From Parvibaculum indicum (lineage in GTDB: Bacteria; Pseudomonadota; Alphaproteobacteria; Parvibaculales; Parvibaculaceae), in assembly GCF_011762095.1 (NCBI RefSeq), contig NZ_JAASQO010000001.1, forward strand, positions 248,001 through 312,000: DNA of 64,000 nucleotides. The letters are read 5' to 3'. A program made the position numbers and the translations under genes. The notes under the pieces are model-generated. The model saw only the letters and a program-made list of their open reading frames with translations, made no database searches and was not told where the DNA came from. Positions 1 through 64,000 of this stretch are shown here, one piece after another. Position 1 is the stretch's first letter. Every line of letters starts with the position of its first letter.

Positions 1-1406
1 TGATGACGCTGAGCTTCGTCTCCATCCTCGGCGGCATGACGACGCTGATCGGCTCCTCGACCAACCTGCTCGCCGCCGGCGTCGTGCACAGCTACGACCT
101 GCGGCCCATCGGCATTTTCGATTTCACGGTTCCGGCGCTTTTCCTCGCCGCAATCGGCATGATCTATTCGATCGCCGTTGCGCCTCTTCTGATGCCCGAC
201 AGGGGCGACCCTTCCACCGAACTCGCCGGACAGGAAGGCACCAGCGGCAAGCAATATATCGCCCAGATCGAAGTGACGCCGGGCCACCCGCTGGTCGGCA
301 CCACTTCGCGCGCGGGGCTTTTCCCACCGCTGAAGGACATGACCGTGCGCATGATCCAGCGCGGCGAACACCCCATCCTGCCCCCTTATGAGGATGTGAA
401 ACTGCGCCCGGGCGACGTCGTCATCGTGGCGGCGACGCGCAACACGCTCACCGAGGCGCTGAAATCCGGCTCCAAGATATTCGAGGGCATGCTGGAGGAA
501 ACCCTTGCCGACCGCGACGAGAACGACACGCCGCGCGGCAAGACCAGCGGCGAACTGACCGTCGCCGAAGCCGTCGTCGCGCCCGCCTCGCGCATGATCG
601 GCCTCACGGTGGAACAGATCGCCTTTCGCCATCAGACGGGCTGCATCGTGGTCGGCATTCAGCGCCGCAGCCGCATGATCCGCACCCTGCTGAACGACAT
701 CCGGCTGGAAGCGGGCGACGTGCTGCTGCTGCTCGGCAAACCGCAGGCGGTGCACGGCCTGCGGACGAACCGCGACGTGCTGCTGCTGGAATGGTCGGCG
801 ACGGAACTGCCGAACCCGGCGCTTGCGCGACGCGCGCTCGCCGTTTTCGGCACGATGGTGCTGAGCGTCCTGGCCGGCATCCTGCCCATCGAGATCGCCT
901 CCGTCGCGGGCGCGGGCGCCATGGTGCTGACCGGCGTCCTGAATACGCGGCAGGCATCGCGCGCCATCGACCGGCGCATCTTCCTGCTGGTCGGCACCAT
1001 GCTGGCGCTGGCCAGCGCGCTTCAGGTGACCGGCGGCGCGGAGGCCGCCGCCATGGCGGTCGTCTCGCTCTTCCAGGATCAGGGGCCGAGCGTCATGCTC
1101 TCCGCCTTCTTCCTCGTGACGGCCATCGCCACCAATATTCTGACCAATAACGCAACAGCGGTGCTGTTCACCCCCATTGCGATCAGCGCGGCGAACCAGA
1201 TCGGCATCGATCCGATGATCTTCATCTATTGCGTGATCTTCGCCGCCAACTGCTCCTTCGCCACACCCATGGGGTATCAGACCAATTTATTGGTCATGGG
1301 GCCGGGCCATTACGAGTTCCGGGATTTCCTGCGCGCGGGCGTCCCCCTCGTCATCCTGCTCTGGCTGGCCTATTCTGTCTTTGCGCCCTGGTATTTCGGT
1401 CTCTGA
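1..1406 (+). CDS. SLC13-family permease with two TrkA-C domains (5' truncated)
   Basis: Inner-membrane anion/cation symporter of the SLC13 (DASS/SAC1) type, likely carrying a dicarboxylate, sulfate or related anion. The window opens inside the gene. Aligned by eye with the complete paralogue at 33845-35629, roughly the first 145 residues are missing. The visible part starts at the first substrate/Na+ site (LIGSSTNLLA), continues through two cytoplasmic TrkA-C/RCK domains (about visible residues 85-165 and 185-260) and ends with the second transmembrane half carrying ILTNNATAVLFTP and ATPMGYQTN. Substrate cannot be read from the sequence. The stop lies 47 nt before bpt on the same strand. Confidence 0.85.
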   Translation, partial: MTLSFVSILGGMTTLIGSSTNLLAAGVVHSYDLRPIGIFDFTVPALFLAAIGMIYSIAVAPLLMPDRGDPSTELAGQEGTSGKQYIAQIEVTPGHPLVGTTSRAGLFPPLKDMTVRMIQRGEHPILPPYEDVKLRPGDVVIVAATRNTLTEALKSGSKIFEGMLEETLADRDENDTPRGKTSGELTVAEAVVAPASRMIGLTVEQIAFRHQTGCIVVGIQRRSRMIRTLLNDIRLEAGDVLLLLGKPQAVHGLRTNRDVLLLEWSATELPNPALARRALAVFGTMVLSVLAGILPIEIASVAGAGAMVLTGVLNTRQASRAIDRRIFLLVGTMLALASALQVTGGAEAAAMAVVSLFQDQGPSVMLSAFFLVTAIATNILTNNATAVLFTPIAISAANQIGIDPMIFIYCVIFAANCSFATPMGYQTNLLVMGPGHYEFRDFLRAGVPLVILLWLAYSVFAPWYFGL

Positions 1407-1453
1407 GACCGGGCCCTCGGCCGCAAGCAGGGACGAGGACAAACGAGGATCAG

Positions 1454-2215
1454 GTGAACGAACGAGCCGGCATACGCTATCCGCAGTTCTACATCACGAC
1501 CGCGCAGCCCTGCCCCTATCTGCCCGGACGCTACGAGAAGAAGGTCTTCACCCATCTCCTCGGCGAAGATCCGGTCGCCCTCAACGACCTGCTGACCGAA
1601 GCCGGCTTCCGCCGCAGCCAGAACATCGCCTATCGGCCCGCCTGCGACGGCTGCGATGCCTGCGTCTCCGTCCGCGTGATCGTGGACGAGTTCGCACCGG
1701 GCCGGAATTTCCGCAAGCTGCTGAACCGCAACGCCGATATTACCGCGGTATCGCGCCCGCCCCGTGCCACGCAGGAGCAATTCGCCCTGCTGCGCACCTA
1801 TCTCGATGCCCGCCATCCCGATGGCGGCATGGCCGATATGACGGCCATGGACTACAGCTCCATGATCGAGGACACGACCATCGAGACCGAGGTCATCGAA
1901 TACCGCGCGGCGGACCCGGCGGTCGCCTCCCCCGACCCCGGCGGCCAGCCGCCGCTCATCGCCGCCGCGCTGACCGACCGGCTGCATGACGGTCTCTCCA
2001 TGGTCTACAGCTTCTACTCCCCCGCCGCGACGACGCGGAGCCTCGGGAGCTGGATGGTGCTGGATCATATCGAGCGCGCCAGACGGATGGGCCTGCCCTA
2101 TGTCTATCTGGGCTACTGGATCGCCGATTGCCGCAAGATGACCTACAAGACCCGTTTCCAGCCGCTGGAAGCCCTTACCCGGGACGGCTGGCGGCGCTAC
2201 GAAGATGCCTTCTGA
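1454..2215 (+). CDS. bpt: Aspartate/glutamate leucyltransferase Bpt
   Basis: Leucyl-tRNA-protein transferase of the bacterial N-end rule. It adds Leu to proteins with N-terminal Asp or Glu, marking them for ClpS/ClpAP. The 253-aa length fits the family. The N-terminal Cys region (RPACDGCDACVSVRV) and the C-terminal GNAT-like transferase fold (LGYWIADCRKMTYKTRF) are both present. The chosen start is GTG, preceded by a purine-rich GAGGATCAG; in-frame codons further upstream belong to sequence overlapping the previous gene's end. Its stop overlaps the next gene by 11 nt, so the two are probably translationally coupled. Confidence 0.9.
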   Translation: MNERAGIRYPQFYITTAQPCPYLPGRYEKKVFTHLLGEDPVALNDLLTEAGFRRSQNIAYRPACDGCDACVSVRVIVDEFAPGRNFRKLLNRNADITAVSRPPRATQEQFALLRTYLDARHPDGGMADMTAMDYSSMIEDTTIETEVIEYRAADPAVASPDPGGQPPLIAAALTDRLHDGLSMVYSFYSPAATTRSLGSWMVLDHIERARRMGLPYVYLGYWIADCRKMTYKTRFQPLEALTRDGWRRYEDAF

Positions 2216-2774
2216 ACCGCCGGGCCGGATATCCGGCCCTCTTCTCATCGTTTTTTCCGGCCTGCCCGGCAGCGGCAAGACCACCATCGCCCGCGAACTG
2301 GCGCGCCGTCTGGGCGCCGTGCATCTGCGTATCGACACCATCGAACAGAGCATGGCGAATGCGGGCATCGATATGTCCGAGGTGCCGGAAAGCGGCTACA
2401 GCGTCGGCTATGCGCTGGCCGAGGACAATCTGCGGCTCGGCGCAATCGTGCTGGCCGACAGCGTCAATCCGCTGCGCATCACCCGCGATGCCTGGCACAA
2501 ACCGGCCCGGGCCGCCGGCTGCCCCGCCATCGACGTCGAGATCGTCTGTGCCGACAAGGACGAACACCGGGCGCGCGTGGAAAGCCGCGTCTCCGACATC
2601 GAGGGTCTCGAACAGCCGGACTGGCGGAAGGTACAGGCCCGCGAATATCACGACTGGCATATCGAGCGCATCGCGATCGACACGGCGGGCCGGAGCCCGG
2701 AGAGCTGCGTCGACGAACTGATGCGCCGGATCGTCGCGAAAGCCCCGCGAAATTCGCCGAAATCAGCCGTTTGA
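2205..2774 (+). CDS. AAA-family P-loop kinase-like ATPase
   Basis: Small cytoplasmic nucleotide-binding protein (189 aa). A clear Walker A (GLPGSGKTT) lies near residues 19-27, and the arrangement (P-loop followed by LRIDTIEQ) resembles zeta-toxin/gluconate-kinase type small-molecule kinases. The substrate is unknown. No antitoxin-like partner is next to it, so a toxin role is not supported. The start ATG lies inside the 3' end of bpt. Confidence 0.75.
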   Translation: MPSEPPGRISGPLLIVFSGLPGSGKTTIARELARRLGAVHLRIDTIEQSMANAGIDMSEVPESGYSVGYALAEDNLRLGAIVLADSVNPLRITRDAWHKPARAAGCPAIDVEIVCADKDEHRARVESRVSDIEGLEQPDWRKVQAREYHDWHIERIAIDTAGRSPESCVDELMRRIVAKAPRNSPKSAV

Positions 2775-2782
2775 GGCAGCCA

Positions 2783-2810
2783 TTGCGCCCTCGCGGCGCG
2801 CGCCTATACT
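2783..2810 (+). promoter_or_regulatory. Candidate sigma70-type promoter for the TRAP operon
   Basis: TTGCGC (2783-2788), a 16-nt spacer and TATACT (2805-2810) lie about 100 nt upstream of dctP. The fit is by eye only; the -10 box is strong and the -35 moderate. Confidence 0.4.
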
Positions 2811-2914
2811 GGCCCGCGCGCAAGGACCCGGGCAACAAGGGCTGCGCAGACCGCCCCGCCAAGAGGAGACGCGGGACGGGACCAGTTGGGGACTAGCATT
2901 CGGGGAGCCCATTG

Positions 2915-3991
2915 ATGAAACGCCGTTCGTTTCTGACCGGTGCCGGCACGGCCGCCGTCGCCGCCACAACACTGCCTGCGCCGGCCATCGCCTCCGGCAA
3001 GCGCACACTGAAGATGGTGACGACATGGCCGGAGAACTTTCCGGGCATGGGAACGTCCGCCGCGCGCCTCGCCCAACGCATCACCGACATGACCGACGGC
3101 GCGTTGACGGTGAAGGTCTACGCAGCCGACGAACTGGTGCCCGCGCTGGAAGCCTTCGACGCGGTGTCCGGCGGCGCGGCCGACATCTATCACGGTGCCG
3201 AATATTACTGGCAGGGCAAATCCAAGGCCTTCAACTTCTTCACCGCTGTCCCCTTCGGCATGACGGCGAACGAGATCAATGCCTGGATCTATCATGGCGG
3301 CGGGCAGGAGCTCTGGGACGAGCTTTCCGCGCAGTTCAACGTCAAGGCCTTTGCGGCCTGCAATTCCGGCCTGCAACTGTCGGGCTGGTACCGCAAGGAA
3401 ATCAACTCGCCGGAAGACCTGAAAGGCCTGAAGATCCGCATGCCCGGTCTCGGCGGCGAGGTGATGCGCAAGCTGGGCGCGGCGGCGGTCACCATGGCGG
3501 GCAGCTCGATCTTCCCCAGCCTGCAAAGCGGCGCCATCGACGCGACCGAATGGGTCGGTCCGTGGAACGACATGGCGTTCGGCTTCTATCAGGTCGCCGA
3601 CTATTATTACTGGCCGGGCTGGCACGAGCCGGGCTCCTGCATGTCGGCGGGCTTCAACCTTACGGTCTGGAACTCGCTCACCCATTCGCAGAAGGAAGTC
3701 GTCAAAGCGGCCTGCGCGGCGGAGAACGACTACTCCCTTGCCGAATACAATCACTTCAACGGCCAGGCCCTGAAGACGCTGGTCGAAAAGCACGGCGTGA
3801 AGCTGCGCCGGTTCTCGCCGGAAATCCTGACGGCGCTAAAAAAAGCGTCCGCCGAGGTGCTTCAGGAAACCGCCGACGCCGACCCCTATGCCAGGAAGGT
3901 ATATGACAGCTTCAGCAAATCGCTCGCCTTGTCGAAGGAATGGACCCGCATCGGCGACCAGGCCTTCGTGCAGGCGCGCGAAGACGCCTGA
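2915..3991 (+). CDS. dctP: TRAP transporter periplasmic solute-binding protein, DctP family
   Basis: Extracytoplasmic receptor of a tripartite ATP-independent periplasmic transporter, delivering an organic acid to the DctQM permease encoded just downstream. The 358-aa product begins with a Tat-type signal (MKRRSFLTG, then a hydrophobic Ala-rich stretch ending near PAPAIA), so it is probably exported folded. The DctP-family mid-region (SPEDLKGLKIRMPGLGGEV and DATEWVGPWNDM) resembles the TakP-like 2-oxo-acid binders, but the ligand is not proven. The ATG was preferred to an adjacent upstream TTG because GGGGAG sits about 8 nt before it. The operon order is P-Q-M. Confidence 0.9.
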   Translation: MKRRSFLTGAGTAAVAATTLPAPAIASGKRTLKMVTTWPENFPGMGTSAARLAQRITDMTDGALTVKVYAADELVPALEAFDAVSGGAADIYHGAEYYWQGKSKAFNFFTAVPFGMTANEINAWIYHGGGQELWDELSAQFNVKAFAACNSGLQLSGWYRKEINSPEDLKGLKIRMPGLGGEVMRKLGAAAVTMAGSSIFPSLQSGAIDATEWVGPWNDMAFGFYQVADYYYWPGWHEPGSCMSAGFNLTVWNSLTHSQKEVVKAACAAENDYSLAEYNHFNGQALKTLVEKHGVKLRRFSPEILTALKKASAEVLQETADADPYARKVYDSFSKSLALSKEWTRIGDQAFVQAREDA

Positions 3992-4008
3992 GCCGGAGGA
4001 AGGACGGA

Positions 4009-4539
4009 ATGAAGCAAGTGGCCGATGCCATCGACGGCCTGAACGAGCGCATCGGCCGCGTGCTGTCCTGGCTCGCGGTCCTCATGGTGCTGACGCAGTT
4101 CGTCGTGGTTGTGATGCGCTACGTCTTCGGCATCGGCTCGATCTGGACGCAGGAATCCATCGTCTATATGCACGCCTCCATGTTCATGCTGCTGGCGGGG
4201 TACACGCTGCTGCACAACGCCCATGTGCGCGTGGACGTGATCTACCGGGAAGCCTCGCCGCGCTTCAAGGCGTCGGTGGACCTGGCCGGCGTGCTGCTCC
4301 TGCTCTGGCCGGTCTGCTATCTTATCCTCACCGTGGCCTGGCCCTATGTGCGCAGCTCATGGCTCGTTCATGAAGGCTCGAAGGAAACCAGCGGCATCCA
4401 GGCGGTCTTCCTGCTGAAAAGCGTGATCCCCGTCTTTGCCGTCCTGCTGGCGCTGCAAGGCCTCTCGACGCTCATCCATTCACTGCGTGTTCTCCGCGGG
4501 CTCGAACTGCCCGCGGAAGAAGACGAACAACATATCTGA
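4009..4539 (+). CDS. dctQ: TRAP transporter small permease, DctQ family
   Basis: Small membrane subunit (176 aa) of the TRAP carrier. Four hydrophobic segments are visible, at about residues 20-40, 55-75, 92-115 and 135-155. The family feature WTQESIVYMHASMFMLLAG is present in the second segment. It pairs with DctM in the inner membrane. The ATG follows GGAGGAAGG at good spacing and lies 17 nt after dctP; DctM begins 8 nt after its stop, indicating one transcript. Confidence 0.88.
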   Translation: MKQVADAIDGLNERIGRVLSWLAVLMVLTQFVVVVMRYVFGIGSIWTQESIVYMHASMFMLLAGYTLLHNAHVRVDVIYREASPRFKASVDLAGVLLLLWPVCYLILTVAWPYVRSSWLVHEGSKETSGIQAVFLLKSVIPVFAVLLALQGLSTLIHSLRVLRGLELPAEEDEQHI

Positions 4540-4547
4540 GCGCAGCT

Positions 4548-6116
4548 ATGGCAATCAGCGAGTGGCTAGACATCCTGATGTTCGCCGTGGCCTGCGGCGC
4601 GCTGCTCTGCGGCTTTCCGGTCGCCTTCACGCTGGCGGGCGTGGCGCTGATCTTCGGTCTCGCGGGCATGTGGTTCGGCGTCTTCGATTTCGGCTTCATG
4701 GCCGTGCTGCCGCAGCGCATCTACGGCAACATGACGAATGAAGTGCTGATGGCGGTGCCGCTCTTCATCTTCATGGGCACCATGCTGGAGCGCTCGCGCG
4801 TCGCGGAGGAACTGCTCGAAAACATGGCGCGGCTCTTCGGCAGCCTGCGCGGCGGCCTGGGCTTTTCCGTCTCCATCGTGGGCGCCCTGCTGGCCGCCTC
4901 CACCGGCATCGTCGGCGCAACCGTGGTGACCATGGGGCTCCTCTCGCTCCCCACCATGGTCCGGCGCGGCTACGACCCGTCGCTTGCCTGCGGCTCCATC
5001 GCGGCGGCCGGCACACTCGGCCAGATCATTCCGCCCTCCATCGTGCTCGTGCTGCTGGGCGACACCATGGCAAACGCCTATGCCGATGCACAGCGCGCAC
5101 AGGGCATCTTCGCGCTGGACACGATTTCGGTGGGCGATCTCTTCGCCGGCGCCATCATTCCCGGCCTGATGCTGGTCGGCTTCTATATCGCCTATCAGGC
5201 CTGGCGCGCCTATTCCGACCCGGCCTCCTCGCCCGCCATGCCGCCCGAAGACGACCTGACGCGCAAGGAACTCTATAGCCGTACGCTGCGCGCGCTGATC
5301 CCGCCGGTTACGCTCATCATTTCGGTGATGGGCTCGATCCTGGCGGGCATCGCGACGCCGACCGAAGCCGCCGCCGTGGGCGCGGTGGGTGCGATCCTGC
5401 TGGCGGGCGAACGGCACGAGCGCACGCGGCGCGCGGTGCGCATTGCCGCGCTGGCGCTCGTCGCCCTGCTGATCGAAACCTCCTTCATGGATCTGCGTAC
5501 CTCGCGCAGCGATATCGGCGTGGTCGACACGATCGGCATATGGGTGGCCTTCGCGCTCTGCGCCGCAATCGCCTGGAGCCTGCTGGCAAGCCTCATCCAG
5601 CTCGCCCGGCAGAAGACGCTTCAGGAAGCGTCGCAATCGACCGCGCGCGTCACCTCCATGGTGTTCGTCATCCTGATCGGCGCGGCGCTTTTCAGCCTCG
5701 TCTTCCGCGGGCTGGGCGGCGACACCACGGTGGAACATTTCCTGACCAACATGCCGGGCGGCGCCATGGGCGCGATGATCACCGTCATGGCGATCATGTT
5801 CCTGCTCGGCTTCTTTCTCGACTTCATCGAGATCGTGTTCGTGGTCGTGCCGCTCGTCGCGCCGGTGTTGCTGCAAATGGGGATCGACCCCATATGGCTC
5901 GGCATCATGATGGCGATCAACCTGCAGACCTCGTTCCTGACGCCGCCTTTTGGCTTCGCGCTGTTCTATCTGCGCGGCGTCGCGCCGGAAACGATCCGCA
6001 CCGGCCAGATCTATCGCGGGGTCGTTCCTTTCGTGATGATTCAGATTTTCGCGCTCGTCGTGATCGCACTCGTCCCGGGGCTGGCGACCTGGCTCCCCCA
6101 TCTCATTTTCGGATAA
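4548..6116 (+). CDS. dctM: TRAP transporter large permease, DctM family
   Basis: Ion-coupled transport subunit of the TRAP system (522 aa). DctM features include the PLFIFMGTMLERS region, GSIAAAGTLGQIIPPSI and the C-terminal LQTSFLTPPFGFALFYLRG. The protein is about 90 residues longer than the usual ~430. The excess is a central block at about residues 285-375 that includes two extra hydrophobic stretches and charged linkers. The segments on both sides match DctM, so this looks like an inserted subdomain rather than a frameshift. It is the third gene of the operon. Confidence 0.9.
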   Translation: MAISEWLDILMFAVACGALLCGFPVAFTLAGVALIFGLAGMWFGVFDFGFMAVLPQRIYGNMTNEVLMAVPLFIFMGTMLERSRVAEELLENMARLFGSLRGGLGFSVSIVGALLAASTGIVGATVVTMGLLSLPTMVRRGYDPSLACGSIAAAGTLGQIIPPSIVLVLLGDTMANAYADAQRAQGIFALDTISVGDLFAGAIIPGLMLVGFYIAYQAWRAYSDPASSPAMPPEDDLTRKELYSRTLRALIPPVTLIISVMGSILAGIATPTEAAAVGAVGAILLAGERHERTRRAVRIAALALVALLIETSFMDLRTSRSDIGVVDTIGIWVAFALCAAIAWSLLASLIQLARQKTLQEASQSTARVTSMVFVILIGAALFSLVFRGLGGDTTVEHFLTNMPGGAMGAMITVMAIMFLLGFFLDFIEIVFVVVPLVAPVLLQMGIDPIWLGIMMAINLQTSFLTPPFGFALFYLRGVAPETIRTGQIYRGVVPFVMIQIFALVVIALVPGLATWLPHLIFG

Positions 6117-6125
6117 AGGCTCCCC

Positions 6126-6608
6126 ATGTCACCGGAAGATCAGCGCAGCTCGCTGCGGCGTACCGTCTCCCTCTCCTCGCTCGTCATGCTGTCTGTGGTC
6201 GGCGTCGTCGCCTATTTCATCTACAGCGGCAAGGTGGATATGGGCGATCCCGTCCGCATGGATGCAAGCGTCGAACAGACCGTGGACTACGAGCAGGACC
6301 GGGGCCCCGCGCTGAGCGCCGAGGTGACCATCGTCAATGACAGCGACGAGACCCTGACCGTCCAGTCCGAAACGCAGTGCAAGATATTCCAGTGGTTCCT
6401 GCTCGATATGGACGGCGCGCTCATCGAAGCGCAGCTTCCCGATTCCAACTGCGCCGACGTGCCCGCGACCAATTTCATCGAGCCGCATCACAAGATGACG
6501 GACAAGTTCACGCTGGAGCTGGACCGTCGCCGCGTCCAGCCCGGGGACTATGTGCTCTTCATGCGCTATTGGGGCTATGAGGGCCGCCAGCAGGTGACCA
6601 TCGAATAG
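6126..6608 (+). CDS. Hypothetical membrane-anchored protein
   Basis: This 160-aa protein has one N-terminal hydrophobic segment (about residues 17-35) followed by a soluble, probably periplasmic domain rich in beta-type sequence (two Cys, no known motif). It starts 9 nt after dctM and ends just before a strong terminator, so it is probably the last gene of the TRAP operon. No family was recognised. A link to the transporter is inferred only from position. Confidence 0.6.
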   Translation: MSPEDQRSSLRRTVSLSSLVMLSVVGVVAYFIYSGKVDMGDPVRMDASVEQTVDYEQDRGPALSAEVTIVNDSDETLTVQSETQCKIFQWFLLDMDGALIEAQLPDSNCADVPATNFIEPHHKMTDKFTLELDRRRVQPGDYVLFMRYWGYEGRQQVTIE

Positions 6609-6612
6609 CGCA

Positions 6613-6648
6613 CAAAAAAAGCCCCGGCAAGAGCATGCCGGGGCCTTT
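6613..6648. terminator. Bidirectional rho-independent terminator
   Basis: A perfect 8-bp G/C stem (GCCCCGGC at 6621-6628, GCCGGGGC at 6637-6644) has an 8-nt loop. It is flanked by seven A on the left and CTTT on the right, so it can stop the TRAP operon and the convergent outer-membrane gene. Confidence 0.8.
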
Positions 6649-6681
6649 CGTTCGGGCCGTCAGGGCCGACCGCCATCGGGA

Positions 6682-7329
6682 TCAGAAGCGGAAATTATAT
6701 CCTGCGCGGACGATGTCGCCCTTGGTATTGGGGTTGAAAGCCGCCGTGCTCAGCGTTGCATCCGCCTCAAGCTCGTAATGCAGATATTCGAGCTTGGCGC
6801 TGGATGTTTCGCCGAACGTCGTCTCCACGCCGCCGCCAAGCACCCAGCCGGTGCCGGTATTGAAATCTTCGCCGCCGCCCGCGGACTTGTAGTTCAGCCC
6901 GCCCATCGCGATACCGCCCGTGCCGTAGACCAGGAGCCCCTGATCCACACTGCCGAGGTCATAGCCGAGGCGGCCCCGGAAGGTGCCGAAATATTCCATC
7001 TTGGTTTCGCATGCACCGCCGATGCCGCAGCCGCTCTGTTCGCCGGAAACATCCGCCCACGAAATATCGGCTTCCGCGCCGAACACCCAGGAACCGGTGT
7101 CGCCGTTGAAGCCCGCGGTGCCGCCCAGCAACATGCCGTCGCTGTCGAACGAGACGTTGCCGACCTCCCAGTCGTCTTCCGACCAGGCATAGCCGCCCTG
7201 CAGGCCAAGATAGAAGCCCGACCAGTCAAAGCTGGGTTCGGGACCGAACGTATTGTCCTCGGCGCTTGCCGGACCGGCAATGACCGCGCACGCAAACGCC
7301 GCCGCGCCTGCAATCAGAAGCTTTTTCAT
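6682..7329 (-). CDS. Outer-membrane beta-barrel protein (Omp25/Omp31-like porin family)
   Basis: Small surface beta-barrel (215 aa). A Sec signal peptide is clear (MKKLLIAGAAAFACAVIAG, cleavage after ASA near residue 23). The mature part opens with FDWSGFYLGLQGGYAW, the opening typical of alphaproteobacterial OmpA-like/Omp25-type barrels. It alternates aromatic and polar residues and ends with the barrel signal AGYNFRF (terminal Phe). One Cys pair lies in a surface-loop-like region (about residues 101-108). It probably anchors the outer membrane or forms a small pore; no substrate is implied. It lies downstream of parC on the same strand, 163 nt away, probably with its own promoter. Confidence 0.85.
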   Translation of the reverse strand: MKKLLIAGAAAFACAVIAGPASAEDNTFGPEPSFDWSGFYLGLQGGYAWSEDDWEVGNVSFDSDGMLLGGTAGFNGDTGSWVFGAEADISWADVSGEQSGCGIGGACETKMEYFGTFRGRLGYDLGSVDQGLLVYGTGGIAMGGLNYKSAGGGEDFNTGTGWVLGGGVETTFGETSSAKLEYLHYELEADATLSTAAFNPNTKGDIVRAGYNFRF

Positions 7330-7492
7330 CTGCTCCTGCTCTCCTTCAAATAGCTGACACCGGCCCCCCGACGCACATTCCTAGCGTCTGGAGAGAGATG
7401 CGCGAAGCAAGGCAGGTCACGCATTTACGGAAAGAACGACTTTCCCGCCTGCGCGATGCAGCGAAACAACGCTTTTCGATAGATGGCTCACA

Positions 7493-9739
7493 TCACGCGG
7501 AACCGAAGCCGCCGCCGAAACTGTGCCCAACCGGGAATCCCTTGGGCGGCAGGCGCCCGGCCTGTGCGCGCTGGCCGAGCCAGTCCTTGAGCGAGTCGAA
7601 GGTGCGCGCCCTGTTGGAGCGGTCATAGGCGATGAGCCCCTGCTTCAGCGTGAAGGTCTTCACATCGCCGAGGCCGCCATCCTTGTAGCGCTGCAACCGC
7701 ACGCCCTTACCGCGCGTCATCTCGTTCAGCTCTTTCAGCGGGAAACAGAGAAGTTTCCGGTTCTCGCCGATCACCGCCACATGATCGCCCGACACGATGG
7801 CGCAGGCCACAGCCTCGTCCTGACCGGCGACGTTGAGCACCTGCTTGCCGGCGCGGCGCATCGCCACGACTTCGGCTTCCGGCACGACGAAGCCATAGCC
7901 TTCGCGCGAGGCGACGAGGAGCTTGCGTTCCGGTTCGTGCACGAAGAGCTGAACGATGTCGTGACTTTCATCGAGATCGATCAGCAGGCGGATCGGTTCG
8001 CCATGCCCCCGCCCGCCCGGCAGCTTGTCCGCGCCCAGCGTATAAAAGCGTCCATTGGTCGCGAAAATGACGATCTTGTCCGTCGTCTGCGCATGAAGGC
8101 GGACCTTCTCGCCATCGCCTTCCTTGAACTTGATCTCGGTATCCTCGGCCAGATGCCCCTTCATCGCCCGGATCCAGCCCTTGTTGGAGCAGACGACGGT
8201 AATAGGCCCGCGCTCGATCATCGCTTCGAGCGGCACTTCCTCGATTTGCGGCACATCGGAAAATTGCGAACGTCGGCGGCCGAGATCGGTTTTGGGACCG
8301 AAAGTGGTTTTCAGCGATTTGATTTCGTCGCCGATCCGGTCCCACTGCGCCTTGTCCGACTTGACCAGCTTCCTCAGCGCCTTCTGTTCGTCGCTGAGCG
8401 ATTTGTGCTCGGTCTTGATCTCCATTTCCTCAAGTTTGCGCAAGCTGCGCAGGCGCATGTTGAGGATGGCCTCGGCCTGATTGTCGGTCAGCTTGAAGGT
8501 CTTGATGAGCTCCTTCTTGGGCTCGTCCTCCTCGCGAATGATGCGGATGACCTCATCGAGGTTGAGATAGGCGATCAGATAGCCGTCCAGCACCTCCAGC
8601 CGCTTCTCGATCTTGTCGAGACGGAAATTGGTGCGGCGGACCAGCACATCCTTTCGGTGTTCCAGCCAGGCGCGAAGGGCCTCGCGCAAATTCATCACGC
8701 CCGGCACCTGCCCAGCGGACAGCACGTTGAGGTTGAGCGGAAAACGGCTTTCCAGATCGCTCGCCTTGAAAAGCGACTCCATCAGATGTTCGGGATCGAC
8801 CGTCTTGCTCCGCGGCACCAGCACGAGGCGGATTTCCTCCGCCGACTCGTCCCTGACATCTTCGAGCAGCGGCAGTTTGCGTGCCGTCAGAAGTTCGGCG
8901 AGTTTTTCCACCAGCTTCGACTTCTGCACCATATAGGGAATTTCGGTGACGACGATCTGCCACAGCCCGCGCGGCAGCTCTTCCTTTTCCCACTTCGCGC
9001 GCACGCGGAAACCGCCCCGCCCCGTCGCATAGGCTTCCGCGATGGATTCCTTCGATTCCACGATCACCCCGCCGGTCGGGAAATCCGGGCCCGGCACGAG
9101 GTCGACGAGCTTTGCCGCCGACGCATTGGGGTGCTTGATGAGATGAAGCGCCGCGTCGCAAAGCTCGGCGACATTGTGCGGCGGTATGCTGGTCGCCATG
9201 CCGACCGCGATGCCCGCCGCGCCATTGGCCAGAAGCTGCGGGAAGGCGCCCGGCAGAACGACGGGCTCGCTGTCTTCGCCGTCATAGGTCTCGCGGAAAT
9301 CGACCGTGTCCTCGTCGATCCCGTCCAGCAGCAGCGCGGCGACCTCGGTCATCCGCGCTTCGGTGTATCGCATGGCGGCGGCGTTATCGCCGTCCACATT
9401 GCCGAAATTGCCCTGCCCGTCCACCAGCGGATAGCGCACGGAAAAATCCTGCGCGAGACGCACCAGCGCGTCATAGACCGACTGGTCGCCATGCGGGTGG
9501 TAGCGACCGATCACGTCGCCCACCACGCGGGCGCATTTCTTGAAGCCGGAACCGGGATCGAGCTTGAGCTGCCGCATGGCATAGAGCACACGGCGATGCA
9601 CCGGCTTCAGCCCGTCGCGCACATCCGGCAGCGCGCGGTGCATGATGGTGGAGAGCGCATAGGCAAGGTATCGCTCCTCCAGCGCTTCGCGCAGATTGAC
9701 GTCATGCTCGGGTTCTGGGGGCGGCGCAACTTTGGCCAT
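7493..9739 (-). CDS. parC: DNA topoisomerase IV subunit A
   Basis: ATP-dependent type II topoisomerase subunit that cuts and rejoins DNA to decatenate chromosomes, acting with ParE. The 748-aa length matches ParC rather than the longer GyrA. The winged-helix breakage domain has the catalytic Tyr in MRYTEAR (Tyr125). The quinolone-determining region reads [10 protein letters not shown], with Gln where E. coli ParC has Ser80. I recall Gln as usual in alphaproteobacterial ParC, so it is not treated as a mutation. A coiled-coil/tower follows, then a short degenerate C-terminal pinwheel domain. Start ATG at 9739; a palindromic repeat lies just upstream. Confidence 0.92.
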
Positions 9740-9762
9740 CGGGGGTACTTCCAGTCGTTAGT

Positions 9763-9844
9763 CGTCATTGCGAGCGAAGCGGGGCGAAGGCATCCGGCTC
9801 AGAATCCGCCGCTTCTGGATTGCTTCGCTGCGCTCGCAATGACG
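9763..9844. repeat. Dispersed palindromic repeat, copy 1
   Basis: The outer arms CGTCATTGCGAGCG and its complement CGCTCGCAATGACG are at the two ends of an 82-nt element lying between parC and the GIY-YIG gene. The inner sequence includes the family words GAAGC and GGATTGCTTCG but is more diverged than in other copies. Confidence 0.85.
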
Positions 9845-9847
9845 CAT

Positions 9848-10135
9848 CTAAATGAGGTCCTCATACAAATCCCGCCAATCGGGATTCATTGATTCGATAA
9901 GAGCGAGCTTCCTGCCGCGAGAGCCGCCTTTGATCTGCTTCTCCCGCTGAATCGCCGGCAACATCTCATCATGACATTCATACCAGACCAGCGACTTGCA
10001 GCCATAGCGACGCGTAAAGCCTTCAACCCCGCCTTCGCGATGCTGCCAGACCCGTTGAACGAGATTGGAGGTAACGCCGGTATAAAGCGTACCGTTCCGC
10101 CTATTCGCCATGATGTACACAGCCGGCTGCTTCAT
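9848..10135 (-). CDS. GIY-YIG nuclease superfamily protein
   Basis: Single-domain GIY-YIG protein (95 aa) of the YhbQ/UPF0213-like small family. The core reads AVYIMANRRNGTLYTGVTSNLVQRVWQH, which gives the Y-I...Y-T-G variant of the motif plus the conserved Arg and His. The downstream Glu (REKQIKGGSR) is the likely metal ligand. Such proteins are small endonucleases of uncertain role. The start at 10135 gives the usual family N-terminus; an upstream in-frame ATG at 10159 falls inside the neighbouring palindromic repeat. Repeat copies lie immediately on both sides. Confidence 0.8.
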   Translation of the reverse strand: MKQPAVYIMANRRNGTLYTGVTSNLVQRVWQHREGGVEGFTRRYGCKSLVWYECHDEMLPAIQREKQIKGGSRGRKLALIESMNPDWRDLYEDLI

Positions 10136-10153
10136 CGGCAGACACCCCTTCCC

Positions 10154-10243
10154 CGTCATTGCGAGCGCAGCGAAGCAATCCAGACCGTGCTCACGGCAAG
10201 CGCCGGACTGGATTGCTTCGTCGCTACGCTCCTCGCAATGACG
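10154..10243. repeat. Dispersed palindromic repeat, copy 2
   Basis: This 90-nt element has arms CGTCATTGCGAGCG...CGCAATGACG and inner words GCGAAGCAATCCAG and CTGGATTGCTTCG that pair with each other. It lies between the GIY-YIG gene and recO. Confidence 0.88.
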
Positions 10244-10253
10244 AACAATTATA

Positions 10254-11003
10254 TCAACGATTCGGCGTAGTCTCTGCCTCGGCGCGCTTTGCCACGCGCT
10301 CAGCGAGACGGATGCGGGCGTCCGGCAGGTGCCGGTCTTGCGGCGCGAAGAGATGGCGCTCCAGAAAGTGGCCTGTCACGCGCAATCCCTCGGCCACATC
10401 GGCGAGCCCGGCGTCGCCCGCCTGGGCGCCGATCATGAAACCGGGAAGCCTGAACAGCCGGTCTTTATAGGACTCGCCCGCCTCGCGGCTGACCGCGCCG
10501 CCGCTTTTCGGCGAGATATAGACGAGGTCGTCCCGGCTGCCTGTGGCCGCGCAGCGCGAGAGATCGAGGCCGAACCCCAGCTCCTGCAGCAGCCCCTGCT
10601 CCCAGCGCACGAAAATGGCCGGCCAGATATCCTCGTCTTCCATCGTGTCGAGCAGCAGCTCATAGGCCTCGAACAGCGCCGGATGCTCCTCCCGCTCGGG
10701 GATGATGCCCGCCATCGTACTGGCCGCGCTCAAGCCCGTCAGCGCGAAGGGATCTTCCATCAGCGTGGCAGCGCGCGGTTTCAGCGGCTCGACGGTAAAG
10801 GTCCCCAGATGGTCGGCCAGCCGCGCACGCCAATGCACCGCGAGACTGTTGCCCGGCTGCAAAAGACCGCGCAGACGCCGCGAGGCCCCGCCCCGGACAA
10901 GTCCCAGATGACGGCCATGCTCGCGCGTAAAGACTTCCAGGATCGCGCCGGACTCGCCATAGGTCCTGGCGGAGAGAACGATCCCCTCGTCACGCCATTC
11001 CAT
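10254..11003 (-). CDS. recO: DNA repair protein RecO
   Basis: RecFOR-pathway mediator that helps load RecA on SSB-coated single strands. At 249 aa it has the family N-terminal OB fold (MEWRDEGIVLSARTYGESGAILEVFTREHGR...GLVRGG) and the helical C-terminal domain (LLQELGFGLDLSRCAATG). Only one Cys of the zinc-site region is clear, as in many alphaproteobacterial RecO. It is downstream of era but separated by a palindromic repeat. Confidence 0.9.
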   Translation of the reverse strand: MEWRDEGIVLSARTYGESGAILEVFTREHGRHLGLVRGGASRRLRGLLQPGNSLAVHWRARLADHLGTFTVEPLKPRAATLMEDPFALTGLSAASTMAGIIPEREEHPALFEAYELLLDTMEDEDIWPAIFVRWEQGLLQELGFGLDLSRCAATGSRDDLVYISPKSGGAVSREAGESYKDRLFRLPGFMIGAQAGDAGLADVAEGLRVTGHFLERHLFAPQDRHLPDARIRLAERVAKRAEAETTPNR

Positions 11004-11059
11004 ACCGGCCCCGCTTTGCGGTTCTTTCGCTCATCCAGGCAGTATAGCTTTTTCGGATT

Positions 11060-11148
11060 CGTCATTGCGAGCGCCGAAGGCGCGCGGCAATCCAGCAGCG
11101 GCAAGCTCAGAGCTGGATTGCTTCGTCGCTCCGCTCCTCGCAATGACG
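11060..11148. repeat. Dispersed palindromic repeat, copy 3
   Basis: Arms CGTCATTGCGAGCG and CTCGCAATGACG enclose CAATCCAGCAGCGGCAAGC and CTGGATTGCTTCGTCGCT. It sits in the recO-era gap. Confidence 0.88.
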
Positions 11149-11161
11149 TCACAAGGGATTT

Positions 11162-12076
11162 TCACCCCGTCGGGAAATCGAGCCCCATGGCGCCGAAGCG
11201 TTCGCGGTCATTGCCCCAGTTCTCGCGCACTTTCACGAACAGGAAGAGATGGACCTTGGTCTCCAGCAGTTCCTGCATCTCCTCGCGGGCGAGCTGGCCG
11301 ATGGTCTTGATGCTCTGACCGCCCTTGCCCAGCACGATCTTCTTCTGGCTGTCGCGCTCGACATAGATCACCTGCTGGATACGGATGGACCCGTCCTTCT
11401 TCTCTTCCCAGCTTTCGGTTTCCACGGTCAGCGCATAGGGCAGCTCGTCATGCAGGCGCAGATAGGCTTTCTCGCGCGTGATCTCCGCGGCAAGCGAGCG
11501 CATCGGCACATCGGCAATCTGGTCTTCCGGATAGAGCCACGGCCCCTCCGGCATGAGCGCGGCCACATGGCGCCGAAGGTCGCCGACGCCGTCGCCCGTC
11601 AGGGCGGAGATCATGAAGATGTCGCTGAAGAGACCGGTCTCGTTCAGCTCCTGCGCCATCTCCAGCAGCTTGGCATGCGGCACGCCGTCGATCTTGTTGA
11701 GCGCCAGAAGCACCTTGCGCTGGGAGTCTTCCAACGACTTGAGGATCGCCCGGACTTCTTCCGTGATGCCTTTCTGGATATCGATCAGCAGCAATACCTG
11801 ATCGGAATCCTTCGCGCCCCCCCAGGCCGCATCCACCATGGCCCGGTCGAGACGGCGCTTCGGCTTGAAGATACCCGGCGTATCCACGAACACGATCTGC
11901 GCATTGCCTTCGATGGCGATCCCGCGAATGCGAGCGCGCGTCGTCTGCACCTTATGCGTGACGATGGCGACCTTGGAGCCGACAAGCTGGTTCAGGAGCG
12001 TCGACTTGCCCGCATTGGGCGCGCCGATAATGGCGACGAAGCCCGCGCGGGTGCCGCCTGCCTCAGTTTCACTCAT
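11162..12076 (-). CDS. era: GTPase Era
   Basis: Essential GTPase that binds 16S rRNA/30S subunits during maturation. This 304-aa protein has G1 GAPNAGKS (residues 18-25), G3 DTPG, G4 NKID and a C-terminal KH RNA-binding domain (VLGKGGQSIKTIGQLAREEM). The start at 12076 overlaps the rnc stop (ATGAGTGA), implying coupling; an upstream ATG at 12094 would extend further into rnc and is less likely. The order lepB-rnc-era-recO is the classic one. Confidence 0.93.
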   Translation of the reverse strand: MSETEAGGTRAGFVAIIGAPNAGKSTLLNQLVGSKVAIVTHKVQTTRARIRGIAIEGNAQIVFVDTPGIFKPKRRLDRAMVDAAWGGAKDSDQVLLLIDIQKGITEEVRAILKSLEDSQRKVLLALNKIDGVPHAKLLEMAQELNETGLFSDIFMISALTGDGVGDLRRHVAALMPEGPWLYPEDQIADVPMRSLAAEITREKAYLRLHDELPYALTVETESWEEKKDGSIRIQQVIYVERDSQKKIVLGKGGQSIKTIGQLAREEMQELLETKVHLFLFVKVRENWGNDRERFGAMGLDFPTG

Positions 12077-12779
12077 GAGCTTCCCACTCGCCAATACCGA
12101 TCAACATGGCCTCCGCCGCATTCTGTTCCGCCTGTCTCTTGCTGGTCCCGGTCGCCCGGATCGGCTCCACGCCGCTGATGTTTACTTCCATGGTAAAGAC
12201 CGGCGCGTGCGGCGGTCCTTCCCGTTCGATTTCCTGATAGCGCGGCAGACCCGCGCCCTTCGCCTGCGCCCATTCCTGCAACGCCGTCTTGGCATCGGGC
12301 CGGGCATGTTCCGGCAGGCTCGCCATATCCTCCCAATGGGTGCGGATGAACCGTCTGGCAGCTTCATATCCGCCATCGAGATAGACCGCCGCGATGACCG
12401 CTTCGCAGGCATCGCCCAGAATGGCCAGTTTCCGACGGCCGCCGCCGCGCTGCTCGCTCGTCCCCAGCAGGAGATAGGAGCCGAGATCGACCGCTTCGGC
12501 CACCGCCGCGCAGGCCTCCTTGCGCACAAGCGCATTGAGACGCATGGCCAGCTCGCCCTCTTCGGCCTGCGGAAAATCCTCCATCAGCCATTCGGCCATC
12601 ACAAGGCCCAGGACACGGTCGCCCAGAAATTCGAGCCGCTGGTTCGTCTGCTCGACAATCCCCGCATCGAGCGCGGAGGAATGGCTGAGCGCATGCCGCA
12701 AACGGCCGGTGTCCTTGAACTTGTAACCGAGGTTTTCCTCAAGCTGGGCGAGGTTCTTTTTCCCCGCCTTCTTCGTCAT
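12069..12779 (-). CDS. rnc: Ribonuclease III
   Basis: Double-strand-specific endoribonuclease that processes rRNA precursors and structured mRNAs. This 236-aa protein has the catalytic signature NQRLEFLGDRVLGLV (Glu50, Asp54) and the second acidic pair GDACEAVIAAVYLDGG (Asp123, Glu126). A C-terminal dsRNA-binding domain covers about residues 160-230. The N-terminus is Lys-rich. It overlaps era by 8 nt and follows lepB by about 60 nt. Confidence 0.94.
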   Translation of the reverse strand: MTKKAGKKNLAQLEENLGYKFKDTGRLRHALSHSSALDAGIVEQTNQRLEFLGDRVLGLVMAEWLMEDFPQAEEGELAMRLNALVRKEACAAVAEAVDLGSYLLLGTSEQRGGGRRKLAILGDACEAVIAAVYLDGGYEAARRFIRTHWEDMASLPEHARPDAKTALQEWAQAKGAGLPRYQEIEREGPPHAPVFTMEVNISGVEPIRATGTSKRQAEQNAAEAMLIGIGEWEAHE

Positions 12780-12840
12780 TCGCTGCTCCGTTCAAGTGGA
12801 CCCGAAATCCACCCCCGATCGACCTGCCGGGCCGATCCGC

Positions 12841-13599
12841 CTAGTCGACCCATTGGCCGATGCGATCCCACCGGATCGCCCAGGGCCAGCGCCAGAATTG
12901 CCAGAAATGGGCCGTGCCGTCGCTGGAGAAGAAAATGATCTCCGCCTTGCCGATCAGATTTTCCGCCGGCACATATCCCACCACATTGGGCACGCGGCTG
13001 TCGCTGGAATTGTCGCGATTGTCGCCCATCATGAAGTAATGCCCGGGCGGCACGGTATAGACGCCGGTATTGTCGGTCACGCTGTTGCGGACGAGATCGA
13101 GCGTCATATACGACTTCCCGTTGGGAAGCGTCTCCTTGTATTGCGGGATGCGCCGGACGCCGCCATAGGAATCGCGCTCCACGAAATCCTCCACCCGCAC
13201 TTTCGGCACGGCCTTGCCGTTGAGGTAGAGAACGCCGTCGATCATCTGGATCTTGTCGCCGGGCAGTCCGATCACGCGCTTGATGAAGTCGGTGCGGTTG
13301 TCGGTCGGCACCTTGAAAACGGCCACATCGCCGCGCCGGGGCTCGGCACCGAATACGCGGCCCGAAAAGACCGGCGGGCTGAAAGGCAGCGAGTGATGCG
13401 AATAGCCATAGCTGTATTTCGCCACGAAGAGATAATCGCCGATCAGCAGGGTCGGGATCATCGAGCCCGAGGGAATGTTGAAGGGCTGGAACAGGAAAGC
13501 GCGGATGAAGAGCGCGATCAGCAGCGCATAACCGACCGTCTTCAGATTGTCGGTCCAACCGGCGCTATGCGCTTTCTTCACATTCTCAGACATGGACAT
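12841..13599 (-). CDS. lepB: Signal peptidase I
   Basis: Inner-membrane Ser/Lys protease that removes Sec signal peptides. At 252 aa it has one N-terminal membrane segment (about residues 21-37), catalytic Ser46 in NIPSGSM and general-base Lys107 in FIKRVIGLPGD. The family boxes GDYLFVAKYSYG and MGDNRDNSSDSR are also present. The start at 13599 follows AGGAG at about 7 nt. First gene of the lepB-rnc-era group. Confidence 0.93.
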   Translation of the reverse strand: MSMSENVKKAHSAGWTDNLKTVGYALLIALFIRAFLFQPFNIPSGSMIPTLLIGDYLFVAKYSYGYSHHSLPFSPPVFSGRVFGAEPRRGDVAVFKVPTDNRTDFIKRVIGLPGDKIQMIDGVLYLNGKAVPKVRVEDFVERDSYGGVRRIPQYKETLPNGKSYMTLDLVRNSVTDNTGVYTVPPGHYFMMGDNRDNSSDSRVPNVVGYVPAENLIGKAEIIFFSSDGTAHFWQFWRWPWAIRWDRIGQWVD

Positions 13600-13724
13600 T
13601 TTCCAACTCCTGCCGCCGGGATACTCGCAAGACCCGCACCCGCCGGGGCGACCACATTCGCGGGACCATACCATAATGGGGCAGCGCGGCAGCCCCGCCG
13701 CCCCGCCAATCTGTTGCCGGCTTG

Positions 13725-14132
13725 TTACACCTGGGCCTTGGGAACGGCCGAAATGATGACGATCGCCTGAGCGAGCGGATGATCGTCGGTGATGGTGAGA
13801 TGGATCACGGGGTCCATCCCGTCGGGAACGAGTTCGACAAGACGCGCATGAGCCCCGCCCGTGAGCGACATGGTCGGTTGCCCGCCGCGCAAATTGACCA
13901 CGCCCATATCGCGCCAGAAGACGCCGCGCCGAAGCCCGGTGCCCAGCGCCTTGGAACAGGCTTCCTTCGCGGCGAAGCGCTTGGCATAGGAGGCCGCGCG
14001 CATCCGCCGCTTTTCCGACTTTTCGCGTTCGATCTCGGTAAAGATACGGTCGGTGAAGCGAGTGCCGAACCGTTCCAGCGTCTTCTCCACCCGCCGAATG
14101 TCGATGATGTCGTTGCCGATGCCGATAATCAT
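13725..14132 (-). CDS. acpS: Holo-[acyl-carrier-protein] synthase
   Basis: Transfers 4'-phosphopantetheine from CoA to apo-ACP to activate fatty-acid synthesis. This 135-aa AcpS has the Mg2+ residues Asp8 ([13 protein letters not shown]) and Glu57 ([15 protein letters not shown]). The start ATG follows directly on the pdxJ stop, with the Shine-Dalgarno AGGTGAG overlapping that stop, so it is probably coupled. The pdxJ-acpS pairing is widely conserved. Confidence 0.93.
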
Positions 14133-14134
14133 GC

Positions 14135-14911
14135 TCACCTGCCCACCACGGCGCGGCCCGAGCGCGCCTCGTCCATCGCCGCGCGCATGCGCTTGATGGT
14201 CGAATGAAGCCCGCCGAAGATCGCCTCGCCGATCAGGAAATGGCCGATATTGAGTTCCTTCAGATCCGGGATGGCCGCGACCGGCCCCACCGTCTCGAAG
14301 GTAAGGCCATGGCCCGCATGAACCTCCAGCCCCGCTTCCGCGCCATAACGCGCCGCCTCGGCGATGCGCTGAAACTCCGTCTCCATCTGCGCCTCGTCGC
14401 CCGCGAAGGCGGCCTCGCAATAAGCGCCGGTATGAAGCTCCACCACCGGCGCGCCGAGCGAGACGGCGGCGTCGAGCTGCGCCCGGTCGGCATTGATGAA
14501 GAGGGAGACGCGAATGCCCGCTTCGTTGAGCTGCGCGATATAGGACTTCAGATGATTATGCTGCCCCGCGGCGTCGAGCCCGCCCTCGGTCGTCACTTCC
14601 TCGCGACGCTCCGGCACCAGGCAGGAGGCATGCGGCTTGTGACGAAGCGCGATCTCGAGCATTTCAACCGTCGCCGCCATCTCCAGATTGAGCGGCAGGC
14701 CGATTTCCGCCTTGAGGCGCTCAATGTCGCGATCGCGGATATGGCGCCGGTCCTCGCGCAGATGGGCGGTGATGCCGTCGGCCCCCGCTTCCGCCGCGAG
14801 CCGCGCGGCGCGGACCGGATCGGGATGATCCCCGCCGCGCGCATTCCGGATCGTGGCGACATGGTCGATATTGACCCCGAGACGCAGATAGCTGTTGTCG
14901 TTTGCCGACAT
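14135..14911 (-). CDS. pdxJ: Pyridoxine 5'-phosphate synthase
   Basis: Condenses 1-deoxyxylulose 5-phosphate with 3-amino-2-oxopropyl phosphate to make pyridoxine 5'-phosphate (vitamin B6). This 258-aa TIM barrel opens with [17 protein letters not shown] and contains [15 protein letters not shown] and [11 protein letters not shown], all PdxJ signatures. The ATG at 14911 has GGAGAG about 8 nt upstream; in-frame codons further upstream lie inside pyrE. It sits between pyrE and acpS on one strand. Confidence 0.93.
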
Positions 14912-14934
14912 GGCATGCTCTCCGTTCGACGCGC

Positions 14935-15519
14935 TCAGGCAAGGCCCCGGCTGCCCGGCTTCACGGCTTGCGTGCCTTGCAGCTCGGGCGGGAGGTCGTC
15001 GGGCTTGTAGGTGGGAATATCGATCTGCGCGAGCGAGATGAGCGGCGCACCCACATCCGCCTTGCCGCCGGAACGGTCGATCAGACAGGCTTCGGCCACC
15101 ACGTCGCCGCCAACCTTGCGCACGGCGTCGATGCATTCGCGCGAGGAAAGCCCCGTCGTCACGATGTCCTCGACCACAAGCACCTTCGCGCCCTTCTTCA
15201 GCTCGAAGCCGCGACGCAGACGGAACTCGCCCTCTTCGCGCTCGACATACATGGCGGGCACATCCATGTGCCGGGCGGTCTCGTAACCGGGAATAATGCC
15301 GCCCACGGCGGGCGACACGATCACGTCGATCTTGCCAATCTCCGCCTTCTCGACCTTTTTGGCCAGTGCCTTGCACAGCCTGGAAGTGCGCTTGGGGTTC
15401 TGGAAGACCAGCGCCTTCTGCAAAAAAATCGGGCTGTGGAGCCCGGAGGAAAGGATGAAATGGCCCCGGAGCAACGCACCGGCCTTTTCAAATTCTTTCA
15501 GGACTTTCTCTTCCTTCAT
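14935..15519 (-). CDS. pyrE: Orotate phosphoribosyltransferase
   Basis: Converts orotate plus PRPP to OMP in UMP synthesis. The 194-aa protein has the PRPP-binding loop [14 protein letters not shown] and the flexible-loop basic residues around [11 protein letters not shown]. It follows rsh by about 30 nt and precedes pdxJ. The other pyrimidine genes in the window (49649-51924) are far away. Confidence 0.92.
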
Positions 15520-15549
15520 TCGCCTTCCCTCTAATTGGGCTTCAGCCGC

Positions 15550-17700
15550 CTAGCGGCGCGGCCGGATGACCTTGTTGACGCAGGACAGCCCGTTCAGCGC
15601 CGACATGATGCGCGTCAAATGTTTCAGATCGCGCACGTCGAGATCGATTTGTATGTCATAGAAATCCACGTCGCGCTGCGCCAGACTCAAATTGGTAATG
15701 TTCGACCCGTAATCGGCAATCAGCATGGCGATGTGGCCGAGCGACCCCACCTCGTTGCGCGCGATCACGCGGAGCTGGGCCGTGAAGGTCTGCGGATTTT
15801 CCGGGTCCGTTTCCCAGGTAAGGTCGATCCAGCGCTGGGATTCCTCGTCGAACTCCTGAAGCGCCGACGCATCGATCGGATAGACCGTGATCCCCTCGCC
15901 CGGCGTCAGAATACCCACGATGCGCTCGCCCGGCAGCGGATATGTTTCGGGCGCGAAACGGATTGCCAGCCCCTCGCTGCGGCCCGTGAGCTTGACGGCG
16001 GAAAGCCCGTCCTTGCCGTTGGCCGCCTTTTTTAGTCCGGTCTTGGCGAATTTGGTGCCCTCGAACTCGGGATAGACCACTTCCAGCACGCGGCCCGGAT
16101 CGAGCGTCCCGTCGCCGACGGAAGCGAAAAGCTCCGTCAGGTCCTGCTTGCGCAAGGCGCCCAGCGCGCGCTCCAGAACCGCGTCGCTCGACTCCTTGCC
16201 CGCGCTGTCGAACACGCCCTTCAGGATCTGCTTGCCGAGGCGGCTGAACTCCGCCTGCTTGCTCGCCCGGATGGAGCGCCGGATGGCCGAGCGCGCCTTG
16301 CCGGTGGCGACGAACGCCTCCCAGGCCGGCGACGGACGCTGCGCGGCGGACCGGATGATCTCCACTTCGTCGCCATTCTTCAGGACGGTCCGCAACGGCA
16401 GATGCCGCCCGTTGATCTTGCAGCCCACGCAGGTATCGCCGATGTCGGTATGAACGGCATAGGCGAAATCGATGGGCGTCGCGCCGCGCGGCAGCGTGAT
16501 GAGCAATCCCTTGGGCGTGAAGCAGAAGACCTGGTCGGAATACATCTGGAGCTTGGAGTATTCCAGAAACTCCTCCGGCGTGCCGCCATGCTCCAGCATC
16601 TCGACGAGCTGCCGGAGCCAGCGAAAGGTCGCGGCGAATTCCTGCGTCGCCGCCGCATCGCCCGCCGCTTCCTTGTAGATCCAGTGCGCCGCAATACCGA
16701 GCTCGGCGACCTCATGCATCTTCTTCGTGCGGATCTGCACTTCCACGCGCTTGCGCAACGGCCCGATCATCGTCGTATGAATGGAGCGATAGCCGTTGTT
16801 CTTCGGCGTGGAGATGTAATCCTTGAAGCGCCCGGGCACCATCGGCCATGAGGTGTGAAGAATGCCCAGCGCGCGATAACACTCTTCCTCGCTATCGACG
16901 ATGACGCGGAAGCCGAAAATATCGGAAAGCTGTTCGAGCGAGATGCCGCGGCGCTCCATCTTGCGCCACATCGAATAAGGCCGCTTCTCGCGGCCCGCCA
17001 CGGTGCAATGAAGGCCGTGCTCAGCAAGTTTCGCGATCAGTTCCTCGCGAATGTTCTCGACCGCGTCGCCGCTTTCCTCGCGGAAATCGTTGAGACGCTT
17101 CAGAAGCGTTTCGCGCGCCTCGGGATTGAGTTCCTTGAAGGCGAGGTCTTCCAGCTCGTCGCGGAATTCCTGGATACCCATACGGCCGGCCAGCGGCGCA
17201 TAGATCTCCATCGTTTCCTGCGCGATGCGCTGACGCTTTTCCTGCGACTTGATGAAGTGCAGCGTGCGCATGTTGTGCAGGCGGTCGGCGAGCTTCACCA
17301 GCAGCACGCGAATGTCGTTCGACATCGCCAGCATGAATTTGCGGAAATTCTCCGCCTGCTTGGAATGCTCCGATGTCAGCTCGATCCGGGTGAGCTTGGT
17401 CACACCGTCCACAAGCTGGGCGACCTGCGGACCAAAAAGCTCGGTCAGTTCGTCCATCGTGCTGCCGGTATCTTCCACCGTGTCGTGGAGAAGCGCCGTC
17501 ACGATGGTGGCACTGTCGAGCTTGAGGTCGGTCAGGATGCCCGCGACCTCGATGGGATGGGAGAAATAGGGATCGCCGCTCGCCCGCTTCTGGCTGCCAT
17601 GCTGCTTCATGGCATAGACATAGGCACGGTTGATGAGCGCCTCGTCCGCCTTGGGGTCGTAGGCCAGTACGCGATCCACCAATTCGTACTGACGCATCAT
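15550..17700 (-). CDS. rsh: Bifunctional (p)ppGpp synthetase/hydrolase, RelA/SpoT homologue
   Basis: Makes and degrades the stringent-response alarmone. This 716-aa protein shows the full domain chain. An HD hydrolase domain has LLHDTVEDTG (His72-Asp73), so hydrolysis is expected. A synthetase domain has GFRVIVDSEEECY and KDYISTPKNNGYRSIH. A TGS domain starts with VFCFTPKG, and a C-terminal ACT domain ends near KVIRPRR. Two adjacent ATG codons follow AAGGAGAG; the first was chosen. It lies downstream of rpoZ as in the E. coli rpoZ-spoT pair, but a terminator separates the two. Confidence 0.94.
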   Translation of the reverse strand: MMRQYELVDRVLAYDPKADEALINRAYVYAMKQHGSQKRASGDPYFSHPIEVAGILTDLKLDSATIVTALLHDTVEDTGSTMDELTELFGPQVAQLVDGVTKLTRIELTSEHSKQAENFRKFMLAMSNDIRVLLVKLADRLHNMRTLHFIKSQEKRQRIAQETMEIYAPLAGRMGIQEFRDELEDLAFKELNPEARETLLKRLNDFREESGDAVENIREELIAKLAEHGLHCTVAGREKRPYSMWRKMERRGISLEQLSDIFGFRVIVDSEEECYRALGILHTSWPMVPGRFKDYISTPKNNGYRSIHTTMIGPLRKRVEVQIRTKKMHEVAELGIAAHWIYKEAAGDAAATQEFAATFRWLRQLVEMLEHGGTPEEFLEYSKLQMYSDQVFCFTPKGLLITLPRGATPIDFAYAVHTDIGDTCVGCKINGRHLPLRTVLKNGDEVEIIRSAAQRPSPAWEAFVATGKARSAIRRSIRASKQAEFSRLGKQILKGVFDSAGKESSDAVLERALGALRKQDLTELFASVGDGTLDPGRVLEVVYPEFEGTKFAKTGLKKAANGKDGLSAVKLTGRSEGLAIRFAPETYPLPGERIVGILTPGEGITVYPIDASALQEFDEESQRWIDLTWETDPENPQTFTAQLRVIARNEVGSLGHIAMLIADYGSNITNLSLAQRDVDFYDIQIDLDVRDLKHLTRIMSALNGLSCVNKVIRPRR

Positions 17701-17751
17701 CGTCAGCGCTCTCCTTCACTCCATCAACGGACCGAAACAGGCCCGAAACGC

Positions 17752-17787
17752 AAAACGCCGCCCATCACCTTTCGGCCGGGCGGCGTC
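17752..17787 (-). terminator. Rho-independent terminator between rpoZ and rsh
   Basis: A perfect 9-bp stem (17755-17763 with 17778-17786) has a 14-nt loop and is followed on the minus strand by TTTT. It would end rpoZ transcription before rsh, or limit read-through. Confidence 0.65.
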
Positions 17788-17834
17788 TCGAAAACTTCGC
17801 GGCACTGGCGGGGCGGACGCCGCGCCTCACACGA

Positions 17835-18266
17835 TCAAACGTCCGATTCTCCGTCCTCGGCATCCGAGGATTTCTGCTGCGGCGAATCGATCTGGCTCTG
17901 GATCGCGCGCAGAAGGTCTTCCTCGCTCATACGCTCGCCGCCTTCCTCGCCGGAGGTGCCGAACGTATCCGGCACGGCCTCGGCCTCTTCGGAACCCGCC
18001 AGCAGAAGCTGCACATTTTCGGTTTCGGTGTCTTCCGACTCCACCCGCTTCTGCATGCTGCCGATCAGGTCTTCGCGAAGATCGTCGGGACCGACCGTCT
18101 TTTCGGCGATCTCGCGCAGCGCAACGACAGGATTCTTGTCATTGTCGCGGTCGACGGTCAGCTCGGAGCCCGCGGACATGGCGCGCGCCCGGTGGGCGGA
18201 CAGCAGAACCAGCTCAAAGCGGTTCGGGACCTTGTCAACGCAGTCTTCAACGGTCACGCGGGCCAT
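17835..18266 (-). CDS. rpoZ: DNA-directed RNA polymerase omega subunit
   Basis: Small polymerase subunit that wraps the beta' tail. The N-terminal part is clear omega: [21 protein letters not shown], then [11 protein letters not shown]. The 143-aa protein carries an acidic, low-complexity C-terminal extension of about 60 residues typical of alphaproteobacterial omega. It is located between folK and rsh. Confidence 0.93.
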
Positions 18267-18372
18267 TCATGCAACTCCAGTTCAGGCGAATGCGAAAATC
18301 TTGCTCTCATATAGGCACAGCGGCGGCGGAAAGCAATGAAACACGGGCACTTACGCCATTTATTGCATCGCG

Positions 18373-18945
18373 TCAAGGCTTTAGCGGCTCAATCCTCCGA
18401 AGCGCATCCGGCGGCAACGCCCCGATCAGTGCATCGACGTTTTTTCCCGTAACCGGATGCCGCCAGCCCGGCACCACATCCTTCAGGGGCACGAGAACGA
18501 AGCCCCGCTCCGCAATGCCCGGATGCGGCAACGCCAGAGGCAGCGGCCCGGTCCCCGCCTCAACGCCCCGCTCGCCCTCGGCGGCCACCACCTGCCCGCG
18601 ATAGTCGAGCAGGTCGAGATCGAGCGTCCGCTCGAACCATCGCAGACGCCGCTCCCGGCCGAAATGCCGCTCGATCTCATGCAGCTCGGCCAGCAAGGCC
18701 TCCGGGGCCCTGTCCGTCTCCACCTGCGCGACCGCGTTCACGAAATCCGGCTGCTCATGCGGCGAGACGGGCGGCGTGCGATAGAAACGCGACACGGCCA
18801 CGACTCGGATGCCCCGCCCGTCCATCTCCCGCAGCGCCGCCTCCAGCGTCCGCCGCGGCGATCCGTATTCCGTCGGCAGGTTCCCGCCAAGCGCGATCAG
18901 AATGACGGGCTCGTCCCGCGCGCCGGGAGATGAAGGCTTGTTCAT
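18373..18945 (-). CDS. folK: 2-amino-4-hydroxy-6-hydroxymethyldihydropteridine pyrophosphokinase
   Basis: Folate-pathway enzyme (HPPK) that pyrophosphorylates hydroxymethyldihydropterin using ATP. The 190-aa protein has IALGGNLP at the N-terminus, the substrate region SRFYRTPPV.....PDFVNAVAQVET and the signature RTLDLDLLDY with metal-binding Asp residues. It is divergent from the NYN gene; about 115 nt separate their starts. Confidence 0.92.
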   Translation of the reverse strand: MNKPSSPGARDEPVILIALGGNLPTEYGSPRRTLEAALREMDGRGIRVVAVSRFYRTPPVSPHEQPDFVNAVAQVETDRAPEALLAELHEIERHFGRERRLRWFERTLDLDLLDYRGQVVAAEGERGVEAGTGPLPLALPHPGIAERGFVLVPLKDVVPGWRHPVTGKNVDALIGALPPDALRRIEPLKP

Positions 18946-19060
18946 GAAATCCGAAACTCCTTTTCAGCGGAAAACGGCAAGGCTATAGGTGAACCCGCAT
19001 CCGGCGCCCACTGGCCGGATCGCGGTTGAACGCTTCCCGATCTCCGGAGAATTTATACTC

Positions 19061-19696
19061 ATGACATTTTACCCGAACGAACGCGTCGCCCTTTTCATCG
19101 ACGGCGCAAACCTCTATTCCGCCGCGCGCGGTCTCGGCTTCGATATCGACTACAAGAAACTTCTCGACCATTTCCGCGCCAAAGGCATTCTCGTCCGCGC
19201 CTTCTACTACACCGCTCTTCTCGAAGATCAGGAATATTCCCCGCTGCGTCCGCTGATCGACTGGCTGGACTATAACGGCTATGCCGTCGTCACCAAGCCC
19301 GCCAAGGAATTCACCGATACCAACGGCCGCCGCCGCATCAAGGGCAATATGGATATCGAGCTGGCCATCGACGCGCTCGAAATCGCCGACAAGATCGACC
19401 ATCTGGTGCTCTTTTCCGGCGACGGCGATTTCCGCCGCCTTGTCGATGCCGTGCAGCGCAAGGGCAAGCGCGTGACCGTCGTCTCCACCATGCGGTCGCA
19501 GCCGCCCATGATCGCCGACGAACTGCGCCGCCAGGCGGATGTCTTCCTGGAACTCGAAGCGCTTCGCGACGCCGTCGGCCGCAAACATGCCGAACGGCCC
19601 CAGCGCGACGACGATGACGACGATTACGACGACGAATATGACGATGACGACGATTACGAGGACGACGACGAAGATACTCGTCCCGGACGCGGCTGA
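19061..19696 (+). CDS. NYN-domain (LabA/DUF88-like) protein with acidic tail
   Basis: PIN-like NYN nuclease-fold protein, predicted to act on RNA. Residues 1-175 hold the domain, with LFIDGANLYSAARGLG near the N-terminus, GNMDIELAIDAL in the middle and LFSGDGDFRRLVDAVQ, giving the conserved acidic metal-site residues. The last 35 residues are almost entirely Asp/Glu/Tyr, an acidic tail likely to bind a basic partner. The ATG at 19061 follows CCGGAGA. Its stop overlaps the start of the uracil-DNA glycosylase (TGATG), so the two are co-translated. The exact substrate is unknown. Confidence 0.82.
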   Translation: MTFYPNERVALFIDGANLYSAARGLGFDIDYKKLLDHFRAKGILVRAFYYTALLEDQEYSPLRPLIDWLDYNGYAVVTKPAKEFTDTNGRRRIKGNMDIELAIDALEIADKIDHLVLFSGDGDFRRLVDAVQRKGKRVTVVSTMRSQPPMIADELRRQADVFLELEALRDAVGRKHAERPQRDDDDDDYDDEYDDDDDYEDDDEDTRPGRG

Positions 19697-20358
19697 TGCC
19701 GGCAAAGCCTACCGTCACCGCCTCCCGGCCGGAACCGCCGGCCGATTGCGAGGTCTGCCCGCGGCTCGCCGCCTTTCGCCATGACAATGCGGCGGCCCAT
19801 CCCGACTGGTTCAACAAGCCGGTGCCTTCATTCGGACCGGACGACGCGCGCTTGCTGATCGTCGGGCTGGCCCCCGGCCTTCAGGGCGCGAACAAGACGG
19901 GCCGCCCCTTTACCGGCGATTATGCGGGCGATCTTCTTTACGCGACGCTCGCAAAATACGGTTTTTCGGAAGGCAGCTATGGCGCCCGGCCCGATGACGG
20001 GCTGCGACTTCGCGATGCGATGATCACCAATGCGGTGCGCTGCGTGCCGCCGCAGAACAAGCCGACGGGCGAGGAAACGCGCAATTGCCTCTCCTTCCTC
20101 TCTGCTCGGATCGCAGCCATGCCCAACCTCACCTGCCTGCTGGCGCTGGGACGCATCGCGCATGACGCAGTGCTGACGGTACGCGACCTCAGAAAGTCGC
20201 AATACAAGTTCGCGCATGGCGCATCGCACGATATCGGCGGCGGGCTGACGCTTTTCGACAGCTATCACTGCTCCCGCTACAACACGAACACGGGCCGCCT
20301 CACCGAGGCGATGTTCCATGACGTGTTCGATCTGGTGGCGGCACATTTGGGGAAGTAA
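19696..20358 (+). CDS. Uracil-DNA glycosylase, family 5 (UdgB-type)
   Basis: Removes uracil and other deaminated bases from DNA to start base excision repair. The 220-aa protein has the family-5 signature GLAPGLQGANKTGRPFTGD (about residues 57-75) and the C-terminal motif SYHCSRYNTNTGRLT. Four Cys at 18, 21, 116 and 131 fit the 4Fe-4S cluster ligands of family 4/5 enzymes. The Cys in SYHCS replaces the Pro more often seen there. It is coupled to the NYN gene by a 1-nt overlap. Confidence 0.87.
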   Translation: MPAKPTVTASRPEPPADCEVCPRLAAFRHDNAAAHPDWFNKPVPSFGPDDARLLIVGLAPGLQGANKTGRPFTGDYAGDLLYATLAKYGFSEGSYGARPDDGLRLRDAMITNAVRCVPPQNKPTGEETRNCLSFLSARIAAMPNLTCLLALGRIAHDAVLTVRDLRKSQYKFAHGASHDIGGGLTLFDSYHCSRYNTNTGRLTEAMFHDVFDLVAAHLGK

Positions 20359-20366
20359 CCCCGGAC

Positions 20367-20519
20367 CGTCATTGCGAGCGTAAGCGAAGCAATCCGTCCT
20401 TCGAGACGGGCCTTGCGGCCCTCCCCAGGATGAGGCCGTCTTTTCCGGTTCCTCATGCTGAGGAGCGGCGGAGCCGCGTCTCGAAGCAGCTTCGTCGGCT
20501 CCGCCTCCTCGCAATGACG
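20367..20519. repeat. Dispersed palindromic repeat, copy 4, enlarged by a second repeat
   Basis: The outer arms CGTCATTGCGAGCG and CCTCGCAATGACG are as in the other copies, but the element is about 65 nt longer. The extra length is an inner inverted repeat of a different family. Confidence 0.85.
20399..20486. repeat. Inner inverted repeat nested in copy 4
   Basis: Arms CTTCGAGACG (20399-20408) and CGTCTCGAAG (20477-20486) are exact complements. Inside are AGGATGAGG and CCTCATGCTGAGGAG, also mutually complementary. This is a second palindromic repeat type, unlike the host repeat. Confidence 0.75.
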
Positions 20520-20523
20520 AAAT

Positions 20524-21195
20524 CTAGCCGTAGCGCTGCTCCGTCCACGGATCGCCTTCATTGTGGTAGCCGCGCTCTTCCCAGAAGCCGGGCTTGTCCA
20601 CCGCGCTGAACTCGATGCGGCGGATCCACTTCGCGCTCTTCCAGAAATACCATTGCGGCACGATGGCGCGCACCGGCCCGCCATGTTCGCGCGTCAGCGG
20701 CGCGCCCTCCCAGCTATGGGCGATCAGCACATCGGGCGCCAGAAACGCCTCCAGCGTGAGATTGGTCGTATAGCCGTCATAGGCATGAAAAACGACATGC
20801 CGTGCGTCCGCCTTGGGTCGGACGAGATCGACGATCGCCCGCGACGGCACGCCCGCCCAGCGATTGTCGTAGCGGCTCCATGTCGTGACGCAATGAATGT
20901 CGCTGACATCTTCCGCCTGCGGCAGCGCCATGAACTCGTCGAAGGAGAGCGTGACGGGCTTTTCGACCAGCCCCTCGATCCGCAGCTTCCATGTCGCCTT
21001 GTCGAGATCGGGCTGCACACCGAGATCGAGCACCGGCCATTTCTCGACCAGATGCTGGCCCGGCGGCAGACGGTTCTCGTGAGCGCGGTCCGGCGCACCC
21101 GTCAGATGGCGGCCCTCTTCCGCCGTCTTCTGCTTGGAGCGGATGAGCTTGTCCTTGATGCGTCCGAGAAGATTTGGGTCATCGTCGTCACTCAC
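20524..21195 (-). CDS. Molybdopterin-dependent oxidoreductase (sulfite-oxidase fold, MsrP/YedY-like)
   Basis: Predicted molybdenum-cofactor enzyme (223 aa) of the sulfite-oxidase superfamily. The Mo-ligand Cys lies in DIHCVTTWSRYDNRWAGVP, with VFHAYDGYTTNL and REHGGPVRAIVPQWYFWKSAKW as further family blocks. No Tat or Sec signal is seen, so a cytoplasmic location is likely. No MsrQ-type membrane partner is adjacent, so assignment to methionine-sulfoxide reduction is not supported. The start is GTG, overlapping the end of the EamA gene (GTGAGTGA), which suggests coupling. The physiological substrate is unknown. Confidence 0.82.
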   Translation of the reverse strand: MSDDDDPNLLGRIKDKLIRSKQKTAEEGRHLTGAPDRAHENRLPPGQHLVEKWPVLDLGVQPDLDKATWKLRIEGLVEKPVTLSFDEFMALPQAEDVSDIHCVTTWSRYDNRWAGVPSRAIVDLVRPKADARHVVFHAYDGYTTNLTLEAFLAPDVLIAHSWEGAPLTREHGGPVRAIVPQWYFWKSAKWIRRIEFSAVDKPGFWEERGYHNEGDPWTEQRYG

Positions 21196-22132
21196 GATCC
21201 GTCTCCACGCTTTCTGCCCTGGGGGTGTCTTTCCGGCGCAACTGGGCAAAGACAACGCCGCCCAGAATAAGGGCAAGGCCCGCCAGATGATAAAACCGAA
21301 ACGGCTCGCCAAGCAAAAACACGGCAAGCAGGCTGACGAGAATGGGCACGAAGTAGAGCGTGAGCCCGGCCCTGGACGCCCCCAGAAGCTCCACGCCCCT
21401 GTTGAAACAGACATAGGCAAGGATCGAGGGGAAGATCGTCACATAGAGTACGGCCAGAATGCTGTCCCAGCCGAGCGTGAAGGGCTGCGTGTGGAAGCTC
21501 TCCCAGATATAGAGCGGCAGGAGTGCGACCCAGCCCGTCATGAAGGTCAGGCTGAGAAAGGTCATGGGATGGATTTGCGGCCGCCAGCGCAGGCCCACCG
21601 AATAGGCCGCGTATAACACTACGCCCGCAAAGACCCACGCATCGCCCTCATTGAGGGACAGCGCCGCAAGCCGCTGCCAATCGCCCTTGAAGAGCGTGAC
21701 GATCACCCCGGCAAGCGCCAGCACCATGCCGGCAAGTTCCCGCCAGCCAGGCCGTTCCCCGAGAAAGAGCAGAAAGACGACGATGATGGCAGGCATCGCC
21801 GCCTGCAGCAGACCCGCATTGATCGCCTGCGTATTGCCGAGCCCGATATAGAGACATGTATTGAAGGTAGCGATGCCGATGACGCCCAGCGCCACGATGA
21901 CCGGCCAACTGCGTTTCAGGGCTTCGCGGTCATTCAATACGGGCCGCCATGCAAAAGGCAGCAGGACCAGGAAGGCGAAAAACCAGCGCCAGAAGGCAAG
22001 CCCGATTGGCGGCACGGCCGTCACCGCGGCGCGCCCCACGATCGCGTTTCCCGCCCAGAACAACGCCGTAAAGAAAAGAAGAAGCCAGGGCCGCTGATAC
22101 ATCCACCGGCCTGCCCCCAGCACCGCGCTCAC
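21188..22132 (-). CDS. EamA/DMT-family permease
   Basis: Inner-membrane drug/metabolite transporter-superfamily protein (314 aa) with about ten hydrophobic segments forming two EamA repeats. Repeat 1 is around LFFTALFWAGNAIVGRAA; repeat 2 begins near LNEGDAWVFAGVVLYAAYSV. Family members export amino acids or metabolites; the cargo is not predictable. It overlaps the downstream oxidoreductase by 8 nt and follows smpB closely. Confidence 0.85.
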   Translation of the reverse strand: MSAVLGAGRWMYQRPWLLLFFTALFWAGNAIVGRAAVTAVPPIGLAFWRWFFAFLVLLPFAWRPVLNDREALKRSWPVIVALGVIGIATFNTCLYIGLGNTQAINAGLLQAAMPAIIVVFLLFLGERPGWRELAGMVLALAGVIVTLFKGDWQRLAALSLNEGDAWVFAGVVLYAAYSVGLRWRPQIHPMTFLSLTFMTGWVALLPLYIWESFHTQPFTLGWDSILAVLYVTIFPSILAYVCFNRGVELLGASRAGLTLYFVPILVSLLAVFLLGEPFRFYHLAGLALILGGVVFAQLRRKDTPRAESVETDRE

Positions 22133-22135
22133 GGC

Positions 22136-22633
22136 CTAGCCCCTGTCGCGCAGGAGGCGCGCCTTGTCGCGCTGCCAGCTCCGTTCCTTCATGGTCTCGC
22201 GTTTGTCGGCGTGCTTCTTGCCCTGAGCCAGCGCGATCTGGAGTTTGGCGAGCCCCCGGTCGTTGAAATAGAGCCTGAGCGGCACGACCGTCATGCCCTG
22301 ACGCTGCGTCGCATTCCAGAGCTTGGCGATTTCCTTCTTGTGCAGAAGCAGGCGGCGCGGGCGGCGCGGCTCGTGATTGAACATGCTCGCGGCCTGCTGA
22401 TATTCGGGGATGAAGCAGTTGATGATCCGCGCCTCCCCGTCCTTCACCTCCACATAGGCCTCGTTGAGGCTCGCCTGCCCGCCGCGCAGCGATTTCACTT
22501 CCGTGCCGAAAAGCTCGATCCCCGCCTCGAAGGTCTCGCCGATGGCATAGTCGTAGCGCGCGCGCCGGTTGTCCGCGATCACCTTCGATCCGTCACCGGC
22601 TTTCTTCTTTGCGCCACCGCTCTTTGAGGACAT
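22136..22633 (-). CDS. smpB: SsrA-binding protein SmpB
   Basis: tmRNA-binding protein for trans-translation rescue of stalled ribosomes. The 165-aa protein shows [32 protein letters not shown] and the basic C-terminal tail around [16 protein letters not shown] that enters the mRNA channel. It lies 10 nt downstream of dapA. The tmRNA gene itself was not found in the window. Confidence 0.94.
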
Positions 22634-22643
22634 GGGGTCTGTA

Positions 22644-23519
22644 TCAGTTCAGCAGGCCCGCGTGCCGCATGGCCCCGCGTACCTGCTCCTTGGTGGCGTC
22701 GGAAATGCCGATCAGCGGCAGGCGCAGTTCGTCGCTGCAAAGCCCCAGCTCGCTGAGCGCGAACTTGGCGGGCGCCGGATTGGATTCCACAAAGAGCGCA
22801 GTATGGAGCGGCATCAGCCGGTCCTGAAGCTCCAGCGCCTTCGCAAAATGACCCGTCAGCGTCGCCTCCTGAAATTCCGAACACAGCTTCGGCGCCACAT
22901 TGGCCGTGACCGAAATGCAGCCGACGCCGCCATGCGCATTGAAGCCCAGCGCCGTCGCATCCTCGCCGGAAAGCTGGCAGAAGCCCTCGCCCATCGCCTC
23001 GCGCTGCAGGCTCACCCGGGCGAGATTGGCGGTCGCATCCTTCACGCCGTGGATATTCTTCAGCTCGAAGAGCCGCGCCATGGTCTCCACGCTCATGTCG
23101 ATCACGCTGCGGCCGGGGATATTGTAGATGAAGATCGGAATATCGACGGCGTCGTTCACCGCCTTGAAGTGCCGATAGAGCCCTTCCTGGCCGGGCTTGT
23201 TGTAATAGGGCGTGACAACCAGCGCCCCGTCGGCGCCCGCCTCCATCGCAAAGCGCGTCAGGCTCACCGCCTCGGCGGTGTTGTTGGAGCCCGTTCCGGC
23301 CATGACCGGCACACGGCCCGCCGCCGCCTTCACGCACAGCTCGATTACCCGGCGATGCTCGTCATGGCTGAGCGTGGGCGACTCGCCCGTGGTACCGCAG
23401 GGCACCAGCCCGTGCGTGCCCTGCTCGATGTGCCACTCGACCAGTTTCTCAAAGGCAGCCTCGTCCACCTTGCCGTCGCGAAACGGGGTGATGAGAGCGA
23501 CAAAGGATCCCTTGAACAT
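22644..23519 (-). CDS. dapA: 4-hydroxy-tetrahydrodipicolinate synthase
   Basis: First committed step of lysine/diaminopimelate synthesis: pyruvate plus aspartate semialdehyde. The 291-aa aldolase-class TIM barrel has the Schiff-base Lys160 ([14 protein letters not shown]), Tyr132 ([10 protein letters not shown]), Arg137 and Thr43-Thr44 ([11 protein letters not shown]), matching the E. coli catalytic set. The start at 23519 gives the standard [13 protein letters not shown]. The order dapA-smpB is conserved in many alphaproteobacteria. Confidence 0.94.
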
Positions 23520-23777
23520 GACTTGGCTCCATAGCGGGGGCTGGCGTTTTGAAGGCGCGCAACATAACCGTAACTTTCTGAAGCGGCAAGGAAATGCCCC
23601 TTTCATGACGATCCCTATTGCAGCGCGAAGTCGTGGCTCTGTAAGCTGAGGACGAAAAGGCAGTCTCGAATGCCGTGGGCCGGGGGGCCGGACGTGCTTT
23701 TAGGGTAAATGGGGCCATGAGGCGACGCCTGTCGCAGCGGGGGCCCAATCCTCCAGTGACTGCGAGGTCGTGCCGTG

Positions 23778-26006
<2,229 letters not shown>

Positions 26007-26039
26007 CCCCATTTTGTGACGACCCGCGGGAGATAACGC

Positions 26040-26918
26040 ATGCAGCCCACGCCCTACCGGGACTTCCTCTACACCACGCAGGAAGGGCTGAGGCTCTATG
26101 CGCGCGACTATGGCGAGCGGACCGCGCCGAAAACGCCGGTCATCTGCCTGCCGGGCCTCACGCGCAATTCCAAGGATTTCGACGCGCTGGCGAGCTTCCT
26201 CTCGCATGAACGGCGCGTACTCTGCCCGGACCTGCGCGGGCGCGGCCTGTCGGAATATGCGGGCGGCGCGGACGCCTACACGCCCCAGAACGAACTGATG
26301 GACACGCTCGACCTGATGACGGCGGCGGGCATCCATCAGGCGGTCTTCATCGGCACTTCGCGCGGCGGCCTCATCGCCATGCTGATGGCCGCCTTCCGCC
26401 CCGTCGCCCTCAAGGCCGCGATCCTCAACGATATCGGCCCCGAGGTCGAGGCAAAGGGCCTGGAGCGCATCGCAGGCTATGCGGGCACAATGGAAACGCC
26501 CTCGACCTGGGACGAGGCGGCGGTCAAGCTGCGCATGATGAACGAGCGCGATTTTCCCAACGTCACCGGCGCGGAATGGCGCGCCTTCTCGCAACGCACC
26601 TTCGCCACCGATGAAAACGGCGCGCCGAAAATGGACTACGATCCGAAGATCGGCACCGCCATGCGCAAGGGGCTCGACGCCGCCAAGGGCGAGCTGCCCG
26701 ATATGTGGGCCCAGTTCAAGGCACTCTCCCATGTGCCCGTGCTTGCGCTGCGCGGCGAGAACTCCGACATCCTCTCCGCCGAGACGCTGGCGAAGATGGC
26801 CGAGGAACATCCCGCGCTGACGCCGGTCACGCTGCCCGACCAGGGGCACGCCCCTTTCCTCGACAGCCAGCCCGAATTCGACGTCATTGCGGACTTCCTC
26901 GAACGTCACGCCCTCTGA
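26040..26918 (+). CDS. Alpha/beta-fold hydrolase
   Basis: Serine hydrolase of the alpha/beta superfamily (292 aa). The nucleophile elbow is GTSRGG (Ser107), an oxyanion region lies at CLPGLTRNSKDFD and the catalytic His is in DQGHAPFL near residue 268. An acidic residue near GENSD may complete the triad. No signal peptide is seen. The substrate is unknown. It follows the transglycosylase by 33 nt and converges on the methyltransferase gene with no gap. Confidence 0.8.
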   Translation: MQPTPYRDFLYTTQEGLRLYARDYGERTAPKTPVICLPGLTRNSKDFDALASFLSHERRVLCPDLRGRGLSEYAGGADAYTPQNELMDTLDLMTAAGIHQAVFIGTSRGGLIAMLMAAFRPVALKAAILNDIGPEVEAKGLERIAGYAGTMETPSTWDEAAVKLRMMNERDFPNVTGAEWRAFSQRTFATDENGAPKMDYDPKIGTAMRKGLDAAKGELPDMWAQFKALSHVPVLALRGENSDILSAETLAKMAEEHPALTPVTLPDQGHAPFLDSQPEFDVIADFLERHAL

Positions 26919-27608
26919 TTACCGTCTCAGCCGCAGCATCTTCGTCGCCCCTTTCTGAAACTCGTAAGGCACGGGCACCAGCTCGGCCCTTATGCCGTCC
27001 CGTGCAAACTGCGCCAGCACACCGGGCAGATGGCTCGACGGGCGTCCGTCGAGGTTGACGAGCGGAAAGACGCGCACCTCCTCCGCGACACGCAGCAGTT
27101 CGCGCAGCGCCTCTATGTGGAAAGCGAAATCGAGATCGTCGCCGTAAAGGAACAACAGATGCGATGAGAGCGCGAGGCAGAACGCGTTGTCCGCAAACGG
27201 CAGACGCGGCAGTGACGCCTCGACATAGCGCCGCGCAGCTTCACGGCCGTAATCGGCCAGAAAAAGCGCCAGCGCCTCGCGCCTGATCTTCTCGATAGTG
27301 TCCGGCGATCCGTAATGCGACCAGCGGAAGCGATAGCGCGCCTGACGCAGGCCCTCCATCATCGCGCCGCGCGTCTCCTCGAAACGCTGCGCGATCGCCT
27401 TGCCGGGCAAGGCGTAAAGCGGATCGGCGGCGGTCACCCGCGCGCCCGCGGCCGAGGCTTCCGCCGCGAAAGACGACGGCCCCGCCCCCACATCCAGAAC
27501 GGCATGGCGAAGATCCGCCTCCTCCAACGCGAAGAAGGCGCGATACTCCCAGAGGCGCCGCCCCCAGGGCACGATCCCGTCCAGTCTGAATTCCTGCTCC
27601 ATCTCCAT
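26919..27608 (-). CDS. SAM-dependent methyltransferase-like protein (orphan)
   Basis: Class I methyltransferase-like protein (229 aa). SAM motif I reads AVLDVGAGPSSFAAE (residues 36-50), followed by AGARVTAADPLY as motif II. The rest is rich in Arg and aromatic residues. The C-terminal half (LPFADNAFCLALSSHLLFLYGDDLDF) is recognisable as a conserved family without known substrate. Of three nearby starts, the ATG at 27608 was chosen; AAGGAGAG precedes it by about 8 nt. A Trp-rich leader peptide and attenuator-like terminator lie 58-170 nt upstream and could control it. Confidence 0.7.
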   Translation of the reverse strand: MEMEQEFRLDGIVPWGRRLWEYRAFFALEEADLRHAVLDVGAGPSSFAAEASAAGARVTAADPLYALPGKAIAQRFEETRGAMMEGLRQARYRFRWSHYGSPDTIEKIRREALALFLADYGREAARRYVEASLPRLPFADNAFCLALSSHLLFLYGDDLDFAFHIEALRELLRVAEEVRVFPLVNLDGRPSSHLPGVLAQFARDGIRAELVPVPYEFQKGATKMLRLRR

Positions 27609-27661
27609 CACCGGCTCTCCTTTCAGGCCATTTTCGGAAACGGCCTTCTCCGGTGGAGGAA

Positions 27662-27694
27662 ACGAAAAAGGCCGCCTCGAAGCGGGCGGCCTTT
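27662..27694 (-). terminator. Strong hairpin terminator (attenuator 3:4 stem)
   Basis: On the minus strand GGCCGCC (27691-27685) pairs with GGCGGCC (27676-27670). The stem is extended by AAA/TTT and followed by TTTTT. It can end the betaine operon, or act as the termination stem of the leader described at 27723-27776. Confidence 0.8.
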
Positions 27695-27746
27695 CTGTCG
27701 GATCGACGCACGATCTGGTCCAGGGCCACCCTCAGGCGGTCCACCA
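27685..27746 (-). promoter_or_regulatory. Attenuator with mutually exclusive stems
   Basis: Segment 1 (GGACCGCC, 27742-27735, overlapping the second Trp codon and the end of the leader) can pair with segment 2 (GGGTGGCCC, 27731-27723) using seven pairs and one mismatch. Segment 2 (GGTGGCC, 27730-27724) can instead pair with segment 3 (GGCCGCC, 27691-27685), which is the left arm of the terminator. A small GATCG/CGATC hairpin (27701-27715) lies between. This is the layout of an amino-acid attenuator: stalling at the Trp codons would favour 2:3 and read-through. Confidence 0.6.
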
Positions 27747-27776
27747 ACCGATCATCTTGTGCGCGACGTAAGTCAT
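27732..27776 (-). CDS. Trp-rich leader peptide MTYVAHKMIGWWTA
   Basis: A 14-residue reading frame with two tandem TGG codons three to four codons before its stop. Its start is preceded by TGAGGA at 5 nt, a good ribosome-binding site. Its size, the WW placement and the following terminator resemble trp operon leader peptides (E. coli ...KGWWRTS; Sinorhizobium ...SIWWWAR). No trp biosynthetic gene lies downstream in this window. Expression has not been shown; the call rests on the coincidence of RBS, Trp pair and alternative stems. Confidence 0.55.
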   Translation of the reverse strand: MTYVAHKMIGWWTA

Positions 27777-27799
27777 TCGATCCTCATTCGTTGAGCGGG

Positions 27800-27828
27800 A
27801 GACTACGCCCGCCCTAGCTTTTCGCCAA
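27800..27828 (-). promoter_or_regulatory. Candidate promoter for the leader RNA
   Basis: On the minus strand TTGGCG (27828-27823), a 17-nt spacer and TAGTCT (27805-27800) lie just after the end of the dimethylglycine methyltransferase gene. The same -10 word, TAGTCT, occurs in the candidate rpmG promoter at 62740. Confidence 0.35.
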
Positions 27829-27832
27829 GCGA

Positions 27833-28675
27833 TTACTTCGCCTTGCGGTAGTGCATGATGCCCCAGGCGAGATAGCCCTTGTCGGCACCGTTCACCCAGT
27901 GCTCAAGACCCTTGATCATGTTGTCGATATATTCGCGGCTCACGCCGACCTCGACAAGCTTGTCATAGTTCTTCTTGAGCTCCTGCCCCACACGGAAATA
28001 GTGCCGGCGAAGCTGGTCGACATGATCGTCGAAACCGATCTTCTCGAAGCCCATTCCCGTCAGCGTCTTCTCGTAGAAGCCCGGGGACCCGAGGGTGGAC
28101 AGGTGAATGCGGTCGAGGATCGGCTGCAGCACATCCGCCGGGCAGTTATCCGACTGCATCGGGTCGGTGAAGATGAACTGACCGCCCGGCTTCAGCACGC
28201 GGGCCACTTCTTCCATCACCTTGACGCGATTGCCGCTGTGCAGGATCGAGTCCTGCGACCAGACGACGTCGAAGGAATTGTCCTCCGCCGGAATGTCCTC
28301 GAAGCTGCCATGCTTGACCGCGATCTTGTCCGACAGGCCGGCCTTCTCGCTCATCTCGCGATTGATGGCGTTCTGCTTGTCGGAGATGTTCACGCAGGTG
28401 ACGTGACAGCCATAGGTCTCCGCCAGGTAACGCGCAGCCCCGCCATAGGCGGCCCCGATGTCGAGCACCTTGGTATCGGGACCGAGATTCTCGATCTTGG
28501 CCGCGATGGTCTCGTCGGTGCGATGGCTCGCATCGCCGACCGGCTCCACATCGTCCTTGTAGAGACCGATGTGGATGTCCTTACCGCCCCAGATGGTGAA
28601 GTAGAACTTATCCGCATCGTCGCTGTCGTAATACTCTTCCGCCTTGGCGACGGCGTTCGCATTAGGACTCGTCAT
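27833..28675 (-). CDS. Sarcosine/dimethylglycine N-methyltransferase
   Basis: Catalyses the last methylations of glycine-betaine synthesis (sarcosine to dimethylglycine to betaine) using SAM. The 280-aa length is that of the Ectothiorhodospira SDMT. SAM motif I reads VLDIGAAYGGAARYLAE (70-86). The N-terminal AEEYYDSDDADKFYFTIWGG and the C-terminal DHVDQLRRHYFRVGQEL are hallmarks of the SDMT family. The ATG at 28675 overlaps the upstream glycine methyltransferase by 14 nt. Second gene of a two-gene osmoprotectant operon. Confidence 0.9.
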   Translation of the reverse strand: MTSPNANAVAKAEEYYDSDDADKFYFTIWGGKDIHIGLYKDDVEPVGDASHRTDETIAAKIENLGPDTKVLDIGAAYGGAARYLAETYGCHVTCVNISDKQNAINREMSEKAGLSDKIAVKHGSFEDIPAEDNSFDVVWSQDSILHSGNRVKVMEEVARVLKPGGQFIFTDPMQSDNCPADVLQPILDRIHLSTLGSPGFYEKTLTGMGFEKIGFDDHVDQLRRHYFRVGQELKKNYDKLVEVGVSREYIDNMIKGLEHWVNGADKGYLAWGIMHYRKAK

Positions 28676-29477
28676 CGTAGGCCTTCTCCGCAACGTGAAC
28701 GTAAAAGTCGGTTTCCTTCTCGTCGTAGTTCGCCTCGAAGTCGCCATAGGTGGTGATCTTCTGGAAGCCGATCTCATGCATGAGGCGCTTCACATAGGTC
28801 TTGCGCAGCGGGAACATGTTGAGGTGATAGACGCTGTCGTCCGGGAAGGTGTAGCGGAAACGCGCCAGCGAGTCGTCGACATGCTCCGGCTCGGCCGTCA
28901 CCTGGTCGCCGCAATAGTAGTATTTGTGCTTCGTGCTGAAGCCTTCATCCATGATCAGGTCGTAGTTGCGCTGGTCCAGGATGAGGACGCCGTCATGCTT
29001 CAGCGCCGCATAGAATTCGGCAAGCGCCCGGCGACGGTCCTTCTCCTCGAAGAGATGGGTAAAGGAGTTACCGAGGCACACGATGGCGTCGTATTTGCCG
29101 TGGACGTCCTTGTTCAGCCAGCGCCAGTCCGCGCAGATGGTCTGAAGAACGATGCCGTTGTCGCGGCCATTGTCGAACGCCTTGATCAGCATTTCCTTGG
29201 CGCCGTCGACGGTGGTCACGTCGAAACCGGCCTTGGCGAGCTGCACCGAGTGGAAACCTGTACCTGCAGCGACGTCGAGGATCTTGTGCTTGCCGAGCTT
29301 TTTCAGCAGGTCGATGAAGAAACGGCCCTCGCCTTCGGCGCGGCCCTTCCAGTCGATCAGCTGATCCCATTTGTCGACGAAGGATTCCGTGTATTCGTGC
29401 TGATAGTGATCGGATTCACGAACCGCGAGGGGATCCTCGCCGAAATCCTGTTCTTTCTTGAGTACGGTACCAGACAT
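28662..29477 (-). CDS. Glycine/sarcosine N-methyltransferase
   Basis: First enzyme of de novo betaine synthesis (glycine to sarcosine to dimethylglycine, SAM-dependent). The 271-aa protein has SAM motif I ILDVAAGTGFHSVQLAKAGF (66-85), VVTT-like motif II (DVTTVDGAKEML) and YDAIVCLGNSFTHLFEEKD, all typical of GSMT. The start has GAAGGGG 5-8 nt upstream. It is the first gene of the betaine operon, behind a ~400-nt non-coding leader region. Betaine made here would accumulate as a compatible solute under salt stress (known for the family). Confidence 0.9.
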   Translation of the reverse strand: MSGTVLKKEQDFGEDPLAVRESDHYQHEYTESFVDKWDQLIDWKGRAEGEGRFFIDLLKKLGKHKILDVAAGTGFHSVQLAKAGFDVTTVDGAKEMLIKAFDNGRDNGIVLQTICADWRWLNKDVHGKYDAIVCLGNSFTHLFEEKDRRRALAEFYAALKHDGVLILDQRNYDLIMDEGFSTKHKYYYCGDQVTAEPEHVDDSLARFRYTFPDDSVYHLNMFPLRKTYVKRLMHEIGFQKITTYGDFEANYDEKETDFYVHVAEKAYDDES

Positions 29478-29505
29478 ATTGCCCCTTCAAAAATGCCGAC
29501 ATGCC

Positions 29506-29525
29506 GGGCGCGCAAAAGCGCGCTC
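29506..29525 (-). other. GC hairpin in the 5' leader of the glycine methyltransferase gene
   Basis: GCGCGC-AAAA-GCGCGC (29508-29523) forms a perfect 6-bp stem with a tetraloop, extendable by two pairs. It lies about 30 nt upstream of the start codon, in the mRNA leader. It may affect transcript stability or translation; no known riboswitch was recognised. Confidence 0.4.
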
Positions 29526-29584
29526 CGCAGTTCGGTCAATTTGTGGCGACACCGACCTCGTGCCGGCGTCATAGCTCTCGATTT

Positions 29585-29757
29585 TTAAGGTCTGCACGGA
29601 GATGAGCGCAGGATGCGCAAGGCAGACCGCACCAAACAGATCGCCGATGGTGGCGACCGCGCAGCATAGGAAGCCGCATAGAGGGTGCTGCCGGGGCCAA
29701 ATCCTCAATGGACAGCACAGCATGAACGCTGCGCCGGAGAACCCGTCACCCGACGGT
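29585..29757 (-). ncRNA. Candidate structured RNA (6S-like shape) upstream of the betaine operon
   Basis: Read on the minus strand, ACGGG (29746-29742) and GCGCA (29734-29730) near the 5' end can pair with TCCGT (29600-29596) and TGCGC (29610-29606) near the 3' end. An interrupted apical stem contains GCAGCA/TGCTGC (29691-29686 with 29666-29661) plus flanking CCG/CGG and GGC/GCC. Large unpaired strands lie between. A long imperfect hairpin of ~170 nt with a central bubble resembles 6S RNA. I could not match conserved 6S sequence, and the -10 of the only nearby promoter (TTGATA at 29790-29785) is poor. It could also be a leader structure. Confidence 0.3.
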
Positions 29758-29875
29758 CAGGACCGTAACAAAGGCCCTATGAGGTATCAACAGCAGGACG
29801 GAAAAACTTTTGAAAACTCTTTGTTTTCAATTCGATATTTCATTTTTCTGAAAAACTTCCTTCAAAAAACCGTTC

Positions 29876-30730
29876 CTATATGTCGAGCCTGTAGGCTTTT
29901 CCCTCGCGCTTCACATAGCCCGCCGTCGGCGCCGCGAAATGCGTTCCGATCACAAGAACCGAGGTTTCCGCGAGGTTTTCGAACATTCTTTCGCGAGTCG
30001 CCGTCGATCCGGTCGAGTCGACATCCGCCGACGACGCCCAGTCCGGCCGCGCGAACTGGCAGGGATGGTGGATGAAATCGCCGGTAATCAACGCTTCCTC
30101 CCCTTTCGAGGAAATCCTGACGCTGACATGGCCCGGCGTGTGCCCGACGGTGGGAACAAGGGAGACTTCATCGCAAAGCCGGTGATTCATCTCCACCAGA
30201 TCGACCAGCCCCGCGTCGAAGACGGGCTTCACGGAATCGGCAAAGACAGCAAGCTGCTCTTCGTTCTCGCTCTGGGACCGCCAGTGCTCGAATTCAGGGC
30301 GCGCCATCAGATAGCGCGCCTGGGGAAAGGTCGGCACCCATTCGCCATCCTTGAGCATGGTGTTCCAGCCGACATGATCGACATGCAGATGGGTGCACAT
30401 CACCATATCGATGGAGGACGCGGGGTAGCCCGCCTCCGCCATGCGCTCCAGAAAGGGTTCGTGCCGGTCGTTCCAGATCGGCGCCATGCGGCCCTGCTTG
30501 TCGTTACCGAGGCAGGTATCGACCATGATCCGGGCCGACGGCGTATCGACGATGAGGGCGTGAATGCTCATGACGAGCTTGCCCTCCTCCGTCACGAAAT
30601 GCGGCTTCATCCACTCATAGGGCGCGACCGCCTCCGGCGTCGCCTGGGGAAGGATGAAGCGCGTGCCGCCCGCCATCTCCATCTCGACGATCCGCGTCAC
30701 GGTGACATCGCCGATACGCCATTGTTCCAT
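29876..30730 (-). CDS. MBL-fold metallo-hydrolase (lactonase-like)
   Basis: Metallo-beta-lactamase fold enzyme (284 aa). The zinc motif THLHVDHVGWN gives His114, His116, Asp118 and His119. Further ligands lie in VGHTPGHVSV, ITGDFIHHP and GTHFAAP. The overall pattern resembles AHL-lactonase/YtnP-type hydrolases, but the substrate cannot be assigned; quorum quenching is only one possibility. No signal peptide. It is divergent from the patatin gene. Confidence 0.82.
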   Translation of the reverse strand: MEQWRIGDVTVTRIVEMEMAGGTRFILPQATPEAVAPYEWMKPHFVTEEGKLVMSIHALIVDTPSARIMVDTCLGNDKQGRMAPIWNDRHEPFLERMAEAGYPASSIDMVMCTHLHVDHVGWNTMLKDGEWVPTFPQARYLMARPEFEHWRSQSENEEQLAVFADSVKPVFDAGLVDLVEMNHRLCDEVSLVPTVGHTPGHVSVRISSKGEEALITGDFIHHPCQFARPDWASSADVDSTGSTATRERMFENLAETSVLVIGTHFAAPTAGYVKREGKAYRLDI

Positions 30731-30867
30731 TCTCTCCTCCCCTCATCCTTTCGGTCCCTCATCGCGAAACTAGGGCAAACCGGCGCGAGTCTCTCAAAAA
30801 TTTCATTTTGCAGTTGCGAAAGAGCTCCCCACATGACCCGATAGAACGGTTGCTTACGGAGCTTCCC

Positions 30868-32022
30868 ATGGCCGCGCAGACCCCGTCCCGATCCGACCCG
30901 AAACGCTCCGCCCCCTCAAGGGCGGAATGTTCGGTGCTCGTCTTGCAGGGCGGCGGCGCGCTCGGCGCCTATCAGGCGGGCGTCTATTGCGCCCTGTCGG
31001 AGGCCGGGATCGAGCCGCAATGGCTGGCGGGGATTTCCGTCGGCGCCATCAACGCGGCGATCATTGCGGGCAACCGACCGGAAGACCGCGTGGAAAAGCT
31101 CAAATCCTTCTGGGACCGCGTCTCCGGCTCGCTGCCGGGCGAGCCTTTCATGCCCGGGCTGGAAGCGCGCAGCCTCTATGCGCGTGCCAGCGCCGCCACG
31201 GCCCTCGCCTTCGGCATACCGAGCTTCTTCACGCCGCGTATGCCGCCTCCCTTTCTGCACCCCGCCGGCAGCCCCGCCGCGCTCAGCTTCTACGACACCG
31301 CCCCGCTCGCCGACACGCTGGAGGAGCTTGTCGATTTCGACAGGCTGAACGGGGGCGATGTGCGGTTCAGCGTCGGCGCGGTGAACATCCGCAGCGGGAA
31401 TTTCGTCTATTTCGACAATCACGACATGGAGGTCGGACCGAAGCATGTCATGGCCTCCGCCGCGCTTCCACCCGGCTTCCCGCCCATCGAAATCGACGGC
31501 GAATATTACTGGGACGGTGGCATCGTCTCCAACACGCCGCTTCAATATGTGCTGGAAGAAGACCCGGTGGACGACATGTGCGTCTTTCAGGTCGATCTCT
31601 TCAATGCGCGCGGCCCTCTCCCCCGCACCATCGGCGAAGTGGCCGAGCGCGAAAAGGACATTCGCTTTTCCAGCCGCACACGCCTCAACACCGACGTCTT
31701 CCGCCGCCGCCACCGCATGGAAAAGGCCGTCAGCAATCTTTTGAAGAAACTGCCGCCCGAATTCGCCGACGATCCCGATGTGCAGGCATTGCGCGAATGC
31801 GACCGGCGTAACGCCATCACCATCATCCATCTCATCCATCGCCGCATGCGCTACCACAATCACGCGAAGGACTATGAATTCTCCCGCGCCACGATCGGCG
31901 ATCACTGGCAAGCGGGCCGCAACGACGTGACGCGCACGCTGCGCCACCAGGCATGGCGCGACCGCCATCGCCCCGAAAGCGGCATCCAGGTCTTCGACCT
32001 GACGCGGGATGCGACCGACTGA
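30868..32022 (+). CDS. Patatin-like phospholipase with DUF3734-type C-terminus
   Basis: Serine acyl hydrolase (384 aa). The oxyanion loop is [14 protein letters not shown], the nucleophile is Ser57 in GISVG and the catalytic Asp is in [12 protein letters not shown], giving the patatin Ser-Asp dyad. A C-terminal region with [22 protein letters not shown] matches the domain found on patatins paired with 3-hydroxybutyrate dehydrogenase. The start at 30868 has GGAG 8 nt upstream. Position next to bdhA suggests a role in lipid or polyhydroxybutyrate turnover (inference). Confidence 0.87.
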
Positions 32023-32048
32023 GCGTCAGCACTGAAAGGAGTGCAAGC

Positions 32049-32831
32049 ATGAAACTGAAAGACAAGGTTGCCCTCATCACCGGATCGGCGAGCGGCATCG
32101 GCAAGGCCATCGCCACCCGATACGCCTCCGAAGGCGCGAAAGTCGCGATCGCCGACCTCGACGCCGACAAGGCGCAGGCAACGGCCAAGGAAATCGACAA
32201 TGGCAGCAGCGGCGAGGCCATGGCCGTCGAAATGGACGTGACGAACGAAAAGGCCGTGAATGACGGCGTGCAAAAGATCGTCGACAAATGGGGCACGATC
32301 GACGTGCTGGTAAGCAATGCCGGCGTGCAGATCGTCAACCCAGTGGAAAATTTCGCCTTCGAGGACTGGAAGAAGATGCTGGCGATCCATCTCGACGGCG
32401 CCTTCCTCACCACCAAGGCCTGCCTGCCGCACATGTACAAACAGGGCTCGGGCAGCGTGATCTATATGGGCTCGGTCCACTCCAAGGAGGCCTCGGTCCT
32501 GAAATCGGCCTATGTGACGGCCAAACACGGATTGCTGGGTCTCTGCCGCACCGTCTCGAAGGAAGGGGCCGAGCATGGCGTGCGGGCCAATGTCATTTGC
32601 CCCGGCTTCGTGCGCACGCCGCTGGTGGACAAGCAGATCCCCGAACAGGCCGAGGAACTCGGCATTTCCGAAGAAGAAGTCATCAAGAACGTGATGCTGA
32701 AGCAGACCGTCGACGGCGAGTTCACGACCGTGGAAGACGTCGCCGAAGTCGCCCTGATGTTTGCAAGTTTCCCCAGCAATGCGCTGACCGGCCAGTCCGT
32801 GGTGGTAAGCCATGGCTGGTACATGCAGTAA
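32049..32831 (+). CDS. bdhA: 3-hydroxybutyrate dehydrogenase
   Basis: NAD-dependent short-chain dehydrogenase oxidising 3-hydroxybutyrate to acetoacetate. The 260-aa protein has TGSASGIG for cofactor binding, IADLD (Asp favouring NAD), and catalytic Ser142, Tyr155 and Lys159 (YVTAK). The substrate region [13 protein letters not shown] and the C-terminal GWYMQ tail are typical of BdhA. It is 26 nt downstream of the patatin gene, an arrangement consistent with shared ketone-body metabolism. Confidence 0.9.
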
Positions 32832-32851
32832 TGCGACGGACGGCTCTTGCC

Positions 32852-32934
32852 GTCATTGTGAGCGCAAGCGAAGCAATCCAGCACGACACGGCAAGGCGTG
32901 GATTGCTTCGGTCCCATGGACCTCGCAATGACGG
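32852..32934. repeat. Dispersed palindromic repeat, copy 5
   Basis: Arms CGTCATTGTGAGCG and CCTCGCAATGACG enclose GAAGCAATCCAG and GGATTGCTTCGG. It lies between the convergent bdhA and carbonic anhydrase genes. One arm has a T replacing C. Confidence 0.85.
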
Positions 32935-32955
32935 ATTTAGAGGCGCGAAAAGGGC

Positions 32956-33621
32956 CTAGACCTCGCCCGTCAGCCACCGCGCAGCCAGCGCTTCCAGATC
33001 GTCGCCGAGGCCCGTGTCGATATCGTCCTGCGCCCCGTGGGAGCACAGGCCGCGCACCAGACCGTCCTTGATCGAATAGCACCAGCCATGGACCCGAAGG
33101 TCCTGCCCCTTGGCCCAGGCATCGCGGACGATGGTGGTGGTGCAGACATTGCGCACCTGTTCGAGCACATTCAGCTCGCAGAGACGATCCACCCGGCCGT
33201 CCTCATCCTCCGCCGCGTCCACATGATGGCGGTGCAGCCTGTACACGGCACGAATATGGTTGAGCCAGTTGTCGATCAGGCCGTGATCGGCCCGCTCCAG
33301 CGAGGCGCGCACGCCGCCGCAGCCATAATGGCCCGTGACGATGATGTGCTTCACCTTCAGCACCTCCACCGCGAACTGAAGCACGGAGAGGCAGTTCAAA
33401 TCCGAGGCGACCACCACATTTGCGATATTGCGGTGAACGAAGACCTCGCCCGGCGGCAGGTCGATGATCTGGTTGGCCGGAACGCGGCTGTCGGCGCAGC
33501 CGATCCAGAGAAACTCGGGCGCCTGCTGTCGGGAAAGACGGTTGAAGAATTCCGGATCGCGCTCCTTGACCCCTTCGGCCCACTCCCGGTTACGCTCGAA
33601 CAACGCCTTGAGTTCTGGCAT
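32956..33621 (-). CDS. Beta-class carbonic anhydrase
   Basis: Zinc enzyme interconverting CO2 and bicarbonate in the cytoplasm. The 221-aa protein has zinc ligands Cys42, His98 and Cys101 plus the Asp44-Arg46 dyad (GCADSRVP, GHYGCGGV). The FVHRNIANVV and LNCLSVLQFAV blocks match E. coli Can. The ATG at 33621 was chosen over one three codons upstream because the N-terminus then aligns with Can and AGGATGGGG precedes it. Confidence 0.92.
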   Translation of the reverse strand: MPELKALFERNREWAEGVKERDPEFFNRLSRQQAPEFLWIGCADSRVPANQIIDLPPGEVFVHRNIANVVVASDLNCLSVLQFAVEVLKVKHIIVTGHYGCGGVRASLERADHGLIDNWLNHIRAVYRLHRHHVDAAEDEDGRVDRLCELNVLEQVRNVCTTTIVRDAWAKGQDLRVHGWCYSIKDGLVRGLCSHGAQDDIDTGLGDDLEALAARWLTGEV

Positions 33622-33639
33622 TTTCCCCATCCTGCATCC

Positions 33640-33844
33640 CTATACGAAACCGTCCGCGCGGCGCCGGGGTAGATAGCATTTTTTTCGCGGAAGAAAATAC
33701 GGGTTAATTTTTACACCACATTTTTGTTGAATGAATTAAAGCACATTTTTTTATTGAATTTTTTGCGCCGCCGTCTCACCTTCTCCCCATCCGACCCCCG
33801 CGCCCCCGGCAGATGCCGGCCGGCACGCCGAAACGACTGGTAGC
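33640..33844. other. AT-rich intergenic region between carbonic anhydrase and the SLC13 gene
   Basis: Unusually AT-rich stretches (for example about 33672-33770, with T-runs and GTTGAATGAATTAAAGCAC) sit between divergent genes. It probably carries both promoters; no single box pair was convincing. No coding potential was seen. Confidence 0.5.
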
Positions 33845-35629
33845 ATGTTCCAAGCAGCCGCTCCCCTGGCCCCCTACGCCGTCATCGGCGTCATCGCCAT
33901 CATGCTCGTACTCTTCGCCACCGAGAGGTTCCCGCCCGAAGTGGTGGCGGTCGGCGGCGTGGGCGTGCTGCTGGCCACGGGCCTGCTCGAGGCGGATTCC
34001 ATGCTGTCCTCCTTCGCCAATGACGCCCCGGTCACGATCGCAGCCATGTTCATCCTGTCCGGCGCGCTGGTGCGCACGGGCTTTCTCGCCAATCTGACGG
34101 CGCGCTTCCAGCGGGCAGCGGAAAACGGAAAACGCGGGGTCTTCTCCTGGCTGATGGGGCTGACCGCCGCAGCCTCCGCCTTCATCAACAATACGCCGGT
34201 CGTGATGGTGATGATCCCCATTGTGATGGGCATGGCGGCCAAGCTGAAGACGGCGCCTTCGCGCATGCTGATCCCGCTTTCCTATGCGTCGATCATGGGC
34301 GGCACCTGCACGCTGATCGGCACCTCGACCAACCTGCTGGTCAATGGCGTCGCAGTCGCCAACGGCATGGAGCCTTTCGGCATGTTCGAGATCACCGCGC
34401 TGGGCCTTACCCTGACGGTTCTCGGCGGCACGGCGATGATGGTGATGGCGCATTTCCTGCTGCCGGAGCGCATGACGCTGGCGGGCATGCTGGGCGAGCG
34501 CAAATCGCAACGCTTTCTCACCGACGCGCTGCTCAACCCCGGTTCTCCCTTTATCGGCAAGCGTGTGGGCGACATCGAAACCTTCCGCAAGCGCGACATT
34601 CGCGTGGTGGACGTGGTGCGCAACGAACGCTCGCAGCGCCACCGGCTCGACACGCTGGTATTGCAGCCGCGCGACCGCATCGTCTTCGAATCCAGCATGG
34701 CCGAGGTGCTGAGCCTGCGCTCGGAGGCGAGCGTTCAGCTTGCGCCCGAAGGCCTCTCCGAAGTCGGCCAGCGCGAGGCCGTGGTGGTGGAAGCGCTGGT
34801 TGCGCCCAATAGCGGCCTGATCGGGACGGAGCTGCGACACCAGCGCCTGCGCCGCCGCTATGCGATCTATATTCTCGCCGTGCACCGCCATGGCGAAAAC
34901 CTGGGCCGCCAGATCGGCGAGATCGCCCCCCAGGCGGGCGACACGCTGCTGATCGAAGGCGCCGCGGAAGACGTGAAGCGGCTGTCGGAAGAGATGAACC
35001 TGCTGAACCTCACCGAGCCCGCCGAACGCGGCTATCGCCGCAACAAGGCGCCGCTCGCATTTGCCGTGCTGGCGGGCGTGGTGTTGCTCGGTGCGCTCAA
35101 CGTGATGCCGCTTTCCGCCCTCGCGGTGATCGGCGTGGGCGTGGTGCTGTTCACCGGCTGCCTCGATGCCGACGACGCCTTCCGCGCGATAGACGGGCGC
35201 ATATTGGTGCTGATCTTTTCCATGCTCGCCGTCGGCGCGGCACTGGACAAATCCGGAGCGGTGGCGCTCATCGTGAACGGCGTCGCGCCATGGCTGACGG
35301 AACTGCCCCCGCTGGTCGCGCTTCTCGCGGTCTATGTCATGACGTCGATCATGACAGAGCTTGTGACCAACAATGCCGTCGCCATCGTGATGACCCCCAT
35401 CGCCATCGGCCTTGCCCATCAACTGGGATTCGACCCGCGCCCCTTCGTGGTGGCGGTGATGTTCTCCGCCAGCGCAAGCTTCGCCACGCCCATCGGCTAC
35501 CAGACGAATACGCTCGTCTACGGCCCCGGCGGGTACCGCTTCACCGACTTCATGAAGATAGGCATCCCGATGAACCTCATCGCCACCGCCATCACGGTAA
35601 CGGTCGTGCCGATGATCTGGCCGTTGTGA
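33845..35629 (+). CDS. SLC13-family permease with two TrkA-C domains
   Basis: Complete 594-aa inner-membrane symporter with the same layout as the truncated gene at the window start. The N-terminal membrane half has FINNTPVVMVMIPIV and TLIGTSTNLLVNG. Two TrkA-C/RCK domains lie at about residues 215-300 and 310-390. The C-terminal membrane half has ELVTNNAVAIVMTPIAIG and ATPIGYQTNTLVYGPGGY. The RCK domains suggest ligand- or nucleotide-controlled transport. The ion/substrate is unknown (sulfate, dicarboxylate or other anion). Confidence 0.88.
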   Translation: MFQAAAPLAPYAVIGVIAIMLVLFATERFPPEVVAVGGVGVLLATGLLEADSMLSSFANDAPVTIAAMFILSGALVRTGFLANLTARFQRAAENGKRGVFSWLMGLTAAASAFINNTPVVMVMIPIVMGMAAKLKTAPSRMLIPLSYASIMGGTCTLIGTSTNLLVNGVAVANGMEPFGMFEITALGLTLTVLGGTAMMVMAHFLLPERMTLAGMLGERKSQRFLTDALLNPGSPFIGKRVGDIETFRKRDIRVVDVVRNERSQRHRLDTLVLQPRDRIVFESSMAEVLSLRSEASVQLAPEGLSEVGQREAVVVEALVAPNSGLIGTELRHQRLRRRYAIYILAVHRHGENLGRQIGEIAPQAGDTLLIEGAAEDVKRLSEEMNLLNLTEPAERGYRRNKAPLAFAVLAGVVLLGALNVMPLSALAVIGVGVVLFTGCLDADDAFRAIDGRILVLIFSMLAVGAALDKSGAVALIVNGVAPWLTELPPLVALLAVYVMTSIMTELVTNNAVAIVMTPIAIGLAHQLGFDPRPFVVAVMFSASASFATPIGYQTNTLVYGPGGYRFTDFMKIGIPMNLIATAITVTVVPMIWPL

Positions 35630-35714
35630 CAGCGGGAAACGGATACCGCGCGAACGAGCTGACGCCTGCCGCCCATTTCTCGGAAACGGCATCATTCCCT
35701 CAAACGCGCATGGA

Positions 35715-36875
35715 TCACTGGTTGCGGGCGACGTGCCGCGCCATTGCCGCGATAACATCGGTTCGAGTGACGATACCGACGATGCGCTCATCTCGCAGCA
35801 CCGGCACGGCATCGACCTCACCGTCGGCCATCATGGGAAGCAAATCGCCAAGCGATGTTGTTACCGCGGCCCGTGGACCGGTCACATTCATCACGTCTCC
35901 CGCGTACACCGGCTTGTCTCTCCCGCGATTGAGCAGGCCTTTGAGTGCAGACAGGAAACCGCCGCCAAAATAGCGGGCGTCATCCCTGGCCCGGGCAATG
36001 AGGTGCATCTGAAAGATAACCCCGAGGAATTCCGCATTCGGCCCAACGACCGGAAGCGACGTGAAACGGTGGCGTTTGAACAGCTCCGCAATTTCGATCA
36101 AAGGCGTATCCCGCGCCACGGTGATGAGTTCATGCGACATGATGTCGGCTGCCGCAAGCGGGGCCGTTTGATGACTGGCCGCCTGTAATTCCGCTGCGCC
36201 GATCAACCGCGCCAGATCCTCGACGCCGAGGTTCAGAGATTGCCGGTAGCGCTGCAGGATGTCGGTGAGCTCGGCTTCGCTGAGACCAAGACGCTCCGCA
36301 GGAGGCGGGTCGTATGTACCTTGTGAATTCGTCTCTTCAAATTGGCGGAATGGATAGCGTCGTCCCGTCGTCCGCGCATAGATCCATGCAACGAGAACCA
36401 GAAGCGTCGTACCGGCGGCAACCGGTGCCAACGCGAAGCGAAACCCCAATTCATGGATAGCATCCGGGCTCATGGCCGCCGTCATGGCAACCGCCCCTGC
36501 CGGAGGATGAACGGCCCGTGCAAGACTCATGAGCGTAATTGCACTTCCGACAGCCAGAGCTATGCGCAAGGCCGGATCGCGGACCGTCAGACAAACGGCA
36601 ACGCCAACCACAGCTGCAAGTGTATTCCCGACGATTGCCGACCATGGCTGCGCAAGAGGACTGTTGGGGACAGCGAATATCAGGACCGATGTCGCACCGA
36701 AAGGAGCGATCAGATAAAGCCCAAGCTGCAGATCCACTGTCGGAGCGAGTACGAGCAATCCAACCAGACCGAGCCCCAGCACCGCCCCGAAGCCTGCCCG
36801 AACAGACTCGCGCAAGGAAGCCGCCGCGACTGCAGGGCCCAGAGCGCGCATCAAATGACGCAAGGCTTTCGTCAT
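35715..36875 (-). CDS. HPP-family membrane protein with two CBS domains
   Basis: A 386-aa protein. The N-terminal HPP domain (about residues 25-175) has four hydrophobic segments and the motif ARAVHPPAGAVAMTA that names the family. The C-terminal cytoplasmic part has a CBS pair, with ADIMSHELITVARDTPLIEIAELF and AGDVMNVTGPRAAVTT, likely binding an adenine nucleotide. HPP proteins have been linked to nitrite transport in plastids and cyanobacteria (established only there); the role here is open. Codon choice looks slightly less GC-biased than its neighbours, by eye. Confidence 0.85.
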   Translation of the reverse strand: MTKALRHLMRALGPAVAAASLRESVRAGFGAVLGLGLVGLLVLAPTVDLQLGLYLIAPFGATSVLIFAVPNSPLAQPWSAIVGNTLAAVVGVAVCLTVRDPALRIALAVGSAITLMSLARAVHPPAGAVAMTAAMSPDAIHELGFRFALAPVAAGTTLLVLVAWIYARTTGRRYPFRQFEETNSQGTYDPPPAERLGLSEAELTDILQRYRQSLNLGVEDLARLIGAAELQAASHQTAPLAAADIMSHELITVARDTPLIEIAELFKRHRFTSLPVVGPNAEFLGVIFQMHLIARARDDARYFGGGFLSALKGLLNRGRDKPVYAGDVMNVTGPRAAVTTSLGDLLPMMADGEVDAVPVLRDERIVGIVTRTDVIAAMARHVARNQ

Positions 36876-37037
36876 TCGGATAAATGCCGATCAAACACTG
36901 GACGAAGAACGCCGTGCCCCCGGCACTTGTCGGACGCTAAACGGACCATTCAGACGAAGAGAACCATGGAAGTGGGAAAGAACGGAGGGTATCGGGGAAA
37001 TCGGTCTTTGGCCCCCCGGGCCACCAGCCCGGAAGGC

Positions 37038-37128
37038 TGGCGGAGAGGATGGGATTCGAACCCACGATACGCGGTTAACGTATACTCCCTTAGCAGGGGA
37101 GCGCCTTCAGCCACTCGGCCACCTCTCC
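37038..37128 (-). tRNA. tRNA-Ser (GCU anticodon)
   Basis: Acceptor arms GGAGAGG (5', 37128-37122) and CCTCTCC (3') pair perfectly. The anticodon stem-loop CTCCC-CTGCTAA-GGGAG gives anticodon GCT. A long variable arm (TATACG...CGTATC) and the T-loop GGTTCGAATCC identify a class II tRNA-Ser reading AGC/AGU. CCA is encoded (37040-37038). Confidence 0.96.
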
Positions 37129-37135
37129 ACCGCCG

Positions 37136-37164
37136 TGTATGCCCAAGTTCGGGCGCGGCTTCAA
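37136..37164 (-). promoter_or_regulatory. Candidate promoter of tRNA-Ser
   Basis: On the minus strand TTGAAG (37164-37159), a 17-nt spacer and CATACA (37141-37136) end 7 nt before the first tRNA base, which suggests a very short 5' leader. Confidence 0.5.
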
Positions 37165-37209
37165 GAGGGCTGACGCGAAAAGCCGGGGATTTTCTTCTCT
37201 TTCAGAGAT

Positions 37210-38076
37210 TTAGCGCTTCTTGCCGTGATAGCGGATCAGGCCTTCCTGCGCGACCGAGGCCACCAGCCGGCCATCCCGCGTGAAGATGCTGCCCCGGTTG
37301 AAGCCCCGGCTGCCGGAGGCACTGGGGCTGTCCTGCGCATAGAGGAGCCAGTCGCTGGTGCGGACCGGCGCATGGAACCACATGGCGTGATCGAGACTTG
37401 CCGACTGGAGCTTGCCCTGCATCCAGCTCACCCCGTGCGGGCGAATGCAGGTGTCGAGCAGCGTCATGTCGGACGCATAGGCGAGAACGCACTGATTGAT
37501 GGATTCGGTCGTGCCCACATCCTTCACCGCCCGGAACCAGACATGCTGAGCGGGCTCCATGGGCTCGGGATCGAAATAATTCTGCGGGTCGACGGGCCGG
37601 ATCTCGATGGGACGGGGCCGGGAGAAATGCGCGGCGATTTCCGGCGTGAGCTTGTCTTTCACCGCCTCGCGCAGCTCCGATTCCGTCTTGAGGTCTTCGG
37701 GCATCGGCACGTCGGGCATGTCGGCCTGATGCTCGAAGCCTTCTTCCTGAATCTGGAAGGAAGCGGCGAGATTGAAGATCTGCTTGCCGTGCTGGATCGC
37801 AACGACGCGCCGCGTGGTGAAGCTCTTGCCGTCCCGCGCGCGGTCCACCTCGTAAAGGATCGGCACTTTCGGGTCGCCCGGACGAATGAAATAGGCGTGA
37901 AGCGAGTGGCAGATGCGGTCTTCCACCGTGCGATAGGCCGCGACCAGCGCCTGACCGATCACCTGGCCGCCGAATACGCGCTGCCAGCTCACATCGGGGC
38001 TGTGACCCCGGAAAAGGTTCTGCTCGATCGGTTCGAGGTCGAGTATCTGAATCAGGTCTTCTACGGCGTCCGGCAT
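37210..38076 (-). CDS. tesB: Acyl-CoA thioesterase II
   Basis: Double-hotdog thioesterase hydrolysing medium/long acyl-CoA. The 288-aa protein shows LFRGHSPDVSWQRVFGGQVIGQALVAA and SLHAYFIRPGDPKVPI in the first hotdog, then SLDHAMWFHAPVRTSDWLLYAQDSPSASGSRGFNRGSIF (catalytic Asp-Gln-Thr region) in the second. The start at 38076 aligns with E. coli TesB; an ATG four codons upstream lacks a ribosome-binding site. Confidence 0.92.
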   Translation of the reverse strand: MPDAVEDLIQILDLEPIEQNLFRGHSPDVSWQRVFGGQVIGQALVAAYRTVEDRICHSLHAYFIRPGDPKVPILYEVDRARDGKSFTTRRVVAIQHGKQIFNLAASFQIQEEGFEHQADMPDVPMPEDLKTESELREAVKDKLTPEIAAHFSRPRPIEIRPVDPQNYFDPEPMEPAQHVWFRAVKDVGTTESINQCVLAYASDMTLLDTCIRPHGVSWMQGKLQSASLDHAMWFHAPVRTSDWLLYAQDSPSASGSRGFNRGSIFTRDGRLVASVAQEGLIRYHGKKR

Positions 38077-38177
38077 GGTCCCATCCATCGCGAAAAAGCT
38101 AGCGGAATGGGCCGGAACATAGGCTCAAACGCGCCTGCCCGCTACCCTCGGGCCGAGGCGCCTGCCGCGACGGGCTC

Positions 38178-38447
38178 TTACTGACTGGCGAGCCACTCGC
38201 GCGCCTGGCGTTGCGCTTCGGCGACCTCGCCCTGCGACATCTCGCGGGCCAGTTCCGCCCGGTAGTCGCGCGCCGGTATGTTGCCGCGCATGGCCGCCAG
38301 ATTGAACCATTTGTGAGCCGTGACGAGATCGACGTCCACGCCGCGTCCCGTCGAATACATCAGGCCGAGATTGAAAAGAGCGTCACCCGAACCGCCCGGC
38401 GCCCCAAGTTCACTCTTGTCGGCAACGTCGAATTGCATACGAGCCAT
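38178..38447 (-). CDS. Small Sel1-repeat protein
   Basis: An 89-aa protein with one clear Sel1-like repeat: DALFNLGLMYSTGRGVDVDLVTAHKWFNLAAMRGN. This is a TPR-related helical pair used for protein contacts. The N-terminus MARMQFDVAD has no signal peptide. The C-terminal helix is Glu/Arg/Gln-rich. Compact homologues occur in many alphaproteobacteria; function unknown. Confidence 0.75.
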   Translation of the reverse strand: MARMQFDVADKSELGAPGGSGDALFNLGLMYSTGRGVDVDLVTAHKWFNLAAMRGNIPARDYRAELAREMSQGEVAEAQRQAREWLASQ

Positions 38448-38630
38448 GGTTTCAAAACCCCCATAAACAGGCCGGACGCGTCTTGTGCGTGCCCGCCGGC
38501 TGGCTGTTCATGATCGCAAGGCCACCCCTTGCGTCATTGAGGATGCTTTCATGACCGTTTTGAAAGAATGGTTAACGCCGCGCCCGGGAGTGACGCAGCT
38601 TTACAACAATTCGACCTGAATTGACCGAAA

Positions 38631-39266
38631 TCAGACGGAAGGTATTTCCATACCGCGCTGCACGGCGGGACGCGCCCCGACTGTCTTCAGCCACCGCTCG
38701 ACATTGGCGCCCTCGCCCACAATATCGGGCTTCGCCTGACGGATAAGATCGAAACCGACCGCCACCCAGGGATAGGTCGCCATATCTGCGATGGAATAAT
38801 CCCCGCCCAGATAGTCCGCCTGCCCCAGACGCCCGTCCATCACCTTGAGGAGGCGTGCGCTCTCGCTCACATAGCGGTCGATGGCATAGGGGATCTGCTC
38901 CGGCGCGGTGTTCAGGAAATGATTGGCCTGCCCCATCATCGGGCCGACCCCGCCCATCTGCCACATCAGCCATTCCAGCGCCTTGGCGCGCTGACCGCCC
39001 TTCGCGGCAAGAAACTTGCCCGTCTTCTCGGCGAGATAGATGAGGATCGCCCCGGACTCCATCAGCGTCAGCGGCGCACCGCCGTCGCCGTCCCGGTCCA
39101 CGATGGCCGGTATACGGTTATTGGGCGCAATCCGCAGAAAGTCGGGGTCGAACTGCTCGTTATTGCCGATATCGACGGCATGCACTTCGTAAGGCAGGCC
39201 GGTCTCCTCCAGCATGATGGAGACTTTGCGCCCATTGGGCGTGGTCCAGGTGTAGAGATCGATCAT
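38631..39266 (-). CDS. Glutathione S-transferase, YfcG/Ure2p-like (copy 1)
   Basis: A 211-aa GST. The N-terminal thioredoxin-fold MIDLYTWTTPNGRKVSIMLEE carries the TPNG motif of YfcG-type (Nu-class) enzymes, which mainly reduce disulfides. The glutathione-binding ESGAIL and the C-terminal helical bundle with N-capping GDYSIADMATYPWV are present. It is paralogous to the GST at 40179-40973; the two are separated by acylphosphatase and a secreted protein. Confidence 0.88.
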   Translation of the reverse strand: MIDLYTWTTPNGRKVSIMLEETGLPYEVHAVDIGNNEQFDPDFLRIAPNNRIPAIVDRDGDGGAPLTLMESGAILIYLAEKTGKFLAAKGGQRAKALEWLMWQMGGVGPMMGQANHFLNTAPEQIPYAIDRYVSESARLLKVMDGRLGQADYLGGDYSIADMATYPWVAVGFDLIRQAKPDIVGEGANVERWLKTVGARPAVQRGMEIPSV

Positions 39267-39386
39267 GAGGGCCTCCCGGCGGCATGAATGGCGTAACCAG
39301 AGCGATATGGGCAGCGTGACGGCGCATTGCCAGCAATACATGCCGCATCGCCGGGATTGCCGCTCGCAATCCGGGATGAAACTCGT

Positions 39387-39662
39387 CTAGCGCACCTCGA
39401 AACGGCCGGAAACCGGCTCGACGGCCTCGACCTCCTCCACGGCGCGGACCGTGGACATGCGCGGCCCTTCGCGACATGCGACGATCATCTCGGCGACGCT
39501 CTCCGCGGGCCCCGAGAAAACCGCTTCGACATCGCCGTCGGGCAGATTGCGCACCCAGCCGGACAGGCCGAGAGCGGACGCCCGACGCACCGTCCAGGCG
39601 CGGTATCCCACGCCCTGAACCTCGCCGCTGATCCGCACGCGCACGGACCGCTTGTCGACCAT
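39387..39662 (-). CDS. acyP: Acylphosphatase
   Basis: Small enzyme (91 aa) hydrolysing carboxyl-phosphate bonds. The signature VRISGEVQGVGYRAW gives catalytic Arg21; GWVRNLPDGDVEAVFSG gives Asn39. The full alpha/beta sandwich length is present. The start ATG at 39662 gives the expected short N-terminus. Confidence 0.9.
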   Translation of the reverse strand: MVDKRSVRVRISGEVQGVGYRAWTVRRASALGLSGWVRNLPDGDVEAVFSGPAESVAEMIVACREGPRMSTVRAVEEVEAVEPVSGRFEVR

Positions 39663-39709
39663 CTGCGCCTTCCTTCCGCCGCCGCGCGGGACGATCCCGG
39701 CGCCGGCAA

Positions 39710-40072
39710 TCAGTATTGTGCCGTCACCTCCACATGGTGGTGACGATGCGTCGGACAGACATTCGGTTCGATCCGGTAGCGTCCGGCAGGCAGCTTTGTC
39801 CCCACCGCACTTTCCGGCGTGATGAAGGCGGCCACCTGCTCGCTGCCGTGATAAAGGCTGAAACCATAGGTGCCGTCGATGACGCGCGTGATTTCGCCGC
39901 TCTCCGGCAGAACGAGATCGCGTCCCCATTCGCGCTCCGTTCCATAGTCGTCATGCTTGACCACCGAGCCCGTACCGGTGACGGACGCGGCGAACGCTGC
40001 CTGAGGCACCGCGACCAGAACCGCCGCCAGGGCGAATGCGAGCCTTTTGCCTGCGCGTTTGCTTCTCAACAT
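39710..40072 (-). CDS. Hypothetical secreted protein
   Basis: A 120-aa protein with a signal peptide (basic MLRSKRAGKR, hydrophobic core, cleavage after AAFA near residue 29). The mature part is beta-rich and ends with a His cluster (CPTHRHHHVEV) that could bind metal. One mature Cys. The start at 40072 is preceded by GGGGAGC. No family was recognised. Confidence 0.6.
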   Translation of the reverse strand: MLRSKRAGKRLAFALAAVLVAVPQAAFAASVTGTGSVVKHDDYGTEREWGRDLVLPESGEITRVIDGTYGFSLYHGSEQVAAFITPESAVGTKLPAGRYRIEPNVCPTHRHHHVEVTAQY

Positions 40073-40178
40073 CTTGCTCCCCTCGTCCAAAAAGAACAGC
40101 GCACCCGCGAAATTCGCGGATGCGCTGCAAGCCTAGCACACCGTCGCGGGACATGAAGTCCCGCCCATGTGCCGCATC

Positions 40179-40973
40179 TTAGTTTGCGCGTTGCCCGAAA
40201 AGGATCTTGCGAGCCTTCTCGGCGTCTTTGGTCTTGTCTCCCAGGGTGCCCTGACGCAAATCGCGCCCCAGAGCGAACCCCCGTTGAACGGTCGGACGGG
40301 CACTCACCCGTTCGAACCATTTTTTGAGATGTGGAAAATTCTCAAGCTTCTGGCCCTGGTTTTTGTAGGGTACGACCCAGCCCCAGCAAGCCATGTCTGC
40401 GATGGAATAACGGCCCGCAAGGTAATCGCGGTCCCTCAGGCGCTTGTTCATCACGCCATAGAGCCGGTTCACCTCATTCGTGTACCGCTTGATCGCATAC
40501 GGAATTTTCTCCTGAGCGTATTGCCGGAAATGATGCGCCTGGCCGGCCATTGGCCCCAGACCCCCCATTTGCCAGAACAGCCATTGATCGACCTCAACCC
40601 TCTGCCGCTCGTTTGACGGGTAGAACTTCCCCGTCTTGCGGCCGAGATATTGCAGGATTGCACCGGATTCGAAGATCGAGATGGATTGCCCCCCGGGGCC
40701 ATCCGGATCGACGATGGCGGGCATCCTGTTGTTCGGCGCGATCCGGAGAAAGGATCGCTTGAACTGGTCGCCAATGCCGATATTCACCGGCTTCATCACA
40801 TAGGGAAGCCTGCACTCCTCCAGCATGATCGAAACCTTCCAGCCATTGGGTGTGGGCCAGTAATGGAGTTCGATCGGCTTGTCGGAGGAGCGCACGGCCC
40901 CGGTCGAAGCGGATCGCTTCGCCGGAGCCGCTTTTCGAGTAGTCCCCTCGGATGTTTTCCGGCGCGCAGCCAT
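40179..40973 (-). CDS. Glutathione S-transferase, YfcG-like, with basic N-terminal tail (copy 2)
   Basis: A 264-aa protein. Residues from about 33 match the YfcG-type GST (LHYWPTPNGWKVSIMLEE, APNNRMPAIVDPDG, FESGAIL, GRYSIADMACWGWV). The first ~30 residues form a Lys/Arg/Ala/Thr-rich tail (for example TTRKAAPAKRSAST) that the other GST lacks and that resembles the histone-like protein directly upstream. The start overlaps the histone-like stop by one base (TAATG), so the two are co-translated. Confidence 0.85.
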   Translation of the reverse strand: MAARRKTSEGTTRKAAPAKRSASTGAVRSSDKPIELHYWPTPNGWKVSIMLEECRLPYVMKPVNIGIGDQFKRSFLRIAPNNRMPAIVDPDGPGGQSISIFESGAILQYLGRKTGKFYPSNERQRVEVDQWLFWQMGGLGPMAGQAHHFRQYAQEKIPYAIKRYTNEVNRLYGVMNKRLRDRDYLAGRYSIADMACWGWVVPYKNQGQKLENFPHLKKWFERVSARPTVQRGFALGRDLRQGTLGDKTKDAEKARKILFGQRAN

Positions 40974-41755
40974 TACTTCTTGGCTGCCGTCCTGCGACGG
41001 GTCGCGGGCTTGCGGGCCGCAGTCGTCCGGCGCGTCGTCGTACGGCGAGCCGGCGCCTTGCGAACCGTCGAACGACGGGTAGCAGACGTCTTGCGAGCCG
41101 TGGTCTTGCGCGCAGGCGCCTTCCGGACTGCCGTCTTCTTGGCGGCGGGCTTGCGAGCCGTCGTCTTCTTCGCCGCAGGCTTACGGGCCGTGGTCTTACG
41201 GGCCGCGGGCTTGCGAGCCGCCGTCGTCTTACGAGCTGTCGTCTTACGGGCAGTCGTCTTCTTCGCGGCGGGTTTGCGAGCCGTGGTCTTACGAGCCGCA
41301 GGCTTGCGGGCCGCCGTCGTCTTGCGAGCTGTCGTCGTCTTGCGCGCAGTCGTCTTGCGGGCGGCGGGTTTACGGGCTGTCGTCTTCTTGGCAGCCGTGG
41401 TCTTCCGCGCCGCAGGTTTACGGGCGGTGGTCTTCTTCGCCGCAGGCTTGCGAGCCGTTGTCGTCTTCTTGGCCGCTGGCTTGCGGGCGGTCGTCTTCTT
41501 CGCAGCCGTCGTCTTCTTGGCTGCGGGCTTGCGAGCGGTCGTCTTCTTGGCCGCAGGCTTCTTCGCAGCCGTGGTCTTCTTGGCTGCAGGCTTCTTCGCA
41601 GTGGTTTTCTTCGCCGCCGGTTTCTTCGCGGTTGTCTTTTTCGCCGCGGGTTTACGAGCGGTAGTCTTCTTGGCGGCCGTCGTCTTGCGAGCGGTCGTCT
41701 TACGGGCGGTCGCCGTTTTCGGCTTCGCCTTTCTCGTCGTGGTAGCCATGTTCAT
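40973..41755 (-). CDS. Histone H1-like Lys/Ala/Thr-rich repeat protein
   Basis: A 260-aa low-complexity, highly basic protein. It is built of degenerate repeats of the type AKKTTARKPAAKKTTA throughout, with a slightly more complex C-terminus rich in RRTTTRRTTAARK. There is no signal or globular domain. Composition is that of bacterial H1-like (HC1/AlgP type) DNA-compacting proteins (known class); DNA binding is inferred. Repeat number is prone to expansion or contraction. AGGAG lies 4 nt before the ATG at 41755; a second ATG lies two codons on. Confidence 0.75.
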   Translation of the reverse strand: MNMATTTRKAKPKTATARKTTARKTTAAKKTTARKPAAKKTTAKKPAAKKTTAKKPAAKKTTAAKKPAAKKTTARKPAAKKTTAAKKTTARKPAAKKTTTARKPAAKKTTARKPAARKTTAAKKTTARKPAARKTTARKTTTARKTTAARKPAARKTTARKPAAKKTTARKTTARKTTAARKPAARKTTARKPAAKKTTARKPAAKKTAVRKAPARKTTARKTSATRRSTVRKAPARRTTTRRTTAARKPATRRRTAAKK

Positions 41756-41970
41756 TCAGCTCCTGATGTGCCATTTGTGTTGGCGACAATCCAAAGACTT
41801 GCAACGCACACAAACTCACGTGCCCCCGTACCCATCAAGGCGCACATTGTTACTATGGGCGTCACAAATGCGCTCGGCAACAAATTGCAACAGTTTTACG
41901 CAAGCGCAGTCGCGCCACTTTCATGTGAAAGTGGTTTACAAACAGTTCATCGGGAACATGGATTCGTTCG

Positions 41971-43461
41971 TCAGTCCTCTGAAGGTATGTCTATTTTCTT
42001 CGCGAGGATTTCATTGACGAGTTGCGGATTAGCCTTGCCAGACGTGGCTTTCATGACCTGACCGACAAACCAGCCCGCAAGTTTCGGTTTGGTTTTTACC
42101 TGTTCGACCTTATCCGGATTGGCCGCGATCACCTCATCGATGGCCGCTTCGATAGCGCCTGTATCCGTAACCTGACGAAGACCTTCTTTTTCGACGATTT
42201 CGATGGCATTTCGGCCCGTTTTGTACATCGAATCAAAAACGTCCTTCGCGATTCGACCTGAAATCGTGTTGTCGGAAATGAGGTCCAGCAGCTCTCCGAG
42301 CTGTTTCGCAGACACCGGAGACGCTTCCAGAGAGTGCCCTTCGCGGTTCAACGCAGCGAACAAATCGCCGTTCACCCAGTTCACCGCGAGCTTCGGATCG
42401 CGTCCTTTCGCAACCTCTTCAAAGAAGTCCGCACGCGCCCCGTCGCTGACCAGAACGGTCGCGTCGTATGCCGACAATCCGTAGTCGGCCATCAGGCGCT
42501 CTTTCTTTTCATCCGGCAGTTCCGGCAGCGATGCTGCAATGCGGTCGACATCTTCCTGCTGCAATTCCAGCGGCAGAAGATCCGGATCGGGGAAGTAGCG
42601 ATAGTCATGCGCCTCTTCCTTGGAGCGCATGGAGCGCGTCTCGCCCGTTTTCGGGTCGAAAAGACGCGTTTCCTGATCGATCTTGCCGCCCTCTTCGAGA
42701 ATTTCGATCTGACGACGCGCTTCGTGTTCGATCGCCTGACCGATGAAACGGATAGAATTCACATTCTTGATCTCGCAGCGCGTCCCAAGTTCACCGCCGG
42801 GTTTGCGCACCGACACATTGACGTCCGCGCGCAGGCTTCCCTGCTCCATATTGCCGTCGCACGTGCCCAGATAGCGCAGAATCGTGCGCAATTTGCGCAC
42901 ATAGGCCTGCGCTTCCTCGGCCGAACGCATATCCGGGCGCGACACGATTTCCATGAGCGCGACGCCGGAGCGGTTGAGGTCGACATGGCTCATGCTGGGA
43001 TGCATGTCATGCACGCTCTTGCCCGCATCCTGCTCCAGATGCAGACGCTCGATGCCGATTTTCTCCGTGCGTTCTTCCGGCAGGTCGATCTCGATTTCGC
43101 CCTCGCCCACAATCGGGTGTTTGAACTGCGAAATCTGATAGCCCTGCGGCAGATCCGGATAGAAATAGTTCTTCCGGTCGAAAACGGACCGCAGATTGAT
43201 CTTCGCCTTGAGGCCGAGACCCGTTTTCACCGCCTGTTCGACGCAAACGCGGTTGATGACGGGCAACATGCCCGGCAAGGCCGCGTCCACCAGACTGACA
43301 TGGGTATTTTGCTCTGCGCCGAACTCGGTCGAAGCGCCGGAAAAGAGCTTCGCCTTCGATGTCACCTGCGCATGGACTTCGAGGCCCAGCACGATTTCCC
43401 AATCGCCCGTGGCGCCCTGAATCCAGTCTTCTTCGCGCGCGACGCGCTTGCCGATTTCCAT
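41971..43461 (-). CDS. gatB: Aspartyl/glutamyl-tRNA amidotransferase subunit B
   Basis: Kinase/tRNA-binding subunit of GatCAB, which converts Glu-tRNA(Gln) or Asp-tRNA(Asn) to the amide. The 496-aa protein shows [36 protein letters not shown] and HLEQDAGKS in the cradle, then the helical YqeY-like tail. The ATG overlaps the gatA stop (ATGA), with GGAGG 5 nt upstream. Order gatC-gatA-gatB. Confidence 0.94.
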
Positions 43462-44948
43462 CACGACCTCCACCAGGCTTCAGGCGCCGCCGTGAACTGC
43501 GCGGCCTCTTCGAGTTTGTGTGCAGTGCGGAACAAAGTTTCCTCGTCGAAACCGCGTCCGATGAGTTGAAGCCCCAGCGGCAACCCTTCTTTCGACAGGC
43601 CCGCGGGCACCGAAATGCCGGGAAGCCCCGCAAGGTTCACCGTCACGGTGAAAACATCGTTCAGATACATGGAAAGCGGATCGTCCGACTTTTCCCCGAT
43701 GCCGAACGCGGCCGACGGCGCCGTGGGCGTTAGCAGCACGTCGACTTCGGAAAACGCCTGGCGGAAATCATGCGCGATGAGCGAACGTACCTTCTGCGCC
43801 TTCAGATAATAGGCGTCGTAATAGCCCGCCGAGAGCACATAGGTGCCGATCAGCACGCGGCGGCGCACTTCGTCGCCGAAGCCTTCCGCCCGCGTGTTCT
43901 CATACATCTCGGTGATGTCCTTGCCGTCCACGCGGAGCCCGTAGCGCACGCCGTCATAGCGCGCGAGGTTGGAGGACGCTTCCGCCGGCGCCACGATGTA
44001 ATAGGCCGGCAGCGCATATTTCGTGTGAGGCAGGCTCACTTCCTTGATATTCGCGCCCGCCGCCTTCAGCCATTCGATGCCCTGGCTCCACAACGCGTCG
44101 ATCTCTTCCGGCATGCCGTCCACGCGATATTCCTTCGGAATACCGACCGTGAGGCCCTTTACGCCCTGCCCCAGCGCCGCTTCATAGTCCGGCACGGGGC
44201 GGTCGACGCTCGTCGTATCCTGCGGATCGTGCCCGGCCATCGACTTCAGCATGATCGCCGCGTCGCGCACATCGCGCGTGATCGGACCGGCCTGATCGAG
44301 CGAGGAGGCGAACGCCACGATGCCCCAGCGCGAACAACGGCCGTAAGTCGGCTTGATGCCGACCGTGCCGGTGAAAGCCGCCGGCTGGCGGATGGAACCG
44401 CCCGTATCGGTCGCCGTCGCCCCCAGGCAGAGCTTCGCCGCCACGGCGGCCGACGAGCCGCCGGACGAGCCGCCCGGCACGAGCTTCGTGTCGTCGCCAT
44501 TGCGACGCCAGGGATTGGTGACGGGGCCGTAGAAGCTCGTCTCGTTGGACGAGCCCATGGCGAACTCGTCATTGTTGAGCTTGCCGAGCATCACCGCGCC
44601 GTCGCGCCAGAGCTGCGAGGTGACGGTGGATTCATAGGCCGGCGTGTAACCGTCGAGAATGTGGCTGCAGGCGGTGCTGCGCACATCCTTTGTGCAGAAC
44701 AGGTCCTTGATGCCGAGCGGCACGCCCTCGATGGCGCCGCCCTCGCCCTTGGCGAGCTTCGCATCGGAGGCTTTCGCCATCTCGCGCGCCTGCTCCGCCG
44801 TTTCCAGCACATAGGCGTTCAGATCGCGGCCTGCTTCCATCTCGGCGATATAGGCGTCGGTCAGCTCGGCGGAGGTGATTTCCTTCGCCTTCAGCTTGTC
44901 GCGCGCTTCCGCCAGCGAAAGGCCGATCAGTTCGTCATTCTTCGCCAT
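43461..44948 (-). CDS. gatA: Glutamyl-tRNA(Gln) amidotransferase subunit A
   Basis: Glutaminase/amidase subunit of GatCAB. This 495-aa amidase-signature protein has the Ser-cisSer-Lys triad: Lys81 (GIKDLFC), a Ser of [10 protein letters not shown] (161/162) and Ser185 ([10 protein letters not shown]). It lies 5 nt after gatC and overlaps gatB by 1 nt. Confidence 0.95.
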
Positions 44949-44953
44949 GCGCC

Positions 44954-45241
44954 TTACTCCACCACTTTCGGGACGACAAAGAAGCCGTCTTCGGACGCAG
45001 GTGCGTTGCGCGTGACCTCGTCCTGCATATTGCCGACCGTGACGTCGTCCTCACGCATTTTCATCGTGGTTTCCACGGCGCTGGTCATCGGCTCGACGTC
45101 GGAGGTGTCGAGCTCGCCGAGCTGTTCCACCCAGTCGAGAATGCTGTTGAGTTCGCTGGCGAGATGTTCCAGCTCATCGTCCCGCACGGCAATCCGCGCA
45201 AGCCGGGCGATGTGCCGGACGGTGTTCTGATCGACCGACAT
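44954..45241 (-). CDS. gatC: Aspartyl/glutamyl-tRNA amidotransferase subunit C
   Basis: Small (95 aa) subunit that wraps GatA to GatB. The family N-terminus [18 protein letters not shown] and the middle [16 protein letters not shown] are clear. First gene of gatCAB; divergent from ruvX with about 170 nt between starts. Confidence 0.94.
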
Positions 45242-45411
45242 AGGCCTGCCTTTGTTGGGGTTTGGAGAGCGGACGAAGAAAGGCCCTGAAAGCCCCGCAT
45301 GCGCCCAATTCTCGCTTGAATCGGCGGCAACATAACAAAGCCTTGGCCGAAGCCGCAACGCCGCCTATTGTCCCGGCCTTGTAGAGCCGGATTTTAAGGG
45401 ATTTCGCGGGT

Positions 45412-45882
45412 TTGAGCGGCAATATAACGACGCTGGAAGAGCTGAAGGCCCGTCTGGGCCGGAACGACCGCCTGATGGGGCTCGATCTCGGCACCAAAAC
45501 CATCGGCCTCGCCCTCTCCGACGTGTCGCTCTTCGTCGCCTCGCCGCTCGAAACCATCAAGCGGACGAAATTCACCGCCGATGCGGAGCGCCTCCTCGCT
45601 CTGACCACCCAATATGATGTGGCCGGGCTCGTGGTGGGCCTGCCACTCAATATGGACGGCACGGAGGGCCCTCGCTGCCAGTCCACCCGCGCCTTCGTCC
45701 GCAATCTGGAAAAGCTGACCGATCTTCCCGTCGTCTTTCAGGACGAGCGCATGTCCACCCAGGCGGTGACACGCACCCTGCTGGAAGCGGACGCCAGCCG
45801 CGCCCGGCGCGCCGAGCTGGTGGACAAGATGGCCGCCGCCCATATCCTTCAGGGAGCGCTCGACCGGCTGCGGAACCTCTAG
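45412..45882 (+). CDS. ruvX: Putative pre-16S rRNA nuclease RuvX/YqgF
   Basis: RNase H-fold protein (156 aa) thought to mature the 16S 5' end. Motifs are [17 protein letters not shown] with the metal Asp, [15 protein letters not shown] and [11 protein letters not shown]. The only start that keeps the family N-terminus is a TTG at 45412; the next ATG would remove the first ~20 residues and enter the core. Confidence 0.9.
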
Positions 45883-45897
45883 GCGTCCGCGACCTAC

Positions 45898-45981
45898 CGT
45901 CATTGCGAGCGAAGCGAAGCAATCCAGAAGCGGCAAGCTCAGAACTGGATTGCTTCGTCGCTTACGCTCCTCGCAATGACG
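45898..45981. repeat. Dispersed palindromic repeat, copy 6
   Basis: CGTCATTGCGAGCGAAGCG and its complementary right end (GCTCCTCGCAATGACG) enclose CAATCCAGAAGCGGCAAGC and CTGGATTGCTTCGTCGC. It is closest to copy 3 in its interior. Confidence 0.88.
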
Positions 45982-45991
45982 GCCCGCAATT

Positions 45992-46116
45992 GTCGTCCCG
46001 GCACTCGTTGCCGGGACCCATTCGCCTTTCAGCCTGTTGCACCGCCAATGGATCCCGCCTGCGTGGCCGAAGCCACTGCGGCGCAGCGAAGGCCCGGGAA
46101 CAAGTCCCGGGATGAC
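45992..46116. repeat. Second type of palindromic element
   Basis: The left end GTCGTCCCGGCACTCGTTGC and the right end AACAAGTCCCGGGATGAC form imperfect outer arms, each with its own inner hairpin (CCCGGCACTCGTTGCCGGG; CCCGGGAACAAGTCCCGGG). It lies directly beside copy 6, so this gap of 335 nt between ruvX and the AEC gene is mostly repeats. Confidence 0.65.
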
Positions 46117-46217
46117 ATGAGCGTTTGTGGCTTGTCCTCCCGCCTTCTGGTAGGAGAGTTACTCTTCGCCCCGACAAGACCAAAATAAGGCGGGCGGCCA
46201 AACCGCGCCGGTTTTCC

Positions 46218-47132
46218 ATGCTCCAGATCCTCAACGCCCTCATTCCCGTCTTCCTCGTCATCGCGCTCGGCTGGACCATCAAGCGGATGGATTTTCTGGG
46301 TGAGGAAATCTGGGCGCCGCTGGACAAGCTGACCTATTACGTCTTCTTCCCCGCCCTCCTCTGCCGCACGCTCGCCGTGGCAGATCTCGGCCCCTATGAC
46401 ATCGGCCCCATGGCGTCCGCGCTTGCCGCTGGCCTTGCGAGCATGGTCGTGCTGCTGATGGTGCTGAAGCAGATATTGCCGCTGACCGGACCTCAATTCT
46501 CCTCCGTCTTTCAGGGCGCGGCACGCTGGAACGGCTTCGTGGCGCTGGCGGCCATCGCCTCCTTCTATGGTCATGAAGGCGTGGCGCTCGCTGCGGTCGG
46601 TTTCGCGGTGCTGGTGCCCGCCGTGAACGTGCTCTCCGTTCTCATCCTCACGCGCTACGCGGGCGACACGCCTGCCGGTCTCGGCACGGTGGGACGATTG
46701 CTCGTCAAGAACCCGCTCATCCTCGCCTGCGCAGCGGGGATCGCGCTCAACGTCTCTGGCATCGGGCTTCCCGGCCCGCTCGACCCGACGCTCGACATTC
46801 TCGGCAAGGCCGCCCTCACCATCGGTCTCATCGCCATCGGTGCAGGCCTGAAGCCCGCTCATGCCTTCGACACGAAATGGATCGTGCTGCTGACGAGCGG
46901 TCTGCGCCTCATCGCCATGCCACTGATGATGATGGGCTGGTGCTACGTCTTCGGCGTCACCGGCCTGCCGCGCCTCGTCGTGCTCGTCTGCGGCGCCGTG
47001 CCGGGCGCGACGTCCTCCTACATCCTCGCCCGCCAGCTCGGCGGCGACGCCACGCTGATGGCAAGCCTCATCACCGGAGGCACGATCCTCGCCGCTATCA
47101 CAATGCCGCTGATGCTCTGGCTGCTGGGATAA
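46218..47132 (+). CDS. AEC-family transporter
   Basis: Auxin-efflux-carrier type permease (304 aa) with about ten hydrophobic segments in two inverted halves. The first half has NALIPVFLVIALGWTIKR and YYVFFPALLCRTL; the second has LILACAAGIALNVSGIGLPGP and the PGATSSYILARQLGGD loop. Bacterial members often export malate or other organic acids. The cargo is unknown. ATG at 46218. Confidence 0.85.
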   Translation: MLQILNALIPVFLVIALGWTIKRMDFLGEEIWAPLDKLTYYVFFPALLCRTLAVADLGPYDIGPMASALAAGLASMVVLLMVLKQILPLTGPQFSSVFQGAARWNGFVALAAIASFYGHEGVALAAVGFAVLVPAVNVLSVLILTRYAGDTPAGLGTVGRLLVKNPLILACAAGIALNVSGIGLPGPLDPTLDILGKAALTIGLIAIGAGLKPAHAFDTKWIVLLTSGLRLIAMPLMMMGWCYVFGVTGLPRLVVLVCGAVPGATSSYILARQLGGDATLMASLITGGTILAAITMPLMLWLLG

Positions 47133-47142
47133 GAGAGCCTGC

Positions 47143-47544
47143 ATGGCAACAAGTTTTTTGAAGAATCTGGCCGCACTGGAAAACTCCACCGTCTCGTCCG
47201 TGGACCGAGGGGATGGCGATGCGTCAGTCATCCTGAAATTCAGCGATAACACGTTGCTCCAGGCGACCTATTGGCGAGCAATACAGGCCAACCGCCAGTG
47301 CGTCAGCAGCTTCGACGATGGACAGCAATACGGCCTCGAAACTCTCATCAATGCAGTCTCTCAGCTACGCCAGATGCTGACAGGAAAATCCGTGAAAATG
47401 GCAACGCTTGACGGTCGAACCGGCGATCTCGACATCGAATTTTCCGATGACACGGCGCTGCAAGTTCTGAACTTCACGGGATACGAAGTCTGGGAAATCA
47501 CTTTCCCGGACGGCAGTCGCGAATTCTCGAACCGCAACAGGTGA
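47143..47544 (+). CDS. Hypothetical protein
   Basis: A 133-aa soluble protein with two similar short beta-type segments, VILKFSDNTLLQATYWRA (29-46) and LDIEFSDDTALQVLNFTG (95-112), suggesting an internal duplication. No signal peptide or known catalytic motif. It starts 10 nt after the AEC gene and could be co-transcribed. Base composition is less GC-rich than its neighbours, which may mean recent acquisition. Confidence 0.6.
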   Translation: MATSFLKNLAALENSTVSSVDRGDGDASVILKFSDNTLLQATYWRAIQANRQCVSSFDDGQQYGLETLINAVSQLRQMLTGKSVKMATLDGRTGDLDIEFSDDTALQVLNFTGYEVWEITFPDGSREFSNRNR

Positions 47545-47553
47545 CTCTGCAGC

Positions 47554-47808
47554 TCAACGGCTACAGGTACTCTTTGCTGAGTTGTAGGCCCAAAAATCGA
47601 CACTCTCCGAGATTTTCGGACAGTGCTTGATGCCGTAGCGATAAACCGTCTTCAGACCTGAAGCCGTGAGATAGGTACAAGCTGCATCCTCAAACTCGAC
47701 TGTTCCGCATAGCGGATCGTCACGAACCAGCAGACCGCCTCCGGTGACGAACAAAACACCCCAAGCGATCAACAGCAGCCCGACAACTCCACTTGTCCAG
47801 CGCAGCAT
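47554..47808 (-). CDS. Hypothetical small membrane-anchored protein
   Basis: An 84-aa protein with one N-terminal hydrophobic segment (about residues 7-27) followed by a short extracytoplasmic part with four Cys (two likely disulfides). It ends convergent with the 47143 gene and begins 4 nt downstream of the acyl-CoA dehydrogenase. No family was recognised; the Shine-Dalgarno is weak. Confidence 0.5.
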   Translation of the reverse strand: MLRWTSGVVGLLLIAWGVLFVTGGGLLVRDDPLCGTVEFEDAACTYLTASGLKTVYRYGIKHCPKISESVDFWAYNSAKSTCSR

Positions 47809-47812
47809 GAGA

Positions 47813-49501
47813 TCACGCCATAGGCCGTGAACGGTCGATGATCGCGCGCTGATCCACACCCTCCGGCAGCGTGCCGTAGAGATCGCCCCAGTCGCGGTTG
47901 AGGCGCGTGGCACAGAATGCATCCGACACATAGTCCGGCGCATGCTTCACCAGCACGGACGCCGCCGCGACCTTCGCCATGTCCTCCACCACCGTGCGGG
48001 CGCGCATTTCCAGCGTGCCGAGATCGGTGAATTGCTGCTTCAGGAGATCGACCGCCTTGTCGTAATGCGCATTGGCACCCCTGGCGGCGTCGAACTCGGC
48101 GAAAACGACATCCAGCGCTTCCGGCTCGCGGCCCAGCGCACGCAGCACGTCGAGGCACATGACATTGCCCGAGCCCTCCCAGATCGCATTCACCGGCATC
48201 TCGCGATAGATACGGCCCGCGATGCCCTCTTCCACATAGCCATTGCCGCCGAGACACTCCATCGCCTCATAGGCGAGATTCGGCGCGCGCTTGCAGACCC
48301 AGTATTTCGCGACCGGCGTCATGATGCGGCGATAGGCGGCCTCCTGCTCGTCCGTGAACGCTTCGTCGAAAGACCGCGCCACGCGGAAGGAGAGCGCCGT
48401 TGCCGCTTCCGTTTCGAGCGCGAGGTCGGCGAGCACGCCCGACATGAGCGGCTGGTCGATCAGGTGCTTCTGGAAGACGCGCCGGTAGCTGCAATGATGC
48501 ACGGCCTGCGCCACCGCCTGCCGCATCATCCCCGCCGTCGCCACCGCGCAATCCAGCCGCGTATAGGTCGCCATCTCGATGATGTTGCGCACGCCGCGCC
48601 CCTCTTCGCCGATCAGCCAGCCCGCCGCCGCCTGGAACTCGACTTCCGAGGAGGCGTTGGACTTGTTGCCGACCTTCTCCTTCAGGCGCTGGATGCGGAT
48701 ACGGTTCGGCTCCCCGTCCGGCGTGAAGCGCGGCATGAGGAAACAGGAAAGCCCGTTGGGAGCCTGCGCCAGGACGAGGAAAGCATCGCACATGGGCGCG
48801 GAAAAGAACCATTTATGCCCGGTGATGCGATATTCCTCGCCCGGCCCGCCGCCATTCACCGGCTGCGCATGGGTGGTGTTGGCGCGCACATCCGTGCCGC
48901 CCTGCTTTTCCGTCATGCCCATGCCCAGCGTGACGCCGGTCTTTTCGCTCGCGGGCTTGAAGGACGGATCGTAGTCGCGCGACAGGATGCGTGGGATCCA
49001 TTCCTCGGCGAGGCTCGGCTGGAACAGCAGCGCGGGCACCGCCGCATTGGTCATGGTGATGGGGCAGCCATGACCGGATTCGATTTGCGTCATCATGTAG
49101 GTGCCGGCAAGCCGCGAGACGATGGCGCCCTTTTTCGGTTCGGATTTGTCCTTCAGATGATCCCACGGGCTGCCATGGAGCCCCTGCGCCACCGAAAGCG
49201 ACATCAGCTCGTGATAGGAGGGATGGAACTCCACCCGGTCGATGCGGTGGCCGAAACGATCGAAACTCTTCAGAACCGGCAGATAGGCATTGGCCTGCCG
49301 CCCGAGATCGATCACCTCGGACGTACCGATCTTGCCGCCGAATGCCGCCAGATTGTCTTCGGCGGCCCCGCCGCCTTCCCGCGCCACCGTCTCCCGCAGC
49401 GCAATATCGCTGGTGAAGAGATTGTAGTTTTCCAGCGCGGGCGGCTGGTTGAACACCTCATGCGTGGCAAAAGCCTCGGGCTCGAACTCGGGATTGTCCA
49501 T
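47813..49501 (-). CDS. Acyl-CoA dehydrogenase, AidB-like
   Basis: FAD-dependent dehydrogenase family protein (562 aa), longer than classic ACADs (~380) and matching the AidB subgroup. Motifs include GMGMTEKQGGTDVRANTT and YRITGHKWFFSAPMCDAFLV (FAD/substrate), CLGGNGYVEEG and YREMPVNAIWEGSGNV near the C-terminus. In E. coli, AidB is linked to alkylation defence and binds DNA; whether this protein acts in repair or acyl-CoA oxidation is open. The ATG at 49501 is preceded by AGGAGG at 8 nt, better than the GTG three codons upstream. Confidence 0.88.
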   Translation of the reverse strand: MDNPEFEPEAFATHEVFNQPPALENYNLFTSDIALRETVAREGGGAAEDNLAAFGGKIGTSEVIDLGRQANAYLPVLKSFDRFGHRIDRVEFHPSYHELMSLSVAQGLHGSPWDHLKDKSEPKKGAIVSRLAGTYMMTQIESGHGCPITMTNAAVPALLFQPSLAEEWIPRILSRDYDPSFKPASEKTGVTLGMGMTEKQGGTDVRANTTHAQPVNGGGPGEEYRITGHKWFFSAPMCDAFLVLAQAPNGLSCFLMPRFTPDGEPNRIRIQRLKEKVGNKSNASSEVEFQAAAGWLIGEEGRGVRNIIEMATYTRLDCAVATAGMMRQAVAQAVHHCSYRRVFQKHLIDQPLMSGVLADLALETEAATALSFRVARSFDEAFTDEQEAAYRRIMTPVAKYWVCKRAPNLAYEAMECLGGNGYVEEGIAGRIYREMPVNAIWEGSGNVMCLDVLRALGREPEALDVVFAEFDAARGANAHYDKAVDLLKQQFTDLGTLEMRARTVVEDMAKVAAASVLVKHAPDYVSDAFCATRLNRDWGDLYGTLPEGVDQRAIIDRSRPMA

Positions 49502-49609
49502 TTGGGCCACCTCCTGACATTTTGGAGCCTATTGGAGACCCAACGTCACCCTTGGCGCAACCCGCGCGAATAGACGCAGTCCCGTCAGCGCCAAAACAGA
49601 CATTGTTCC

Positions 49610-49638
49610 TTGCTGGAACCGGGAATCGCACCTATACA
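49610..49638 (+). promoter_or_regulatory. Promoter of pyrB, apparently giving a leaderless mRNA
   Basis: TTGCTG (49610-49615), a 17-nt spacer and TATACA (49633-49638) are well formed. The pyrB ATG (49649) is only 10 nt after the -10 box, where transcription should begin, and no Shine-Dalgarno fits in between. Confidence 0.5.
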
Positions 49639-49648
49639 TTCGGCTTTA

Positions 49649-50632
49649 ATGAGCAGTCCGGAAACATCCCCCGCCCCCATCTTCCCGCATCGTCATCTGA
49701 TCGGGATCGAGGGGCTTTCTCCCCAAGACATCACCGCCCTGCTGGACCTCGCCGACACCTATGTCGAGCAGAACCGGCGGATCGACAAAAAGGGCGCGGT
49801 ACTCAGGGGCCGGACCCAGATCAACCTCTTCTTCGAAGCTTCCACGCGCACGCAAAGCTCCTTCGAGCTGGCGGGCAAGCGGCTCGGCGCCGATGTGATG
49901 AACATGTCGGTCGGCACCTCCTCGGTGAAGAAGGGCGAAACGCTGATCGACACGGCGGTGACGCTCAATGCCATGCACCCGGACATGATCGTGGTGCGGC
50001 ACCAGAATTCCGGCGCGGTGGAGCTTCTGTCGCAGAAGGTCTCCTGCTCGGTGGTCAATGCGGGCGACGGCGCGCATGAGCACCCGACACAGGCCCTGCT
50101 CGATGCGCTGACCATCCGCCGCCGCAAGGGCAAGCTGCAGGGCCTTCGGGTCGCGATCTGCGGCGACATCCTGCACAGCCGCGTGGCGCGCTCCAATATC
50201 CTGCTCCTGCATACCATGGGCGCGCGCGTCCGCGTAATCGGGCCGCCCACGCTGATGCCCACCGGCATCGAGCGCTTCGGCGTCGAGATATTCCACGACA
50301 TGAAGAAGGGGCTGGAGGATTGCGACATCGTGATGATGCTGCGCCTGCAGCTTGAGCGCATGGCAGGCTCCTATGTGCCCTCGCAGCGCGAATATTTCCG
50401 CTATTACGGCCTCGATTACGACAAGCTCGCCGCGGCGAAACCCGATGCGCTCGTCATGCATCCCGGCCCGATGAACCGCGGCGTCGAGATCGACAGCGCG
50501 GTGGCCGACGACATTCACCGCAGCCTGATCCGCGAACAGGTGGAAATGGGCGTCGCGGTGCGCATGGCCGTGCTCGATGCGCTGGCGCGCAACCTGCCCA
50601 ACGACCCGTCGATTGCGGAGACTGCGAAATGA
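49649..50632 (+). CDS. pyrB: Aspartate carbamoyltransferase catalytic subunit
   Basis: Second step of pyrimidine synthesis: carbamoyl phosphate plus aspartate to carbamoyl aspartate. The 327-aa protein has the carbamoyl-phosphate motif [13 protein letters not shown] (STRT at 65-68), [12 protein letters not shown] and [10 protein letters not shown]. No regulatory PyrI follows. It overlaps pyrC by 4 nt (ATGA), giving the widespread pyrB-pyrC' pairing, where the second protein usually scaffolds ATCase. Confidence 0.94.
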
Positions 50633-51924
50633 CCCGCACCGCCTTCGTCAATGCGCGCCTGCTCGACCCGGCCAGCGGCTACGACCAGACCGGAAGCCTG
50701 CTCGTCGAGGACGGCAGGATCGTCGATCTGGGACCGGAGCTTTTCAAGGACGGTATTCCCGAAGGCGTGGAAACGGTGGAATGCGGCGGCAAGGTCCTCT
50801 GCCCCGGCCTGGTGGATATGCGCGTCTTTACGGGCGAGCCCGGCGCGGAACACCGCGAGACGCTGGCACTCACCAGCCAGGCAGCGGCCGCCGGCGGCGT
50901 CACCACCGTCATCGTCATGCCGAATACCGATCCGGTGATCGACGATGTGGCGCTGGTGGATTTCATGGAGCGCCGCGCCCGCGACACGGCCATCGTCAAC
51001 GTCCACCCCATGGCGGCGCTGACCAAGGGCCTCAAGGGACAGGAGATGACGGAGATCGGCCTGCTGAAGGAGGCAGGCGCGGTCGCCTTTACGGATGGCG
51101 ACAAGGCGGTCGCCAATGCGCAGGTCGTTCGCCGCGCCATGTCCTACGCCAAGCTCTTCGACGCATTGCTGGTGCAGCACGCCGAAGAGCCGAGCCTGGC
51201 CAGCGGCGTCATGCATGAAGGCGAATTGTCGAGCCGCTGGGGCCTGACCGGCATTCCGGCAGCCGCCGAAACCATCATGATCGAGCGCGATCTGCGCCTC
51301 ATGGAACTCACCGGCGGACGTCTCCACATTGCGCAGATTTCCTGCGAAGCCTCGGTCGAGATCATTCGCGCGGCGAAGAACCGGGGATTGCCGGTCACCT
51401 GCGGCGTCTCGGCGGCGCATCTGCAACTCAACCAACTCGACATTCAGGGCTACCGGACCTTCTTCAAGCTCTCGCCGCCGCTTCGCAGCGAACAGGACCG
51501 TCAGGCGCTCGTCGCCGGGCTGGCCGACGGCACGATCGACGTCATCGTCTCCGGCCACGATCCGCAGGACGCCGACGTCAAACGCCGGCCCTTCGAAGAA
51601 GCCAATTTCGGCGCCATCGGGCTTGAAACGCTGCTGGCCGCGGGGCTGGCCCTCGTCCATTCCGGCGATGTGCCGCTGGCGCGCCTGCTCGATACCATGA
51701 CCCATGTGCCCGCCGACCTGCTGGACCTCGGCACGGGGCGGCTCGCCGCCGGCCTGCCCGCAGACCTAATCCTCATCGATACGGATATGCCCTGGCAGTT
51801 GAAGCCGGAAGCGCTCAAATCCGTTTCCAAGAACACACCCTTCGAGGACCGGCGCTTTCAAGGCCGGGTTTTGCGGACTATTGTCGGCGGCCGGATGGTT
51901 TTCGTTCACGGGGAAGAGGACTGA
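50629..51924 (+). CDS. pyrC: Dihydroorotase-like protein lacking the HxH metal site (pseudo-dihydroorotase)
   Basis: Amidohydrolase-fold protein (431 aa) of the multifunctional-type dihydroorotase family. The usual metal motif (HVHxREPG) is replaced by [10 protein letters not shown] near residues 63-72, so the first two His ligands are absent. His and Asp remain in [19 protein letters not shown] and [10 protein letters not shown]. By analogy with Pseudomonas PyrC', it is probably a non-catalytic partner of PyrB, with the real dihydroorotase elsewhere. Still, alternative metal use is not excluded. Coupled to pyrB. Confidence 0.85.
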
Positions 51925-51926
51925 GC

Positions 51927-52583
51927 ATGTTCGAGGGGGTGACACTGGCGACTGACGGGCCCTGGCTCGCCGGAGCGCTGATCGTCGGATATCTGCTGGG
52001 GTCGATCCCGTTCGGCCTGCTGCTGACCCGCCTGGCGGGCCTGGGCGACATTCGCGACATCGGATCGGGCAGCATCGGCGCCACCAACGCGCTCAGGACC
52101 GGCAATCGCTGGGTCGCGGCCGGCACGCTTCTCGGCGATGCGGGCAAGGGAATTGCCGCCGTCCTCATCATGCGCGAATTCGGCGCGCATCCGATCCCCA
52201 TGGCAGGGGTTGCAGGCATCGGCGCCTTTCTCGGCCACCTCTACCCGGTATGGCTCAAATTCAAGGGCGGCAAGGGCGTTGCCGTCTTTATCGGCATATT
52301 GCTGGCACTTTACTGGCCCATCGGCCTGCTCTTCTGTGCGACCTGGCTCGCGGTGGCGATTGTCGGCCGGTATTCCTCGCTTTCCGCGCTCGTGGCCGCG
52401 CTGCTGACGCCGCTCTACCTCGCATGGCTCGACCAGTGGCAGCTTGTGGCGCTTTCCGTGCCGCTGGTGGTGTTGATCTACTGGGCGCACCGGGAAAACA
52501 TCGCGCGCCTGCTCAACGGCGCGGAGCCCAAGATCGGCGCGAAGAAAAACACCCCCGAAGCCGATAGCGAGGCGGGTCAATGA
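51927..52583 (+). CDS. plsY: Glycerol-3-phosphate acyltransferase PlsY
   Basis: Integral membrane enzyme using acyl-phosphate to make lysophosphatidate, first step of phospholipid synthesis. The 218-aa protein has five to six hydrophobic segments and the three PlsY motifs: [32 protein letters not shown] and [14 protein letters not shown]. It starts 2 nt after pyrC and overlaps dprA by 4 nt. Confidence 0.93.
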
Positions 52584-53707
52584 TCCCGCTGCCGCAGGAA
52601 GAGCGCCTGGCGCGCCTGCGGCTCGCACGCAGCGAAAATATCGGCCCCGTCACCTTTCGCGATCTGCTCGAGCATTTCGGATCCGCCGAAACCGCGCTCG
52701 AAGCCCTGCCCGATCTCGCGGCGCGCGGCGGACGCAAGCGCAATATCAGGGTCGCAAGCGTCGGCGATGCGGAGCGCGAGATGGCCGCGCTGGAAAAGCT
52801 GGGCGCAACGCTTCTCGTCCTGGGCGATGCCGATTATCCGCCGCCCCTCGCCCTCACCGACCCGCCGCCGCCGGTCATCGCGGTAAAGGGAAAGCTGTCT
52901 CTGCTGACACGCGACACCATCGCCATGGTCGGCTCGCGCAACGCCTCCGCCGCGGGCCGCCGGATCGCAGGCGATATCGCCAAGGGCCTTTCGGAACGCG
53001 GATATGTCGTCGCCTCCGGCCTTGCCCGCGGCATCGACACGGCAGCGCATCAGGCGTCGCTGGCCAGCGGAACGATCGCGGTGGTCGCAGGCGGCCTCGA
53101 CATCTTCTACCCGCCGGAAAACGAGAAACTGCAACGCATCATCGGCGAAGAGGGACTGCTGATGGGTGAAATGCCACTCGGCACGAGCCCGCAGGCCCGC
53201 CATTTTCCGCGCCGCAACCGGCTGATCTCCGGCCTGTCGCTGGCGACGGTGGTAGTCGAGGCCGCGCTACGCTCCGGTTCGCTCATCACCGCGCGCTACG
53301 CGCTGGAGCAGAACCGCGACGTCTGCGCGGTGCCCGGCTCACCACTCGATCCGCGCGCGCACGGCGCGAACCGCCTCATCAAACAGGGTGCGACACTGGT
53401 GGAAACGGCGGAGGATGTGGTGGACGCGCTCGGTGCCCCCCATCAGGCGCATCGGCGGCTGGCAGAACCCCGGCATGTCGCCTTTTCGCAGCCCGTGCCG
53501 AGCGCGGAGCCGGATGACGCGATCCGCCTGCGCGTCCTCGAAGCGCTGGGACCGACACCGACGCCGCTCGGCGACCTCCTGAACGAGGCCGACGCCGCCC
53601 CCGGATCGGTCCGCGCGGTTCTGATCGAGCTGGAACTTGCCGGCCGCCTGCAACGCGACCCGGGCGACCGCCTGAGCCTTATTCCCGAGGCGCATCGCTC
53701 CCGCTAG
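52580..53707 (+). CDS. dprA: DNA-processing protein DprA
   Basis: Single-strand DNA-binding RecA loader (375 aa), needed for transformation in competent species. An N-terminal SAM-like domain precedes the Rossmann core with [44 protein letters not shown] and [25 protein letters not shown]-terminal winged helix ([22 protein letters not shown]) follows. It overlaps plsY; its 3' end overlaps the antisense small gene by 29 nt. Confidence 0.93.
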
Positions 53708-53990
53708 GCCGGTCGCGCCATGAGGTCGACCACGACTCGCCTTTGTGCGCGAGCTGGCGGGCCTCCTCCAATGCCAGGCCGAGAAGATAGGCGAGAAAGC
53801 GGTAGCCCTGAGCCGCCGCCAGCTGGCGCGCGCTTGTCAGCATATCGAGAAGATATTCGGCAACTTCGCCGCTCTGCCCATCGCCGCCATCCATCACCTG
53901 CGCGTCTTGCGACGGGCGTCCCGGACGCACCCGGCCTCCGGCGCCATCGGGCTTCACTTTCCGCTCGGCTCCGCCGACAGGGTTTCTCAT
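53679..53990 (-). CDS. Conserved small hypothetical protein
   Basis: A 103-aa protein. The N-terminal half is polar and probably disordered. Residues 44-78 (AEYLLDMLTSARQLAAAQGY followed by RFLAYLLGLALEEAR) form a conserved helical pair that I recognise from small alphaproteobacterial proteins of unknown function. It has a strong Shine-Dalgarno (AGGAGG, 6 nt before ATG). It is transcribed against dprA and overlaps its 3' end. Possibly a regulator or adaptor; function unknown. Confidence 0.65.
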   Translation of the reverse strand: MRNPVGGAERKVKPDGAGGRVRPGRPSQDAQVMDGGDGQSGEVAEYLLDMLTSARQLAAAQGYRFLAYLLGLALEEARQLAHKGESWSTSWRDRPSGSDAPRE

Positions 53991-54313
53991 TAATTTCCTC
54001 CTGCTCCCCTGAAAACGTCCCCAGCGCGCGAACATTCAAAATTACTAATCTCTTGTTGAATTATTGCCCCCTTATTAGTCCGGGTCACACAAAATCCGCG
54101 CCGTTTCTCGCGGTAAAAATCGTCATTTTGAATAAAACGAAAAAGGCAGTTTTCTAATACATGAGGCTTTCCGCGCCTTGCGAGGAAGTTTGACAGGTCC
54201 CGGGCTTTTCCGCATTGTCCCGCGTCGGCGCAAGGCAGCCGCCCGGATCACCGATATACGGGCGGACAGGCCGGCGAATTTTCTTGCCCCACAGGAGAGC
54301 ATTCGAGCCCTAG
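53991..54313. other. AT-rich intergenic region upstream of topA
   Basis: A 323-nt gap with clear AT enrichment between about 54040 and 54160. It must hold divergent promoters for topA and the small gene. A loose pair is TTGAAT (54128-54133) with TCTAAT (54153-54158), but the 19-nt spacer is long. No protein or RNA gene was recognised. Confidence 0.5.
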
Positions 54314-56986
54314 ATGGACGTCGTCATTGTAGAATCGCCGGCCAAGGCGAAAACCATCAACAAGTATTTGGGCAAGGACTACAAGGTCATGGCCTCGTAT
54401 GGCCATGTGCGCGACCTGCCGTCCAAGGACGGTTCCGTGCAGCCGGACGAAGACTTCGCCATGCACTGGGATGTCGACGCAAAGTCGCAGAAACGGCTGA
54501 ACGACATCGTGAAGGCCGTGAAGGACGCCGACGGCCTGATCCTCGCAACCGACCCCGACCGCGAAGGCGAGGCCATTTCCTGGCACGTGCTGGAAGTGCT
54601 CCGGAACAAGAAGGCGCTGGGCGACAAGGACGTGAAGCGCGTGGTTTTCAACGCGATCACGAAGCAGTCCGTGACGGAAGCGATGAAGCATCCGCGCGAC
54701 CTCGACAAAGAACTGATCGACGCCTATCTCGCCCGCCGCGCCCTCGACTATCTGGTAGGGTTCACGCTGTCGCCCGTGCTCTGGCGCAAGCTGCCGGGCT
54801 CCCGCTCGGCGGGCCGTGTACAATCGGTCGCGCTGCGCCTCGTCTGCGACCGGGAACTCGAAATCGAGTCCTTCCGCGCCCAGGAATACTGGACCGTCGA
54901 ATCCGATTTCCAGACCGAAAAGTCACAAAATTTCATTGCCCGCCTGACGCAGCTCGACGGCAAGAAGCTCGACAAGTTCGCCATTCCCGACGAAAAGACG
55001 GCGAAGGACATCGAGGCGCGCATCCGCTCTTCGAAATTCACCGTCACCTCCGTCGAGAGCAAGCCGACCAGGCGCAATCCGAACCCGCCCTTCACGACCT
55101 CCACCCTGCAGCAGGAAGCCTCGCGCAAGCTCGGTTTTTCCGCGAGCCGTACCATGCAGGTCGCCCAGCGCCTTTATGAAGGTGTGGAACTGGACGGCGA
55201 GACCACCGGTCTCATCACCTATATGCGTACCGACGGCGTGCAGATTGCCGACGAAGCGATCGCGGCGACCCGTACCGTGGTGAACAACGAGTTCGGCGAG
55301 GCTTATCTGCCGGACAGCCCGCGCGTCTACAAGACCAAGGCGAAGAATGCGCAGGAAGCGCATGAAGCCATTCGCCCGACGGAGCTGTCGCGCCTGCCCA
55401 AGAAGGTCGCGCATGTACTCGACGACGACCAGCGCCGCCTCTACGAACTGATCTGGAACCGCACGGTCGCCAGTCAGATGGAAAGCGTGCAGCTCGAACG
55501 CACCACCATCGAAATCGAAGCGAATGATGCGCCCATCGGCCTGCGCGCGACGGGGTCGGTCATCGTTTTCGACGGCTTCCTGCGCCTTTATCAGGAAGGC
55601 AAGGACGACGAGGCCGCCGACGGCGAGGACGGCAACCGCCTGCCGAGAATGGCAAAGGGCGACAAACCCAGCCTTGTGAACGTGCGTCCCGACCAGCATT
55701 TCACCGAACCGCCGCCCCGCTTCACCGAAGCGACGCTTGTGAAGCGTATGGAAGAACTCGGCATCGGCCGTCCCTCCACCTACGCCTCGACGCTGCAGAC
55801 GCTGCGCGACCGCGGCTATGTGACGATGGACAAGAACCGCCTCGTGCCCGACGACAAGGGCCGCCTGGTGACGGCGTTCCTGGAAAACTTCTTCGAGCGC
55901 TATGTCGAATACGGCTTCACCGCCGATCTGGAAGAAAAGCTCGACAAGGTGTCGGCGGGCGAACTCGACTGGAAGGAGCTGCTGCGCGACTTCTGGAAAG
56001 GCTTCACCGGCACCGTCGAGGACATCGCGGATCTGCGCATTACCGAAGTGCTGGACCGGCTGAACGAGGTGCTGGCGCCCCATGTCTTCCCGGAAAAGGA
56101 AGACGGCTCCGACCCGCGCAAATGCCCCACCTGCGAGGATGGGCGGCTGTCGCTCAAGGTCGGCAAGTTCGGCGCTTTTGTGGGCTGCTCCAACTATCCC
56201 GAATGCCGCTTTACCCGCCCGCTGACCGCCGCGCTCGACGCCGACAGCGCCGCGGCGACCGGCGACCGTGCGCTGGGCGAGGATCCAGATACCGGTGCGG
56301 AGATCACGCTGAAATCCGGCCGCTTCGGTCCCTATGTGGAGCGCGCACCGCTGGAAGAAGGCGAAAAGCCGAAGCGCTCCGGCCTGCCCAACGGGCTCGC
56401 AGCCGCCGATGTCGACCTTGAAAAGGCGCTGAAGCTGCTCACCCTGCCCCGCGAGATCGGACTTCACCCCGAAACGGGCAAGAAGGTCACGGCGGGGCTC
56501 GGCCGCTTCGGTCCCTATATCTATCACGACGGTACCTACGCCAATATCAAGGACCCGGAAGAGCTCTTCACCATCGGCCTCAACCGCGCGCTCACCGTGC
56601 TCGCGGAAAAGATCGAACGGGCAGAAAAACGCGCCGGCAAGATCCTGAAGGAGCTGGGCGAGCATCCGGACACGAAAAAGCCCGTGCAGATCCGCGAGGG
56701 CAAATACGGTCCCTATATCCGCTACGGCACCGCCAATGTGACGCTGCCCAAGGGCACGGAGGCCGACGATGTGACCTTCGAGCAGGCGCTGGAACTCATC
56801 GCGGAAAAAGTGCCGGCCAAAGGCAAGAAGAAGGCCGCTGCCAAGAAGACGGCAACCAAAACGGCCGCGAAGAAACCCGCAGCCAAAAAGACCGCGACGA
56901 CAAAAAAGGCGCCTGCAAAGAAGCCGGCTGCGAAGAAAAAGCCGGCGGCCAGCAAAACCGCTTCCGCAAAGGCCAAAACTGAGTGA
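54314..56986 (+). CDS. topA: DNA topoisomerase I
   Basis: Type IA topoisomerase (890 aa) relaxing negative supercoils. It has the Toprim DxD at ATDPDREGEAISWH, catalytic Tyr303 in GLITYMRTDG, one C4 zinc finger (CPTCEDGRLSLKVG...CSNYPEC, about 604-632) and several topo-I zinc-ribbon-like repeats around FGPYVER and RFGPYIYHDG. The last ~50 residues are a Lys/Ala tail (AKKTATKTAAKKPAAKK style) resembling the histone-like protein at 40973-41755. It overlaps rnr by 4 nt (GTGA). Confidence 0.94.
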   Translation: MDVVIVESPAKAKTINKYLGKDYKVMASYGHVRDLPSKDGSVQPDEDFAMHWDVDAKSQKRLNDIVKAVKDADGLILATDPDREGEAISWHVLEVLRNKKALGDKDVKRVVFNAITKQSVTEAMKHPRDLDKELIDAYLARRALDYLVGFTLSPVLWRKLPGSRSAGRVQSVALRLVCDRELEIESFRAQEYWTVESDFQTEKSQNFIARLTQLDGKKLDKFAIPDEKTAKDIEARIRSSKFTVTSVESKPTRRNPNPPFTTSTLQQEASRKLGFSASRTMQVAQRLYEGVELDGETTGLITYMRTDGVQIADEAIAATRTVVNNEFGEAYLPDSPRVYKTKAKNAQEAHEAIRPTELSRLPKKVAHVLDDDQRRLYELIWNRTVASQMESVQLERTTIEIEANDAPIGLRATGSVIVFDGFLRLYQEGKDDEAADGEDGNRLPRMAKGDKPSLVNVRPDQHFTEPPPRFTEATLVKRMEELGIGRPSTYASTLQTLRDRGYVTMDKNRLVPDDKGRLVTAFLENFFERYVEYGFTADLEEKLDKVSAGELDWKELLRDFWKGFTGTVEDIADLRITEVLDRLNEVLAPHVFPEKEDGSDPRKCPTCEDGRLSLKVGKFGAFVGCSNYPECRFTRPLTAALDADSAAATGDRALGEDPDTGAEITLKSGRFGPYVERAPLEEGEKPKRSGLPNGLAAADVDLEKALKLLTLPREIGLHPETGKKVTAGLGRFGPYIYHDGTYANIKDPEELFTIGLNRALTVLAEKIERAEKRAGKILKELGEHPDTKKPVQIREGKYGPYIRYGTANVTLPKGTEADDVTFEQALELIAEKVPAKGKKKAAAKKTATKTAAKKPAAKKTATTKKAPAKKPAAKKKPAASKTASAKAKTE

Positions 56987-59373
56987 CCGCGCGCAAAACG
57001 CCGCCGAGACCGAAGAAAAAGGCACCTGCCGGAAAGGCGAAGGATGACGGCGCCGGAGGTCTGCCCACCCGCGAGCAGATTCTGACCTTCATCTCCGAGA
57101 CCGAAGGCAATATCGGCAAGCGCGAAATCGCCCGCGCCTTCAACATCAAGGGTTCCGACCGCATTCCGCTGAAGCGGATGCTGCGCGAACTGGAAGCGGA
57201 AGGCCTGCTGGAGAAGGATGGCGGCAAAAAGCTGCGCCGACCGGGCGAATTGCCTTCCGTCACCCTGCTGGAAGTCACCCATGCCGACATGGATGGCGAC
57301 CTCATCGCCAAGCCGCTTAACTGGACCGGCGAAGAGCCCGCTCCCCTCATCGTCATCGTGCCGGAAAAAAGACGCGGCAAACGCTTTGCCGGGGAGGCCC
57401 CGACCGGCATAGGCGACCGCGTATTGGCGCGCATCGCACAGAATACGGACGAGCCCGAGACCTATCCCTACGAAGCGCGCGTCATCAAGCGCGTCGGCAA
57501 GGGCGCGGAGCGTGTGCTGGGCGTCTTCAAACCGGAAGCGCGCGGCGGGCGCATCCTGCCCGTGGACAAGAAGGCCCGGCACGAATTCGAAGTCGGGAAA
57601 AGCGATGCCGGCAAGGCCGGAGACGGCGATCTCGTCATGGGCGAGACCATTCCCGGCAAACAGCATGGCCGACCCCGCGCCCGCGTGATCGAGGTGCTCG
57701 GCAATCGCGACGACCCGCGCGTCGTCAGCCTCATCGCCATCCATGCGCATGGCATTCCCGACGCCTTTCCCGAAGAAGTGGTGAAATCCGCCGCCCGCAT
57801 GCGTCATCGCGGCCTCAAGGGCCGGGAGGATTTGCGCGACATTCCCCTCGTCACCATCGATCCCGCGGATGCGCGCGACCATGACGACGCCGTCTGGGCG
57901 ATGGCCGACGACAATCCGAAAAACGAGGGCGGCCATATCGTCATCGTCGCCATCGCCGATGTGGCCGCCTATGTGCGCCCCGGCGAGCCGATGGACGAGG
58001 AAGCGAAGAAACGCGGCAACTCGACCTATTTCCCCGATCGCGTCGTCCCGATGCTGCCGGAGCGCATTTCGAACGATCTCTGCTCGCTGCGGGAGAAGGA
58101 AGACCGCGCCTGCATCGCCGTGCGCATGGTTTTCGACCGGCACGGCACCAAGGTCGGCCATGAATTCATTCGCGGTTTGATGAAATCGGCGGCAAGCCTC
58201 ACCTACCGCCAGATGCAGGAAGCGATCGACGGCAAGACGGACGACAAGACGGGCCCGTTGCTCGACACCGTCTTGCAGCCGCTCTGGAACGCCTATCAAA
58301 CCATGCTGAAGGGGCGCGAACAGCGCGGGCCGCTGGAACTCGACCTGCCCGAATACCGGATCGGCTTCGATGACGACGGAAAAGTCGTGCAGGTGAAGGA
58401 ATACGAACGCTTCGAGAGCATGCGCCTGATCGAGGAATGCATGATCCAGGCGAATGTCTGCGCCGCGGAATCGGTGGAAGAAAAGCGCAAGCGCGTCATC
58501 TACCGCGTACACGACGGCCCGAGCCGCGAACGCATCATGGCACTGGCGGAGTTTCTCGACACGCTCGACATCAGCTTCTCCAAGGGCGAGGTCGTGCGCC
58601 CGCAGAATTTCAATCGTATCCTGAAGCAGGTCCACGACACCGAGCATGACCGCATGGTGAGCGAGGTGATCCTCCGCTCACAGGCCCAGGCCATCTATTC
58701 GCCGGACAATATCGGGCATTTCGGTCTCAATCTGCGCCGCTACGCGCATTTCACCTCACCCATCCGCCGCTATGCGGACCTGACCGTTCACCGCGCGCTC
58801 ATTGCCTCGCTGAACCTGACGCCGGATGTGAAGAAAGACGGCCAGCCGGAAGAGGAAGAGCGCGCACTCGAAGAGATCGCAACCCATATCTCCATGACCG
58901 AGCGCCGCTCCATGATGGCGGAGCGCGACAGCAAGGACCGTTTCATCGCGCAATATCTCGAAGCGCGGATCGGCGCGGAATTCAAGGGACATATTTCGGG
59001 CGTGACGCGCTTCGGCCTCTTCGTGAAGCTCGACGACAACGGCGCGGACGGCATCGTGCCCATCGCCACGCTCGGCGCGGAATATTTCCATCACGACGAA
59101 GTCGGCCATGCGCTGGTGGGCGAACGCAGCCGCACCACCTACCGTCTGGGCGAAGCCGTGCGCGTGAAACTTGCCGAAGCGGCCCCCATCACCGGGGGTA
59201 TGCGCTTCGAACTGCTCGACGGAGGCAGCGCCGGCGGTTCCGCCGGGCGCCGCCGCAACGCCTCCGGTCGCGGGCGACCTGGCACCGCGCGGCGCCGGGG
59301 CCCGCCGAAATCCGCATCGAAGTCGAAAGGCAAGCGCAAATCGGGCGGCACAGGAAAAGGACGCCGTCATTGA
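56983..59373 (+). CDS. rnr: Ribonuclease R
   Basis: Processive 3'-5' exoribonuclease (796 aa) able to degrade structured RNA. A Lys-rich N-terminus is followed by a winged helix (TREQILTFISETEGNIGKREIARAF), cold-shock domains, the RNB catalytic domain with DARDHDDAVWAM (about 296-307, metal Asp residues) and RYADLTVHRAL, and an S1 domain (FKGHISGVTRFGLFVKLDDNG). It ends in a basic Arg/Lys tail. The start is GTG overlapping the topA stop; topA-rnr is conserved. Confidence 0.94.
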   Translation: MTARKTPPRPKKKAPAGKAKDDGAGGLPTREQILTFISETEGNIGKREIARAFNIKGSDRIPLKRMLRELEAEGLLEKDGGKKLRRPGELPSVTLLEVTHADMDGDLIAKPLNWTGEEPAPLIVIVPEKRRGKRFAGEAPTGIGDRVLARIAQNTDEPETYPYEARVIKRVGKGAERVLGVFKPEARGGRILPVDKKARHEFEVGKSDAGKAGDGDLVMGETIPGKQHGRPRARVIEVLGNRDDPRVVSLIAIHAHGIPDAFPEEVVKSAARMRHRGLKGREDLRDIPLVTIDPADARDHDDAVWAMADDNPKNEGGHIVIVAIADVAAYVRPGEPMDEEAKKRGNSTYFPDRVVPMLPERISNDLCSLREKEDRACIAVRMVFDRHGTKVGHEFIRGLMKSAASLTYRQMQEAIDGKTDDKTGPLLDTVLQPLWNAYQTMLKGREQRGPLELDLPEYRIGFDDDGKVVQVKEYERFESMRLIEECMIQANVCAAESVEEKRKRVIYRVHDGPSRERIMALAEFLDTLDISFSKGEVVRPQNFNRILKQVHDTEHDRMVSEVILRSQAQAIYSPDNIGHFGLNLRRYAHFTSPIRRYADLTVHRALIASLNLTPDVKKDGQPEEEERALEEIATHISMTERRSMMAERDSKDRFIAQYLEARIGAEFKGHISGVTRFGLFVKLDDNGADGIVPIATLGAEYFHHDEVGHALVGERSRTTYRLGEAVRVKLAEAAPITGGMRFELLDGGSAGGSAGRRRNASGRGRPGTARRRGPPKSASKSKGKRKSGGTGKGRRH

Positions 59374-59478
59374 GTGAAATCAAGCGCGGCAACCTGCCAC
59401 ATTCCGCCCGGCCGCTTTACCTACCATTTTAGTCGGACTTGAGTCTCCGAAGTCGTGGGGTTTATCCGCGTGAACGAA

Positions 59479-59922
59479 ATGAGTGCCTCCTTGGACATGT
59501 CCCGGCCTGAAATCTACGAGCAAAGCGAAACCGCGCCGCGGCCTGCCAAACAGGCGATCCTGCGCGGGCTGACCATGCGCTGTCCGGCCTGCGGCAAGGG
59601 CCGTATGTTCTACAAGTTCCTTAAAGTGTCCGATCACTGCCCGGATTGCGGCGAGGCGCTGCACTACCACCAGGCGGACGACGCCCCGCCCTATTTCACG
59701 ATCATGATCGTCGGGCATGTCATCGTGCCGATGATGCTCTGGCTGGAACTCGAATATCTGCCGCCTGTCTGGGTGCATATGGCGCTTTGGCCGGCCCTTA
59801 CCCTGCTTCTGTCGCTATGGCTGCTACCACGCCTGAAAGGCGGCATTGTGGGCTGGCAATGGGCCGCCCGCATGCACGGTTTCGGCAATCCAGACGTGGA
59901 ACGGGGCACCACCCCGAACTGA
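59479..59922 (+). CDS. DUF983 family protein
   Basis: A 147-aa membrane protein. Two CxxC pairs, CPACGKGRMF and CPDCGEAL, form a zinc-ribbon-like N-terminal part. Two hydrophobic segments follow (about 70-92 and 98-117), and the family motif HQADDAPPYFTIMIVGH lies between. Function unknown. Earlier GTG codons at 59455 or 59470 are possible starts. Located between rnr and the NUDIX pair as in many alphaproteobacteria. Confidence 0.85.
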   Translation: MSASLDMSRPEIYEQSETAPRPAKQAILRGLTMRCPACGKGRMFYKFLKVSDHCPDCGEALHYHQADDAPPYFTIMIVGHVIVPMMLWLELEYLPPVWVHMALWPALTLLLSLWLLPRLKGGIVGWQWAARMHGFGNPDVERGTTPN

Positions 59923-60009
59923 GCCTCGCGGGACAGCCGACTGGACAGTCCATTGGCGCCGGGCCATCCTCTGCCCAAAGCAATTCAGAAACGTCAGGGA
60001 GGATGGCGC

Positions 60010-60774
60010 ATGACAGAGAGCGCCCGGGGCACTTTTGATCCCAAACAATCGCGCGGTCAGGAATATCGCGACGGCGCCACCCGCGCGGTGCGCCCGCGCG
60101 ATGCCGCGACCCTCATCATCGTCAACAACGATACGAGCCGGCCCAAGGTTCTGATGGGACAACGGCATGCGAACCATAAGTTTATGCCGAACAAATTCGT
60201 CTTTCCCGGCGGCCGCGTGGACCGCGCCGACAGCCGCGTGCGCGCAGCCGAAGACTTGCGCCCCGTCGTCACGCGGCGCCTGATGACCCGCATGCGCGGT
60301 ACGCCCAGCGAAAACCGTGCCCGCGCACTCGCCATGGCCGCCATCCGCGAAACCTTCGAGGAGACCGGTCTCGTTCTCGGCAAGCCCGTGCGCGATGCCA
60401 TGTCGAGCAAGCATGAAGACTGGGCGGCCTATTTCGCGCAAGGCGTGGCGCCCGCGCTCGGACGGCTCGACTTCGTTGCCCGCGCCATCACCCCACCCTA
60501 TCGCACGCGCCGTTTCGACACGCGCTTCTTTATCGCGGACGCCGAACATATTCAGGGCGACCCGCTCGCCGTGGCCGGGTCGGGCGAATTACAGGGCCTG
60601 CACTGGCTGACGCTCGCCGATGCGCGCGATCTCGACCTGCCCAACATCACCCGCGTGGTGCTGGACGAGATCGAGGAACGCCTGACGCAGAACAGAGCCG
60701 CCCAGGCGCGCAGGCCCGTCCCCTTCATTCACTTCCGCAACGGCTCGGCCATCCGCGACGAAATCAAGGACTGA
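60010..60774 (+). CDS. NUDIX hydrolase (first of a tandem pair)
   Basis: A 254-aa NUDIX-fold pyrophosphohydrolase. FVFPGGRVD and AMAAIRETFEETGL are the two halves of the Nudix box, but about 40 residues are inserted between them. Such a split box occurs in NUDT19-type CoA diphosphatases, so CoA or acyl-CoA is a possible substrate (inference). AGGGAGG precedes the ATG. The next gene is a clear paralogue 5 nt downstream. Confidence 0.85.
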   Translation: MTESARGTFDPKQSRGQEYRDGATRAVRPRDAATLIIVNNDTSRPKVLMGQRHANHKFMPNKFVFPGGRVDRADSRVRAAEDLRPVVTRRLMTRMRGTPSENRARALAMAAIRETFEETGLVLGKPVRDAMSSKHEDWAAYFAQGVAPALGRLDFVARAITPPYRTRRFDTRFFIADAEHIQGDPLAVAGSGELQGLHWLTLADARDLDLPNITRVVLDEIEERLTQNRAAQARRPVPFIHFRNGSAIRDEIKD

Positions 60775-60779
60775 GCCTC

Positions 60780-61460
60780 TTGCAGCCTGCCGCCCCCAAA
60801 ACCCGCGCGGTGCGCCCGCGCGACGCCGCCAGCCTCGTCCTGATCGACCGCTCGGGCGAGGAACCGCGTATCCTGATGGGCCGCCGCCATTCGAAAATGT
60901 CCTTCGTACCCGACGCTTTCGTCTTTCCCGGCGGCAAGCTCGACGCCACGGACGAAAAGGCGAAACCGGCAACCGCGTTCGATAGCGAAATGAAAGCGCA
61001 GATTGCGCAAACCCCGGCGCTGGGACGGCGGGCGGCGGCGCTCGCCATGGCCGCCATTCGCGAGACCATGGAGGAAACGGGCCTCATGATCGCCGCACCG
61101 GGCGATGTCGGCGAGGCGTCGGGCAAAGCCTGGTCTCCTTTCCGCGAACAGGGGCTCGCCCCGCATCTGGCGCCGCTGCGCTTTGTCGCCCGCGCCATCA
61201 CGCCCACCGAAAGCCCGATCCGCTTTCACGCCCGCTTCTATGCCGCGCCCGCCGAAATCGCCGCGGGCGAACTACGCGGCAGCGGCGAACTGGAAGACCT
61301 CGACTGGTATCCCCTGTCGGAAGCGCTGAAGCTGCCGGTGATCGATGTCACCGAATTCGTACTTCATGAGGTTAGAACCGGCATACCCGAGCAGGCATCG
61401 GGCGACAGGCCGGTCCCGCTCTTCGCCTACAGAAACGGGCGGCCGCTTTTGCGGAAGTAG
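60780..61460 (+). CDS. NUDIX hydrolase (second of a tandem pair)
   Basis: A 226-aa protein paralogous to the upstream gene. RAVRPRDAA, FVFPGGKLD and AMAAIRETMEETGL are shared, with the same insertion inside the box (slightly shorter). The start is a TTG, 5 nt after the first gene's stop; no nearby ATG keeps the shared N-terminus. Both genes end with a related PVPxxxxRNGxxxR-type tail, which supports a tandem duplication. Substrate unknown. Confidence 0.82.
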   Translation: MQPAAPKTRAVRPRDAASLVLIDRSGEEPRILMGRRHSKMSFVPDAFVFPGGKLDATDEKAKPATAFDSEMKAQIAQTPALGRRAAALAMAAIRETMEETGLMIAAPGDVGEASGKAWSPFREQGLAPHLAPLRFVARAITPTESPIRFHARFYAAPAEIAAGELRGSGELEDLDWYPLSEALKLPVIDVTEFVLHEVRTGIPEQASGDRPVPLFAYRNGRPLLRK

Positions 61461-61461
61461 A

Positions 61462-62721
61462 ATGGACGACACGCAACAGACGCTGACCATGGAAGTCCCG
61501 CCCGGGATGCGGCAGGGCGAACTGACGCCCCGTCAGCGCCGAAACAGCCTCATCGCCGTCATCGCCTGTATTTCGGTCGTGGGCATGGGGCTTGGCGTCT
61601 CGATCCCCCTTCTCGCGCTGATGATGGAGCGTGAGGGGCTTTCCGGCACGCTGATCGGCGCCAACACGGCCATGCCCGCCCTCGCGACGCTCGCCTTCAC
61701 GCCCTTCATACCGGCCATTCTGCAGCGCGTCCCGATCATCCCCTTCCTGCTGGGATGTATCCTCATCTGCGGCCTGGCCATGCCGAGTTACTATCTCTTT
61801 CCGAATGTCTGGCTCTGGTTCGCCATCCGCTTCGTGAACGGCATCGGCCTCACCGGCCTTTTCGTGGTGAGCGAATTCTGGGTCAACTCGCTGGCCGACG
61901 AAAAAGCGCGCGGCCGCATGATCGGCATTTACGGCACGGTACTCTCCGCGGGCTTCGCCTCCGGCCCCATCCTGCTGGCGCTTGTGGGCACGCAAGGCGC
62001 AACCCCCTTCGTCACCATATCGCTCGTCATTCTCGCCGCCGGCATCCCGTTGGTCTTTTTCGGCCGCGGCCTCGCCCCCCGCCTGACGGAACGGCCGAGC
62101 CGGGGCCTTTTGAGCTTCGTGCTGGTGGCGCCCGCCGCCACGCTGGCCGGCCTCGTCTATGGCGCGACCGAGACGGATGTTTTCAACCTTCTTCCCGTTT
62201 ATGCCGTGCGCATCGGCATGACGGAACAGTCGGCGGCCTTCGTCCTGTCGATCTTCGCGGCCGGCAATATCCTCTTCCAGATCCCCATCGGCTATTGGGC
62301 CGACCGCACAGACCGGCGGCTCGTCCTTATGGTCTGCGCCGCCGTAGGCATGATCGGCGCTCTGGCCATTCCGGCCGTTTCCGGCTCGATCTGGACCTTC
62401 GCACCGACGCTTTTCGTCTTTGGCGGCGTGGTGGTGGGCCTCTACACGGTGGGCCTCACCCTGCTGGGCGAGCGATTCCGGGGCGCGGACCTGGCCAGCG
62501 CCAATGGCGCCTTCGTCATCATGTATTCGGTGGGCGCGCTCGCCGGGCCACCCGTTTCGGGTTATGCGATGGAGCTTTGGGACCCGCATGGCCTCGTCAT
62601 CGCCATAGGGGGGATTTGCGGGCTTTATCTGCTGGTGGCGGGCTGGCGCTACTTCACCGGCCCGAAAGGCCCCGCCAACACCGGTTTTCCCGGCGAAACG
62701 CCCGGAAAATCGGGCTCTTGA
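61462..62721 (+). CDS. MFS transporter
   Basis: Major-facilitator permease (419 aa) with twelve hydrophobic segments. A 2-3 loop carries FTPFIPAILQR, the 4-5 region has RFVNGIGLTGLFVVSEFW, and GYWADRTDRRLVL is the A-like motif of the second half. The family closest by eye is the YfcJ/YcaD-type group (one-half conserved GAxxG, E in SEFW). Cargo unknown. It starts 1 nt after the second NUDIX gene. Confidence 0.85.
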   Translation: MDDTQQTLTMEVPPGMRQGELTPRQRRNSLIAVIACISVVGMGLGVSIPLLALMMEREGLSGTLIGANTAMPALATLAFTPFIPAILQRVPIIPFLLGCILICGLAMPSYYLFPNVWLWFAIRFVNGIGLTGLFVVSEFWVNSLADEKARGRMIGIYGTVLSAGFASGPILLALVGTQGATPFVTISLVILAAGIPLVFFGRGLAPRLTERPSRGLLSFVLVAPAATLAGLVYGATETDVFNLLPVYAVRIGMTEQSAAFVLSIFAAGNILFQIPIGYWADRTDRRLVLMVCAAVGMIGALAIPAVSGSIWTFAPTLFVFGGVVVGLYTVGLTLLGERFRGADLASANGAFVIMYSVGALAGPPVSGYAMELWDPHGLVIAIGGICGLYLLVAGWRYFTGPKGPANTGFPGETPGKSGS

Positions 62722-62745
62722 CTTCGCAGGGCGCACGAGTAGTCT
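62718..62745 (+). promoter_or_regulatory. Candidate promoter of rpmG
   Basis: TTGACT (62718-62723), a 16-nt spacer and TAGTCT (62740-62745) lie 85 nt upstream of rpmG, overlapping the end of the MFS gene. Confidence 0.45.
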
Positions 62746-62829
62746 CCCGCCAACACGCACATCCTCAGATTGCGAGACGACCATCCGCGAGGGTCCCTAA
62801 ACCCCGCGCAACCACAGGGATTTCGCGCC

Positions 62830-62997
62830 ATGGCGAAGCCGACCACGATCAAGATCAAGCTCGAGAGCACGGCGGATACGGGCTACTTCTACGTTGCCAA
62901 GAAGAACAGCCGCACGATGACCGAGAAGATGACGGTCCGCAAATACGACCCCATCGCTCGCAAGCATGTCGAGTTCAAAGAGACGAAAATCAAATAA
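62830..62997 (+). CDS. rpmG: 50S ribosomal protein L33
   Basis: Small (55 aa) ribosomal protein of the large subunit. The sequence [20 protein letters not shown] and [18 protein letters not shown] is canonical. It contains no Cys, so it is the zinc-free (C-minus) form. The pleD-rpmG neighbourhood is conserved in alphaproteobacteria. Confidence 0.96.
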
Positions 62998-63001
62998 GAT
63001 C

Positions 63002-63026
63002 AGAGCAGGCCACGGCCTGCTCTTTT
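63002..63026 (+). terminator. Rho-independent terminator after rpmG
   Basis: A near-perfect stem AGAGCAGGCC/GGCCTGCTCT with a tiny CA/AC loop is followed by TTTTC. It lies 4 nt after the rpmG stop. Confidence 0.85.
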
Positions 63027-63082
63027 CATATCCGCCCTCTTTCACGGTTTCCGAACCGACGAAAAATCGGCGCAGACACGAC

Positions 63083-63109
63083 AAAGGCCGGTCCCAGGGA
63101 CCGGCCTTT
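63083..63109. terminator. Bidirectional terminator
   Basis: A perfect 12-bp stem AAAGGCCGGTCC/GGACCGGCCTTT with a 3-nt loop ends in A or T runs on both sides. A minus-strand transcript from the region 63110-63340 would stop here. Confidence 0.8.
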
Positions 63110-63338
63110 CGTCATTCCGCCTCTCAATGCCTCTTCGCCACCTCCACCGGGGGGGGTGGCCGGCCGGGAAATTATGCGGGTATCAGAGGAGGCCACTCCA
63201 CTACCACGCCCCGACCGGCCGTGCCCCGCGGACCCAGGAGATGCGGCGGACCTGAGCACCCCACGGGGACACGTTTCGTTGCCGTTCGTCTATCCGCCTC
63301 ACCCCCCAGCAAGGGCGGGAGACTGTGCGGCAACGAGA
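63110..63338 (-). ncRNA. Candidate small RNA between rpmG and the pleD-like gene
   Basis: This 230-nt region has no credible protein. On the minus strand it is preceded by TTGCAA (63373-63368), a 17-nt spacer and CTAAAC (63350-63345), and it ends at the 12-bp terminator at 63083-63109. Its 5' part folds as an 8-bp stem CGTTGCCG/CGGCAACG (63335-63328 with 63284-63277) enclosing an inner CCGCC/GGCGG stem. The middle has further complementary G/C blocks. No known RNA family was recognised; it could also be a long leader or spacer. Confidence 0.35.
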
Positions 63339-63445
63339 TTCCGCGTTTAGAAAAAAATTACCATGTCTTGCAACAGGGATAAAGTGACACGATAAAGTCA
63401 AAGCCCAGAGGCTTGAAACATATTAAAAAATTAAGGTTAACAAAC

Positions 63446-63479
63446 GGCCGCCCCACTTCATCCAATGCCTGAAGCGGCC
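63446..63479 (-). terminator. Likely terminator of the pleD-like gene
   Basis: On the minus strand GGCCGC...GCGGCC, with inner CTTCA/TGAAG pairing, is followed by GTTTGTTAACC and a later T-run. It lies about 48 nt after the GGDEF gene's stop. Confidence 0.45.
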
Positions 63480-63526
63480 AGATCTAAATGTCCATTTTCG
63501 GGACGAATCCGCGGAAAAATGCCTGC

Positions 63527-64000
63527 TCAGGCCGCCTGGGCGACAACCTTGTTGCGACCGCTGCGCTTGGCTTCGTAGAGGCAGTCATCGGCCCGGGACA
63601 GCAGGTCCGACGGGCTGTCACCGCCTCCGATCGTGGTCGAAAGACCGATCGATACCGTCACATCGAGCACGGTTGCGTCATCGTCGAGAGCGAAAGGCCG
63701 CGACGCGATGCAGACCCTCAGCCGCTCCGCCACCACTTTGGCGAAATCCGCATCCGTATCGGGCATCACGACAACGAATTCCTCGCCGCCCAGCCGGCAG
63801 CACAGATCCACGCCACGGACATTGTGAGCGATCCGCTGGGCGAACTCCCGCAGCACGGCGTCGCCCGCCGGATGCCCATAGGTGTCGTTGACCGCCTTGA
63901 AGTGATCGATGTCGAAGATCAGCAGGGAAACCTGCTTGCCGGTATGCGCGGCGTCACCGACGAGCGATTCCAGATGGCCTTCCATATATCGCCGATTGTG
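63527..64000 (-). CDS. pleD: Diguanylate cyclase, PleD-like response regulator (C-terminal part)
   Basis: The GGDEF domain makes cyclic di-GMP. The gene runs off the window end and only about 158 residues are visible: HNRRYMEGHL at the edge, DIDHFKAVNDTYGHPAGD, and the active-site loop RLGGEEFVVVMP with GGEEF. The C-terminal SIGLSTTIGG and RADDCLYEAKRSGRNKVV are canonical. The NRRYM start and position beside rpmG match alphaproteobacterial PleD, in which two receiver domains precede GGDEF; those are not visible here, so that part is inferred. Confidence 0.82.
   Translation of the reverse strand, partial: HNRRYMEGHLESLVGDAAHTGKQVSLLIFDIDHFKAVNDTYGHPAGDAVLREFAQRIAHNVRGVDLCCRLGGEEFVVVMPDTDADFAKVVAERLRVCIASRPFALDDDATVLDVTVSIGLSTTIGGGDSPSDLLSRADDCLYEAKRSGRNKVVAQAA

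Follow-up and report, generated by a model that had tools for sequence, protein, structure and literature searches.

Ribosome-mediated trp attenuators (trpL) occur in enterobacteria and rhizobia, and amino-acid attenuators normally mark genes for biosynthesis, transport or charging. The trp attenuator is described in general terms in PMC7298713. Its parts are a small upstream reading frame containing adjacent Trp codons, mutually exclusive pairings and a terminator with a T run. According to PMC7298713 and PMC7143759, the RNA released by the trp attenuator of rhizobia has an activity in trans, and the latter paper gives RcsR1 and rnTrpL the same position of origin. The consensus of the corresponding Rfam model (RF02552) reads I-W-W-W-A-R-stop, which the end of peTrpL given in PMC7298713 resembles.

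The window analyzed here, a stretch of 64,000 nucleotides from Parvibaculum indicum, contains a leader with the same ORF, pairings and terminator layout as the trpL of enterobacteria and rhizobia. It differs from trpL in that the gene it would control is an orphan methyltransferase gene and not a Trp biosynthesis gene, and in that the same genome has no comparable leader immediately before trpE, trpB or trpS. The standard trp attenuator layout that had originally been predicted was borne out and, by comparison, the leader would work like a trp attenuator. The proposed mechanism is classical; the target is new. Identity as the trpL of a biosynthetic operon was rejected, the downstream gene being the methyltransferase and the trpE-like gene and trpB lying elsewhere. 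A full-text literature search, to which subscription papers were mostly inaccessible, turned up no paper describing a Trp attenuator that precedes a methyltransferase gene, and none describing one from Parvibaculum.

The leader shares with rnTrpL/RcsR1 (RF02552) of Sinorhizobium meliloti a 14-residue Trp leader peptide and a similar order of hairpins. It is not located at trpE(G), and it has a Shine-Dalgarno sequence, whereas rnTrpL is described as leaderless in PMC10117765. Identity as RcsR1/rnTrpL was also rejected, as the leader scored 38.5 bits against a gathering score of 60, and a plain terminator without TGGTGG in the G015 genome scored 38.0 bits. The gathering score was reached in none of the 40 family genomes and in none of 337 class genomes, the latter searched with stricter filters and containing no positive. 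Five further weak RcsR1 matches in the class genomes had no TGGTGG nearby. When Rfam was searched at its curated cut-offs, no match was obtained at the leader.

Layout of the leader

The minus strand reads, in order, the stop codon of a gene like that of sarcosine/dimethylglycine N-methyltransferase (SDMT) (27835-27833), a pair of promoter-like hexamers, a Shine-Dalgarno sequence, the leader ORF, four segments, TTTTT and the methyltransferase gene. The features are as follows.

27833..28777, minus strand: SDMT-like upstream neighbour (NF041675, 388 bits, below the cut-off of 550)
27823..27828, minus strand: promoter -35-like hexamer TTGGCG, part of the best site in 160 nt
27800..27805, minus strand: promoter -10-like hexamer TAGTCT (TAGATT in many relatives)
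27781..27785, minus strand: Shine-Dalgarno sequence of the leader ORF, GAGGA (many relatives have GAGGA or AAGGA)
27732..27776, minus strand: leader ORF MTYVAHKMIGWWTA, 14 codons, read from the sequence, with its start ATG at 27776-27774 and its stop TGA at 27734-27732
27741..27746, minus strand: tandem Trp codons TGG TGG
27735..27742, minus strand: segment 1, GGACCGCC, pairs with segment 2
27724..27731, minus strand: segment 2, GGGTGGCC, pairs with segment 1 or 3
27684..27691, minus strand: segment 3, GGCCGCCC, pairs with segment 2 or 4
27670..27676, minus strand: segment 4, GGCGGCC, forms the terminator together with segment 3
27665..27669, minus strand: T run TTTTT of the terminator
26919..27608, minus strand: methyltransferase gene, 230 aa, with ATG at 27608 and GTG at 27611 in frame

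Direct reading confirmed the predicted 14-codon frame, its Shine-Dalgarno sequence and the tandem TGG codons base for base. The three exclusive pairings, 1:2, 2:3 and 3:4, are all present, and the five T are followed by the SAM methyltransferase gene as had been proposed. The coordinates given originally hold, except that pairing 2:3 comprises 8 bp, one more than had been counted. The locus thus has the parts of an attenuator: a leader ORF with a Shine-Dalgarno sequence and tandem regulatory codons, the translation of which is predicted, mutually exclusive pairings, and an intrinsic terminator with a T run between the leader ORF and the gene.

The leader folds more stably than shuffled sequences (z = -3.6), and the part spanning segments 2 and 3 adopts the antiterminator fold (z = -2.6). 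A layout scan for TGGTGG in a short ORF with a Shine-Dalgarno sequence and a terminator within 130 nt identified one place in the window, the leader. The same scan found no occurrence in 100 Markov-simulated windows, a background that is understated by the simulation, since TGGTGG occurs 61 times in the window but on average 21 times in a simulated one, and short ORFs with a Shine-Dalgarno sequence number 4 and 0.39, respectively. Conservation across the family is stronger evidence for the leader than this chance scan.

Conservation and linkage in the Parvibaculaceae

The methyltransferase was present in 27 of the 40 family genomes searched, namely in 24 of the 27 that belong to the genus of the window and in 3 of the 13 from elsewhere in the family. 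When the upstream DNA was read, the leader layout was found in front of the gene in all 27 bearing genomes, which represent three genera. The first Trp codon is kept in every leader and both are kept in 26/27. The exception is the G002 leader (L052), which reads TGG CGG while the near-identical G012 leader reads TGG TGG; the CGG may be a sequencing error or early decay. The nine residues preceding WW have a mean pairwise identity of 20% across the 27 leaders compared to 95% for W-W-T, as expected if only the codons matter. Four or more T follow the terminator hairpin in all 27. Thus, WW is kept along with the hairpins in the relatives, and the opposite pattern, a conserved hairpin without the WW frame, was not seen.

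The stop codon after WWTT, which sits within the 1:2 loop, is lost in five leaders (L014, L019, L021, L048 and L053). The next in-frame stop is just past segment 2, which lengthens the peptide, and a ribosome that has moved beyond WW would still cover segment 2, so that the attenuator logic would be kept.

In the 1:2 core, in 2:3 and in 3:4, no counted pair is missing from more than one of the 27 leaders, a count for which the segments were located by motif and which therefore leans towards the structure. Covarying stems had been proposed as a check. Between genera there are two double changes: in 1:2 an A-U pair becomes G-C, the window having a G-U form, and in 2:3 a G-C pair becomes A-U; each is probably a single event. 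Within the genus, no covariation beyond shuffles was detected in an alignment of 22 leaders (A2), because the stems hardly vary. In A2, the stems pair in 98% and 99% of cells, while versions slid out of register pair in at most 57% and 64%.

A promoter-like site, TTGGC(A/G) and a -10-like hexamer with 17-nt spacing, was found in all 24 genus genomes bearing the methyltransferase; it was taken as the best site in 160 nt, without a shuffle control. SDMT lies upstream of 18 of these sites and is absent from 6. In many of the SDMT contexts the -35-like hexamer overlaps the last SDMT codons. Over the whole family, the gene directly upstream of the leader is SDMT in 18/27 and another gene in 9/27, with the leader present regardless. 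That the leader is constant while the upstream gene changes indicates that it belongs to the methyltransferase.

The possibility was considered that the region is a mere terminator of an upstream GSMT-SDMT operon and that the ORF is coincidental. The terminator hairpin starts about 140 bp past the SDMT stop and could end the SDMT transcript too. However, a gene other than SDMT precedes the leader in a third of the cases, both WW and the alternative 2:3 stem are retained, and a promoter-like site precedes the leader, which together make a simple operon terminator highly improbable. The SDMT-like gene is not part of the attenuator unit.

The true start of the SDMT-like gene is probably further in than the start assigned by the ORF finder. 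A glycine/sarcosine N-methyltransferase-like gene is located at 28662-29477 on the minus strand (NF051855, 474 bits, above the cut-off of 350), and this pair of N-methyltransferase-like genes, 28662-29477 and 27833-28777, is probably a betaine synthesis operon. In four of the genomes with a non-SDMT upstream gene (G003, G004, G030 and G033), a convergent gene is located downstream that resembles, by eye, the hydrolase gene of the window. It is directly next to the methyltransferase in three of them and lies beyond an amino-acid permease gene in G030. This permease gene, of the APC type (PF13520, L093 5053-6432), follows the methyltransferase on the same strand and was seen in G030 only.

A covariance model (R1) was built from 22 leaders, with those of the window, its nearest relative and three from other genera held out. 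R1 matched strongly once in every one of the 24 genus genomes bearing the methyltransferase, and the held-out matches had E-values of 2.1e-12 (G000) and 1.1e-13 (G015). No second strong match was found in the genus, the next among the matches listed being 2.8e-5. The matches listed miss the leaders of G029, G030 and G033, which were found by reading upstream of the methyltransferase. Diverged leaders can thus escape R1, and its failure to match in other genera says little about whether a leader is present there. Eight of the many weak matches, from eight genomes, six of them without the methyltransferase, were read and proved to be terminators without the leader layout; one of these, L102, has TGGTGG.

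The tetranucleotide GTCG between segments 2 and 3 (A2 columns 47-50) is invariant in the 22 genus leaders, and is kept even in those whose small hairpin at this place is broken. It is perhaps a pause site or a site of pairing in trans.

The original prediction had allowed that the short RNA acts in trans, as reported for rnTrpL in Sinorhizobium. A fuller form of this reading was considered, in which the main role of the released RNA, or of the peptide (compare peTrpL), is in trans and the methyltransferase is a mere neighbour. The trans action of the rhizobial attenuator RNA (PMC7298713 and PMC7143759), the below-cut-off match to the RcsR1 model and the persistence of GTCG are in keeping with such a role. 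The RcsR1 match is nonetheless untelling, given that a plain terminator scores nearly as well. Moreover, the leader stays with the methyltransferase as the upstream genes change, and the three genus members that lack the methyltransferase, one of them 74% complete, have no strong R1 match, their best weak matches proving on reading to be something other than leaders. The peptide is unconserved outside W-W-T, which argues against a role for the peptide as such. A trans role is not required by any finding and, as the main function of the leader, is unlikely.

Ribosome position and the proposed mechanism

The effect of the ribosome on pairing was evaluated by masked folding, in which the part of the RNA covered by the ribosome was removed and a pairing was counted at five or more pairs. 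In the stalled case the RNA ended at segment 3, segment 4 not yet being made, and in the stop case segment 2 was removed. With the ribosome stalled at either Trp codon, 2:3 formed in all 27 leaders, and with the ribosome at the stop codon, 3:4 formed in all 27; these counts depend on an assumed footprint of 13 nt, are without a shuffled control and test spacing more than energy. In this folding, a stalled ribosome thus frees segment 2 and a ribosome at the stop covers it, as in an attenuator. In the ribosome-free RNA, 1:2 formed in 23/27 leaders and 3:4 in 24/27.

From the parts, pairings, spacing, linkage and conservation found in the sequence and by comparison, we infer control by tryptophan, together with a start of transcription and a stalling of the ribosome, as follows. 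Transcription would begin at the conserved promoter-like site that immediately precedes the leader ORF. With ample Trp-tRNA, the ribosome would pass both TGG codons, reach the stop codon and cover segment 2. The 3:4 hairpin would then form and RNA polymerase would stop at the T run, freeing a transcript of about 130 nt. With scarce Trp-tRNA, the ribosome would stall on TGG TGG and cover segment 1, allowing segment 2 to pair with segment 3. The terminator would be blocked and the methyltransferase transcribed.

The leader is thus likely to be a ribosome-mediated transcription attenuator that responds to charged tRNA-Trp and has a single target, the methyltransferase gene that follows it. The proposal that charged tRNA-Trp controls this gene is well supported in sequence comparison by the linkage, the WW codons, the exclusive pairings and the ribosome geometry. 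They suggest that the methyltransferase serves a response to low tryptophan.

It was also considered whether this leader, like those in front of resistance methyltransferases, senses impaired translation generally, caused by an antibiotic or any other source of stalling, with WW as a convenient stall site. The controlled gene is a methyltransferase, and any stall over segment 1 would free segment 2. However, strong conservation within the peptide is limited to WW and the T that follows, there is no further conserved stall motif, and the structure model of the enzyme gives no support for an rRNA target. A general sensor of stalling is therefore quite improbable, more so than a main role in trans, and the reading of charged tRNA-Trp is preferred.

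The methyltransferase and the trp genes

The enzyme has a generic Methyltransf_11-type domain and is a class I SAM-dependent methyltransferase with a Rossmann-like fold. The structure model is of class I and confident (pLDDT 86). In the fold comparison, many methyltransferases that act on different substrates fall within about 1.5 Z of one another, and the model is about equally like small-molecule and RNA methyltransferases. Searches of Pfam, NCBIfam and PADLOC for a specific function yielded domains of a generic kind, hits well short of the cut-off or no hit at all, and a sequence search of the PDB found no solved relative. The methyltransferase is not known to be tied to tryptophan.

Four Trp-related genes of the genome, trpE, a second trpE/pabB-like gene, trpB and trpS, were examined for a leader of their own. 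The 600 nt immediately before each, and the 230 nt before a ppiD-like gene, contained no short ORF with neighbouring Trp codons. The trpE gene has a match to TIGR01815 below the cut-off, with a trpG-like match beyond it, and starts 9 nt after the stop of the gene that, by eye, resembles ppiD. The same leader in front of trpE, which would have left the copy at the methyltransferase as a degenerate terminator, was looked for by direct reading and with R1 and was not seen.

Relatives of the methyltransferase with 30-44% identity occur in cyanobacteria, gammaproteobacteria, Bacillales, Rhodococcus and Haloarcula. The gene neighbourhoods of six plasmid homologues had, by eye, no common theme. Homologues outside the family were read 350-450 nt upstream in 4 of 5 class genomes (G308, with a broken match, was left out), in 8 of 8 contigs, though L077 begins inside the gene, and in 3 of 4 further genomes of the phylum (L089 was left out), and those read had no short ORF with adjacent Trp codons. 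The enzyme shares the class I fold with the SAM-dependent methyltransferases of Pfam Methyltransf_11/25, but among the homologues read upstream only the Parvibaculaceae genes carry a Trp leader. The link between methyltransferase and tryptophan would thus be lineage-specific.

Since attenuators normally mark pathway genes, the codons of this leader offer a clue to the pathway in which the orphan gene takes part. It is conceivable, though we hold it only tentatively, that the methyltransferase family acts in the tryptophan economy, on tryptophan, a precursor, a product or tRNA-Trp. If so, the Parvibaculaceae expose that role, the gene being alone among the Trp-related genes examined in standing under a dedicated Trp attenuator. 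The hint given by the Trp codons reaches a methyltransferase family that spans cyanobacteria to haloarchaea and makes its role testable.

Elsewhere in the window, a match to the EcpR1 sRNA (RF02500) was found at 63153-63271 on the minus strand, with 88 bits against a cut-off of 60.
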